In this document: positions 1 to 64,000 of the stretch, one piece after another
Layout of the letters: each line of letters opens with the position of its first letter
How positions within the stretch are numbered: the first letter of the stretch is position 1
NCBI GenBank assembly: GCA_022497155.1
Contig: MU385760.1
Span: 310,001-374,000 of the forward strand
Origin: Whalleya microplaca
Lineage: Eukaryota; Ascomycota; Sordariomycetes; Xylariales; Xylariaceae
DNA length: 64,000 bases
Reading direction: 5' to 3'
Program-made: the position numbers and the translations under genes
The notes under the pieces: generated by a model
The model's database searches: none
Told to the model about the DNA's origin: nothing
What the model saw: only the letters and a program-made list of their open reading frames with translations

Positions 1-476
1 CCACGACGAGTAACATCATCCTGTCCTTTCCTTTGCTCTCTTGACGTAGGAACTGGCATCTATAGGACTACATAGTCAGGAAGGTGAGCCAGAGCTCATA
101 TTCACATAATAGCATGTGATTTCAACTGCGTCCTCATCATCACCGTCACCATCACCGTCACCATCACCATCACCATCACCAGCATTCAGCATTCAGCATT
201 CAGCATCAGCATCACCACCTTGTTTGTTGTTTGTGTCGTTTTACCGTCCCCCCCCACTGCACTATATTCAATGGCCAGACAGCATCAGAACGAGGGGATA
301 GAGAAATAATATAATACACCGGACAGAAGGCAATCGAGACATCCTCCACTTTCCACACTCCACGCTGCGTTCTAGTTCTAGCTCTACCCTCTGTCCCGTC
401 TTCTATCTATCATCTTTCATCACCCTTTAGGCCCAGAGCGCGCGCGCCCCCCGCTGAGAGGGCCAGGTTAACAGCC
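1..476. promoter_or_regulatory. Upstream region of the ING/PHD gene, with simple repeats
   Basis: No gene was recognised. Positions 134-180 are a CACCAT/CACCGT hexamer tract followed by AGCATTC repeats to about 203. Positions 340-420 are CT-rich, as is usual for a fungal leader just before a start codon. The 61-codon Ser-Pro frame at 116-301 is a translation of the microsatellite. Confidence 0.5.
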
Positions 477-1865
477 ATGCCTAGAGACGACCTCTCCATA
501 GACTTCGTGAAGAAGATGGCGCCCTCCGTCGAGGCCCAAGACCCGGCCATGATCCTCGAAGATTTCATCCACCGCACCGCCAATTTGCCCGAGGAGATCC
601 GCTTCATCCAGGACGAGATTGCCGACAAGGACCGTTCCTACACCGAATGCGTCAAAACCATCGAAGATTGCGATACCAAAATCCAGCGCTGGATTCGTGC
701 GAATGGGAGCCACCAGCACAACCCGCGAGAGCAGCTGCTCCGAGACACCATCCGCGAGACCTACGCCCGAGCCGATAAGCTCGCCGAGGACAAGATCATC
801 CTTGCCCAGAAGGCGCAGACGCTCTATGACAAACATCTTCGCCATCTCGATCTTCAGATCAAGCAGCTATGCGACAGAGGCGAGCCCGGCTTCACCGACC
901 CCGACGAGATACCCTCGACCGTACGACCGAGCGCCGCAAACAACAGCAACACGAGCCTGCGTGTATTGGCTGTCACGACAGCCTCGACGCCGCTCAACCC
1001 GATCAACACCAATGTCACCCCAAATGGAGTAAGGCCATCCAATCCTCAGATCCGCACCACGCAGTCTCAAATCCACGGCTCCAATTCCGCACCTACCTCT
1101 CCCGCCGCCAGCATGATCATGAACCGAACCCAACGCGAGTCCTCCGCCGGACCTGGAAGCGGCGTTCCTAAGCGGGGCCCGCGGACGAATCCAAGCCTAG
1201 GCAGCGTGCCGGCAGCCTCGAGCGGGCTTGCGCGCCATTCGTCTCTCGGACCCGGCACGCCCAAAGCGGGCACGCCAGCGGCGACAGCGCGCGCCGGCAG
1301 CGCGGGGCCCCGGGCCATCAAGGCGGGCAGCGTAGGGCCGGGGCGCAAGGGCACGCCGTCGGCGGGCGTAGGCCGCAAGAAGCCTCCGAGCTCGAAGTCG
1401 ACGCTCTCTCGCGTTAAGCGCGCGGGCGTGTCCAAGGGATCGCCTGCGTCGACGGCCGACAGCGAGCTCTCGGACGCGGCGGACTCGGCCCCGTCGTCGT
1501 CGCGCGCCGGCTCGCGCGCCGGCAGCGGCACCCCGGTGCCTCGTCCACAGAACAACACCAACAACCACCACCACCACCACCACCGACCTCCTCACTCGAA
1601 ACAGCACGTCGACGGCGACGGCGACGAGGACATGGCGGACCGCGGGAGCGACACGTCGGCGGGCGGGGGCTCGGACGACGAGGACGAGGAGGGCAAGCGC
1701 TATTGTCTGTGCCAGCACGTGTCGTATGGAGACATGGTGGCGTGCGACAACCCGGCCTGCCCCTACGAGTGGTTCCACTGGTCCTGCGTCGGCCTCAAGT
1801 CCGAGCCCGAGGGCCGTTGGTACTGTCCCACGTGTACCGAGAACATGAAGAAGAAGGGAAAGTAA
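477..1865 (+). CDS. yng2: ING-family PHD-finger protein (Yng2/NuA4 type)
   Basis: Chromatin reader expected to bind trimethylated H3K4 and act in a histone acetyltransferase complex. It is a single exon of 462 residues. The N-terminal ING domain (about residues 20-140) is helical, with the characteristic NLPEE segment. The middle (about 160-395) is disordered, rich in Ser, Pro, Gly and Ala, with a run of six His. The C-terminal PHD finger (about 411-456) keeps the Cys4-His-Cys3 ligands, visible as [17 protein letters not shown] and WYCPTC. The finger resembles yeast Yng2 more than Pho23 or Yng1, but that choice is a judgement by eye. The linker is far longer than in the yeast protein, as is common in filamentous fungi. 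The start is the first ATG after a CT-rich leader. Confidence 0.9.
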
Positions 1866-2790
1866 GTAATTAGGAAGGGGGAACTGGGAGCTGAATACTG
1901 GTATGCTAGATCAGATCCGCTTATTAGTACATACAAATGATGGATGGTCCTCCTAAGAGTACAGCACCACAATCTCGTCAGCATGGAGAGACTTTGGGAA
2001 ACAAATCCCTTCAAATGAAGCGGATGGATACGTTCGCTGGTTGGTAGAGGTGCCAGGGGAAGACTCTAAGGGGGCCGGACGGACAGACAGACCCAGATGA
2101 AAACGGACGGATAAATGCAGACAATTAGTTTAATATCACGTCTAAGCAAGATTCTACACGAGACCATGAACGAAGGAGTAGTTGGACTTTTGACAACCTG
2201 CCCACCGCCGTGGTTGTGTGCTAGGGCCTGTATTCTAGCTACTCTATCTACGTGGCATCCAAGGCAGCGGAGGGCGGCATGAATCACGGAGACGATAACG
2301 GTCACATACCGGAGAGGTGAAGGCGCTTGCCATGTATGCAACAGCAGCTACGATGGGTAGGATCCACAGTAGTATACGGTACGACGTGGCCATATATCCA
2401 GGCATGCGGCAATCAGAGCCCTCCAGACTAAAATTACAGCACAAGAACAGTGAACAATGTCGCTGCGTATCGATGAAATGGACCATCGCAATTCTTACAC
2501 GGGACCACGGTGATGATCACCGTTCCGAAACCTAATTATAAACGCCGTAGCATTGATTGTTTGTTGTATGTACTCGAAAGTGCCTTTTTATTGCATTATC
2601 TTTCCCGGCGTCTATATACGCCCATGTTTATTATCTGTCCCTGCATACACTATGCCCACCTCTATAGTGCCCTTGTAGAAAACAGGGCAAGAGCGCCATT
2701 CCATACGAAATGTTGTAGACAGTAACAGCGAAGAACAACCTGCCAAGGCAGGGAAAAATCGAAACAGACACACAAGAACGTAGTCAGAAT
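1866..2790. other. Convergent intergenic region (3' ends of the ING gene and UGP1)
   Basis: The two flanking genes converge here, so it should hold both 3' untranslated regions. The open frames (largest 91 codons) show no family motifs or splice-linked partners. I see no other gene. Confidence 0.5.
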
Positions 2791-4989
2791 TTAGTGTTCC
2801 AACAGACGCAAGCTACCTTGGACAACGACGTTCTCCAAGATGGATCCCGGTGGGATGTCGATGGTGGAGCCCTCCGTCGCAACGATGATGACGGTTCCCT
2901 TGAGCGTGACACCCCGGTGTAGGTTAACGTTGCCGGTAATGGTGAGGTGGTCGAGTTCAATGATCTTGGGGATGGATGGGATGCGCTTCGTGAAGTCGGA
3001 TACCTTCTTGAAGTCGCTGCCAAGCTTGATGAGCGGCGCGCCACCAAAGCGCTGGGGGCTCAGTTGTAACTGGCCATGCTTCACGGCATACAGATCCGAC
3101 TTGACGAGCATGAGATCCGAGCAAGTCTTGACAGGCAAGAACCGGCGCCGAGGTACGTTGACACCGTGGGCGTTGCGGAAGTGGCGAATAGCAGCACCAA
3201 CAGCAGTCTCCAGCTGGAGAATAGAAATATCGGACTCGCCCTTCTTGTCACCAGGGATGGACTTGCCGTTCGGGATGATCTCCATTTCAAGTTCATCGTT
3301 CTCGACGACGCGCTTGATGGCCTTAAGGTTCATCCAGATGTTGTTGGTGTTGAAGTACTTGAACTTCTTGATCGACTTAAACTCGTTGGTGTGTTCCTTG
3401 GGCACCTGGGCGATTTCCAACAGGCGAACGGAACCCTCGTAGTCGATGATGGTGCCACCCTTAACATCAGCCTTGGTCTTGTTGGTTAACTCCATGATGT
3501 ACTCGGATTGCGTCTCGGCCATGTGCTGCAGAATGCGCAGGTCTACAACGGCCCCTAGGTTGTCAACATTGGAGAGGAAAATAATCTCGATTCCGCGTTC
3601 AATAAGCTTGTCAAGGATGCCGGAGTTGTAGAGCGACTCGAAGACATCACCGTGTCCGGGGGGGTACCACTCGTGGATGGGGGAGTCGAAGCTCTTTGGG
3701 ACGGGCAGAAGCGAGTCCTTCAGGATTCTCGGATATCTCGACTGGTTGAAGGTGAGAATATCAACATTGTGACCCTCGTACTTCTTGATAATAGCGGCGG
3801 TGTCGTCGTTCGTGTTGAACGAGTTCATCAGGATGAACGGAACATTGACGCTGTACGTTCGGTTGAGGTACTCGACTTGTCGCACCGACATGTCGAGGAA
3901 AGACATGCCATCACGAACTTCGATAACCGACTTCGGACCAACACAGCCCATGGAAGTACCCAGGCCACCGTTCAGCTTCAGCACAGCGAGCTTATTGAGG
4001 AAGCCGACAGATTCAGAGTTAGACAGGTCCTCGTAGTCAACAACTTGACCCTGAGCGGGAGGCGCAATGCGATCCCAGTCACTACCCAAACCAATATTAG
4101 CTTTATTCCGTCGAGTGAGATTATTCTTTCAACATACACGGCGTTGCCCTTGGCCTTATCGTTGAGGTATCGTCGGAAGAGAGAGAAGAAGTTGTCCATT
4201 TCCGTCTCAAATAACTATAGTAGTAGGTTAGTTGGGGTACTAGGGTCATACAGGGAGGTCGAGAAATCCTTGCCTTCTTTTCCTCGGGGTCTTGGACAGT
4301 CTCAGCGAGCTCGGTCAGAGAATTGCGCATTTGCGCGGCAGCGACATTAGTCGAGGCATTCTCGAAAGCCTTGTGGGAGTCAGTTAGCGAATTCGACATT
4401 GTAGCTAGATGATCAACAATAATAAACAGGAGAAAATGAGTGTGGAAGAGTTGGCAAAACTTCAGAAAGCTGAATTGTAGATGTAGAAAAAGCTACGCAG
4501 GCCAAATGGGGGAGACATGTGGTGAATGTTGGGTATAAATGGACAGGCAAATCTGAGGTGTCCTGAGGTGTCTATGTGACAGCAGCCAGTGCCTTGGTAG
4601 TGATGACAGGCCAGTGATTCAGAGTTTCTGAACTTCTCGGCGGCCCAAGGTAGAATGAGCACGGCCTTGTTACTTGTATTTCTGGAAGCAACCATGTTGT
4701 GTTCAACAAGGTCCCGTGGCTCGCGGTGTCAAGGCAGGTGTCGAGGCAGGTGTCGAGGCAGGTACTCCAGACACGTCTTTGAAGTCGAGTATAACTGGAA
4801 GAGATACAAGGAACAAAGCGGGGCGACACTCGTAGTGTCTTTGTCCTCCTCGAAGCTACAAAAAGAAGCTATACTCACCATGTGTGAACGAGTTTTCCCA
4901 TGGTGTCTGCCAGCGAAGTCGGCATCGGCGTCCCTGTCCGACTTTGGCTTCAGGTGGGAAGGCAGCGCGCTCTTGATTGCTTGAGCCAT
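2791..4989 (-). CDS. ugp1: UTP--glucose-1-phosphate uridylyltransferase (UDP-glucose pyrophosphorylase)
   Basis: Makes UDP-glucose from UTP and glucose-1-phosphate for glucan, glycogen and trehalose synthesis; cytosolic. Rebuilt exons: 4989-4879, 4369-4274, 4214-4138, 4081-2791, giving 524 residues, the usual length. Exon 1 encodes [16 protein letters not shown]. Joins give AFENAS, then [14 protein letters not shown], then [16 protein letters not shown], which match the family. The nucleotide-binding loop [16 protein letters not shown] lies at about 131-146, and the C-terminal beta-helix ends in GSLRLLEH. Intron 2 appears to start with GC (GCAAGG at 4273-4268), because the nearby GT donor would create a stop. 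Intron 1 is long (509 bp) and contains a 12-mer repeat. An in-frame ATG at 4399, ten codons before exon 2, could start a shorter isoform. Confidence 0.95.
4726..4763. repeat. 12-bp tandem repeat in UGP1 intron 1
   Basis: The unit GTGTCGAGGCAG, with one variant copy, is repeated about three times inside the first intron of UGP1. Confidence 0.7.
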
Positions 4990-7900
4990 TGCGGGCGAAG
5001 AGTGTACCAATGAAGAATAACTGTCGGTTGAGAGAGGTCGCAAAGTAAGGGGGGCGGAATGGAAAGCTCTAATCTGCAGGAGACAGAGAGAGGTATGGTA
5101 TGGTATGGTATGGTATGGAAGTGGGAGAAGAAAGGAGGTGAAGTTTCCAGAGCGCTTTGATGATGTTTAGATTTAGCTCTAGTTAGTAGGGGAGAATGGC
5201 GGGGTAAAATGGTATGTATACAAAGTAATGTATGTATGTATGTATGTATGTATGTATGTATGTAGGTAGGTAGCTGCTGTGGAGCCTTCGTCGTTAACTC
5301 GTTAACTAATAAGAGGTACTTATATAGGCTCTAGCAAATGATTTGGCGAGCTGTCGTCTTTTCCTGTACACAGAGAGGGAGGGGTCAGCATGGTTACTTG
5401 GTTCAATGTTGCTTGTGTGGTTGCTTGTACTGCGTTTTACTGCGGTTTACTGCGCTTTACTGCATAACTGACGTAATAACGGCCTGAAGCAGATCCTTGC
5501 CCGCTTCAGACACACACACACCTCCCCTTCCGCTTCCAATTATACACCTTTCCTGCCCATCCCTCCCATTTGCCCGGCTTGTGACAGCCCAGTCGGCCAG
5601 TATAACCTCTTGAAAAGTTGAAATCAGGTGTTATATATATACTTGGAACAACCAATGGGTCACTCGCCGGCTGTGTCGCCATTCACACTGAAGCCCCGAG
5701 TGGGGATGACAGAAAGCTTGCGTGGATCATCGCTGCTAGGAAGGGAAGATCTGAACGTACCTAGTCGAGAGCTACACTCAACACTGGGGGTCTGACGGAA
5801 TCGCCAAATTAGAGAGGATAGTAGTAATCAGGACAAAGGCCAGAGTTGGTGGTTCGCAGATCAGAGGAGAGGTGCGCCCTGCGCCTTTTTATTCTCGTTT
5901 CGCTCCAATGGTCACCATCTGTCACGTCCGGTAGTGGAGATAATTCAAAGTACGGTGTACGTCCGAAAATCAACGGAAAAAAAAAGCCTCCCTCCAGATG
6001 GATCAGAATTAATTTCTCGACGAGCAAACGCCGCCTGGTCGTAGCCGTACTTTAGCACCCTTATAGCTTTGGGCGACAAGGATGCGTGGTGTCTAGGCCA
6101 GAGGTTGGTCCATGATCCAACCACAAATCCGCCGTCAACGACTCGGGGGGCTACCATCAAACGTGCTATTCGGATCTAGTGCTATGGTACCATGCGTGCG
6201 TAGCCACCAATTTTCCATGCGGGCTGGCGGGATGCCGAAGACTCGGTGAGACTTCAAAGTTCAGAGTAATAACAACGGTTTTGCCCTAGCAGCCATACGC
6301 ATAAAGGTTCGAGTGCCGTCTACCATGTAGGCGCTAATGAAAGGGTAGCTTGCATATGTGCATTGCCTAGTCCAGGGTCCTGAAGTTGGTGTGGCTAATA
6401 TTATCTGGTTTCGAATTATTATTGACCTTCTGGCTGTATCTTGCATCCTTTTATTTTCACGTGCCAGCTCTTCGTTATCTAAGTAAGACAAATGGCCGAA
6501 CCGTGATCTTGATATATCTACTAATGACGTATTTGAGTATGTTAGTGATACTTCAAGTTACTTGTAAGTTTAGTGGCACTGAGCCTCATTACTAGCTAGT
6601 TTCACAATAGCTCACTGCTCGCTCTCGCACACTCTGCTTCGTTATGGACCAGCTTCACCAGCACTACGGGAACTAAACTAAAAAGTAAGTTCGGGAGCTT
6701 GACTCAGGTCCACACCGGCCTGCACGCAGCCAACATACACCTGGGCACTTGAGTGGCTTGACACGAGGTCAGCCTTCATAGTACAAGCTTTGGCGGGGGG
6801 CCATAGATACTTTACGTATTGGCCTCGTCATGAGCATCTTCAGCTATCAGATATCAGCGAGGCGCTCGTCTATCGACAGCCCCCTTTTATCTATTGAGGC
6901 GTTTGTTGCCGATAAACTACTCGTATATCATGATGTTTACCTAACCAAAGTGGCTAATCGAGCTTACAACGGATATGTGATATCGACTTACTATTGAAGT
7001 AGATCTTCATACTTGATTTGCAGAAAATAATGACATCCGTGAGCAATTAACAGTTTAATGATCTTCTGATTATTCCTTATGTATTCTGACCATTATTGAA
7101 GCTATGGACTTTTACCTAACAGCTTGTGATACTTACTCAGATATTGGTTTATACATTATGCTCTACCTTTGCCATATGCGTGCCGCATGCCGCGTGGCTT
7201 AGATATATCACATATCAATGACCATTTGATAGGACTGGAAGCTATGTGGTCTTGCCGCGCCTGTACTTTTATCAAGTGCGTGGAATAATTACGGATCATG
7301 TTTTATCGGTGTCATCGTAGAGGGAAGGCATATCCATCTCTGATTAATGAAGTTCTCCTACTAGACAACAGGAAAGTTGCGTCACTTAGCTGCTTGGCAC
7401 ATTCGCCATGACATAGCTATATCTAGACTGACTCAAGCGACACCAAGCAGCCGCCATCGGCGAAATTGGAGAAGGTATCCCCAGACTGCGTATGGCAGAA
7501 ACCATGAAGGCCAGGCCAGGTCATTGTACTCTGTATATACCGTTTCATCGCAGGTAGGTTTGCTCATGTTACATGATGTAACTTTTCTCCATCCTGACAC
7601 GAGGATGAGTAAACGTCTTATTAAACTTGTAATTGCAAAGGGACACGTAGATACTGCAATGGGAAGGCATTTTACGGACAATCACATACCAACCACACTC
7701 TCTAATCCTGTTGTATGAGCTATGCGTATATGGACTAACAAACAATAATCTCAGTATTTATTATTTGGTAAAATATTGAGATGTCGGTATGCTTAATTTA
7801 TATTGCACCAATATGTAGTAAGTACTTGCGCCGGGCATTTCCCACGTTGTGTGAACCGAGGCATGCAGAAACCGCCCTGGAGCAGCATGGCGCTAGGTAC

Positions 7901-8549
7901 TTCCCGTCTCGCAGAGAAAACCCATGGACTTACATAACCGGTAATGTTTATAGTTATTCCCATAATTCGTAGTCTAATTATGTTTCCCAGAACGATCTTA
8001 TAAAGCGAAGTCAGGAGGAGATCTGCTCACATGCCAAAAACACCACTTGAAATCTAAATTCCCGCAACCCAATTTTCGACTCTCTCGCTGCATTTACCAA
8101 TATATATGCGTACATATGTAGAAAATGCACCCAGCTATGTAGGTATGTATTGCACCAACCACCGACGGGAGGTAATCTTGCAATACCTATGTACATAAGT
8201 AGGTACGTAGCCGATGAGTGCCATGTGGCAGATGTTAGCGTATCCGTCGGCCCACTCCATAGTTCTAGATGCGCCCCGTTGCGGCTGACCGCTGCCCCTG
8301 AGCAACTTCTTTTCCTGCTCACCTATTACATGATGCATCGGTCAGCTTCTAGACTGCATAAGCCTCGTGTTTTTTAGACATCCTCAGATAGATGCCGTTA
8401 AAGGCCCCAATACCTATTGAAAAGAGTTACTGGATCCGAAACAGAGTTAATCACGTCCCGTGGGAACTTCATTGGCGCTCCGTGGTTCCTTTCATCCCGG
8501 CCAAATCTCCTTAGCAGCCACACTATTTTGCTTATCACCTTTAAGCGAG
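4990..8549. other. Intergenic region between UGP1 and the DUF3605 gene
   Basis: About 3.5 kb between two divergent genes. The first 350 bp hold microsatellites and probably the UGP1 promoter. The rest is moderately AT-rich. The longest open frames are about 110 codons and lack recognisable motifs. I see no gene or RNA here. Confidence 0.5.
5092..5272. repeat. Microsatellites upstream of UGP1
   Basis: A GGTAT pentamer run (about 5092-5118) and a long TATG tetramer run (about 5229-5272) lie 100-280 bp upstream of the UGP1 start, in its probable promoter. Confidence 0.8.
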
Positions 8550-9266
8550 ATGGGGAGTGTTGACGGCCTGCCTTATTGGCAAGTGAACATTCCCGAGGAT
8601 GAAAGGACAGATGAGTGCCCAGAATTTCTTCGCAATCTTAGTGTCAAGGATATTGGTATCATCAGCACGCCAGACTCGGAGTATCACGTTATGACATGGC
8701 CAGGGGTGCAGAAGATAGTTGCAGACAACCAGCTGAACCTGTTTCAGAGGGCTCCGTCTGAGCTGCGACAATATCTAGACTACGTCTGGAAATTGAAACA
8801 GGACTACGGAAGTGTGATGGAGTTCATTCTCACCCAGCGACTACAGTGGGCGGCGCCAGTGGTGCCCAGAGGTAACCCTTTCGAGTTCGACGATGATATC
8901 AAGGTTCTATGGAACGACTGGCCCTATGGGATTGATAAGAGGATAGTCCATCTTGTCGTATGGACGAAATTTGATCTAGCAGAAGATCCTGTCACGGACG
9001 ACCTCACAGACGAGGCCAGGGCCGAAATTGATCTGTATGTGCAGAAGACTTTGGGGGGTAGAGTGCCAGAAGGTCATGTAAGTGAGATTTGACAATGCAT
9101 CTGACAACACATTAACACGCCAGTGTAGTATGTGTGGTTCAAGAACTGGAGGTCGTTGAAGTCTGTCCAGGCCGTGGAGCACTTCCATGTTATGCTGTTC
9201 GACCCGGATCCCAAATTTATTGATGAGATCACACACGGCGATGTTCCTGCGTTCCACAAGGTCTAA
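8550..9266 (+). CDS. DUF3605 family protein (N-acetylglucosamine-induced protein 1-like)
   Basis: Fungal protein of the DUF3605 family, annotated elsewhere as N-acetylglucosamine-induced protein 1; biochemical role unknown. Exons 8550-9077 and 9129-9266 give 221 residues. The join (donor GTAAGT, acceptor TGTAG) restores GHYVWFKNW, and the following segment [13 protein letters not shown] is the family's conserved C-terminal block. Other typical pieces are PYWQVNIP near the N-terminus and [10 protein letters not shown] in the middle. The frame is open upstream to 8460, but that codon is GTG; the ATG at 8550 gives the expected N-terminus. Confidence 0.85.
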
Positions 9267-10439
9267 ACATGCTTAATCGTTTGCTGGGCGTTCCGCATAA
9301 AGGGCTGATAGATTCACAAGACTATACGTGATAAATAGGTTTACAATGTCCCCTTCGCCTTGTAATAGATACAATTTAACTATAATGAGCCTTGATGGTA
9401 TTGTAGGATTTAGGCTAGGGTTTCATGCTCATCCAAGTCTTAAAGTACACCCGAATGACGGCCCCTTTTCTATGCTCCTTTTTATTCGTTACATAATAGT
9501 AGGGGAACATCAAGCTGTCCTGTTGCGAACAGAACTCCGAAATATCGGAACCTACCAATGGATGGCGAGATTTTATATGTTTTGCATCGGTCTGCATTAA
9601 ATGCCCAAGTCAGGTGCGCCAAATCCCGCAAGCCTGACATGCCGTCTATTTGTGATCATGTTGAAAGCGTTATTCCACAGTGTCTAAAAATATTGTAATA
9701 CTAGCTGGTTGATCAAGTGCGAATAGAGATCTTTGAAACTTTAGGACTCTAGATTTATGTAGTGTTTTGGTGAAGCTTGAAAGTTGCAACTACTACCGAA
9801 CGAAATTTGCACCATCTAAATGGTTAAATTTCAATAAATCTGCTTGGAACTTCCACAGGTTATATCATCCCTCTTGTGTTTTGTAGGACATGGAAGCTGA
9901 TGTTTCTCAGCTGAGATCTTCACACTGATGAGCTCGAAATGACCCCCGTCCATGGTAAACCTAATATACGTTTAAAATATTTCAACCACAAGTCAGGAAT
10001 ACCTATTGACCCTATATAGTAAGATTATCTTCGGGCACAGACTGTGTAGGTTATATCTAACCCAAGCAACATAGTATGATAGGGAGCAACGAACTGAGGA
10101 CGACACCGCTATGAAGATGCTCTAAGAACATGATAGTATAATTTTTATCGAATCTATGTATTGACACACAGGCGAGGTGTCCCAAAAGCCTTGCAATGCA
10201 TAATCAATGAACCAAGGTTTTCTTGTCGCTTTGCCCAATGAACTCCGTAGAATGACCAGTACCTGAACCCTAGGCAGTGAATACAAATTCCAAAAATTGC
10301 CTGTTGAGTGATCAGAACAGAGCCAAAAATATATAGGCCGTCGAAAAACCCACGTAGTAGATAACGCCATCATGTTGCGAGCATATCTGTATATCATAAA
10401 CGCCAATATAGGATTTCAACATTTTCTCCATCAACCTCT
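9267..10439. other. Convergent intergenic region
   Basis: It lies between the 3' ends of the DUF3605 gene (+) and the FolB gene (-). AT-rich, no open frame above 94 codons, and no motifs recognised. Confidence 0.45.
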
Positions 10440-11462
10440 TCATGGCCCCATCCTCACTTCCACGGCAGGGCATTCAGCGAAAGGTACCGCAATGGGTTTC
10501 TCTAGGCAGATTTTGATCTGCCACCCTCGCTCCTTCATGGGCTTTGGGTCGTCCCCAATTCTGAAATCGTTGAGAATCTTGTTGGCCACATGAGTTCCAA
10601 GAGCCTCAAGCGTCTCGAAGGATGAAGACTCCATTGCCTGAAGACATTAGCATCGCCTATCGTACTCTTATTGACTGGAACTCACCTCTACTATAGTCCT
10701 TTCAAGATCGCTATGGATGTCATCGGTGACATCGAACCTGTCAATATCCACATCCGCAACGACCATCTGCTTAGCCGTCCTCTCGTTCGAGTTCACCCCA
10801 ATCAGAGTCGGTATATGTAGGCCGTGGACCCGTAGAGTCCGGGAATAAGACCGCAGCGGATTGTTCTCCAGCACCTCCTTGAAACACGCCGTCGTCGTCA
10901 AGCTGACCCCGGCCCCGAGAAGGGAAGCCTTCGGAAAATACATCGTGAGCGAAAGCGACCTAACCTTGGTGGCGTCCAGGAACGGAATCTGGTCCAGCGG
11001 CAGCTCAATACGGCTGCCATCGACGACACGGCCCGTCATGCGGACCCAGAGGAGCTCGAAGACGTCCGCGGTGCGCGGGGTCTTGGTCTTGGCCTCGGCC
11101 TGGGCGGACCCGGGAGCGGCTGCAGCCGGCGTCTTCGCCGGCGTGCCTTGCTCCCAGCGCTCGAGGCCGTCGAGCAGCGTCTTGCTCAGGTTGCCATAGT
11201 GGACGGTCTCGGCGGTGAGCTTGTCGGAGGCGGAGGCGGTGGCGAAGGGGGCGACGAACGAGATCTCGGACGACAGGAGCACGGGCTGCACCTTGTTCGA
11301 CCGGCCCCAGGCGTCCCGGCCGACAGGGATGGCGCCCTGCAAGTTCCGCACGCGGACGACGGCCACGGGCTCGCCGGCATCCGCACGCACCTGCCATGCG
11401 TTCACGAAGGGTGCGGGCGGATCTGGCTTCGGCTCTGGCTTGGGATCTGGTTTTTGCTCCAT
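10440..11462 (-). CDS. FolB (dihydroneopterin aldolase-like) domain protein
   Basis: Two exons, 11462-10686 and 10637-10440, encode 324 residues; the join restores TIVEAMESSSFETLEALG. The protein looks like a fungal stand-alone FolB protein with two related segments. The first (about residues 20-110) contains VVRVRNLQGAIPVGRDAWGR; the second (about 140-320) ends in RGWQIKICLEKPIAVPFAE, typical of FolB-family C-termini. The folate enzyme in most fungi is a trifunctional protein, so this separate protein may have another pteridine-related role. A Lys/Pro/Asp repeat follows the start. The frame is open upstream to 11699, so an earlier start (for example the ATG at 11501) is possible; the chosen ATG directly precedes the family-like region. 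Confidence 0.75.
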
Positions 11463-12093
11463 TTTAGCGCTGGATGGTGTCTTCCACAACGAGGATAGCA
11501 TGGCGCAAAATTGTTGTTGTGGTGAGGCTTCCTTAGGCGCTACCGAACTTGATGACGCAGGGTGGGGAATAGGGAGCCTAAACCACTGGTTACATATAGA
11601 CTGAATTTCCAGCATTAGGTACCTAGGTAGATGCATGCAGAATCCAGCTAAAATGGTGAAGAGGTCAAGCCAGGTCATGGAATAGATCTTATTATTCACG
11701 ATCTAGGAGATGTCAATTTCTATGAGACAGAGGAATTGCTAAAGGGCCTTGACGGTTACGGAATAATTCTGGTTGCGATGTTCATTCTATTATACCCACT
11801 ACCTAAGTGAAGTACTTACACACTTACATACCTCAATCTCACTCATAGGGCCAGCTCCAGATACGAAGCAGAAGCATCCACGTATTGTATGCCACTTGTT
11901 GCACAGAGATCAGAAAAGAATCAGCGCTTTCATCATCATGTAGTCTATCCCGCATCTCCCGGGTGTGAAATTCTCCTATGGCCGTCTCAGCCAACGCCGA
12001 GATGATGTTAGAGGACTCGCTCCGGAACCCGACGCTTGTCAGGCTTTCAACAAGACACGATTAAGCCCTTCTGTGCATTGCAAGAGGCGTGGC
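11463..12093. promoter_or_regulatory. Upstream region of the FolB gene
   Basis: About 630 bp between the 3' end of the GNAT gene and the start of the FolB gene, both on the minus strand. It contains a TACCTAGGTA palindrome near 11619-11628. The open frame running through 11463-11699 may be partly coding if the FolB start is further upstream. Confidence 0.4.
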
Positions 12094-12794
12094 TTACGTA
12101 CTCTCGAAGGTGTCATATATCATCGACCACGTGTAGTGCTTCTCAGTCGCGCCCCATTTGCTCATATCGACAGACAGACACTCAACGTCACGAAAGCCGC
12201 ATTTCTTATACAGCGAATGTCCTGCCTGAGATGACTCAAGATAAGCAACCAGGCCCAGCTTTTTAGCCTCCTCCATCACCCATTTGACCAACAATGTTGC
12301 CGCTCCCCGACCCTGGTGTTGAGGATCCGTGTGAAGTAGGTGGAGGACTTGTATGCACATATTAGCCCATAGCGTGTGCAGCAGACACCCGCTCCGAGAA
12401 TTCCCGCCTACTTACAGACATATTCTGCCTTCTCCCGTAAAATGTTCGCTCTCTGATTGGCGATACCCCCGAACAGCAACTCGCACGCTTCGACATTACA
12501 TCCTGGCCCAAAAGCTCTCGGTGTAGGCTGAGGCTTCTCGGTGTAGATATGCCACTTTGCAAAAGCAATCATTTGCTCGCCATCGAGATTCGTATCAACG
12601 ACTTTCAGCCAGCGGGTCGTCTTGTCATCTCTGAGCTGCTCAGATATCTCCTTAACTCTGCAGTCTCTCGCTTCAGGTGGAAACGGACCCGGGAAAAGAA
12701 CCCGATTGAACGGGTTGGGCGCATATGCGTCAGCCTCGATCTCAACTGCTCGGCGTGCATCGGCTTCTGTGGCAGGCTGCAATTTGAGAGGCAT
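12094..12794 (-). CDS. GNAT-family N-acetyltransferase
   Basis: Acetyl-CoA-dependent acetyltransferase of unknown substrate. Exons 12794-12416 and 12347-12094 give 210 residues. The join (donor GTAAGT, acceptor ACAAG) restores AEYVFLHLLHTDPQHQGRGAA. The acetyl-CoA pyrophosphate loop (motif A) is QHQGRGAA. The later segment GLVAYLESSQAGHSLYKKCG is typical of motif B in fungal members with an N-terminal domain that begins PATEADARR. The protein resembles uncharacterised fungal GNATs with a roughly 210-residue architecture. It lies upstream of the FolB gene on the same strand but is separated from it by about 630 bp, so no functional link is implied. Confidence 0.88.
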
Positions 12795-13644
12795 CTTGAC
12801 GTAGGGAGAGAATGTAGTTATGATGTAGGTCTGTCTTTATGCTGAGTTATGGACATGTGTATTACATGTATCTATTCATACCACACACGCTGAAGCTAGA
12901 CAACCCTGGTTTGAGATGCGCCGAGAATGACTCACTCCTGTAAAAACTTAAACATTGAATGAACCGCATTGGGATGCGTCCTGAAATAGGAAAAGAGGAT
13001 AATCCTTGCTGACGAATGCCTGCGGACCTCGTCTGTTGGCCAATATCAACGCTACTTCTGATTATGCGCGGTAAGCAGCGCGATGGGAGAATATGAACCA
13101 AAAGACATAGGTTTCTTATCGATTATATATCAACGTGAGAACCATTATAAGTTGACAACAGGCGAGTATCTATGCCATATTGTGTAAAAGCCACTATGAC
13201 GTTTCAGATAAGTGATGTGGGCAAGTATTGAGTGTCCTTACATATGTGATAGTTCTCCTCAGATTACTTATATGAGGTGTCCTCACACTTTGACTATGTA
13301 AGAGGACATTCCAAGTCATGTAGTTAACGAGATCACGTTGAGTGAGAAATTTCGCAAAGACTTAATACGCAGTAGATAATTTGTATTTACTCTTTAGCTA
13401 GTACTAAGTAAACTCGTCTGCAAGATTACATATCAAGGCCGGGCGACTAAAACTCACACCCCACACTTCAATTTCAAGTCTCAGACCCTTCCTTCGCGAA
13501 TACACAAAACCGATACAGAAGCAACGTGAATACCTCGAGAGGCAACCTTCAGTCATACATAACATCCTATTACCCATCCCCATCATCACACCCTCAATTT
13601 ACAGCCCCTAGATTCCGCCAAGTAGGCAGACCGTAGCCACCACC
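12795..13644. promoter_or_regulatory. Divergent promoter region between the GNAT and SET/MYND genes
   Basis: The two flanking genes are transcribed away from each other, so this 850 bp should hold both promoters. The stretch 13560-13640 is CT-rich and probably the leader of the SET/MYND gene. No gene recognised. Confidence 0.5.
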
Positions 13645-15408
13645 ATGCCTCCTCCCATTCCACCGGGCCTCACGCTCCGCGGCTCCACCACCTCACCGCG
13701 CGGGCGCAGCATCGCAGCGACCCGGGCCTTCGCGGCAGGCTCCACGATCGCGGAGTTCGGGGGCCCGAGCCTCGCGATCCCCGACAGCGCGCACCTGTCA
13801 CAGCAGTGCGCGCACTGCCTCTCCCCCACTTCCCCGGGGGGCGTGCGCGCCTGCACGGGGTGCCGGACGGCGGCGTACTGCACGGCGGCGTGCCAGAAGG
13901 CGGACTGGGCGCTGGTGCACCGGCACGAGTGCAAGGTGTTCCGGCGGGTGCGGGCCGAGGGGCGCGACGTGCTGCCGACGCCGGTGCGCGCGCTGGTGCA
14001 GGCGCTGCTGCGCCCGGACGTGCTCGCCGCCCTGGCCGAGCTGGAGGGGCATGTGGAGCGCGCGCGCGCCGCCGTCGATCGCAAGGCCTGGGCCGATATG
14101 GAGTTGCAGGCCATGGCGGCGCTTCATTACATGGGTCGGGAGCTGAGCCCGCGGAATGTCGCGGGCGCGGTCGAGATTTTGTGCAAGGTGAGTGAGTAGA
14201 GGGCCATAGATCACTTACAGCATGCTATGTTTGGTTGATTGGCCATTGAAACGAAGCTTACGGTGCACACAGCTACAAGTCAACGCATTTAATAGATTGG
14301 ACGTGGACGGTGGACAGACCGGCATGTCTATTCACCCTACGCTATCGATGGTCAACCACTCGTGCGTGCCGAATGCCTTCGTGCAATGTGTAGGACGTAA
14401 TGCTGTCCTACACGCGTACCAAGAGATCAAGGAAGGCGAAGAGATAGAAATCACATATATCGGTAAGATCAGGGCCTGATATTTACTACTTTTCTTGCTG
14501 ATCACTGGTTGGTGCCAGGACACACATTACCTCGTTCATATCGCCAGCAAGCCCTGAAGGCACGATATCACTTTGATTGCAGCTGTCCCCGATGCGAATA
14601 TGATCTAGACGTCTATCAAGTCTGCCAGAGATATCCACATCTGGAACTGAATTCCTTCAGTCTTGCTCCTAACCTTAAAAGATTACGAGATCCTCCTATC
14701 AAACGGCCTTTACATGCAGATAAGCTTCTGCGACGTGAGGTCGAAGAGTCGTATCCAAGCTGCTCGGAGCCCCTTGAGGGATTAACACGAGTGGAAAAAC
14801 TTCAAGTGCTCAGACAGCGGTGGCATATGTGCGCTCGACTTCGAAAAGCTGGGCTGTATGCCGTTGAGCCGCTGAACGACGTACTTGTCGAGGCGAGCGC
14901 TTATTTTGGCGAACAGGGCAACTTCGGATACAGCCTCGCAATTTCGTGTTTTCTGGCACTGAATTGCGACCCTTACATTAGTCCGATGCCGTTTAGTCAG
15001 TCGAGGGTGAAAGGTATGTTTATGTTGGCGAAATTGCTAAGCAATACTGTGACAGGAGATGCGCCTTTGAGAGTGAGCGGAAGTGATGAAGCTCTTGAAA
15101 CTAGGATCTTTCAGGCTCTAAGCGAGATGGATCAAGCCACCATATGCCAGGTAGTACTGTCGATGGTGGTTTACTACAGCCCGGCAGCTCACTCCAACGA
15201 GTGGCAAGTATGCCGCGACGCAAGGGAATTGCTGGCTGACCTCGAGAGCCTCCCCGGCCGGGAGACAGAAAGTGTACTAGTCAAGGCTTTTGCTAAGAAC
15301 CCGAAGGACCCGACAACACAACGCTTCTTCGAGAGCGCAGTCTTGGAACCAATCCAGCAATTGGCCGGGTTTGCTCTGGAGGTTATGGCAAACGAATTCG
15401 GCTCGTAA
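13645..15408 (+). CDS. SET and MYND domain protein (SMYD-like lysine methyltransferase)
   Basis: Putative protein-lysine methyltransferase. Exons 13645-14187, 14273-14462 and 14519-15408 give 540 residues; joins restore ILCKLQVNAFNRLD and EITYIGHTLPRSYRQQ. The SET domain is split by a MYND zinc finger, as in SMYD proteins: N-terminal SET piece RGRSIAATRAF (about 20-30), MYND finger C55-C96 with all Cys/His ligands, then the SET core NHSCVPN at about 209-215 and the post-SET motif CSCPRC. The remaining 300 residues are a helical C-terminal region. Exon 1 is strikingly GC-rich while exons 2 and 3 are near the local average. The gene converges on the Mis18-like gene, with only 29 bp between the two stop codons. 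Confidence 0.88.
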
Positions 15409-15437
15409 GATAGTATAAATAAATATGACGAATGAAT

Positions 15438-17087
15438 TCAACCATTTGAGACCCTGCTCTTTGCCTCTTCTCGTCTTGCGCCACGTAGGCCACGCTTTAA
15501 ATATCGTTTATCGACAGCACCTGATTTTGTAAGGCGCGGAGATTCTCGAAGCTCTATATCAGGCTTATGCGTTCCGATCGACGGTGGCGAGAATATCGAA
15601 TCACAATTTATCGGAGAGCTTGGAATTATACCTCGATCTGGTAGTTGTCTTTTAGCTAGAGGTGTGATAGCAGACGTTTCTGAGCCGGAAGTATCTGCGT
15701 GCTCATGACTACGCGACCTTTTCCCATGCCGGCCTTGTCGAGGAGTCGAGGAATTTATATGTAGATGGCCTATGTCTGAATCGTTTCTCGAGGTTGGAGT
15801 GCGTGCTTCTAACCTCTGTACTCGACCCTTCAGTAGCTCAAACTCCATCTGGAGCGACTCAATATGGCCCGCTCTTTGGCCAATCTTGGTGATACTGCTA
15901 GTGAGGATATCTATTTCTCGTGCTGGGAATACCGGGTCATTAGGAGGAGATTTTCGTGACCGATCTCGGGCGACTTCTTCCCTTAACTGTTTCAGTTCAG
16001 CTTTCAACGAGATAACGTCCTTTGCGTAAGCCCTTGCTGTCGAAATGCTTTCCCTTGCGGTGCTCCTGACACTGTCGAGATCTTCCTTCATTTCCTTCAA
16101 CTCCTGTCGAGCGTGGTCAAGCTCTGACTGAAGTGTCTCCTGTCTCCTTTGGTGTTCTTTACCAGCGTCTTCAAGTTCACTACTTAATGACAGGCGTGTG
16201 TCTGTAATAATTTGTTTTGCCGACAGGATTTCTTGATCGATATAAGTTTGAGTTGGTTTGCCCTGTGCTATTTTCTTCGTTTGCTTCAGCTCACTTTTGA
16301 GTGAAACAATGTCCTTCTCTATTCCGAGAGTATTTGTGTAAGTGCTGGTAAGATTTTGTTGTAAATCAGACACCCCATTTTTGAGCTTCTCGACTTCTCC
16401 GTCAGTGCGAAGGACAGCGTTGTTAAAAGAGGACAGCATTTGATAGCCTGCCTGGTCGAGTCTTTGAACCTCGGCTTGTAAGTGATCAATATTGATTTGG
16501 TCGCCCTCTGATGAGGGTCTGGTATGACGTTGAAATGAATGTAGATCATCCCGGGAATCTGTAGGTGTATCGCCAGTAGTCACACCATTTCGAGTAGCTT
16601 CTTTTAATTTGAGTGTTCTCTGGATGGTGGGTTGGACGACATCGCCTCCTTCAAGGTCAGTGATTATGAGGGATGAGGACCGCAAGAACAATTGGCCTCT
16701 GTAATTATTAGTTTAGAATGTCGACTATGAATCATCTGAAAAAGTGCTCACTTATGTAGAACATGATTGATAGGTGTATCTGTTAGTTGGAGGCCAATAA
16801 CTGTCCGGCATCTTGCACAAGCTACATCTTGAAGTTGACTACAACGAGGTACCTGTCAGCCAAATATCACGGATTCAGGTCATTCCCATTCGTTCATCCA
16901 ATTCATACCAGCTATCTACCAAGGTCTGTTTGTCTCCAAGTCGCGCTGAGCCCGATGGCGTAATCCTGAGGCCAGTCTCACTGGGAACGATGGGACTTAT
17001 ATAGCTTTTGCCAATCTGGGTCCATAGATTCAGGAGTTCGCCTAGGTGGCGCTTGCATTTCATACAGGCACAGGCGACTTGTTGCAT
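15438..17087 (-). CDS. mis18: Mis18-like centromere protein with Yippee/Mis18 domain and coiled coil
   Basis: Candidate subunit of the Mis18 complex that licenses CENP-A loading at centromeres. Rebuilt exons 17087-16909, 16838-16752 and 16698-15438 give 508 residues. The zinc-binding Yippee/Mis18 fold is visible: the first pair C8-M-K-C11, followed by KRHLGELL, and the second pair C67-A-R-C70, followed by RTVIGLQL. The joins create VDSCQLQDVACARC and HKGQLFLRSSSLI, matching the Mis18 pattern of two CxxC pairs and a terminal LF strand. Residues about 120-370 are predicted coiled coil, including SELEDAGKEHQRRQETLQSE. The tail is basic. It is much longer than S. pombe Mis18 through the C-terminal extension. 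Assignment rests on motif pattern, not on a search. Confidence 0.72.
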
Positions 17088-17599
17088 TTTTGCTGATTGT
17101 CCAAAAAAGAAGTAGCCAATTGAGTTATTACATGTAGGGACTAAACAGACATATCTAAGGTCGCGGTTGATGGGTCATTACAAAAGATCGTCGCGGGTTC
17201 CTGCGTTAATGGGGGGAGGGTCGGAATGGGCCTGCCGTTGAGGGTTCAATATGTAGCATTATACGTCGGGTCGTAGGGTCCTGCAGTGTGTGTGTCGACT
17301 ACAATGCGTAGGTAGATGCCCAGACGGAGCCGATAAGCGATAAGCACTCACTGCCTCCCCCACATTGTAACACGACTTGAACAGTGGGGCCATTAGGTAA
17401 GTAGCCTAGGTCCCCACTCTTTGCCTTCTCCCTCCGAGTCCACGCCAATCCTTGCCTGCCCATCATCCCTCACTCATCCTTGCCCTGCCAATGCAAACTT
17501 TCAACCTCTCGAACTCCATGTTCCGCCCTTCGTTCCTTTCTCACAATCCGCCTTTGCCCTTCCCCATCACATCACCATCCTCGACGCCAAGCAGCGACC
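17088..17599. promoter_or_regulatory. Divergent promoter between the Mis18-like gene and REX1
   Basis: About 510 bp between two divergent starts. Positions 17410-17590 are strongly CT-rich and precede the REX1 ATG. Confidence 0.55.
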
Positions 17600-19735
17600 A
17601 TGGATAGCAACACAGTCGCGCCGTCGCAGGAGGGGGGCTTACCTGACACACTCGACAAGACACTCGACTTACTTGCCAATGGCGCCGTATCCCCCGTCCC
17701 AGCCACCGACACAACTCAAGGCCTCGACATACAACCTGCTCAGCCCCAAATACCTACTGGCCTAGCAAACGAGACCTCCATTGACTCCATTGACTCCATT
17801 GGTTCGAAGCGCCCTAAACCCCATGACGAGGATGATGAAGGTTGGCAGACTGTGGACAGGCGCTCCAAGAAGGCCAAGAAGGAGAAGAAGATCCCATCCA
17901 CCAAGTCCTCCAATTACCCTTCTATCACCTTCAATTACAATGCGAAACTCCAGTCCAAGATCACTCTGGATCAATTGCGCAATTTAATACTATACATATT
18001 TGCCGAAGGTGTCGCTCCGCAATGGGTTTCCATCTCGCACCGCCCCCAATTTCGAAAGATAGTCGCAATCATGGTGCCGGGGCTGGAAGAGGCCATGTTC
18101 AAACAGGACGTCGATTTCGTCGCCTACAACGATCCGCTCATCGATTCTGAGCTGAAACCCCGAGTGCTGACGTCGCCCGATGATTATTATCCCCGCCTAC
18201 TCAAGAAAGAGGAGCTTCCTGAAATCTTGAAGGACTTCGCCGACATGTTTCCCCATCTATGGCCGGTTAGAACCCCGGGTAATGAGAAATTTGGAACTAT
18301 ACGCTCGCCGCTGGGTACCATGCTCACGGCACCAGGTGAAAAGACGAAAGAGGAGAAGGCCCAGAGAGGTGTTCAGCCTGCGAAAGAGCCCAAGGGCTGG
18401 AAGGACGATCGCACTAGAATAACCGAGTTCCTGGCAATGCCTGAAGATTTCCAGCCAAATGGCTATGTATTACACCCTGCTTGCATACCTGCAGAGCGCC
18501 GCAAGAACTTCCAAGATCTAGAAGGCTGGGTTCACACAAACGTGGAGAATCTTGACGATGGCAATGTCCCGGAAGAGGAGATTCAGCAAGGGAGTGTCAC
18601 GGCTGGACGGGAAGTCCTTGCCCTGGACTGCGAGATGTGTATGACTGGCCCAGACGAGTATTCTCTAACGAGGATCAGCCTAGTAAATTGGGATGGCACC
18701 GTCGTCTTGGACGAACTGGTCAAACCAGACAAGCCCATTGTCGACTATGTCACCCGTTTCTCAGGCATCACACCACAGATGTTAGCACCTGTGACTACGA
18801 CTCTAAGGGACATTCAGGCGAAGCTACTCGAAATCCTCCATCCTCGCACAATCTTAGTAGGGCATTCTTTGGATTCGGATCTGAAAGCTCTGCAACTCTC
18901 TCACCCGTACATCGTTGATACTGCTATGATCTATCCCCATGTTCGAGGGCCGCCCCTGAAGAACAGTCTCAAATTTCTAACGTCACGGTTTCTTAAGCGG
19001 GAAATCCAGAAAGGTGTCACGGGCCATGACTCGATAGAAGATGCCAAGGCGTGCTTAGATCTCGTGAAGCAGAAGTGTGAGAAGGGGAAGGCATGGGGAA
19101 ACCACGAATCGCAAGGTGAAAATCTATTCCGGCGTCTCAATCGTGCTGGAAAAGCATACCGCGCAAATGGAGGGGTTGAAGCCAAGGGTGGTGTTCACGC
19201 TGGAAAGACGAGCGCCATGATCGACTGGGGCGACCCCATGAAAGGCGCCGGCGCAGCCGCTACGTTTCCCATCGGCTGTAGAACAGACGAGGAGGTCACC
19301 CTGGGTATCCTGCGCGCCGTGAACGGCGACCCCGTGGGCGAAGAAATCCCTGCTGGTGGCGCTGACTTCGTCTTTGCACGATTCCGCGAGCTCGAGGCTT
19401 TTCAGGGATGGTGGAATCAGAACAGTGACCTGTCACCCCCCGGTCTGTTGCCTGACATGTCGCTGGAGACCTGTGTTCAGAACCTTACCCAGCGCATCAA
19501 AGGCATCTACGATGCGTTACCTCCTTGCACCGGCTTCATAGTGTTGAGTGGCTCTGGCGATCCCCGCGAAATGGCCCGCCTACAAGCAATGCAAGCCCAG
19601 TTCAAGAAGGAATACAATACTCCCGGTAGCAATTGGGACGAGCTGAGCGTCAAGTGGACGGATAGAGAAGATCAGGCCCTTAGAAAGGCTGTCGGAATCG
19701 CGCGTAACGGCATTGGGTTTATCGGTGTTAAGTAG
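17600..19735 (+). CDS. rex1: Rex1/Rnh70-type 3'-5' RNA exonuclease
   Basis: Nuclear DEDDh exonuclease expected to trim 5S rRNA, tRNA and other 3' ends. Single exon, 711 residues. The exonuclease domain begins near residue 340 with ALDCEMC (first Asp and Glu). It continues with LTRISLVN and GHSLDSDLKAL (second Asp) and ends with GHDSIEDAKACLDLV (catalytic His and last Asp). This order matches yeast Rnh70. An N-terminal Lys-rich stretch near 90-105 (DRRSKKAKKEKKIP) is a likely nuclear signal. The C-terminal 200 residues match REXO1-type extensions only loosely. The frame is open upstream to a TTG at 17480; the ATG at 17600 is the first plausible start and follows a CT-rich leader. Confidence 0.9.
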   Translation: MDSNTVAPSQEGGLPDTLDKTLDLLANGAVSPVPATDTTQGLDIQPAQPQIPTGLANETSIDSIDSIGSKRPKPHDEDDEGWQTVDRRSKKAKKEKKIPSTKSSNYPSITFNYNAKLQSKITLDQLRNLILYIFAEGVAPQWVSISHRPQFRKIVAIMVPGLEEAMFKQDVDFVAYNDPLIDSELKPRVLTSPDDYYPRLLKKEELPEILKDFADMFPHLWPVRTPGNEKFGTIRSPLGTMLTAPGEKTKEEKAQRGVQPAKEPKGWKDDRTRITEFLAMPEDFQPNGYVLHPACIPAERRKNFQDLEGWVHTNVENLDDGNVPEEEIQQGSVTAGREVLALDCEMCMTGPDEYSLTRISLVNWDGTVVLDELVKPDKPIVDYVTRFSGITPQMLAPVTTTLRDIQAKLLEILHPRTILVGHSLDSDLKALQLSHPYIVDTAMIYPHVRGPPLKNSLKFLTSRFLKREIQKGVTGHDSIEDAKACLDLVKQKCEKGKAWGNHESQGENLFRRLNRAGKAYRANGGVEAKGGVHAGKTSAMIDWGDPMKGAGAAATFPIGCRTDEEVTLGILRAVNGDPVGEEIPAGGADFVFARFRELEAFQGWWNQNSDLSPPGLLPDMSLETCVQNLTQRIKGIYDALPPCTGFIVLSGSGDPREMARLQAMQAQFKKEYNTPGSNWDELSVKWTDREDQALRKAVGIARNGIGFIGVK

Positions 19736-21653
19736 CTAGGGTATAGTATAGGTCGCAAATGGTTTGTGCTACTCACGCTAGCATTGGAAGATGGTGTACG
19801 AGTACGGCGTTCGTATGGATGGTAGCTATCGGGAAGCATGATGACACGAGCCACGAAATGTACAGTCGCGTCGGGACTTTGAGATACCCCCTTATTACGT
19901 CTCTGCTATTAATTTATGGCGATTTTACTCGGTGTTAAAGTCTTGATCTCTGGGCCACTGTGAGATGTCGTCATTCGCAGTCGTGGGGGCTGCTGCTTGG
20001 GCGAAGGTGTTCGCGCCGTCAAGCCGATGCTAGTTCCGAGTACCTCCATATTGCATGGCCATGTGCTATATATGATTGATGTCATCTGCGGCTACGTGCA
20101 GGTCGACGCGTAGAATACCGGCGCCGATAGGCAGTGGTATTGATGCTATTGGTAAAGGAATATGACGGGGATGGAAGAGGCCAGTGTTGGATCCAAAGTG
20201 CAAAAATAGACCGGCTCGTAACGCAATGTCTGCATGCATATCAGGAGCTGCTGGACGACTTCATATGTGTGATTGGCCTTCATCACACCGATATAGTTTG
20301 CGTCTAGGAGGATAGATGCACAGAGATATCGTCCTTCCTGCAACATACAAGTCATATGTAAAACGTGTCTAGGTTAGATGTATTCCTGTATCCTAACACT
20401 ATGTAGGTTGGTTACTAGCTCCCGAATTCCCCCGTCAACCGTTCGTTCCCTAGAGTTCATAGAGTCGTATATCTAGTCTCTCATTCCCTTCTGGGCCTCC
20501 GGTAGTACCAGACAATCGCTTCTTCTCCAGAGTTCTCTCTCATACCTTCTATACCCCCTCGTTGCTCCTCAGCTCACGTGGGAACATTCTTATATCATCT
20601 TACCAGTCGGCCGCCTCGAGGATTCGATATATCACTCGTCTATTCAATACTCTCTTCATACAATGTTAGAAACGTTCCCGATACCTGCTCCTACATACTC
20701 ACACTCACACTCACACATAGATATATACATACAAGCGTACATCGTTGATAAGAGCAAGAGATGTCTTCAGCCGCTCCACTATCATCATCACCGAGTTGCC
20801 TGAGTCCAGTCCACGACGAGCCAGTGGACGTCGAAGGCGGCGACGTGTTCAACGGTGTCCAGGGCGGACAGGACGCCTCTCTCGTGGGATATTGCTAGGC
20901 CAAATGAACCCATTCCTATGGGCGAGGGATAAAGTTGCATCGTATATATATACCTGGAGCAAAAACGACATAGCCTGGCTTTAGGGGCCGCATGCTTCAG
21001 GGAGCTTAGAGAGAAAGGGGGATTATTTCACAGCAAAGGTATATATCTCAAAGGGAGAGCCCATGAGAATCGCGCATGGACCCAGGGAAAGAGAGGGAGT
21101 TATGTTGCACGCTTCTTGTCCATTCGTTATAATCTTGCTACTACTAAACTGTTGCTTTATTCCGCTTCTTGGCACGTTTCAAATTTCTAATTTATGTACT
21201 GGCTAGAAGTATCTAGGTTCGGAGCGCTACAAACCACATCAAGGTTTAAATGAACTGAACTAGCTGAGGGTCTAACAAGATACAACACAGCCATTAAGAT
21301 CCCCCAAAAGTATGACTGCTCGTTCAGGTTCTCTCCATTCATGCTAGATATTGCCTTAAACCCAATAACCCAGGCTCATGTAGTAGGGTCCGGCGAGAAT
21401 ACCACCGCTACAATGATCATAACCATAGCACCATCATCATCATTCTTCACCATATTGAACCGAACCAGACACATTAACTAGCGGTTGAGATAATCTACAC
21501 ACTTTTCGTACGGGGCCGTGTGCTTGAAGTAAGCACACTTCATGGAACGCCAGTTACCAAGCTTCTGCGACCTGTAATACGGAGGGTCGAATTTCGAGTT
21601 GTCGTATCGATACCCTCTTCCCACCTTCCCCTTTTCCCCACCAGGCCGCCTTT
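19736..21653. other. Convergent intergenic region, with a possible small gene
   Basis: Lies between REX1 (+) and PEX5 (-). Positions 20450-20760 look like a CT-rich promoter and leader, which supports the small reading frame listed at 20761. An ACTCAC repeat occupies about 20699-20719. The last 175 bp before 21653 should be PEX5 3' untranslated region. Confidence 0.4.
20761..20898 (+). CDS. Possible small protein or first exon, 45 codons
   Basis: An ATG at 20761 follows about 300 bp of CT-rich, promoter-like sequence and opens a 45-codon frame rich in Ser, Pro and Asp/Val, ending in TAG. Another frame just downstream (to 20984) reads NPFLWARDKVASYIYTW, which looks protein-like. A short intron joining them (donor GTGTCC, acceptor GCTAG) would be only 44 bp with a weak donor, so the link is uncertain. 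I do not recognise the protein; it may not be a gene. Confidence 0.25.
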   Translation: MSSAAPLSSSPSCLSPVHDEPVDVEGGDVFNGVQGGQDASLVGYC

Positions 21654-23659
21654 CTAGAAATCGATCTCGCCGCGGAAGATCTCCGGATCGACGCCGGGGA
21701 CGACCTTGTCGGCGAGGTCGCGGCGGCCCATCTGCGTGAAGACGCGGCGGAGGGTGTCGTAGAGGTTGGTGGAGCGGTTCTGGGTGGTCATGGCGTCGAG
21801 CTGGGCGTCGCTGACGTCGCCGCCGAGCAGCTCGCGGGCCTTCTCGCGGCCCTCCTTCTCGACCGTCTTGTGCATGTTCAGCGCGGCCAGCAGGTGGCCC
21901 GCCGCCTCGCCGTGGCAGCCCATGTTGATGCAGCTGACGCCCAGGTTGTAGCGCGCCCGCACGAAGTTCGGCCGCAGCGTCAGCGCCTTCTCGTACGCCG
22001 CGATCGCGTCCTCGCTCTTGCCGCTGTTGGCCAGCGTCGCCCCCAGCCGGTTCCACAGCAAGTGCACCTGGCTTTCCTTGTTCGACTGGCCCGTCTCCGA
22101 CGAGGCCAGCGCCGCCGAGAAGCAGTCCACGGCCTTGTCGTACTCCTCGGCGCCGTAGAATAGAACGCCCAGCCCTACCTGCACGTCGGGATCCATGTGC
22201 TCACCGCCCGGACTGAGCCTCGCTGCTTTGATGAATAGTTGCGTCACTTGGTCGTGGAGCTGCTGGCGTTCTGTAAAGCCCAGCTCGGAGGGAGACGACA
22301 GATCGGTTGGCGAGATAACTGAAGGATACCTGATAGAGAGCCACCGCTCGAGAGTTCGGTAAGCTGTGCTGTCGTATCCTTCATTTGTGTAAGAGACTGC
22401 CAGGGTCATGAGGGCGGTCATGTTGTTAGGATCGAGGTTCTTCGCCTGTTCTAGAGCTCGGATCGCCGCCGTCTCCTTCTCGTTCTGTGCCTGGGCGATG
22501 CCAAGCTGGACCCAGGCGTCTATGTGCTGGGGATCCTTTTGCGCCGCCGCCTCAAACGCCAAAGCGGCCAAGGAGAGATTGCCGCCCTCGTCCATGATGC
22601 GCATGCCCTCTTCGAAGGGATTTGCCGTATCTTTGAACAGATTGTCGTCTTCAAACAGATAATTCTCGACCTGAGGGTCGCCCATGAGTCTGCTGTGGTT
22701 GATCCCGTCCCAGTTTTCGAAAGGTTCGGCCCATTCAGGATTCCCCAGTTGATCGATCCATTCTTCCTCGTCAACACCCTCTTTGGCGGCCGCTCTTTCT
22801 GCCTGTATACCTCGCCAGATGGACTCGAAGTCGCCAAACTCGTTGGTTTCCGATTCCAAGATCTGCTCGTCCAACTTGTTTAGCTCCGGCTCTAGTGCTG
22901 CGGCTTCGTCCTCGCCCTGCCCCTGCTTGTCCTGCAACTCCAGCTGTTTGAACTGCTCCTCCCATTGCTGGTCGTCGAGCTCCACCAGCTTGCCCTTCCC
23001 TTTCCCCTGGTCTGCCCGCTCTAAAGGTTGCTGCGCAGGGCGATACATGGGGGCGTTGTGCATACCAGCCATACCGTAGTTCATGCCCATACTGCTGCCC
23101 ATATTGCTGACCATGCCCACACCCATCATCGGACGTTGAAACGCCATGGCAGACGGCATGGGACTTGACCGCGAGGAGGTCGCCTGGCCGGTCATCCGTT
23201 GGAACTTGGCATAGTCTTCTGGGCTGAACTGTGTACCTTGCGGCACCTTGAATGCGGACTCCATAGCAGCCTGCGGGTTATGTTGGAATTCGTTGGCCCA
23301 CGAGGGGGAAGTCGAGTTCGCTCGTAAGTGGATGCCATGCGCGGGATGATCTAGTCGTATCTGGTTCATACCCTCGAGCGGCATGTCGGGCAACCGGCCG
23401 TTTTGCTGCAAGAAGCCATTCATCATCTGTAGACACCGGTGGTTAGTCACGGAGATATCGCCGGTAGCGTAGCCAATAAACAAACCTCATCCTGCGGGCC
23501 GTGTTGCGCAGCGGTGCGGAAGCCACCCATACCACTCTGAGGGGTTCCATTCCGGAGGCGGTCTCTCTGCAGACTGTTGTCTTCCTGGGTGTGCTTCGTG
23601 AACTGACTGAGCGGGTTGCCCGCAGTCGAGCACTCCGGGCCTCCACCGAGGAAAGACAT
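21654..23659 (-). CDS. pex5: Peroxisomal targeting signal 1 receptor (peroxin-5)
   Basis: Cycling cytosolic receptor that imports proteins ending in SKL-like PTS1 signals. Exons 23659-23486 and 23426-21654 give 648 residues; donor GTTTGT, acceptor CTACAG. The N-terminus MSFLGGGPECSTAGNPLSQF contains the conserved Cys at position 10 used for monoubiquitination and recycling. The disordered N-half carries WxxxF/Y-type docking motifs: WANEF, WEEQF and WAEPF. The C-half (about 330-620) contains the TPR repeats, including AWVQLGIAQAQNEKE and LWNRLGATLANSGKSEDAI, that form the PTS1 pocket. The stop is TAG. Three other proteins in this window end in SKL and are likely cargo. Confidence 0.96.
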
Positions 23660-24424
23660 GACGATGGCGTTGAGACCGGACCGGGGTAAGTGAGAGGAAG
23701 TAATGCGGATGCAGTAGGTATAGTAGGAGATATAGTGGTAGCTATAATAGAGGTATAGTAGTTATAGTAGTTATAGTAGTTATAGTAGTTATAGTAGGTC
23801 TATGAGGTAGTCAACCGTGTGAAGTGCGAATGCTATGGTGTAGCTACTCTGCAGGTGGACGGGTGGAACAGTCGAGGACGTCGTTGTCCAATATTGCGAT
23901 AGCACGTGGCGGAGCTACAGCTAATAAGAGATGATGATGCACTGGCAACTCTAAGCTCTCTCTCGAAATACACGGAGCCGGTATAGCTGGTGGCTGGTGG
24001 CTGGTAGCTGGGCCTTTGCGTTGGGTAAGTATGTATGTAGGAATGTCAAGTTGGCCTGTGATGATATTACAAAGCCGATCGGGGGAGCAGGTGTTGTACG
24101 AATTGCGCAAGTTGCGTCGGCTAAAATGCCGAGGGACCTGGCCTGCCTGGATCGGGGGAGGCCAATTCTGGGTACCGATGCTCCGAGGTCCCCCCAGTCA
24201 GCCAGTCACGCCCGCCCAGCCCTGCCAGCCACCACAGCGGCACAACTACTACTATATATATATAGGTATGGGAATAGGCATACAACGCATATATAGACCA
24301 TATTGGAACCTGCTTTGGCGAACAACCTGAAGTATAATCATATACACAAAATTGTATATACAGGATACTCTCGTCAATCCAATCAGTCACCATGAGTGTA
24401 GGAAACAATACTTAGTCTATGCGG

Positions 24425-24462
<38 letters not shown>

Positions 24463-24885
24463 TATATATATATATATATGTATATATTTGTATGTGTGTG
24501 CGTGTGCGTGTGCGTTTACATATACATACCGACGTAGAGACACGGGAAGAAATCACCTTAGGTCTGCAACTGACTGGCTCATCGGCATCATTAAAGGAAA
24601 GTAGAGATTTTACATTCAGATGGCCGTCGATGCCGACCCCCGGAACGGAGTAAGATGTCTGTTCTACACGTGCAATATCTCGTTACATATACAGAGGCCA
24701 AGTCTTTCTACCAGACGAGACTTATGCTTCCATGACATATCGCACATTCAGCACGCGGCGAATATCCATGGATATGGGAAGCGACAGTGTCATGCTTTTT
24801 GCCATTGCCCTCTCCCGACTCCGGAACATTCAGCCCCAGCCCAGCCCAGCCCAGCCCAGTCCAGTCCTGCCCTACAAAGGCGCCT
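23660..24885. promoter_or_regulatory. PEX5 upstream region with microsatellites
   Basis: PEX5 and the downstream-listed RRM gene are both on the minus strand, so this region holds the PEX5 promoter and the RRM gene 3' end. Simple repeats: GTTATAGTA units (about 23752-23797), CA/AT/GT tract (24426-24514), CCAGC units (about 24831-24867). No gene recognised. Confidence 0.5.
24426..24514. repeat. Compound CA/AT/GT dinucleotide microsatellite
   Basis: About 17 CA units, then AT units, then GT units with CG interruptions. The CA and GT arms are complementary, so the tract could fold into a cruciform. Confidence 0.9.
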
Positions 24886-25737
24886 CTAAGAGTCATTAGT
24901 TTGTCGTCGTCGCTTGTTCTCCCGGGAGAAGTCGACACGCAGCGTGCGATCGCCTATAGTCGTCGCCGAGAGCTTCTCATGCGCGTTCTTCGCACTTTCT
25001 ACGTCGGCGAAGTCGGCATGGGCAAACCCACGAGGCCAGCCGGTGTTGCGGTCCACGGCCACGCGAACGTCCACGACGTTGTCCAGCTCCCGGAAGAGGC
25101 GGTTCAAGTCAGAGTCCGACGTCTCATAGGGGATGTTGCCGATGTAGAGCGAGCTTGTCGGCTCGCTGGGGCTCAGGGGCTCGCCACGCTCGCTGGCTCT
25201 TTCCTCAGGCGTTCTGGGAGCCTTGCGGAAATCCACATTGATGCGGCGACCGTGCCAGAATGACTTGTGCGCTTCCTGGACGGCCTTTTCGGCCCCCTCC
25301 TTGTCGGTGTAGCTGATGAAACCAAAGCTGCGAGGCCGTTAGCAAACATGCATAAATCATACGTGCGCAGGTACTTGATTTTCTACGAACCCTCTGCTCA
25401 AGCCACGGGCATCTCGTCCTATGTTGATCGAGACGATCTCTCCGTACTGGCTGAAAGCCTCTCGCAGGTGCGCCTCGGTAGCATCAAAAGTGATGTTGCT
25501 GATGAAGATGCTGGTGTCATTATTATCAAACGGATTCGCAGCAGTTGAACCAGTCCCTTGGGCAGAGGCTACGGCCTCCTCTACTGCGGCGTCCTTGTCC
25601 TCCTCCTCCTGGGCAAAGCGCGAGGTCTGGGAGAAGTGGCGGGCAAGGGGCAGAGTGGTAGCAGCTTGACGCATGTTGGCTTTGCTGATTTGCATGGCAA
25701 AAGAGGCAAGCTGCTGTCGGGGAACAGCAACGGCCAT
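24886..25737 (-). CDS. Mitochondrial-type protein with two RRM domains
   Basis: Putative organellar RNA-binding protein. Exons 25737-25391 and 25327-24886 give 262 residues. The N-terminus (ARHFSQTSRFAQEEED, about residues 32-47) reads as a mitochondrial presequence with a cleavage-like region. RRM1 (about 70-150) begins SIFISNITFDATEAHLREAF; its RNP1 is restored as RGFGFISY only if the intron starts at GTTCGT, an unusual donor. RRM2 (about 175-250) begins SLYIGNIPYETSDSDL and has RNP1 RGFAHADF. The C-terminal tail is Arg/Lys-rich. The frame extends upstream to a TTG, but the ATG at 25737 gives the presequence. The stop is TAG. It resembles nucleolin-like fungal mitochondrial RRM proteins; RNA target unknown. 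Confidence 0.85.
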
Positions 25738-27253
25738 TGAAGAAGAGAAGACTGCTCTGGCAGCAGCGCGACGTACAGACTGCCTATTGCGGATTGTCAA
25801 TTGATTGTCCTCGTGTAGCCGAAAGTCTGGCAGAAACCAGGCAGATATTCATGGCCAAGCTTACATTTTGGCGGGTAGGGTGGTCTGCTTTATAAGACTA
25901 TTAATAAAGAAGGATTGATGTCGACAATTGTCGAATTGAATTCAGATGGGAGTGTCTGAATGTGTGTGTATGTAGGTAGAAAAAAGTGCAAGGCGTTGAG
26001 AGGAAAGAGAAAAAAAAATTTAGTCCGATAAACCTGATAGGCGAGAGAATTCCCTGCACTATGATACGATAAGGTAGAGAGCACGCGTGCCCGTGCCCGT
26101 GCCCGTGCCCGTGCCCCAGGCTGCTTTAGTAGGCCAATGCGCTAGTCCAAATAGGTACGTACTATTCCCACCAAGGCCTAGTCTGCACCTACTTTGCCTT
26201 CCTACCAAACACATAGATACCGAGAAAACCTACCAGTCTTGGGAACCTCAAACTTATTATTATAACCTATCGTAGCTTTGGCTTTGCAGACTTTGCAATA
26301 GGGGTCACGACAACCTCCAGCCCTGATACAGATAGTAGTTGCGGTCGACCACGGATCTGTAGATAGGGTTGTATACATATATTGTAATGAAGCCACACAA
26401 GCCACACAATCAAGTATATATATATATCTGTAAAAAATGAAATTGCCTCACCAATATTGAAGTTGTTAGGAACTTGTCAGGAAGTTGTCAAAATGCTTAC
26501 TTAACATTAAGGACTTATATGGACATGACGTCGAGTATATATAGTAGTACACTCATCATAAAACACTGTAACCTAGTTTTCATCGCGCGACGCTGTGTCC
26601 CATCCCTTCCCTTCACTCGAAGCTATATCATCGTCTATCCGTGACCGTTTGAATCCTCCGAGCATTGCGCACGCTAGATTCCCCAATCATCGACCTCCTT
26701 ACATGCCAGACGTATTCCTCGTGGTCACCGACGTTCCGACTTTTCAAACAACCGCTGATACAAAGTGGCGGGTATATACACATACATTCTCCCACAGAGC
26801 CCCGATGCTGGGGAGGATGAAAAAACAGTCCCATCCCAGTCCGCTGATTTTCGAAACCGGGCAACCAGCCCGCCAATTATTGCCTCCAGATTACACCTTG
26901 CACAGTCTCTTCCCAAAGCCGCCACTTGCACAGTTTCGCCAACGCCAAGAAGCCAAACACTGGTAACCTTAACCCGACTTGGTATCCCCTGTGCCCATTC
27001 CGAGCGCGTTTTTTTTATATTGTCTTGGTACTCGCCGACAGAGAACCGCACAATGTAAAGACGTGCAGTTGTCGTCGGTCCGCACGGGGGTATCGATAAA
27101 ACGCGTTCGAGATTCTAGTTTTATAGCTGCCACGCTAAGGCAACGGTCGTAACAAATGAGAATTGTGGACTACAAAAAAATTTGAAAAAAAGGGAATAAG
27201 ATGGTTCGGATGAAAATAAGAAATATGGGTAAATGATCGTGATCGCAGGCGGC
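25738..27253. promoter_or_regulatory. Upstream region of the RRM gene and 3' side of the bHLH gene
   Basis: About 1.5 kb. A GCCCGT hexamer repeat lies at about 26085-26116. The open frames (largest 123 codons, +) show no domain. I see no gene. Confidence 0.45.
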
Positions 27254-28843
27254 TCAGAACCGTTCCGACCCATAACCATTCGGTCGCTGCCCCTCGTACT
27301 GTACGCCGGTCATGGACTCGGGGCCATTGGGGTGGCTGCTGCTCAGGTTCCGCAGCGGCGGCAGCTCCGGGCGCTGCGCTCTGCTATACGGGTCTTGCGG
27401 GTGCGGATAGGGGTCGGCACCCAGCTGGGCTGGCACGGGCTGGCTTGCCGAGCCTTGGGGTGGTGCAACGCCGCCTGGTATGGCGCTCCGCAACTGCGCA
27501 TTCTCCATGCGCATCCTCTCTAATTCACGACGCAGAAGTTCCGTCTCCTGTATGTTGTTATGATAATGATTTGATAATGATTTGATAGCATCTGACTGCT
27601 TCTGATGTTCCGCGATCGCTATGAAAGATATTATTAGCACAAGCGCAAACGGCAGAGCATCCATTCATCGACATACCTTTCGTTAAGATCTCCCACTTCG
27701 AGGCCTTAGAACCACGTTCCTGCGGCATCAGATCGCGGAGTTGCTCAAACAGCTCCTTCATTTCTGTCCTCCGCTTCCGCTCCGCTAACTTGTGACTTTG
27801 CCTCAACTCGGGCGTCCTACTATAGGGTTGGTTACCGTTATGCGGGCTGGACTCTTCACTGTGTAGATCGGATAGCTGTTTGTGCTGCAGGGTGTGGTGA
27901 TGAATTGTCTGTAGATCGGCCGAGGCGCCGGACAAACGCTGGAAATCCGGACTCATCCCCTCGTCAAGCCGCCGCTGACCGGGGGGCAGCCGAGACTCTG
28001 TCGTAAATTGGCTGCTGGCGATCGAGTCCGTCACACTGCTTCGCCTCGAGTCGAAGAAAGTGTGGCCGCCAGGCGGGAGCCGCATCTCCTCCTCCGGGAA
28101 AGCCCATGCCTGACCTTTGGTCGGTTCCGCAGCCCTCGCAATCGTACTGGTAGCAGGTCCAGTAATAGCAGGCGCCGTGCGAACAGCCTTGGGATGCCCC
28201 TCGGGAGTTCGCTCGACGCTCGGTTGGTATCCATTTGATATCCTGTGTATGGACAAGTGGTCCTGTCCTGTGCGAGGATTCCGCTGGTGAGCCAAGCTGG
28301 CCTGGATCGAGGTCGTCGACTGGTTTTGGCTGGCGTATGGCGAATTGCTCAATTTCAGATCGTTGAAGTTCTGGTTAATCCTGCTATCCACACTCTCCCG
28401 TCGCGAATCCGGCCCGGCGCTTGCTGTTCCTCCTAGCAGCGAACTACCCGGTATAGAATCCAACGACTGAGGTCGGTCGAAGCGACTGCTGCCGGGCGTT
28501 GTCGACACCATGGACGCTACACTCATCGTACTCGTGGGAGAGACCAGCGGCTGGGTGTTGAGAGTCGTGTTCGTGGGAGACGGCGTCTTGTCCTGAGCGG
28601 CGTGGTATACATGGAAGCCAATGCCTGACGCGGCTGACGTGTCTGCATTGTGCCAGTTAGCACCGAGGTTACTCACGCTCACACTGACCGCAAACAGCGA
28701 CTGGGTAAGGGCGGTTACATACGCTTGCTCGACGCATCTGTACTCGAGTAATATGCCGAATCACGGTGGTCCTCCGGGTTCAACACGGTGGCCAGCCCCG
28801 CCGGGAACTTCTGCACGGCGGACGAGTGGTGTTCATTCGCCAT
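27254..28843 (-). CDS. bHLH transcription factor
   Basis: Putative nuclear E-box-binding regulator. Exons 28843-28723, 28642-27677 and 27618-27254 give 483 residues. The basic helix-loop-helix (about 317-375) reads HKLAERKRRTEMKELFEQLR, then the loop and second helix; the second intron interrupts helix 2 and the join restores LTKAIAEHQKQ. It is followed by a coiled-coil leucine region (ETELLRRELERMRMENAQLR). The rest is Ser/Thr/Pro/Gln-rich disorder. Intron 1 has donor GTATGT, branch GCTAAC and acceptor TGCAG, so the in-frame ORF running into 28682 is intronic. It resembles S. pombe Esc1-type fungal bHLH proteins, but I do not name an ortholog. A long CT-rich leader lies upstream. Confidence 0.87.
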
Positions 28844-29740
28844 GCTGTGACGTTGGAAAACAAATAGGCCGAGTCCAATATAGATCAGACTACAGAAAAA
28901 ATAAGGATGACCCAAGAATAGACAGCGGTCGACGATAAATAGAAGAGACGTTTTTTAGTTGGAAGGGATCATTGGGGCCAAGGGAAAACGAGCGTGCGTA
29001 AGAGAGTTGTTGGTGGTTGCAGAGTAAGTAAGGCTGGCTGGCGGCACTGCCTCGAATAGAAGAATAAGGATGGGTGGGTGGATGGATGGGATAGATATTT
29101 GGGGGGGGGGGGGTGAGAGGGCAGGATGCGAGAGCAGGATGCCAGAGCAGGATGCGACTTTCAACCACGATTCACTTTAGACGGTAGATCAGAACATTGG
29201 CGCCAACCCTCCAATTGCAATTACGCGCAACCGGAGCAGAGAAAGACTTAAATTTAGAAAGGAATGATGGGGAAGGCTAGAAGACTAATAGTGGTTTGTA
29301 GTTGTAGTTGTAGTTGTGATTGTAGTAGCAGCAGTAGTAGTGGTGGTAGAAAGGCAGGCTGGTTAGATAGGTAGACAGATAGGTGAGTAAGTATAGGTCG
29401 TTTCGGGGGGGAGAAGAGGGAGACGGAAGGGGGGGGGGGAAGGGGGGTCTGTCAGAATGTATGCCGTCTGATTTGGTACCAGCACCCGCAACCCGCGAAC
29501 ATATACTGCGTACAGTACAGTAGTATGAAGATTTGGATTGTATGTATGGAATTATTGGGACAGGCAGACAGGACGGGTTGACGGGTTGGAACGGAAGGTG
29601 GAAAACTTTAAGGTTAGCAGGATAAAAAGAGATCAAAAAAGAGAATAGCCCCCGTCCCAAAAGTTCCAAATCAGCGCAGGGCTCCCTAGGGGTCGAAGAA
29701 GGAGGGACGGGGAGACCTCGATGGCTTGAATGGTCTCTCG
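28844..29740 (-). promoter_or_regulatory. Pyrimidine-rich promoter/leader of the bHLH gene
   Basis: On the minus strand this stretch is strongly C/T-rich, with poly-C (12 C at 29101-29112 on the complement) and TA/CT tracts, and contains two longer minus-strand frames of 92 and 130 codons that are low-complexity. This is typical of long fungal 5' leaders with upstream ORFs. The transcript extent is inferred. Confidence 0.4.
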
Positions 29741-29804
29741 TTAGGTCGTTAGAGGAGGGCGTTTAGGGGGGCCGGGCAGGGGGGAGGTGGAGGGCTTTGT
29801 GGAG

Positions 29805-29846
29805 GGACTTGCAGAGACTTGCAGCGACTTGCAGCGACTTGCAGAG
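29805..29846. repeat. 10-bp tandem repeat
   Basis: Unit GACTTGCAGC (with GACTTGCAGA variants), about four copies. Confidence 0.8.
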
Positions 29847-31147
29847 AATGGCAGGTGAAGAAGACTCAGACGACGGCCATTCCAAAGTACCGCGACATAG
29901 GGCCGTACTCTGTAGGAAGCAACGTCTGCAGCCACATGTGGTCATGCCTATCAGACAATGCGTCGGGCTTTTGGCCAAGTGTGCGTCGCATGGCTATTTC
30001 CAGGAAGATTGTCCGAGAGTCTACGCCGGCGGCGGGTACCGGGTACTTGCCAGGCGATGGATTTGCATCTAGCGTGCCACGTTGGAGGGGCAAGGGCGGG
30101 CGCATTACTACGCACACTGCTGGCCGCAACTGCCAGCTAACTGGTAGTATGCAGTGCCATGCCGCCATCGTTTCTTATTCCTCGTGGCTGACCGAGTACT
30201 CAGCACCTGAGCGCCAGGTCGCGCCAGGGATCCTCCCTGACCATGTGCCACAAGTGGGCCGCCAAGCCGAACTATGGGCGGCATCGTGGGCAGGTAGAGG
30301 TACGCCATCTGATGTACTCCATCTACCACACGCACCTGCGCAACTACCACATCCACTAGATATACCTACTTGTTATACATAGTACATACATATACGCAGT
30401 AGGTAATAGTATGTAGTAGCGCCGCCCGACTACGAATACTTACTACATGGGATATACAACTTCCATTGCCCCCAAAATCCTACCGGAATAGGTTGGTTGG
30501 ATAGGATCGAGTGTCAGCAACACGTACATATCATTCTGTGACGACACATCTGCCTTCTCTCTGTCTGTCTCTCTCTTTCTCTCTTTTTTCTCTTATAGCT
30601 CGGAAGGGCCGTGGACATGGGCTGATGCGAGGGAATTTGATGCCTTCCTTCTGACGGCCTGCTCGAAAGTTCGAACTGTGCAGTGTGCAGCGTGCAGTTG
30701 GGAAGTTTGTCACCTCGGGTCTTCCGCCTGGACCCAAGGCTTCGGTCGTCTCTTTTAGAACTACTGCAAGGACAAGAGCCTTCAATAGACATTGCGTATG
30801 TTGGCCAGGAGTCTACCGTAAGGACATGAGACGGACATGGACAAGTTCGGGGCAATTGAAGCAATCATACTATAATAAGGAGAAACGCCTCCGCGACCTA
30901 TCCTTATTAAGCAGGAGACAAGATAATTTACATACTAGTATACGTACTCGCAGTACTCTCCATTAGAGACTAGTAGACTACCTCCAAATAGTATTAGTAT
31001 GTGAGTACGCAGTAATAAGTTCTTTTGTCTCCCGCTTGCTTCCATGTAAGTGGTCTACCCACTATGCGTAGCAGTATGTACGCAGTATGTATGTACGGAA
31101 TACGTACACACTACTACAGACGCACGAGTAATACGGAATCCGCAGCA

Positions 31148-31175
31148 GTATTATTATTATTATTATTATTATTAT
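31148..31175. repeat. TTA trinucleotide microsatellite
   Basis: About nine TTA units. Confidence 0.9.
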
Positions 31176-32980
31176 GGCTTGTGCATAGAGTTGAGGGACA
31201 TAATATTGCACATTTTATCGCGGCTTAAATCGTACCGCAAGAGCCCACCTATCTAACCAACATACCTAACAAGAAACACGCGTTGGTTGGCAACCGTCGG
31301 CAATTCAATGTCTGGGCGAAGCATGGCAGGGCTGCATCCACTCTACCACCTTGGAGCCTGTCGAGATTGTGGCCATGTTGCAGTGTTCCAACTAACAGAT
31401 GCCTTCAAGGGGGGTGATAACACTCAGCGAGTTCGCCATGTGGCCACAGGTCGGCCTGACAGCCTATTACTATAGTATGTACGTACATACATATAAGCAG
31501 AGTATGCGTATATAGGTAGTGGCTACGTTACCTTCGGTGTCTCTGCGAAGAAGTGATGTGACGGGCGTATAAGTTCGCCAGGATCCGCTGCTGTGGGAAG
31601 TCTGTCTACTTTACTGCGTACATAGTATCTTTCTGTTGCTGCACTTGCAGATTCGACTCTCTGTGCGCTGCGATCTTCCCGCCGCCACGTGAGCCCTACT
31701 GGCGGCTTGGACTGCACCCAGTCCAGTGCCACATTGTGCTAGCTGACAAGATTGGCACTATGCATCACGTCCAATCAAGTATGCGGGGTGCGTTCCCAAC
31801 GGAAGGCTTCCGGCAGACCTGTCAACATTGATCGTACGGTTAACAAGGCTACTACATAGTACAGTACCATGGACATACATGATTCCTATTCGGCAGGATT
31901 CGTAACATCTCCAAATGCCCACAAACGATAAGCACTCCAACAATCAGTCTATGTACGAAGAATTGTTAGCTACAACTTGTCTCCTTGTGTTCTCGTTACG
32001 GGGATATCCCTTGTGACAGGGGCAGGGGGTTCCCTATGACAAGCAAGCATACTATCCTATGTATTTGCATACATAGGCAGTGATAGGTAAAGAATCACAT
32101 AACAGAGACAGACAAATCAAAATCAATAACTAGGTATAGGTAAGTAGTCTCCCGAATCGCTAGGTCGGTGTAATGATGCAGCGCAATCTCGAGGGCTAGC
32201 AGCAGCAATCTTACATGGCCCTGATGAGGTGTAACTTGTTCTGCCGGCAATGACTGTTTCGTTGATGATTATGGGGATACAAAGCGGCATTGTCCAAATT
32301 GTGCCCCGAATCTCAGTTATCTGTATGCTAAGATGATCTGCCGTTCTCGACTCGTTTAGTGTGGGCAGCTAGATCTGGTTATGTAAGGTATTGTGCAGGA
32401 AGACCACATATAGTAGGTATGTAGTAACAACATTCCTAAACTGTACTTTGTATGATAAACTGCCTCTCTGGGTCCTTGGGTAAGCCATTCAATTTTATTA
32501 TACATGTATGCACAATCCCCTCTTGTGCCCGAGCGTCTTACATACGCAGTACATCCTTTGGGACAAACTGACATTGCCGGGTTGCGCCAAGGGTACAAAC
32601 GCACGTCACACGATTGACCAGGCTGTGCCGCCCATACTGCGTACTCCTTTCACACACACATACTTGTACGGAAAGTACATACAATACATAAGACTCGACC
32701 CGTCGCTGGCAGGCTGGTCACTCTTAGTCAGATGCAATATCCACCATGTAGCTAGCGCCTAAACCGACTCCGACGGGCCGCTCGAGTTCTATTGGTTTCT
32801 GCTTGCACGGGAGTAGTTACATATGTAGTAAGAAACACACAGGTGACGACAGGTTGGGACGAGGTTTCTTATAGAATTCAGTGCCTCATGCAAGCCAGGC
32901 TCGGGAGAGCTTATCCAGGCTTTATAAGTTACACAGTACGTGTCCCCAACCAGTCAGCGAATCGAAGAGAGGTGTGTGTA

Positions 32981-33010
32981 CTATGTATGTATGTATGTAT
33001 GTATGTGTGT
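32981..33010. repeat. GTAT tetranucleotide microsatellite
   Basis: About six GTAT units ending in a short GT run. Confidence 0.85.
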
Positions 33011-36000
33011 GGAGGCGCCCAAGCCACCCTTTCTTACTAGTCAGCTAGTCAGCTATCATGCCTTTCTCCGCTTTATTTGACAGTACTAATGCTTACATAG
33101 TACTTAGTAGGTATGGGATTGTGTACTAATGCAGATGAGGTTCGAGCCTGAAATCCACGTGGTTGACGGCGTTCCACATTGATCCAATATTGTATTGCTC
33201 CTACGCTCCATTCGAGACAAGACATTCTGTGTTCGTTGAGGCGAATCGTACATGCGTCGATATACTACGATAAGGCTGCACTCCAACAATTGACATATCT
33301 GCCAACCTACAGAGACCGTTGGCCTACGGTAACATGTAATCGCCGAGCCAAGTCGAGACTGGACCAATAAGAGTCCCTCATATACATACATATTCGGAAT
33401 CACACCTTCTGCACTGCAAGGCGGATAACGGTGATCTTACGGGCTCCCACCCACCCCTTATTACCCCCATTATCCCCCCCAAATGCTCCCTTGTGTGTGT
33501 GGTAGGCAAGGCGTGCCACGTTCCAAAAACATACTACGTCCTCTGTACCTACATCCCCTAACGGATTATAGTCTAACCTGAGGATTTTCCCTTTGTTAGC
33601 GCACCCGCCACATCCCAGCTGATTGCCAAAGCCTGTGTACTGTTATATTTGGCTTTTCTTCTATTACTATATACCATGCAGTTACTAACTAGTATGATGT
33701 CTTTGTTTTTGCGGATGGAGCGAAAGCTAATATTCAATACCATGGAAATTATCTGCTTCAGATAATGGGAGTACTCTGTATCTTGTGCTGTCCTAAAGTC
33801 AAAATCCACTGGCTTTTAGTAGTAACAGTATAGCAGTACTATGTAGTGTTAGCAAACTCCACGAGTACCTCTTTACATACAAAAATGCATAGACCCTTCT
33901 AGGTTAGTTAAATTGTTTAGTACGGAGTACATAACCTGGCGAGCTGTTCGGTGGTTCTCCTCATTTCGGGTGGGAGATCCAACTTTCCAAAGCCCTGGCA
34001 ATCCTGGCAGCTGCCTGGGTTCGGCCGTTCCCCATCTTTTAGGCCTAATTGTTATTCGATCACAGCTAGATCTGATATTGGAGAGACAGGCCCATGCCTC
34101 TCTATGGCCCACCCTCCTTGTTAGTCTCAGTCAATAAGGTGGGCTTGCCGTCTAGGGTTAGGCAGAGTCAGGTACCGAAGGAGTCCCGCTCGGTCAAATT
34201 TTGAGCTTGGGGTACTACGCCTGTGCCTTACAGAACATCCTGCAAACTCGCAGTGATGTATTCATCGCAATTCCTTTGGCCCTGCTGCTTACTGTATTTG
34301 TATAAGCGTTCGGGGGGCCCTGCGATGATCGAGCGACTAGGTAGTACAGGACCGCTCGGCAGCTGTTATAAGGACGGCATGCAATATCTACGTATCGTGG
34401 ATAAATATACGTAGTATGTCTGTCTGTCCACCCGCGTACATATAATATGTATGTACGGATACACCACACAGGCCACAATAGATCTGTTGGTAACATCAGA
34501 TGAAGGCTTATGTATATCTTACCCCATAAAATCACGTCAGCTGGAGAGGGTCCCGCGGTTCGTTCATGGCTCTCTTTGGATCGTGGCCGGGAGGAGATCA
34601 TGCTACCTCACTCACGAGTTTGATATAGGGTTTCCTAGCCAATATCGATTGATACCTGAAGATCTAAACTATGCAGGCTAGTGATCCCGCTGCTATCTAC
34701 ATGTTTGTCCGTAACCTGTAAGTATGCGCATGCCCGAGTAGTTTGTCTAGCTTTGAGCTATGATCTTCACATGGCACGAGTCCAATCGTTCAATCATCGA
34801 GTCACCAGAGTGAACTAGTTACAAACTATTACAGTACTGACAAGAAAAGGAAATATGACAAAGGGGCCACTCGATGGGGCCTTTGTCTCACTTTGACTTC
34901 TGATCTGGGGCATATGACTGAATCGTCGGGTTTTCGTCTAAGACTCCTACTTGCTTTTGGGTTGAGAGTTTCCGCGACGCACATGATCAGAGCATCAGTT
35001 GCCAATGATAGTAGGTGAATATGCTTAGGCAGAGACACTTTCACTTGCAGGTCGCTACTGTTCTGTTATAATTCAGACCTTTGTCAACGTAGGTAGGTAT
35101 AATATGTATGTATTGTACAGACTGTGTATGTAGGTACTGCACATTCATTCCTTTTCAAGTTGCGGGGATTCAGATCTAGCTCATTAGTGCATACAAAGTT
35201 GGTTAGACATATGGAAGTCAAACCCTTGTTCGGAGCTAACTCACTCGGATGAAAGCGCCGAAAGCTCAGCCACAACTCTTATTCTACTACGTAGCCTGTA
35301 CATGTGGTGCAAAAAGAAAAGAAAAAACGGAATGATTCCCGTAGGCTCGCAGATTAGCCGGCGAGGCAAGTAGCCCTACTGAGCCCCTGACACCTGGCGT
35401 TTGCCGCAAACCCCTGCCCATGCCTATGTCACTATTCACGTCGCCGAACTACACTACAAACAGACCGGAATCTCTTGGATGATTACAAACCGTGACTATC
35501 ATTGCACCATCTAATATATCCCAACTAACAACTCTTCCTCGCCTATGTCTATATACGCAGTACAGCTTGAACTTCGCATATGAGTATCTTCCACCGGACC
35601 TGATCGAGCAGGAAGGATGTCCCCAGATCCGAGTTTCGATATGGAATGGCTCGGCGTTGTTGAATACCGCCGAAGGAAGAGCGATCGACACGCCGCTCAC
35701 GCGGGGCCTTCCCGTTGTCGAGGTTATACGCCGGCAGCAAGTCAAGTAATAGATCCTGAAAGGACTATTCAAGTGTTATTTAGTCGAGAACCACCAACGT
35801 CATTGTCAGCCGGAGAATTACATGTCTGATAGCCAAGCCCTCGCCAAGATTCATGGGCCCTGTGTGGTCTCGCGGTTAGTTCATGAGGCCCGGAAGCTGA
35901 ATCACCTATGAGGTCCTATCCAACCCATAGTCAAATCCCAAGGTTCATGCGTGTCTCATGTTGCCATGCTTGGGAATTTAGGCGATATGATCTGTCAATA

Positions 36001-38981
36001 TAACTAAAAGACAAAAGCTATGTCTACAAGATTTGAACGTTCGGAGACAGAGCGATACATATCTAACGTAATACGGCCCACTTCACGAAACACATAGCTT
36101 GAAGAAGATGGCTACTTTTACAGATGTAGTATGCATCAAGTAGGTATACGCGCTATTCTCGGATAGAGTGGCATCTCTTCTAGACGATGAATCAATATTG
36201 TCTTCGCCGTTACACTCCATGAGTTCATACTCCCTTCTGGCAGTTACCTCTAATTACCGAGCTAGTACAGGTCCGTGTCTTTATTCAGGTCAGATTAGCA
36301 TTGTTCAGCCTTCTCGCTTCTTGGGACATCGGTCCCCTCTCGATCTACATTATTAAAGATTGGTACCAGAACGCTGGGACCGCGTCTGTCGTCGAGTTGG
36401 CGACGCATTCGGTCCCCTATTCTCTGGAATAGTTCAGTATGTTTCGATATGAACTACCCATCATGACTATGCCTAAACCTAAGCAAATTATACTTTCGGT
36501 TCTACTTGACTCCGATATGTAGAACAAGAAATTTTATTTTATGAGGGACTTTTCATATACAATATCAGCGAGGACCAGCTATCTTGACCCGGAAGCCTTC
36601 CACAGCCCAGAAGTTTTCCAGAACGAGGTACAAATGTGTCCAAACCCATAACGACGATCATCGATTCATACTCGAGGCCTTACCATATGAAAGGACATCG
36701 CTTTGGCAACATGTGCAACCTAGGATGTACCACACGATCCTGTATATTTTTCCTCATGAAGTAGACGCTGGCGAAAGCTTCCTGATTCTCATGTTATGGG
36801 AATCTTGATTGCTTCATGCGTATGATTACATATTCGGGTTTGCCCCTAGTAACCCATCCCAATGAGTCTGTTTCTAGTGCCTGGAATGGCAACCGAGACA
36901 TCTGATTGGGAAGTGAGGAAGAAAGCGATGACACGACAGCCAGCCGTACGTGCTTTCGTGCTCTCAACTCCACGTTTCTAGACCCCGAAGTATCATGCCG
37001 GAACCCGGAAACGGCAACGTCTGAGACCCGTCTGTCTCGGGTATGGACATGCAAAACTGATCGTTTGTTCAAGCAACCACTGCTAGGTCCCGTATCCCTC
37101 GACATACCGCTTGACGGCCGAATCTAGATCTATAATAGGCAGGATTTCGCGATTGACCTCTAATCAACAAGTTGTGGTCGATTGGCTAGAAGGTCTCTGG
37201 GGGATAATAGGTCCTACGCAGTTGTAACGCAACAGGGCTCGGGTCATGTCCTATTAGCCAAGTCAAAACCTTTGTCCTACAGTCAACTCTCTTGCCGACA
37301 GTCAACAGCCAATCCTTGCTAGACTTCTTTAGCTGCTGAAATAATGGTACCTTTCTGGAGTCACATCATCCCCTAGCCATGACGCCAATAAGGTGACATA
37401 TGGATCGGATCTAGTGTAGCACTCCAAGGGGCGATGGTGTTCTTGCATTACCTTCAAGCCAGTAACGGACGTTACCAATAGTGTGAGGCACCAGTATAGT
37501 CAGCCTGGTGATATGGTCAATGAGAATGATATTAGGAAGATATAAAATGGTTAGTGTCAATTATACCACGTGTCACCTCACGAACTGACGATACTTGTTG
37601 TGCAGCCACCAGTATCATATGCCATTCCCTTCATTCGGTTCAATTCAGGGGAAAAGGTCGAAGCTGTGTAGTACTGGACACGTCGACTTATCATGGCATG
37701 ATCCTTGTTGGATTACATACAACGAGTAACGTCTCTCTCAAAGTGACGGCGTTCAACCCCTATTCACCGCAGTGACGGTTTATAAGGATACCTAAACCTA
37801 GGGCAACTTTGTCAGCTAATGGCTCGGAGACGGCTCGGAATTGTAAACAAGCCACATTACTGGTAAGTCGATGTCGCTGTACTGCTTGATATATACCAAG
37901 TTATTTTCCAGGACCATACTATCCATGCCATGCCGTATTCCCCGGGCCATAAATCTTGCCTCCCTTGGTAGATATGCCACTTGTCATACTCTCCGCTAAA
38001 CCAATACTACTAGTAACCTTGAAATGATCTATACCCACTAGCAGGATAAATGGACAATTTTTCATAGTGCCGAATATCTATGCACCAATAAGAAATGAAT
38101 CATAGAATGGGAATGTATACTCTTCCTTGAAGCATGTGCCGGGCCTTCGGACATCAGCATTTCGGCAAGTACGCCTTGTCCATTACTAATAACAGACATC
38201 CTTCTATGTTGAGTCTTCTTATTACAGTTGGTTCCAACTGAATAGGCAATTTCCACTGAGTTATGTGCCACCAATCCCAACTTATTAACTAAGAAACGCA
38301 GACCTATTGTCACAGACATAGATTTTATAGCAATGGGTCCCTCTATAGCCTAACGAACAAGGACCTGGAGTCCTTAATTAAGCCCGTCATATAGGTGAGG
38401 CTTCCGGGGATCTCTCAATTTCCAGGGGAATTACTATATTCCTAAGATTTATCATCTTCGATATATTGTTTTCTCTCAACTCGCTGGGGAGACCCTGGAG
38501 AACCCCTGGGCCGATGGTTCGCCAAATACCGGAGTGCTGGGATATCTTCCTCGCTACCAAGTTCGGGGCTATCCAGTCAAGTGGTGTTGACAATTCGGCT
38601 TCCGGTGACGCAGGTACGTACGTGAATCTTCCAAGACGAACTTAAAGCGCCTGGGAGATGGTCATGTTGACTTATGATGCCCACACCGACTCGACGGAAG
38701 TCCATTTGCAGAGGATACTGCAGTTAAAATCGTCTAAACAGAGGAGTAATAGCCCGAAGAAACGACATGAATAAAATACTCTTGAATGTGTACCCAAAGG
38801 CAGAGGAAGATACGCTACTTTAGCTTCTGCGAGGTACCGTATCAGTAGCCACACGTCGGCATGCATATGTAGTACACTCTATCACTGTAGTGTAGTGCAA
38901 GTCATTTAAAGCCCCTTTACTACAGGCACCCAATGCCCCAGTGATACACTCCCGAAAGCGTGTAGGGAGTTGGGAGTAACG

Positions 38982-39240
38982 ATGGTAGCGGAGTCACCGG
39001 TGTCGCGCGGCTTGCCAAGTGGCCAGATCAAGAGCCGCATCGACCCCAAGCCCAGCGGTGTCGACCAGTTCTACCCACATTTCTGGGACGAGGACTTCCC
39101 GAAAACATAGTGGTCTTTTACGAACTGGGCGAAATCGCTGCGCTGAAAATGCCGACCAGGCGGTTATATCCCCAGTTGGCCGAAAGCTCACGACCCTTAG
39201 AAGGTTTTATGAGTACGAAAAGAGACATGCTCTTCTCTCA
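38982..39240 (+). pseudogene. Possible gene relic, frame broken
   Basis: An ATG at 38982 opens 42 codons reading SRGLPSGQIKSRIDPKPSG and ending DQFYPHFWDEDFPKT before TAG. In another frame the sequence continues VVFYELGEIAAL and RRLYPQLAESSRPLEGF up to a TAA near 39252. Both pieces look more protein-like than their surroundings, and a single frameshift would connect them. I do not recognise the family. It could be a decayed gene or chance. Confidence 0.25.
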
Positions 39241-39672
39241 GTAAAAGGATAAAGCCTAGGTTCGACATATGTAATCCGTCTGACATCGGATATGATGCGA
39301 CACAATGCCTATCATGCCCAACACCCTAGCCGGAAGCTTCCTTGGAACGTGGCCATCACATGCAACCAATCTATTTCTCCTATTCATATCTATAGAAGTC
39401 AGAATTCACACTCGAAGCTTTCTGAATACAATGGAATTATTATTATTGTGATTACAGTACAACTCATCCTTGTCAGCTTAGTGATGACTGCACGTGAAGT
39501 CTCTCATAAGTAAAACACAGGAAGCTTCTCCGTCCTGTCATACTCTAATAATTTGGCCCAGTATAATCCGAATACACTTTGGAGATCTGATATTGCATGG
39601 ATTTAGCCCTTAACTGTGTAGGTTATGAGAGGTCCACCTATTCTAGATAGCATTTCATTCCACAACTGGTGT
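39241..39672. other. 3' flank of the DUF3712 gene
   Basis: About 430 bp with no gene recognised; it should contain the 3' untranslated region of the minus-strand DUF3712 gene. Confidence 0.4.
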
Positions 39673-40818
39673 CTATGGGAGACATCCAATCGGGAAACCG
39701 ATGTCGTTCGCAATCGCTTGCCCAATATTGATGTCGACACTCTGATTCGATGCCTTCAGTGCATCCGCAAAATATGGTATCGGCTGACCATTGTTTATCA
39801 CAGTCTTGCCGGCAAGCTGGAAGGGAAGAGTCCCGTTTCGCTCGCAGTAAGGTTTCTGAGTCAGGGCAGTGACTATAGGTCCCTGTTGGATGTCGGCCCA
39901 GATGAAATAGTCATTAACTCCAGGATACAACACCAGGTTCAAGATGTAAACGGTGCCAATATCAGAACCGTTGAAGTAGTTGGTGAAGGTTGTATTGCCC
40001 TAGCGATGATTTCAGTTATATACGTGCTATTATCTTTGGAACATAGACAAGAACTCACGATGTCTAATATCAACACTGATGGGTTAGGGATCTGCACCGT
40101 GGCGTTGAAGTTGTTATACTGATCAGTGTTTACTTGCGGGTTCGTCACGGCCAAGCCGGCCAAGCCATTGAGGCCTTTGAGGGGAACGGTCTTCCTAAAG
40201 GCCACAGGATAGGTACGGGATATACCCTTCACATGGATATGCGTATCCCCTTTCACCAAGATATTGACATTTTCCCTTTCTATAAGGTACTTGTTGAAAG
40301 TCGTGAATGCGTTTAGATCTGTGATAGGAACTTCTTGGCTGATATTGACCGTTTGAAGGGTATCCGATGTCGTTTCGGGAAAGTTGATCTTTGCAAATGC
40401 TAAGGGAGGATCAACGTCTGCCAAGTGCATCGTGCCTTCAAACCCGTCAATAGTGGCACGTTGATCGCCGCCCGTGGTGATTGTTGAATTAATGGCCATA
40501 TTCAGAGAGTCGGTCTGGGTGTTGCTGATAATGATTCCATCGATGGTCAGTGAAGCCTCGTCGAGTTTCCTTTGAGCCGTCCTCGGAACTGCTTGCAATA
40601 GTCTAAGTAATTATTAGCTGACTCTCATCCATAAAGTCAAACTCGGAGACTTACACGCTTGGAACAACAGCCACTGCTATTATAATGATCAGTAATAAAA
40701 CGTGGATCCACCAATACCGCTTGCAATGTGTCTTCACGCCTTTGCCTCCTGTCTTTCTGTTTGATCCATCCTCAATAGCCGAACTGGAAGCACCACCCTC
40801 CTTGGCCACCCCTGGCAT
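39673..40818 (-). CDS. DUF3712 family membrane protein
   Basis: Fungal protein of unknown function. Exons 40818-40655, 40602-40059 and 39999-39673 give 344 residues. Joins restore VVPSVLLQAVPRTAQRK and ILDIGNTTFTNYFNGSD, and all three introns are phase-consistent. A short Lys/Gly-rich N-terminus is followed by one membrane anchor at about residues 36-57 (WWIHVLLLIIIIIAVAV), so the large C-terminal part is probably lumenal or extracellular (type II). The body, with DGFEGTMHLADVDPPLAF and NPQVNTDQYNNFNATV, matches the DUF3712 pattern and resembles LEA-2-like beta sandwiches. The start is the ATG just before the Lys-rich segment. It is the only clear gene between 28.9 and 43.9 kb. Confidence 0.82.
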
Positions 40819-43467
40819 CTTGAAGATTGCGGACTGTGCCTTTCTTTCTTCTGTTCAGGGGATGAAGAGATCTGACTAGTGGAGACTCAATTGGCCCGAA
40901 ATTGTCAAGCCAACACTGAATCAGACGTCGAGCAAACGCATGATATATAAAGTTAGTTGCGCAATGGGGAGGTAGGAGACTAGGGAATCTGAAAGGGCTT
41001 TCCTAACGTTAAGAAGACAGTACGGCGACAAGATCGTCACTTCCCTAACGACTACAGAGTTGTGATTGTGCTACGTATTCACGGTCCCATGTTAGGAACG
41101 ATCTATAGCAGAGAAGCTTTTGCAAGTGCGGCAGGCGACCCGGACTATCTGCCAGACTACCTGAGCGTCCTTTCTCTCATGGGAGAGTTCACCAATACGA
41201 TAACAATCCTATGATGTAATTCCTGTTCTGCTATATCTTGGATCTGTTCAGCTTCTGTCCCGTAAACGACAGGAGCAAAGGCATAGGGATGTCATTAGGG
41301 CCCCTGTAACTATATTATCATCAGAAGTCAGTGCTATTGCGTACTCGATGTAGTGAGTATGGAACCATACAAAATTTATCCTTTTATATTTCTAAAGGAG
41401 CCGAGCTACATATAATTGGTACGGATTACAGAAAGCCTCAAGAGGTTGAATAGATGCTTCAGTTTGGCGAATTAGACTAACAAGTAGGTGGTTACCAATT
41501 GGACACCAGCCCGGTTTCTCCTTAGGACCCAGGCTGCCAGGTACCTAGGAATTATGCGGAGAAAGTCTGGGGAAATAGGGACATGTGAGTTCAATACTTG
41601 GCCCATGGATACAGGTATGCCTCTTTGGTGGCTTTTGATTTGTCAGGCTACATCAACTTCGAATTAGACGACTACACATGCAACACAACGGCTAGGTACT
41701 AAATAAGGGACGAAAAGTCTAGACGTATGCAAGTTTGTAGGAACTTATAATCCGAAATAAACAATGCTACTCAAGAAATTTGCAACTTTGATCTTAAGAC
41801 TGTCAGCCAGGTAGTATATGACATCCTTGCTGCTCACCGAAAGCCTTAAGTGTGTCTTTATTCACTTTCGTGGTGACCCTTGACGGCACTTGAGACCCAT
41901 ATCATATCTGATATAAAATATATTAACACTATTTATAAGTGCCAATTGAAGCCCCATAAACTATCTCACATCAGACTTTAGCTCACAGACCCTACCGTAG
42001 TACGTGTATGACATCGGTTAAAAGCTGCGAGTGAGGTAGCAGTCTGACGGTGGAGGTGGTGTGCAGATTGTCTCAAAGCTGATTATTTCACTGGCTACAA
42101 CACCGAGGACCGCGCAAAGAGAGGATGCAATCGTGAAAATAAGCCACATCAACCAGCCATTGATCGGATGCCTGTATTGTGTGGTGGCTGTGACGATGCC
42201 AGGCGGATGCTGAACCGTTTGTCACTGTCTCAAGGTTCATGTTGTCCTTGATATCAACTATCAAATCCGAGTGGTTGGTAAGTTTACCGCATTAAGCTAC
42301 TTGGTACCTAGGACCTATGTATTGGTACCTAATACATGATTGGTTATTCGCACGCAACGTGGGAAGACAACTAATTGCTATGATTGCTGTATAAGTACTA
42401 ACCTGGCTTGAATAGCCTGACATCCGGACTTGGAGAACTTGCTTTATGTCGTGAATGTTGGCCGCCTGTGCATACTCATCATTGCACGATACACATTGTA
42501 TCAATAAAGACTAACCAATGAATAATTACCGGTAACTTTATCTAATTATTAAATACGCATGTGGCAGTTCGTATGAGGCTAAGTCCCCATTCCGTGAAAC
42601 ATCTATTTGCCGAATAAGACTCAGTTGAAGATAGCGAAGGCAAGCCTCATTGACCCATGCAGTCATGTTCACATAGACAAGGGCAGCCGATTATTGTAAC
42701 GCTTGCTAAGACTGATGCACAGACGATTTGAGTGAGTCGACGTTCTGTTAACTTTGGTAATCTCCTTATCCAATTTCAGCAGGTTATGATCGATGATATA
42801 TCTCATCTTCACAGGGACACAGAAGGATCGATTAGCTTAAGCGCCCACATCATGCTACCAGCCCTACCACCAATAACCCTCAGGGCAGCTGAGAGCCGGC
42901 AATTGAACGTTAACATAGAGAGGGTGAGTGATAATTGAGATGATAAGAGGACATATAGTGAATGTGCAAGAAGCCGTCATCTTGTTCTTCTAAAAAGCTA
43001 TGCGAGACACACCTAAGGACTACCCTTGTACCGAGAGGACCTACTATAATCCCAACGAGTAGTTTGCTAATGTAATCAGTGAGGTAACATGTCATTCCGT
43101 CTGCCGGCAACCCTTAGTGTCATAGGAACTCAGTTCACCCTGATCGTATCTATAGCTGACGTAGCTTGATGTTATTACGACACCGTTACTCGAGTATGGT
43201 AGACTTTGGTGAGCGACCTTCTGAAAACTACTGCTTCCAAAGTATTAAGCATGGGAAGTAGAGAGTGATGTCATGTAGGTAAGCTCTACTTGCATTACCG
43301 CATAAGGCATAGGGAACATTTAGAATTTGGGTACATAGAGAAGGCCACGGCGTTTCCTTCGAAGGGTACCCATATCCTGGTTCTATACGGGTTGATGGAG
43401 CTTGCTATTCGAGGATCTTGCATGAACGTACCGAAGCTAGATATCTCGTACGAACAAGAATAGACCT
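40819..43467. other. Gene-poor region
   Basis: AT-rich sequence with no frame above about 70 codons. TACCTAGG-type palindromes occur near 41540 and 42302. I see no gene. Confidence 0.45.
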
Positions 43468-43728
43468 ATGAGAACTGAGGATCTGACCTCTAAGTATACA
43501 GCTTCTATAAGATTTTTACATATGAACCTCGGCAATATTTGCAAACTGGGCTCATCATGGGCAAATAACACCCCGATGGAGCTAGCTGTGGCTTCAGGCG
43601 AATGTGAAAGGGTGTTTAGGCCTCGGAGGCCTCTTGTGAGCCGTCTACAGTACATGTTCAATGACCATGTCTCGTTGTATTTCATGGTCATTGTGTTGAA
43701 GGGAATCGATTATGAGTCACCTATTTAA
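43468..43728 (+). mobile_element. Possible hAT-family transposase C-terminal relic
   Basis: An 86-codon frame contains MELAVASGECERVFRPRR, resembling the ECERVF core of the hAT dimerisation region near the C-terminus of these transposases, followed by a weaker match to the next helix. No upstream transposase domain, terminal inverted repeat or 8-bp target duplication was recognised, so at most a decayed fragment remains. Confidence 0.35.
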
Positions 43729-43967
43729 TATACCTATGTGCTCTTTGCCTTGCAGCCACCTCTTTAAGGCAGAGAGGCACGCATAGTTCGATGATGAGAG
43801 ACCGATAGTTGCTGCTTTAATATTGCATGCACATTGATGCTAGATGACCCTCTAAGCCTGAACCTTTACAAGACGTGAATGGTAAGGCAGATGGATGAAT
43901 ACAGTCTACGCCAAGGCTAATTATTACATACATACACCCTCTCAGACGAGCACTATGCCCTATGTAC

Positions 43968-45679
43968 TCATAATTTCGACTGGATCTTGTCCCAGAGCCC
44001 GAACGTTTCCAATCCCGCCCCTCCATCGAATATATCTCTCTCGACCTTCCTGGAGTTAATCTGCAACATGTATGTCAGCTAGACAGACTATCGAAGCCTC
44101 GGTGGCTTAGAGCCTGTGTGGGTGGGTTGCACTTACATGTCTAGGGCCCAGCTGGCTTATTTTTTCGACCCCCAACAGCCTCATACAAGTTTCCGTTTCT
44201 GCTTTTAGAACTGCACATGTGCGTTGCATTGTCAGTTGCTGCGCCTCGCTACCTAGACTACTAGAAGGTCGATGATGGATAAGATAGGATAGACTTACTC
44301 TCCAGCGTCCGTTCAACTCCCTGCTGTCCGCCAGCACCGAGACCAAATAAGGCGGCGCGGCCGATGCCGACGGCTCGCGCACCTAAGCAAAGTGCCTTTA
44401 CGACGTCCGTCCCACGCTTGATCCCACCGTCGACCCATACCTCAATGTGGTTGAATACGTCAGGGCAGTACTTCCGAATCTCCAATAGTGTGTGGACGGC
44501 CGGCGGTGCCGTATCTAGCGCGCGGCCTCCGTGGTTGGATAGAATCACCGCCTTCACCTGCGGTGCGTACTTGGCAGCTAGGTACGCATCCTCGTGCGTC
44601 TGGACGCCCTTCAGCACGATGGGCAAGTCGGTGTGCTTCGCCAGCCATGCCAGCGTGATCTTCCACGTCAGATCGGCGGCGGTGCCGAAGAAGAGCTGCT
44701 GGCCCACGCCACCGCCGCCGGGGCGGTTCGGTTCCTCCTTCGTCTTGACGCCGGACGCGACGGTGACGGCGTTCTTGAAACTCTGCTTCTCGTCGAGCTC
44801 GCGCTTGCCGGGCACCGGCGCATCGAGTGTCAGCACGATGCACTTGAATTTGTCGGACATCTTGTTGATGCGGGCGAGCATGGCCTCGCTCTTCGCCCGG
44901 TCATTCTGGACATACAACTGCCAGCCGAATATCTGGCCGGGCTGCGCGTCCGCCACGATCTGCTCGGGCGTCATCGAGGCGTTGTTCGAGATGACCTGTA
45001 GAGCGCCAAATCTGCTGCACGCGCGAGCAATGCCTGCCTCGCCGTCGGGATGACCTAATCTCGCCATAGCGGCCGGGGCCACGAATATGGGTATATCGAC
45101 TTTGTGGCCTAGCAACGTTGTGGAGCTGTCGCACTTCGTGCAATCGACGAATACTCTCGGCCTTAGGAGAATGTCCCTATAGACCTTGCCATTGAAGGAC
45201 TTAGAGAATGTGTCGTCGCTGGATGAGTAGTAGTACGCCCAAGCTTTCTCCGGCATCTGCTTCGTCGCCACCTCCTCTATCTCATCCAAATTTAGTAAAC
45301 TCTCCATAGGAGGCGGTCCCTCTGCGTCCTTCTTCTCATCCTTAGCAGCCGGCTCACTTGTCTGGGCCAACGCTTTAGGATCAACCTTTCCTAGATTATC
45401 CTCCGGCTTCAGGTTCTCTTCGAGTAGGCCCGGAGGATGTATGGGATCATAGTCCTCCGTTGCATCCTGGCCGGCCAGCTGAAGAATGATTTTGGAACCT
45501 CCAGGATGTGAAGGGAGGAATTCGGTCACGTCATAAACATTGCCATATAGAACCACCCAGCAGCTCTCGGCCGTGGTATGTTTGACAACTGCGGACACCG
45601 TTTAGTTTAGCTTGCCCCCAGTAGACGTGGGATTGGTGGTCAACATACGTTCTTCTGCGCTGATAAGCTTCTCTGCCAT
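43968..45679 (-). CDS. Flavocytochrome b2-like FMN-dependent alpha-hydroxy acid dehydrogenase ending in SKL
   Basis: Oxidises an L-2-hydroxy acid such as lactate with FMN, passing electrons to a b5-type heme. Exons 45679-45649, 45588-44299, 44210-44137 and 44060-43968 give 495 residues. The N-terminal cytochrome b5 domain (about 11-85) has heme His in LPSHPGG and a second in YDPIHPPG. The FMN domain (about 115-480) has [15 protein letters not shown], the catalytic [13 protein letters not shown]is, and [17 protein letters not shown] with GIGRAALFG phosphate-binding residues. Joins restore [15 protein letters not shown] and [13 protein letters not shown]. The C-terminus is KIQSKL, a canonical PTS1, and there is no mitochondrial presequence, so peroxisomal location is more likely than the intermembrane-space location of yeast Cyb2. 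Substrate is not certain. Confidence 0.92.
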
Positions 45680-46456
45680 CTTCGTATTATAACATCACCT
45701 TACCGATTGGGGCATTGGAATTGAGCAATAGCAAATCTTCACCGTTTGACAGCCGATGAAGTTCACCCGGACTTGAATGGTGAGTGAGAGAGAAGCTTCG
45801 GTGGTATTTAACCCGCCGAAACCCGGAGATCAATCGGTAGTGTCAGCCAAGCTTAGCTCACGATGCATACCTAAATTGCTGCAGGACGGGGCCCCGGCCC
45901 ACTAGTTCCCTGGCTCATTACCATTTCGATAACTAGCATTGGCTGGATTACCTGGAATCTGGAGAAGCGTTGAATTCCCCAGTGGAGAGAATAGGCAATT
46001 TTCGCCGACCACAGCTCTTTTGGTGACGACGACTATAATCCGTAGTACGTAAAACTCTTTATATTGATTAATTTTATAACAAGGTACTACTCATAAACTC
46101 ATAATTTGATATTGAAGCTTCTACTCATTATACCGTAAGGTCACACCAAAACATGTGGTAAAAATTCCAAATGCTGTTCTCAAAGCCACAAACATGACGA
46201 GGAACTTGACGATCGGCCTGTGAGGATCATCGTAGAATCAAAGCGCTTCAATTATCATTCCACCTAATCTTCTACACTGAAAGAAACTAACAGAAAAGCA
46301 TGCATCGCTCGTCATCGGATATCCATCATGACACCAACCACCCCTAGAGCTGCATATAATCGACACAATGAGAAAAGGGAGCGGTAGATTACATATGCGA
46401 ACACTTTGGTCGCTGGCAGACTACGCGCAGACGCGATCCCCGGTTATAGAAACCAA
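45680..46456. promoter_or_regulatory. Upstream region of the b2-like gene
   Basis: The b2-like gene starts at 45679 on the minus strand, so its promoter lies here; the left gene of the pair below ends near 46457. AT-rich around 46040-46130. No gene recognised. Confidence 0.45.
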
Positions 46457-47933
46457 CTAACAAAATGTTAATATGTTGCATATGCCGTCCAAAAGGATGC
46501 CTAAGCAGCCACAATCTCCGGCAGACTCGTAGCAGCAGCAGCAACAACAGCAGGCGCCGTTGTTCACTGCCGTTTCGAGACAGGGTGTCGGGTTTAGGAA
46601 CTTGGAAAAACGGGAATCAACATACTTGAGTAGTCGACGAAACCGCCTGCAAGGAAACTCAGTGTTAGCGAACAATTTCTCTATTCGTCGATGCTGCTAT
46701 CATCAATCCTTACCTCCTTTTCCCTTTGCTTTGTTGGTCTTTACCCCCTTGGACTTCGTAGTCGTAGCTGGCATTGCCTCGCTGCCTGCTATGCTCAGTG
46801 TTGCCTCGAAGCACCTCGTGCCGTGTTTGAGTTGCGGCACTCTTTGTTTTGCCTTTGGGATCCGAGGCGTTGCTCCCAGTCTCCAGTTTCGAGTCATCTA
46901 GATCGCTGAGTGAATCGTAGTTGAGCGACCCCTGCCGCTCTGCCGGCGACGCCTCTAAGAGATTACGAGCTGATCCCGCCGTGGTTCCGGTTGAGACGCA
47001 CAAGGCATGCGTTACGGTAATCTGAGAAGCGTTATGAGTGTTAGGAGCCGCACCTTGCACGCTTGGCTCCCCGCGCTCCTAAATTGGATGAAGCCGGTCC
47101 ATCTGATGCCGCCACAAAGCCCTCCGAGCCTTTTTGCGGCGCTGGCGTTGAGCTTCCAAGATTGTCGAATTATATTCGTTGCCCAAGGCCTGGGGCGCGT
47201 CCGGTTCCCTGATCACCATGGGTTTCTGCTGTGGTGGCTTCCCAGTGAGTGGCTTTAGCGGTAGCTTTGGATCGAAGGTTGTGCATCTCTCCACTTCGTT
47301 TGCCTTTCGAGTACTCTCTGGTTCTGGCTGCCGTCGATTATCACTGTCGGTACTTGTGCTGCGGCTTGGGATACTGCGTACCGTTTGATCCGGGTCTGGT
47401 GATTCGATTGGTGTAGATGGCTTCAAGCTCTCGTTTATAGGCTGTAAGCCGCTATTTAGATCGTCCTTGACGGAATTATGTTCGGATATAGAAATCTTTG
47501 GTATGATTAGCTCAGGGCCCTCATTGGTGACGTTGTTGATGGAAACATTTCCGGTTGCGATATCTGCTGTTATAGGAGGCTCCGATTCTTCGTTCGTAAC
47601 GTTGCTGATGGAGCTGTTACCATTGGTGGAGATACTATCGTTGGTCGACTCCTCGGTGTTCATGGAACCATTTTGAATTGTTGGATCTTCAGATATAGAA
47701 GAAGGCTTGGAGCTCACATCTGTATCGTTCTTGGTAGAATTATTGTGGGATTCAGCGCTGACATAAGTGGACTCTGAGTTATCCTGAGCCTCAACGATCT
47801 CACCATTCTGGATGGATTGGCTCGACGGGGACTTAGTAACAGTCCTCGAGTGGCTTTCGGTGTCTTCATCCTGTGCCTGATCTCCTGCATAAGCGGCAGA
47901 ACGCTTCTGATGAAAAAAGGGAGAAGAATCCAT
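46457..47933 (-). CDS. Uncharacterised protein gene with one in-frame TAG (gene Y)
   Basis: Unknown protein, rich in Ser, Asn, Thr and Glu, probably disordered. From the ATG at 47933 the frame is open for 284 codons, ending in the basic segment QRQRRKKARRALWRHQMDRL and then TAG at 47081-47079. The same frame continues 122 codons to 46713 with similar composition (for example SLNYDSLSDLDDSKLETG), so the TAG looks like an interruption. There is no good GT donor within 130 bp upstream. Near 46713 a canonical intron (GTAAGG, branch CTAAC, acceptor TTGCAG at 46647) would extend the frame to a Cys-rich tail ending at 46457. A different frame across that same intron begins at an ATG at 46774. The 3' structure is therefore uncertain. 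Pairs with the similarly interrupted gene X. Confidence 0.55.
46600..46774 (-). CDS. Alternative small ORF overlapping the 3' end of gene Y
   Basis: An ATG at 46774, in a different frame from gene Y, reads MPATTTKSKGVKTNKAKGKG and, joined across the canonical intron 46713-46647, continues GGFVDYSSMLIPVFPSS to a stop near 46600. It looks like a compact small protein, but I do not recognise a family. Only one of the two frames is likely to be used here. Confidence 0.3.
47079..47081 (-). other. In-frame TAG of gene Y
   Basis: The UAG A (47080) falls at the 3' end of a six-base loop closed by UCC/GGA, within a further stem GGCUUC/GGAGCC (47095-47090 with 47070-47065). If edited to UGG it would encode Trp in HPIWERG. 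Confidence 0.5.
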
Positions 47934-48527
47934 AGTCTCGCGTCAGAGTGACGAGCGAAGGTTGGAATTAAAGAGTTTAACGAATGTGTAAGTCTTTTCT
48001 CCCAGATATCTCCTGGCAATGGTAACGATGGACAACGATGATCTATTCCGAAATATAGTATGCAAGTGATGGAAACGCGATAATTATTGTCTGCCCTCGG
48101 GGCTGGTTCATGTTTGCGTTGGGAAGACTGAAGTCATAGATATTCCGAGAATATAGGAAGTAGTTAAGCTTACTGTCGAGCCCAGGAAGTTACTAGCTAA
48201 CCTAGATTGGGAGAGAAGTGGTAGCCTACTTCCATTAAAGAAAAGAGTGGCATGTCTTCCAGAAGAAACGAAGGAGCGAATATAAAAGCTTCCGGGCCTA
48301 TTTTGGAGTAATCACAGTTTGTGAGACGAGAATCATCAACGTTATTCATATGCAACATAATCATTATCTATGTCCACTAACTTGTATCAAGTGATCCTAT
48401 TCTGGTAGAGCCCAGGCCATATAAAAGGTATCGGCCTCAAGGGTCCTTAGCTGCGACTTAAAGCTCTAAAAACATCTAAAGCAGCGATATCATACATGGT
48501 TCCTCGCTCGCAAATGACATGAGCTTT
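47934..48527. promoter_or_regulatory. Intergenic region between genes X and Y
   Basis: About 590 bp between the TGA of gene X and the ATG of gene Y, both on the minus strand; it should hold the gene X 3' end and the gene Y promoter. No gene seen. Confidence 0.45.
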
Positions 48528-50414
48528 TCAGAAGCCCATCATTTTGGTCCAGGCTGCTTTCTCCTTGTCCAATACTGCACGGTCTTGTTCTAGCATCTCA
48601 GATAGGCTAAGGCGTCTCTTGGAGCCCGCTTGTGTAGTCGTATGGGTAGTAGACAGCGAGTAGTCAGACACTCTGCCTTCATTGGCACCAGGAATGCCGA
48701 CCAAGGTGACAAGCTTAGCTTGTAGTGCTACTGGGTCCGAAAACTTTCGATGATTGACAAGAGATGATATGTCAGATCCACGGCGCTGTCTCCTAGCCCT
48801 GTTGTTCTCAGCAGCTTCTCTACGAATAGCTAGGCCATTCCGTGCGCCGAGGAAAGATGTTCTGCGAGAAAGACCTGCCTAAGGCTCCGGCGCAGGTATC
48901 ACTGTCTCTTTACGAGATTGACCCGAAAACTTTGCCCGATGGGAACCATGCACTTTATTCTTCTGCTCCTTGTCAGAAACAATGGCACCACACATGGAAT
49001 CGGGCGTTGTTGGTCCAAAGGTTGGGGAGACTCTAGGCACAACCTTCGGGGTAAATTTTGGGGTTCGCGGTCCTTCAATGGGAATAGGTAAAGGCGCCTG
49101 ACTAGAGCGAAGTCGCTGAGCCTTTTTGGTGTAGAGCGTAGGCGAGTCTTGAGTGAATGGATCGGCGAAGAGCGGTTCTAGAGAACCCTGTAAGCCGTCG
49201 GTCCACGAAGCACATCTGGTCTCCTGTACAGGCCCTCTCATCACTGAAGCGGAATTCACACCATCACTCTGATTCTTCATTTCAGGATCCTCACCTGAGT
49301 TCTCGAGCAGGTGGGACATGAGTGCCCCAGACATGAGATACTTGTTTTCCGTATTCCTCCGCGACGTCCTCCGCGACGCGGAAGGTTTATCGTAGACGAT
49401 AGGAAAATCGTCAATGTGATCCTTCACAATGTCGTCAATTCGACGTTGCCGTTCCAATTTCTCAGCCAGATCCGTTGTCTGGGTGCCCTTGTGAGAAGAG
49501 GCAGATTTCTCCGATATTGTAGTTTCATCCCTAGTTGAATATCGATGACCCCGCTGCTTGGATTTTAACAACTGTGTACGAAGATCTTTGCGATTCTTTA
49601 GTTTCTCACGAGCATTGGTCGACGAGCCTTCCATTCCTCTGGGCTTGGGATTGTGCGGAGCAACCATCGGATCCAACATCTTCTAGCTGTCGTTATCTTG
49701 GGCTGCCTTGTCCGACACCTCTGTTGCCTTAGTGGGGATCGAGATGGAGGTCTGTTCGTCTGGTAGATCCAATTTGTGTTTTTTCTTCGAGGTGCCGTCT
49801 CCATTATTAGCCTTCTCATCCTTCTTTTTTCTCTTCTTGCTGGCGGATTTGTCACCAACGGAGGAGGAATCAGTTGAAAAATCGTTGGCTATTACATCCC
49901 GAGCAGCATGTTTGACTCTGTTGCGGCGGTTGGTCCCCTTCCCGTGCACATTTTTCTTGTCCTCGGAGCTCATTTCTACCTCGTGCTTTCCAGGCAGGAT
50001 ACCGCACTGGAAGTCGGAGCCTAGATGCCTCTTTAATCTCCGGAGAAGTTTTCGGATAAGGCTACAATCGCTAGCACGCTCAGGTCTTGGGTCGAGCCTG
50101 TGATATCTTTCTCGCCGAGTCAGTTTTCCTGATCGCTTTCTGATATGGCGTCGCTTTCGCTTTTGTAGAAGTCTCTGCCGTCGAAGTAGCTGGTGATACT
50201 CCTGACTACGCTCATTACTCACGCGTAAAAATTCCTTGTCGAGTTCCCTCTGCTTTACTATCAATCTGTTTGTCTTATCTGTAATGATATTGCGCGCTTC
50301 TGTGGATAAAGGGTTCGGAAGCTCAAGCTTCAAGGAGGGGTCAACATCACGACGAATCTTAGACTTGCGCCTTCCTTTGGCATCGGGAAGCTGAGTTGCA
50401 GAGATGCCCGCCAT
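48528..50414 (-). CDS. Uncharacterised basic protein gene with two in-frame TAG codons (gene X)
   Basis: Unknown protein. One reading frame runs from ATG 50414 to TGA 48530-48528: 629 codons interrupted only by TAG at 49685-49683 and 48881-48879. Segment 1 (243 codons) is basic and helical (KQRELDKEFLRVSNERSQEY, then KRKRRHIRKR) and ends with a nuclear-signal-like KKRKKKDEKAN. Segment 2 (267 codons) has RRIDDIVKDHIDDFPIVYDK and ENKYLMSGALMSHLLENSG. Segment 3 (116 codons) has SRRTSFLGARNGLAIRREAA and ends LSLSEMLEQDRAVLD...WTKMMGF. Such lengths are unlikely to stay open by chance after a stop. Because both TAGs end in AG, they could instead be 3' splice sites, but the available donors (GTTGGT at about 49868, GTGCAT) are weak or give unusual introns. 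No family recognised. Confidence 0.6.
48879..48881 (-). other. Second in-frame TAG of gene X
   Basis: The UAG lies at the 3' end of a 13-base loop closed by a perfect six-base stem, ACCUGC/GCAGGU (48897-48892 with 48878-48873). Confidence 0.5.
49683..49685 (-). other. First in-frame TAG of gene X
   Basis: The UAG lies in a nine-base loop closed by CGACA/UGUUG (49692-49688 with 49678-49674), which includes one G-U pair. An ATG follows two codons later. Confidence 0.5.
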
Positions 50415-51139
50415 GATCGGTATCAACCTGGAAGAAGTTGGTGAATGGGAAGTACGTCCAAGTAGGTAGGCCGGCTAGACAGGCGCATGCAGTGCACCTA
50501 TTGTACCCACGTAGCAGAGGGCCAGTGTACTATGACACAACAGTGAGAATTAGAAATTGATGTCCAATCACCCTGGGAGAGGAATCCCAGACATATCGTG
50601 GTGTTCCAATGGATACCCTGAAGTGTCTATGGAAACGCATACAATGGATTATCCCAGCAATCACATCTCCATGGGCGACTATGCTCATACATGTATAAGT
50701 AACGCTGAAGTAAATCGCACGATACTTAGGCACCTACGTCATTTATTGATGTTGTTCTGGCAGAATAAGAGGAGTGGGGAGAGTCGGTGCTGTGAAATGC
50801 CGGCTTTCCAATGGGGTAGGCGGTGAGAGCTCCCTCTGGTACATATGTACATATACTAAGTAGACCTGCGCGTACCTAGGTACCTATCGTAATAGGACAG
50901 AGCTGTGATGATTAAACAACCTAAGCATCCACTCCATATTTCTTATTCCGAACCTCGGCACGAGGAGCCAAAGCCAGGGATCCAGGTGGAGCGGGCAGGT
51001 GTTTTGCGCGCAGGCGTTGGGAGCTTCTATAAGCTTCAATTCTCTGATTCCAGAGTCCAATTGATTGTTTCCGGCGATCAACGATTATCTTATCTGAAAA
51101 ATCTCCATATTATAGCCAATACCAGGGACAGAAAGGAAA
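50415..51139. promoter_or_regulatory. Divergent promoter between gene X and the hydratase gene
   Basis: About 720 bp between two divergent starts. It contains a TACCTAGGTACCTA palindromic cluster near 50873-50886. No gene recognised. Confidence 0.45.
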
Positions 51140-52182
51140 ATGAGTGGCCCAGGAGCTGGTTTTGAATACCCTCCCACCCCGGTATCGTGGACGAAGCGTG
51201 ATATTCTACTGTTCGCTAACACTGTCGGCTGCACGTCTGACGAGCTCAACTTCCTCTACGTGAGTATTTCGAAATCCACCAGAAAAAGAAAACCGTCGTC
51301 TAATAAAGCTTAGGAACTTGACCCGAACTTCTCGGTATTTCCAACCTACCCGGTCGTCCTACGTAAGATGCGCCATCTCCCCTCCTCTCACCCCCACCAC
51401 CAGGCTCTGACGGCCGTACAGCTTTCAAAAAGGACGCGCAAGATGTCATAGACTTCTACGCCGCCCAGAAGGCGATCAGGATTCCCGGCGTACCCGAATT
51501 CGATGCGCGCCGAGTCGTCGACGGCCAGCGACTGGTCCAATTCCTCAAGCCCCTCCCCACCGAATCGGCCGGTAAGAAGTTCGAAATCCGCAGCAAGGTC
51601 CTAGGCGTATACGACAAGGGCCGTCCGGGCACCGTCGTGGAGATCCAACAAGACCTAGTGGACGCCGGCACGGGCGAGTTATACTCGCGCGCGATCGGGA
51701 GCTCGTTCTACGTCGCACAGGGGAACTGGGGTGGTCCCAAGGGCCCCGCGACGGAGAACTTCCCGCCACCCCAGGGCAAGACGCCCGACGTCGAGTTCGA
51801 GGACCAGACCAACAAGCAGACGCCGCTGTTATACCGCCTCAATGGCGACTACAACCCGCTCCACGCCCACCCGGAGCCGGGCAAGAAGATGGGCTTTGGA
51901 GGCGTCATCATCCATGGCTTATACTCGTTCAACTCGGCTTGCCATGGTCTGTTGCAGAAGCTCGGCGGCAGTGACCCCGCCAATATCAAGGAGTTCCAGG
52001 CTCGTTTTGCCAGCCCTGTGAAACCCGGCGATAAAATAGTCACCTCCGTCTGGAGAACTGGCGAGAAGAAGGGCGAATGGGAGGAGATTAGGTTTGTGGT
52101 CAAGGTTGCTGGCGGAAAGGTCTGTTTAAGCAACGGACGGGCGCTCATGAAGGTGGTGGGAGAAGCTAAGAGCAAGCTGTGA
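51140..52182 (+). CDS. MaoC-type enoyl-CoA hydratase/dehydratase ending in SKL
   Basis: Putative peroxisomal (R)-specific enoyl-CoA hydratase for fatty-acid beta-oxidation. Exons 51140-51259, 51314-51362 and 51404-52182 give 315 residues; joins restore LNFLYELDPNFSVFPTYPVVL and a SDGRTAF segment. It has the tandem hot-dog arrangement. The N-terminal part matches multifunctional-enzyme hydratase domains, and the C-terminal part contains the catalytic hydratase-2 motif YRLNGDYNPLHAHPE (Asp and His) and GFGGVIIHGLYSF. The protein ends AKSKL, a PTS1, consistent with PEX5-dependent import. In many fungi this domain is the C-terminal part of the multifunctional Fox2 enzyme; here it stands alone. 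Confidence 0.92.
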
Positions 52183-52519
52183 GCGATTTCTTTGAATTAA
52201 TATGCGCGGAATATCCCAATGGGAGTTACATTTCGAATTATATATAAAACAGAGTAAATACGCATCGAATGTTCAAACTTATAAATATCGATTTCCCTCG
52301 TTTCTGGTTCGTTGAGTTGAACCCATTGTAATCCGTATGTATAATAAGTTCAAACCAGTAACGGGGCTTGTGACGCGGTAACAATTGCTGCCTATAATCT
52401 GTAAATCCCGTTACTTGGCATTTGTTCTCCCAGGCACCTTCTTTTCAATCTCAGTGGAACTACCTACGCAGACAACTCATACTTTATGTAAATGAGTTAA
52501 TAGTAGCAATTCCGTACCA
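52183..52519. promoter_or_regulatory. Upstream region of the tubulin cofactor E gene
   Basis: AT-rich 340 bp between the hydratase stop and the next start on the same strand. No gene recognised. Confidence 0.45.
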
Positions 52520-54362
52520 ATGGATACCAGTCCGAAGGTCGGCGATCGGCTATCTTACGATGGAGCTGTCTGCACTGTTCGATACGTGGGCGAAGTCGCT
52601 GGCACATCTGGGCGCTGGCTCGGCGTCGAATGGGACGACCCAGGCCGAGGAAAACATGACGGCTCTTATAAGGGAGTGAGCTATTTTAAATGTAAGTGAG
52701 ATATCTGATTAATTTTCATCGAGTGAACGATTCTGTCCTAATTATGAGAAGGCCAATCGAGAGCATCGACCGCTGCGTCCTTCGTGCGGCCAACCCGGCC
52801 TGCCGGAAAGGCACAGAGCTTTGTTGCGGCATTGACTGAGAAGTACGCCGCGGAACTGTCAAATGCGAGTGCAATACAGTTCTCGGGCAAGATAGCAGAG
52901 GAAGTCGGGTTCGAAAAGATCCGTCGTAAGCAGGCTCAATTATCCGAACTGAAGGTCGTCATCCTCGACGATTCACGTGTTGCGTCGGTCTATGCCGATG
53001 GCGACAAACCTATCAGTGAGATATGTCCTAAGGTTGTCGAGTTGGACCTCAGCCGTAACCTCTTCCAGAGGATTGGCACGGTCATAGCCATCTGTTCTGA
53101 GCTGCCTGGCTTACGCAACTTGCGCTTGAAGTGAGTCACAGCCCATTTCGCTCCCCAGTTACATCTAGTTACTCAACAGAACTAGTGGCAATCGATTTCA
53201 AGATATCCTCAGTGATGAAGGCCTACGAGGTGCTGAACAATTCTTGGAAAATACCAAGGATCTGTGGCTTGAGGCAACACTGATGAGTTGGGAAGAGACG
53301 TGCCACATCGCGACCAAATTTGAAGCACTTGCACTTCTCTCAGCTAGCACGAATCAGCTGTCCTTTCTCCCGCCGGTTCCTCTAGGATCATTAACCTCAA
53401 CTCTGGTATCTTTGAACCTAGAGTTCAATGATTTCACCGCTGTAGCCGATGTTGCGCGGCTTGCCGAGTTGAAATCGCTTCGCAATCTCTACCTCAAAGG
53501 CAACCGCATTTCCATGATTACGCAAGACCCGTCACATGGATCGCCGGTCTTCCCAATAAGTCTAAAGTATCTCGATGTGTCATATAATCAAGTATCATCA
53601 TGGGCGTTCGTCGACGCACTCCCGACCTGTTTCCCCGGCCTAACCTCTCTTCGCTTTTCCCATAACCCTATCTACGACAACCCGGATCCTGAATACTCCA
53701 TCCACTCTAAGACAGTCGCAGAAGAAGCGTACATGTTCACAGTTGGTCGCCTCGCTACTATCCAGAGCCTCAACTTTGGCACAATCTCTCGTAGCGATCG
53801 CCAGGATGCCGAAATGTTCTACCTAGCGCGTATTGCCAAGCACCTAGCTGCAGTACCGGAGAGTCAGGAATCAGAGATCATCAAGCATCACAAGCGTTAT
53901 GCTGAGCTGTGCGGGCTGTATGGGCCGCCAGTAGTCAACAGGCAAAAAGAGATAAATCCTGCTTTCCTGGAAGCCAGACTAGTAGCTGTTCACTTCGTTT
54001 TCCATCCAGCAGATGGCGGAGACACCATAGAGAGGATCACCAGGATCCCAAGGAGTTTTGATATCTACACCGTTAAGGGGATTGCTGGCAAGCTGTTCGG
54101 CGTTAGACCGCTTGGTCTGCGTTTGATCTGGGAAACGGGAGAGTGGGACCCTGTTGCCGGGTTTGACGATGAAGTTGAAGACAGCAGTGACGAAGATATG
54201 GAGGAGCAAGTGGAAGAAGCCGTACACCTAGGTGAGAGCTCGCAACCGGAAGGCAGGGCTGGTAAGTGGGTCAAGCGAGAGGTTGAGCTGCAAGACGGGC
54301 CACGGCAGCTTGGATTCTGTGTTGATGGCCTAGAGGCAAATATCCGGGTTGAAACCCGGTGA
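52520..54362 (+). CDS. PAC2: Tubulin-folding cofactor E (Pac2/TBCE)
   Basis: Helps assemble and dissociate alpha/beta-tubulin dimers. Exons 52520-52691, 52752-53130 and 53186-54362 give 575 residues. The CAP-Gly domain spans about residues 1-75 (VGDRLSYDGAVCTVRYVGEV then GRWLGVEWDDPGRGKHDG). Leucine-rich repeats follow (about 130-330; VVELDLSRNLFQ, LRNLRLNGNRFQ, LVSLNLEFNDFT, LKYLDVSYNQVS). A ubiquitin-like domain with an acidic insert is C-terminal. Intron 1 splits the CAP-Gly; the join restores YFKCQSRASTAASFVRPTRP. Intron 2 has two in-frame acceptors six bases apart (exon start 53186 or 53180), giving LRLNGNRF or LRLKTSGNRF. Confidence 0.94.
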
Positions 54363-54765
54363 TGCAGATATCTTTACTGTAGCTTATTCAAGCAGTTCAC
54401 AAGCTGGTATGTATGTCTTCCCACTGTACATACTTCAGTTACTTAAGCAAGCCTCTAGATCCAAGAAAGTTCTATTGCGGAAGAACGAATGTGAAATTTA
54501 CTATAGATTCTACGAATGTCTTGGGTTGTCTGACAAAGTTTGCTTTCATTGGCTATCCAACAGCAATATACAAACGCATAGCAACACTAATACGGAATAA
54601 ACCACCAACAACTATAAGCAAACAGAGAGGCTACCAACTCAAACGATGCAACAAAGCCTACCTTCTTAAGAAGACTCATCAATGACACATGCAACTTATG
54701 ACTCTTTACTAGCGATGACTAAAGTCGTCATAACCTGAACCCTACAACCACCTGAATCTCAAGAA
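54363..54765. other. Intergenic region before the CCCH gene
   Basis: About 400 bp with no gene recognised. It contains the 3' end of the tubulin cofactor gene and the probable leader of the CCCH gene. Confidence 0.4.
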
Positions 54766-56469
54766 ATGGTTCAGAGACCAGCACCACCAACGTCATCAAG
54801 CTCATCTAGTCTCGGGCATAGCCAGAGTCTCCCGACAGCAGAAACGATGAGCCTAAATCAGAAACACGCCACCAACAGCGGGGGCAGCACCAAGTCTGCG
54901 CCACCGAATCTGCCAACCCCTAACCACCAGATCCCCTTACCACACCACTTCCTCGTGCGTCCCGGGGCAACCAGACACACGGCCTCGGGCACGGTGACGA
55001 TCCCAGGTCCCATCGTGCCGCTCGTGGCCGTCGACCAGCTTCCCGAGTGGCTCGATCTGGTCGGAGTCCCGCGCGAGCTGAGCCTGGAGCAGACAGTCGG
55101 GCTCTCCAACTTGGGCACCGTGATCAGGGACCCTGAATACTATGAAGTCGCGCAGACATACAGCGGCTACAAAGATGACGACGATGGTGAAGTGCAGCAG
55201 GGCCCGGACACATCAGTGGGGAACAATTGCAGACATCAGCAACGACAGCGTCGTGACGACACCGCCGACAACAGCAGCAGCACGAATCGAGCAGTGAACC
55301 CACCATCCACTTCCTCCTCGTCAGCAACCGTGGCACCAACGAACTCGCGCATGGATCCCGCCGCCAAGTCCTTCACCAGCACCAGCGCCAGCACCAGCAA
55401 ACCCGGTCTCGGCAGCAGCAAGCATGCCCCCGGTACCACCAACAACAGATCCAACGCCAACGCCAACAACACACTCAGCAACACCAACGCCACCGAGCCG
55501 CCCACGCTCATAGGCCTACACCCGCGTCTGCCCTCGCCCACCGTCACCGGCAGCACGCCGCCCGGAAACCCGTATCCGGTGATCCGCGCGCCGGCGGCGC
55601 CGGCGCACTACGCAAGCTACGCCAATGCCTCCCCCTTGCACCCGGCGGACCGCCTGCTCGCGCACAGCTACACACCTCAGGCGCCGCACGCGCACGCGCA
55701 CAAACCCAACAACACCACCTCCTCAAACCCCAACCACGGAGGAGGAGCGGGACGCGCGAGCACGCACCAGCAGGGCACAAGCAGAGTGTACTGCCATCAC
55801 TGGTGCCACCACGGGACCTGCAAGTGGGGGCGGACGTGCCGGTACGCGCACGCGATGCCGGGGACGGTCGAGGGCCTGCGCGAGGTCGGCCTGCGCGAGT
55901 TCCCGGCCTGGTACATGGCCGCCATGGCGTTCGCGGGGCCCCACCACCACCCCCTGGGGCTAGGAGGGCTGCCGCTGCACCCGCACCAGATGGCGATCGG
56001 TGGTGGTGGGGGGGTGTGGTATCCTACCGTCCCTCAAGGTGGCGCTGCTGGCGGTATGCTGGTTGCTGCTGGTGGAGGAGGAGGTGGTGGTGGGGGTAGG
56101 AGGGCTAGGGAGCGCGAGCGGAGGGAGCTGATGAATGCGATGGCTGGTACGGCGGGCGGGAGTGGAGGAGGGGGAGGGAAACAGCAGCGGCGGGAGGGCG
56201 GTGGCGAGGGTGAGGGTATCAAGGACGCGGAAAGATCCCAGCGCCAGCACCAGCAGCGTAACCGCAAGGGAAAAGGGGTCGACAAGACTAGCGCCGGCTC
56301 CGGTGGCAACAATGGACCCGAGTCAAGAACCAAAGCAGAGGCTGTTCGCAAGCAACCCGACCAGCTGGAGAAGGAGAAGGCGGAGGCCGCTGCGGCTGCT
56401 GACGAGGAGAAGAGAAAGCTGAAGGAGCTCGCTGATGCGCAAAAGGACCAGAAGCTGGTTGATATTTGA
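54766..56469 (+). CDS. CCCH-type zinc finger protein
   Basis: Putative RNA-binding regulator. A single exon of 567 residues. One CCCH finger, with spacing C-x8-C-x5-C-x3-H, lies near residues 344-364 (YCHHWCHHGTCKWGRTCRYA then H). It is followed by VGLREFPAWYMAAMAFAGP, which together with the finger resembles a group of fungal CCCH proteins. The N-terminus is Ser/Thr/Asn-rich and the middle holds PPTLIGLHPRLPSPTV; a Gly-rich stretch and a charged Lys/Glu coiled coil (KAEAVRKQPDQLEKEKAEAA) form the C-terminus. A second ATG at codon 28 is an alternative start. Most of the protein is low complexity, so orthology is not claimed. Confidence 0.75.
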   Translation: MVQRPAPPTSSSSSSLGHSQSLPTAETMSLNQKHATNSGGSTKSAPPNLPTPNHQIPLPHHFLVRPGATRHTASGTVTIPGPIVPLVAVDQLPEWLDLVGVPRELSLEQTVGLSNLGTVIRDPEYYEVAQTYSGYKDDDDGEVQQGPDTSVGNNCRHQQRQRRDDTADNSSSTNRAVNPPSTSSSSATVAPTNSRMDPAAKSFTSTSASTSKPGLGSSKHAPGTTNNRSNANANNTLSNTNATEPPTLIGLHPRLPSPTVTGSTPPGNPYPVIRAPAAPAHYASYANASPLHPADRLLAHSYTPQAPHAHAHKPNNTTSSNPNHGGGAGRASTHQQGTSRVYCHHWCHHGTCKWGRTCRYAHAMPGTVEGLREVGLREFPAWYMAAMAFAGPHHHPLGLGGLPLHPHQMAIGGGGGVWYPTVPQGGAAGGMLVAAGGGGGGGGGRRARERERRELMNAMAGTAGGSGGGGGKQQRREGGGEGEGIKDAERSQRQHQQRNRKGKGVDKTSAGSGGNNGPESRTKAEAVRKQPDQLEKEKAEAAAAADEEKRKLKELADAQKDQKLVDI

Positions 56470-56781
56470 GCAAGAAACACACGGAAATGTATTTTGATCT
56501 GGTATTAGTAGAGATTGGCACTTCACAGGGAGGAGCACTGGTGATGTCAACTTCGAGCTGCTTGATCAAGTGATAGTAGGTAGAATTCACGACTACTGTT
56601 TACTTTAACCACCTAATAACTCCGACCATGCTCTCAGACAAAGGGACACACGGCTTAAGGACGTACACAACTAACTGAGACACGATATTCCCATGGCACA
56701 TACATAACTCGTTGGATTTTTTGTACAGTCGTCTCCTTTTACACCACCACATCTCTAACGGACTCCAGCCTATGATTTAGT
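56470..56781. other. Convergent 3' region
   Basis: About 310 bp between the stops of the CCCH gene (+) and SDHB (-). No gene recognised. Confidence 0.45.
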
Positions 56782-57753
56782 TTAAAAGGCCATCGTCTTC
56801 TTGATCTCCGCGATAGCCAAACCGGGGTTCAGGCCCTTCGGGCAAGTTCGCGTGCAGTTCAGGATAGTGTGACACCTGTACAAACTCATCGAGTTCTCGA
56901 GGGCGGCCTTGCGCTCGGCCTTGCGCTCGTCTCGGGAATCGGCGAGCCAACGGTAGGATTGAAGCAGGATGGCGGGTCCCAGGTACTCCTCGGCGTTCCA
57001 CCAGTAGGACGGACACGATGTCGAGCAGCAAGCGCAAAGAATACACTCGTATAAACCATCCAGCTTTCGGCGGTCGGCCTTGCTTTGCCGGTATTCTTTG
57101 TTCTAGAGAAGAGAGCAGCAGTTAGCGCGACGAATGTAAATCCGACCTGGGGCGGCACCTTACGTCTGGCGCAGGGGTATCTCTTTGCAGATACGGCTTA
57201 ATTGACTTGTATTGCTTGTAAAAGTGCGTCAAATCCGGGACCAGGTCCTTGACGACATATGTGTGAGGCAAAGGGTAGATCTTCATCTCGGCGCCAGTGT
57301 CGGTAGGAATTCGACCTGGGAGGCGCATGAGCTACCAAAACCTCGAAACATTGGCGACAGAGTGCGCCATCACGACTTACATAGGCAGGCTAATGTATTT
57401 GTTCCGTTGATGTTCATGGCACAGCTACCGCAGATACCCTCTCGGCAACTCCGGCGGAATGTTAACGTCGGGTCCAGCTCGTTCTTGATCCTGACCAGAG
57501 CATCGAGAACCATAGGCCCCGTCTTGTTTAGATCTAATGTGTATGTCTGCATTCTTGGCTTCTCGGTCGGGCTGTCGGGGTTCCAACGGTAGATCTGGAA
57601 GGACTTCATGCGCGAATCGCTGCTGCCCTTGGGATTTGCGTCGATCGTCGCACTGCCGAGGGACGCCATTGATCGCGCGAACATTGTCGGCTGCATTGCT
57701 GTTCGCGACGAGGCGGCCAGGAGCCGGGTCGAGGTAGAGCGGAGGGCTGCCAT
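56782..57753 (-). CDS. sdhB: Succinate dehydrogenase iron-sulfur subunit
   Basis: Complex II subunit passing electrons from FAD to ubiquinone in the mitochondrial inner membrane. Exons 57753-57381, 57315-57164 and 57102-56782 give 281 residues; joins restore [19 protein letters not shown] and [13 protein letters not shown]. All three iron-sulfur clusters are intact: 2Fe-2S in [10 protein letters not shown] with the later ACLC, 4Fe-4S in [11 protein letters not shown], and 3Fe-4S in [14 protein letters not shown]. The first ~35 residues ([20 protein letters not shown]) are a mitochondrial presequence. The His of RCHTI, the residue changed in SDHI-resistant fungal isolates, is present here at about residue 253. 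A reading frame in another frame runs through to 56777; the true stop is TAA at 56784-56782. Confidence 0.97.
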
Positions 57754-58759
57754 CGTGGGCAATCGGTGGGTAAGGTCAGTCAATCAAGATCGGGATAATC
57801 TGGATAATCTCTCTCTTTCTCCCTTGTTTGGAGGGGGTGTTTAAGCGACAGAAAGAAAGTAGTATGTAGAAAGGGAAAAATGGCCAAGACTACAAGATGC
57901 TGGAGGTGTCGATATGTGAGTACAAAGGACCAATTAAGGTTCTGTTCTAGGACTCAGACTAGGGAGCAATTTCGTAATTAGCAGCAGTGTGTTTGTATGG
58001 GAATAGTGGCAAAGAGTTGAGAGAGAATGCCTTCATCATCGACCTTTCCGATCCCATTAGCCCTCGGTTATTGGTCTTGACCTCTTCCGCCAATCATGTG
58101 CTTTCAATTAATCAACTCACCCGGGCCCTGAGTTATTTCCGCCTTCCTAATTCCCGGAGTCAGATGCCCCCAAGCCCCCGACCCACCTGCCTACCTTAGC
58201 GACATAGGCAACCGATCCATTCCGGGACAAGGTCAGTACCTATCCACAATATGTAGTTAAACGGCATTATAGCACTACTGGTCAACGTCTGTCTGTCGGT
58301 TAGTAAGATATAGTAAGTATGTATATGTAGGTACGCATAAAATGTGCTAAGCGTTTGTTTGCTCTCACCATGACTTCAAGGTGACGATAGCCCCATGAAA
58401 TATAAAAGGGTCATTCAGTGACGGGCATACATGTACACACACATATATATACTTCAAATATGACCCCTATACATATAGTCATTCAATATGAAGTCAACTA
58501 GGTACATAACTGCGCCTAGCACATGAATCTCGGATCATGTCGCCCATTTATGTAAATGAAGATAACGCACTGCGCTGGTATAACATTCCTCGGACCCCCC
58601 AAGCATTACAGCTCAGCCTACATACCTCTAGATAACAAAGATGAATCAGAACCCCTCTCCCTTCCTCGAGTACGCACTCATCTCACCATAGTTTTAGTCC
58701 CTTTTAGCCTTTGGCAGCTATAAATTAGTTGCAAATACATGTTTACCTGTCGACAACGC
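57754..58759. promoter_or_regulatory. Upstream region of sdhB and 3' side of the F-box gene
   Basis: About 1 kb. The SDHB promoter should lie just upstream of 57753; the rest is low-complexity and AT-rich. No gene recognised. Confidence 0.45.
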
Positions 58760-60399
58760 TCAGAACATGTGGTAAAAAGCTGCGTGCATGTCGAATTCCT
58801 GGTCGATCTCATTCATTAAATCTCCGTACTCATCACCAAATTCATCCATCTCTCCATCCAAGGGCCAAGCGTCATCGTCCTCGTCCTCGTCCTCGTCATG
58901 CTCGGAGTCATTGTTTGACCAGACTTCCCAATAACCTCCGAGCACATTTGCTATCATTGGTTAATCGCCGTCATCGAGGGGGCGTCAGTCATATGGTCTA
59001 GCTTACCTGTCCGGTCTACAGATATCGATATTTTCTTAGGAAGGCTTTCCAACTCGCTTCGGATGTCTGGGCCCATGTAGGAGAATTCCTGAACAAATCG
59101 ATTATCCCTAGTTTCGAAAGCTATAGCACGCGGATCGCCGCGAGCTCGCCGGTTCAGCTCGCTAAAATGGATATCCTCGAGATTGCCAGCAATTTGAGAC
59201 AGCGTTGTAAAGAAATCGCCCCACATGTAGGTAATAGAGTGGTGGGACGGCGCTTTCTTTTCATCGACGTATAGCGACACTACATGGAGGCGTAGCTTCT
59301 GCAACGTCGCCGAACACTTCCCAATTATGGCAAGCAGATGTTGGACGGCAATCGGGCTACACGTAAACCCAAGCTCCCGGAGTCCGGTCAATGCTGGAGA
59401 CTTCGGTGGCTCTAATTCTGGAGGGCCGTTGTAATCCTCGCTTGGAACAGGAGCGGCTAGCCACTCGAAGAAGCCGTCGAAGTGGCTACTGTAGCTCAGG
59501 TGCAAGTGGCGGAGCTGGGTCAACGATCCAAGGAATTTGCGCAGGTGATAAGTCCTGGCCAAATAGGGCGCCTGGCCTTTAGGTGCGATGAGGCGCATAT
59601 TTTCTGTGAGCTCCCCGCCGACTCCAATAGACAACGTCTGTAGGTCCGACAGTATAGGTAAGGCTGCCTGTTGCATAAATCGGGGGATGTTGAATGCTGC
59701 ATCGGGTAGCAAACATTTTCGCAGGCCGGTCTCGATCCTCTTCGGCCTCGAACCAGACTTCGCAAGCGCATAAAGAAGGCTGCGGAAACAACTAGCATTT
59801 GACACGTCATTGCCATAAGTTAACACCTCTCGAGCAGTTCTCAAGTCGATTGACGTCTCTTTAAGGATCTTGGCAGCTCCACAGCTTAGACTACCTTCCC
59901 CGGCATCATGGGGGTAAAGCTTTCTAGACTGAAGACCGACTGTATCAAGCTGGAGATTACGGAAGGCCTCGGTCAGCATCTGCTGGTCTTGGCCAAGATC
60001 GATGAAAACCTGCTGGTCGATGCACATTTCTTCGAATCTGTTATACCTGACTTTTTCCTCCAGGTTATCATTGGGATTAGCCGGTCGCTGCCGATTAATG
60101 GTTCTCGCTCCAGCCATTGTATCCTGGAGGTAGTCAGAGTGCAGGGTTTCCACCCCGATGTCCACGTGTCTCAGATACGAGGACAGACGAGACTGAGATA
60201 TGTCAACGAGGGCCTGGAGGCTGAATTCGGTGCGCATGAATTGCATTCTGGAGAAGAATTGCCGAGCAAAAAAGGGGAAGAGCGAGGCTTCACAAAACCT
60301 GCTGGTTAGACGAAGGGCTCCATAGTCTGGTGTAGAAAGATAGGAGGTGATCTGGACCAGAATCTCTAGAGGAATTGCATCAAGGTTTGGTGAAGCCAT
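58760..60399 (-). CDS. F-box protein
   Basis: Putative substrate receptor of an SCF ubiquitin ligase. Exons 60399-59007 and 58950-58760 give 527 residues; intron 56 bp, donor GTAAGC, acceptor GATAG. The F-box lies near the N-terminus: DAIPLEILVQITSYLSTPDY then LRLTSRF (about residues 6-50). The body has leucine-rich segments such as LRHLHLSYSSHFDGFFEWL and LRELGFTCSPIAVQHLLAI, consistent with a degenerate leucine-rich repeat domain. The C-terminal exon encodes an acidic Asp/Glu-rich tail (SEHDEDEDEDDDAW). The annotated start is ATG 60399; a TTG lies upstream. The class is typical of fungal F-box families; no ortholog is claimed. Confidence 0.82.
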
Positions 60400-61028
60400 A
60401 GTAAGAGTACACAATCAGATTCATAACAAAAGGTGGTATTATGATAGGTTACTGGGATAGGATCTTGAGTGGACGCAGTTCAAAGGCGATAGATATCGAG
60501 AATTGCAAAGGTTTTACGCGATGCATGCAGGAGGTAGTATGCGTAAGAGCTTACAGGTTACGTATATTTATCGCGCCGCTCGACTGGACAGTTCAAACGG
60601 TGCGATGAGCTGAAAGTCTGAAACAAAAAGTGACGTTATGTGGCTGGTGCTACAGTACATATGTACACACCCGTAGATGTATAGTGGCTGATGATGCGCG
60701 ACAGCACGTGTTTTGGGGATCCAAGTTGACACCGGCCGCCATTAGCCGCCGATTCTTTATGCATTAGATACCTTAGGTAAGGTATGGACACAGTACGAAT
60801 GGACGTACCGGAACCCGGTCGGAGCTACTCCGTGCTACTAAGATAGTAGTGGTACTTCCATACACAATGGATCCTATACATAGTACAAAAAAAAGTTATA
60901 CTTGAATGATCCTCTACCGTACCTATGTAACATACTTGCCTCACTTATAGCAATGCCCATAGCAGTATCTAGATCACCACGACCTGTGGTAACTCGATGG
61001 AACGCCACCACTTCAACGTAACATCACC
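60400..61028. promoter_or_regulatory. Divergent promoter between the F-box gene and PTC7
   Basis: About 630 bp between two divergent starts. No gene recognised. Confidence 0.5.
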
Positions 61029-62231
61029 ATGCTTTCGAAGGCGCATAGCAGGGCATTTCTAAAGTCGTCCGTAACGTGTCTTCAGTGCCAATTGAGATCC
61101 TCGTTGCGTCGAGACCAGCATGTCCGTGCCTTTTCCACCCACCCCATCCTTCGATCGCAAGACGTCGATGCGGAAGCGCAACTAGAGTCAATGCGCAAGT
61201 TCACCTACCACGCTGCTGCCTCCTTCTCGGCCAAGAACAAGAGATTCGACCCTGCCACCAATGTCTTCCACTTCAACCCCTACAACCGCATCCAGACCCA
61301 GAAGAAGCGACCGAAGTCGAAGAGACCAGCCAGTGGCCAGGATGCCTTCTTCATAAGTCGGGTCAACGATACCAGTGCCCTTGCGTTCGGCATCGCCGAC
61401 GGCGTCGGGGGCTGGGAGGATAGCGGTGTCGACCCGGCCGATTTCTCTCACAGCTTCTGTGACTACATGGCCTCGGCCGCCTACGAGCACAAGCCAGACG
61501 CCGCCGATTCTCGTCACTTCACTGCCAGAACGCTGATGCAGAGGGGATATGACGATGTCTGCCAGGACAGGACCATACATGCAGGAGGCAGCACGGCATG
61601 TATCGCCATCGCGAATGAGGATGGAGTATTGGAGGTAGCGAATTTGGGCGACTCGGGGTTTATACAATTGCGACTAAACGCAGTACACAGCTATTCAGAA
61701 CCCCAGATTCACGCCTTTAACACCCCGTATCAGCTGTCCATCGTGCCGGCCAGTATGCTAGCTCGGGCTGCTGTCTTTGGCGGGGCGCAGCTATGTGACC
61801 ATCCTAAGGATGCAGATGTCACGCAGCATTATCTCCAGCACGGCGATATACTCGTCTTCGCCAGTGATGGCGTCTGGGACAACATGTTTAACCAGGACGT
61901 CCTACGGATAGTGAGTCGGCTGATGACCCGCATTGGGGCCTGGAAAGCTGGCGACGGTGGGATACAGGTTGCCGATAATCTCAACCCATATACAGAGGCT
62001 AAAGACTCACTCCAAAGACCGATACCACTTCAGAGCGTATTAGCAGTAGAGATCGCTAATGCTGCTAAGATAGCCAGTATGAACCAGCGAGTCAACGGCC
62101 CTTTCGCAAAGGAAGTCCACAAATACTACCCTCACGAAAACTGGCACGGCGGCAAGGTCGACGACATCTGTGTCGTCGTCGTTGTTGTGTCTGAAGATGG
62201 GAAGTCACCCGCTATCGGAAGCAAACTATGA
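61029..62231 (+). CDS. PTC7: Ptc7-type PP2C protein phosphatase ending in SKL
   Basis: Metal-dependent Ser/Thr phosphatase. In yeast, Ptc7 dephosphorylates Coq7 and other mitochondrial proteins. Single exon, 400 residues. The PP2C motifs are FGIADGVGGWEDSGVD (metal-binding Asp), AGGSTACIAI, ANLGDSGF, VFASDGVWDNM and DDICVVVVVV. The N-terminus (MLSKAHSRAFLKSSVTCLQC, then RRDQHVRAFSTHPILRSQ) is Arg/Ser-rich without acids, a mitochondrial presequence type. The last residues are AIGSKL, a canonical PTS1. Both signals on one protein suggest dual mitochondrial and peroxisomal targeting, as established for yeast Ptc5. The start is the first ATG; stop TGA. Confidence 0.94.
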   Translation: MLSKAHSRAFLKSSVTCLQCQLRSSLRRDQHVRAFSTHPILRSQDVDAEAQLESMRKFTYHAAASFSAKNKRFDPATNVFHFNPYNRIQTQKKRPKSKRPASGQDAFFISRVNDTSALAFGIADGVGGWEDSGVDPADFSHSFCDYMASAAYEHKPDAADSRHFTARTLMQRGYDDVCQDRTIHAGGSTACIAIANEDGVLEVANLGDSGFIQLRLNAVHSYSEPQIHAFNTPYQLSIVPASMLARAAVFGGAQLCDHPKDADVTQHYLQHGDILVFASDGVWDNMFNQDVLRIVSRLMTRIGAWKAGDGGIQVADNLNPYTEAKDSLQRPIPLQSVLAVEIANAAKIASMNQRVNGPFAKEVHKYYPHENWHGGKVDDICVVVVVVSEDGKSPAIGSKL

Positions 62232-63961
62232 TACTAGGTATAGACCACAACTTTTGGGGAGCCACATAGAACTTGCATTCGTCAGGCGTTTGGAGGCGGG
62301 CTTCGTACTTGTGAGCATTGTGCATATGGCGGGAGGACGGCCGGGCAGACGGTCGATGTGGTCTTTTAGTACATACGATTAGTATCAGCGATTCATCCTT
62401 TTCTTCGCATTTTTGTCTAGCAACTAGGCAGGTAGATCCTTGCGCTCACGCTGAGAATCCATATGACAATAACTCACTAAAGACTTTACCCGTATCCTAA
62501 AGCTAACTACATGTCTAGTTTCCTCTCCCTCTAAGCTCTTAGCCAATAGTCATATCATTGGACGTAACCCTTGAAAGGGCCAGGGTCATTCGGGCCCAAT
62601 TGGGTCTACTCGAGCCTCTATCAAAGGACGGCGAGATACTCAATTTTACCAACAATCTTCGACCAATGCTATAAACTTGCTAACTCACGTTTTCTCGTCC
62701 TTGTTCGTTCTCATTCCTTCATTAAAACCATTCTATGTATAAGTATTGATATAAATTTCATCAACACTCCTTCCATGTTACTTGCAAGCAGATCCGATAT
62801 AGGCCCGCTAGAAACTTCTGACGTCTTTGGCCTCTTTAAGTCACCACGGCACCGAGGGGCGGTCCGGTGTTGCTACTGGATAAAATACGACAAGAGGTAA
62901 ACGGATCCCGTTAGTGGTCTTTTTAACTCGTATGCAACTTTGCCGGCAGTCTACTCCCATAAAGCCTAGAATTGATAGAATTGAAGGAGATATGATACAG
63001 AGGTGGGCTATATACCAACGATGTTCGGATTACTCCCCTGCTTCATACCAAAGATAAATGCTTCTTTGTTTGCCAAAGCCAAACTTCAAAGCTCTAGGCT
63101 TTGTACATCTGGCATACTCGGTGGAACATAATGAAATGAGCAATAACATGATATGAGATAATGAACGGCCTGATTCGTCAGTGGTGTAAGAAGAGTTTCA
63201 AAATTGTTTCCCGATGTGAACGTTCCTCAAGTTCTGACTCATGTGAGCATAACACAGACATGAGACCATTCTCATCTTAACTCCATAACTTTCTTAATGA
63301 CGTTATAGGAACAAACATTGCTAGGTGACATCTAACTATGACAGGTATGGATTGCTATTGTCAGATGATCAGTGCCAGCTTTTCCATACGTCTGCCCCTG
63401 AACTCCGAGTCACCGGTCAAACTGCACCGTACTCATACTTCTCTGGACACCCTCGCACCAGCATTGGCGACAGTGTAAAGTAATTTCCTGCGTCAGTTCC
63501 CCAGTGAAGGAGGTCACCATCAAAGCACCTACCAACATGAGGTGTGAATCAGGCACTCCGTGTAGGTGACGAGGACAAAGTGAGTCGACACCTAGTTTGA
63601 TGCATTGTTTCCCTATAAAAGACCAACATCAACCTGCAAAAAAAAAAAAAAAAAGGAAAGCTGTCTCAATAGTACCTCAGGTAGTATATCCCCAATACGC
63701 AACCTACTCCGCCAAGTACGAAGAGTAGAGTATATATTTACGCCTTGTCAACACGCTTAGACTTATCTGTTGTAGGATCAATATCTGCTTATTATATTCA
63801 CCAGCATCATCAGCATCCGCCATTCGCCCCTTGAGTCTCACCAAGCTCCGACTGCATGCCAATATAGCATCGGCGTTGATAATTCACCAACATCCTCTAG
63901 CCAAATCAGCCTTGCAGTTTGCACTTCACCTCAGATATTACAGCTCCAGCTGCCAGACATT
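62232..63961. promoter_or_regulatory. Intergenic region and leader of a gene at the window end
   Basis: About 1.7 kb. The only frames are short. A poly-A run occupies about 63638-63654. The last 170 bp are CT-rich and look like a leader for the ATG at 63962. Confidence 0.4.
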
Positions 63962-64000
63962 ATGTGTAAACAGACCAATCTCAAGTGCAAAAAATGCGAA
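63962..64000 (+). CDS. Possible start of a Cys-rich gene, truncated by the window end
   Basis: An ATG at 63962 after a CT-rich leader opens 13 codons ending LKCKKCE, a CxxC pair. It could be the start of a zinc-binding protein, but too little is present to identify it. Confidence 0.4.
   Translation, partial: MCKQTNLKCKKCE

Follow-up and report, generated by a model that had tools for sequence, protein, structure and literature searches.

In Fusarium graminearum and Neurospora crassa, the genes known to undergo premature-stop correction include PUK1/stk-21, RID, AMD1 and AMA1, among others. Fungal editing is reported to prefer a U at position -1 and an adenosine that sits in a hairpin loop (PMC11156358), and the structure analysis described in PMC4817773 used a flank of 30 nt on each side of the site. 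The latter source also recounts that automatic annotation erroneously gave introns to PUK1, and also to 69 or more further Fusarium genes, and in this way avoided the in-frame stops.

We describe here two adjacent genes of Whalleya microplaca, termed X and Y, whose internal TAG codons are probably sites of the same kind, at which A-to-I editing would convert UAG to UIG, read as tryptophan. The genome comprises 48.1 Mb in 114 contigs, and the window, i.e. the whole stretch of 64,000 nucleotides that we analyzed, corresponds to positions 310001-374000 of contig C51 (396,427 bases). A preliminary description of this DNA had reported two in-frame TAGs in X and one in Y, followed by 267, 116 and 122 open codons, and had named the adenosines at 49684, 48880 and 47080 as the candidate edited bases; its coordinates, counts and stop types are all exact, and the adenosines lie where it placed them. 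The features are as follows.

50414-48528, minus strand: gene X, with two in-frame TAGs and a terminal TGA
50414-49686, minus strand: X1, 243 codons from the ATG; basic, with many disorder-promoting residues
49685-49683, minus strand: first TAG of X, candidate edited A at 49684
49682-48882, minus strand: X2, 267 codons in the same frame as X1
48881-48879, minus strand: second TAG of X, candidate edited A at 48880
48878-48531, minus strand: X3, 116 codons, with an ambiguous coding score
48530-48528, minus strand: TGA stop at the end of X
47933-46457, minus strand: gene Y, with one in-frame TAG and a clear 3' intron
47933-47082, minus strand: Y1, 284 codons
47081-47079, minus strand: TAG of Y, candidate edited A at 47080
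47078-46714, minus strand: Y2, up to the splice donor (the open frame, 47078-46713, has 122 codons)
47062-47115, minus strand: 54-nt 'intron' of the public Y model P0002, non-consensus (GTGGCG ... CCAAG), spanning the TAG
46713-46647, minus strand: 3' intron of Y, canonical, 67 nt (GTAAGG, CTAAC, TTGCAG)
46646-46457, minus strand: last exon of Y, 62 full codons (46645-46460) and then TAG (46459-46457)

What do these frames look like beyond the stops? At matched base composition, equally long open frames would arise by chance with probabilities of 1.9e-6 (267 codons), 0.003 (116 codons) and 0.002 (122 codons), and all three internal stops are TAG, for which the probability is 0.02-0.03. UAG, rather than UAA or UGA, is the sole interruption of the open frame, a statement that is weaker at 48880, where the downstream piece, X3, is not clearly coding. 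The net charge of X is positive in every piece (+29 in X1, +12 in X2 and +10 in X3), and the last exon of Y encodes a basic stretch followed by 12 cysteines among its 62 codons, seven of them consecutive. One could read these pieces as separate small genes, or as products of translational readthrough or reinitiation, and an ATG does lie immediately 3' of the first X stop, as the second codon after it; however, methionine is absent from the first 100 codons of X3 and from the whole of Y2, and a threefold in-frame continuation would be unexpected of separate genes, such that we regard this reading as very improbable. A reassigned TAG can be rejected because other open reading frames in the window end in this codon, including an exonuclease-domain frame at 17405-19735 and the tetratricopeptide repeat (TPR) gene at 21654-23486, which was previously called PEX5 and for which the claim of an ordinary TAG stop holds.

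Codon statistics support in part the earlier claim that the sequence is protein-like on both sides of each stop. Our codon model was built from 62 long open reading frames (kept of 66) drawn from 321,556 bases of the same genome, with X and Y excluded. In the claimed frame, the scores are positive and the best of the six frames for X1 (0.078), X2 (0.050), Y1 (0.089) and Y2 (0.050), and wrong-frame fragments of equal length reach these values in 0.8%, 2.7%, 0.2% and 5.4% of cases, respectively. The score of X3, -0.003, is level with that of another frame and is reached by 15% of wrong-frame fragments. A score based on synonymous codon choice alone lends the frames no support, as it is negative in all pieces of X and Y and does not rank the claimed frame best for X2, X3 or Y2. 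The last exon of Y scores as non-coding (-0.118). Sliding windows show a strong signal up to, and slightly beyond, the first X stop; near the second stop of X, and also near that of Y, the claimed frame scores about zero or less. Another frame surpasses the claimed one at approximately codons 60-140 of X, and the 25 codons upstream of the Y stop score -0.132. We also tallied the stops that divide same-frame pairs of coding-like open reading frames in the DNA examined, a tally whose filter the X2/X3 pair failed. At a minimum of 70 codons (n=10), the dividing stop is TAG in four pairs, TAA in three and TGA in three; at a minimum of 100 codons (n=7), the counts are four, one and two. An excess of TAG was looked for in this tally and was not shown, and the numbers indicate no general excess because the X/Y finding itself accounts for two of the four TAG pairs and the methyltransferase discussed below for a third.

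The main rival to editing is that X and Y are decaying pseudogenes and that the three TAGs are nonsense mutations. Such decay requires no special mechanism, and the weak coding character of X3 and the negative synonymous-codon score are both what one would expect of it. Against it stand the observations that three of three stops are TAG, that 3.9 kb of sequence can be read with no assumed frameshift, and that the 3' intron of Y, which lies past the stop, retains intact splice signals. Nonsense mutations made by repeat-induced point mutation (RIP) can be set aside, as neither TpA/ApT (0.68 and 0.71) nor the substrate index (1.22 and 1.27) is RIP-like. A further consideration is whether these genes have relatives, as the failure to find any means that there is no sign of cross-species constraint. 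Against the protein database, read-through X gave no match among the 7993 candidates sharing most words. Among 3854 candidates for read-through Y and 324 for X1, there was one match each, both from this same genome, that of X1 being the 243-residue protein, and no outside homolog. Because the search needs common 5-residue words and similar length, it may overlook relatives that are truncated or have diverged. Within the genome itself, no paralogs of X1, X2 or Y were found. A Pfam search with five pieces of X and Y, up to an E value of 1, returned a lone match at E 0.22, and a PDB search with read-through X and Y1, up to the same value, returned none. The protein-database searches, within the reach of those 5-residue words and lengths, yielded no X or Y ortholog that might carry the same stop, or tryptophan, at these sites. 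On balance, and with the RNA structure predictions described below, in which placement of all three adenosines in loops by chance is unlikely, we consider decay to be an unlikely explanation, although it is the one that competes most seriously with editing.

Could the stops instead sit inside unrecognized introns? In a scan for donor, branch and acceptor sites, neither stop of X was covered by a good in-phase intron. The Y stop is spanned by an in-phase candidate of 195 nt (47216-47022; GTGATC, CTAAC, TCTCAG), whose donor is poor. A further candidate, of 94 nt, has a good branch site, but its donor is poor and its length is not divisible by three. The best in-phase intron scores at the two X stops and the Y stop are 1, 4 and 6, which are ordinary against a background median of 5 (n=605 stop triplets) and unlike those of TAA/TGA interruptions between coding-like open reading frames in the DNA examined, four of six of which score 8-11. 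Scores at other TAGs are 4 for the methyltransferase, 7 for the PUK1-like kinase and 7 for L025. The public Y model does skip the stop, using the 54-nt intron listed above, and the low codon scores around the Y stop also favor an intron there; this 54-nt intron is probably not real, and the model that contains it is without the last exon. The database protein for X, in turn, has no skipping intron and simply ends, after 243 residues, at the first TAG, so that an intron across a stop, probably an artifact of annotation, is seen for Y and is absent for X. An argument for introns comes from a survey of kinase domains in this genome, in which 14 of 143 matches have a TAG inside; of the seven TAG-only matches, all of which we inspected, five have their TAG at a likely intron end, one is ambiguous and one is the PUK1-like kinase. 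Kinase L035 and a major facilitator superfamily (MFS) candidate, L047, were rejected as edited genes on the grounds that the TAG sits at a likely splice acceptor, as were L061, L062, L063 and L064, and L060 was dropped as support given the many further stops close by. With poor donors and unremarkable scores at X and Y themselves, introns seem to us improbable at these stops, and premature-stop correction is still the reading that we prefer.

Under premature-stop correction, each adenosine should lie in a hairpin loop, and the predictions agree. With ±30 nt of flank, the predicted probability of a hairpin-loop position is 1.00 at 49684, 0.89 at 48880 and 0.92 at 47080, versus a median of 0.10 for the 1708 other TAGs of the window, among which 3.9%, 11.9% and 10.4%, respectively, reach the values of these sites. 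The mean of the three sites is matched by 0.2% of random triples (0.4% if GC-matched). Across five flank sizes overall, the corresponding fractions are 0.002-0.009 (0.004-0.013 GC-matched) from ±20 to ±40 nt and 0.025 (0.051 GC-matched) at ±15 nt, and placement in the loop is weaker at some flanks, with a probability of 0.62 for 48880 at ±40 nt and 0.71 for 47080 at ±25 nt. All three sites have the favored U at -1 and purine at +1, which the TAG codon itself implies. At +3 and +4, where purines are also preferred, the bases are A and G at both 49684 and 47080 and C and A at 48880, which follows the preference only in part. Of the three sites, 49684 is the best supported, followed by 47080 and then 48880.

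Internal anchors come from two conserved genes elsewhere in this genome. On contig C7, an NDR-type kinase reads GAC TAG TGG where CBK1 reads CDWWS, such that the TAG aligns with the first tryptophan; CBK1 is its best relative in the PDB (E 1.4e-48, with a query that had 16 stray residues at its start), and the exon for the N-lobe lies upstream in a different frame, across an apparent intron. In N. crassa, NCU03242, the PUK1 ortholog, is described as having UAG UGG at the corresponding place and as being edited in perithecia (PMC4817773). From family and site, we infer that the C7 kinase is the PUK1/stk-21-like gene of this fungus. The second anchor is on contig C19, where one of the five PF00145 matches in the genome has a TAG in 'NLST*GVPQPRKR' (the asterisk being the stop) and a frame that is open on both sides; judging from its motifs, we take this methyltransferase to be of the RID type. 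The F. graminearum rid ortholog appears among the edited genes of PMC4817773. At ±30 nt, the predicted hairpin-loop probabilities for the TAGs of the kinase and the methyltransferase are 1.00 and 0.98.

A candidate for the activating factor is also present. In Ame1, a Met-Val that replaces Lys-Asn has been reported as critical for the role in editing (PMC11087585). One of the four DUF726 paralogs of this genome, L010, has a Met-Val like that of the mRNA-editing form approximately 30 residues before the catalytic serine, and another, L009, has Arg-Asn there; the position was assigned by alignment of the four paralogs and by distance to the catalytic serine, and it differs by one residue from the numbering in Fusarium. 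The earlier proposal of A-to-I editing is partly supported: it gains from the Sordariomycete host, the predicted loops at three of three sites, the lack of a good in-phase intron or a RIP signature, the stop-skipping intron in the public Y model and the TAGs in two conserved genes with edited counterparts elsewhere, and it loses from the failure to find homologs with tryptophan at the sites, from codon scores that are low near the stop of Y and near the second one of X, and from the tally of dividing stops, which has no clear TAG excess.

If X and Y are edited, full-length proteins would be made only once the internal UAGs are deaminated to UIG and decoded as tryptophan, and the probable enzyme would be Tad2-Tad3, with Ame1 as its activator in the fruiting bodies of the sexual stage. 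Without editing, translation would yield proteins of 243 residues (X) and 284 residues (Y). In X, editing would add approximately 385 further residues to a protein that is basic and probably nuclear; editing of Y would add the basic stretch and cysteine cluster at its C terminus, a predicted palmitoylated (lipid-modified) membrane anchor that the unedited form would lack. More tentatively, X and Y might be a lineage-specific pair gated jointly by editing. In this speculative scenario, neither protein would be full-length before Tad2-Tad3-Ame1 is switched on, X would need two independent corrections per mRNA, Y would pass from a soluble to a membrane-anchored form, and editing would be a means by which young orphan genes are recruited into sexual development.

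The mechanism is already known from other Sordariomycetes. A literature search, confined largely to papers outside subscription, found no report of editing in Xylariales or Whalleya. The analysis would extend the signature of restorative editing to this order from genome sequence alone, with the kinase and the methyltransferase as anchors, and it suggests an RNA-free search route, i.e. looking for coding-like frames joined by a TAG that lies in a predicted hairpin loop and that no plausible intron could remove. Similarity searches gave no relatives of X and Y, and therefore homology-based annotation would miss them.

How do X and Y compare with the systems already described? The OLD-ZAO antiviral editing modules of Neurospora, with CHE1 in Fusarium, resemble them in being gene pairs in which UAG is changed to UIG in hairpin loops. 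However, X and Y have no OTT_1508 deaminase domain or zinc finger at a meaningful score, and we reject membership: the adjacent deaminase and zinc-finger genes of such a module are not seen here at that threshold, and although OTT_1508 has four matches in this genome, all of them are on other contigs. A motif scan for zinc fingers near those four loci (approximately 1.5 kb of flank on each side) gave five pattern matches, none convincing. The other comparison is with the genes of Fusarium and Neurospora that undergo premature-stop correction. X and Y differ from them in being known only at the level of the genome, without detectable homologs, in belonging to a host in the Xylariales, in being two neighboring genes with three sites between them, and, for X, in having a database protein that stops at the first TAG. 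X and Y share with these genes a Sordariomycete host, a mostly open coding sequence that UAG interrupts in frame, a U before the A and a predicted hairpin loop, and Y shares with those of Fusarium a doubtful intron in its automatic model.

Within gene X (50414-48528, minus strand), the frame next to the claimed one has the higher codon score across codons ~60-140 (window positions 49995-50234, minus strand), a stretch that is rich in arginine.

Elsewhere in the Whalleya microplaca genome (G000), the loci of interest are as follows:
G000:C7:970786-971079, minus strand: PUK1/stk-21-like NDR kinase (L065)
G000:C19:507511-507513: one TAG in a DNA methyltransferase, presumably of RID type (L002:1954-1956)
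G000:C57, minus strand: in-frame TAG where a kinase domain begins (L025:2403)
G000:C41:215300-215671: kinase-like stretch with two TAGs (L060)
Contigs C17, C72, C4 and C29: four OTT_1508 deaminase domains (L050-L053)
G000:C5:314218-315312: DUF726 paralog (L010)

RNA structure prediction places the TAGs of both L065 and the methyltransferase in hairpin loops. A conserved Trp-Trp position in the L065 kinase domain reads TAG TGG; the methyltransferase, whose motifs suggest the RID type, has a frame open on both sides of its single TAG, with GVPQPRKR beginning immediately after it.

The TAG of L025 separates two coding-like ORFs of 101 and 352 codons and may be explained by a fair in-phase intron (score 7; background median 5). 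Many further stops surround the two TAGs of L060, which is either a copy that has decayed or a gene that is poorly resolved.

As for enzymes, OTT_1508 is the family to which the OLD antiviral editing enzymes belong. Met-Val, absent from the three remaining DUF726 paralogs, is present in L010 at the position reported as diagnostic for Ame1.
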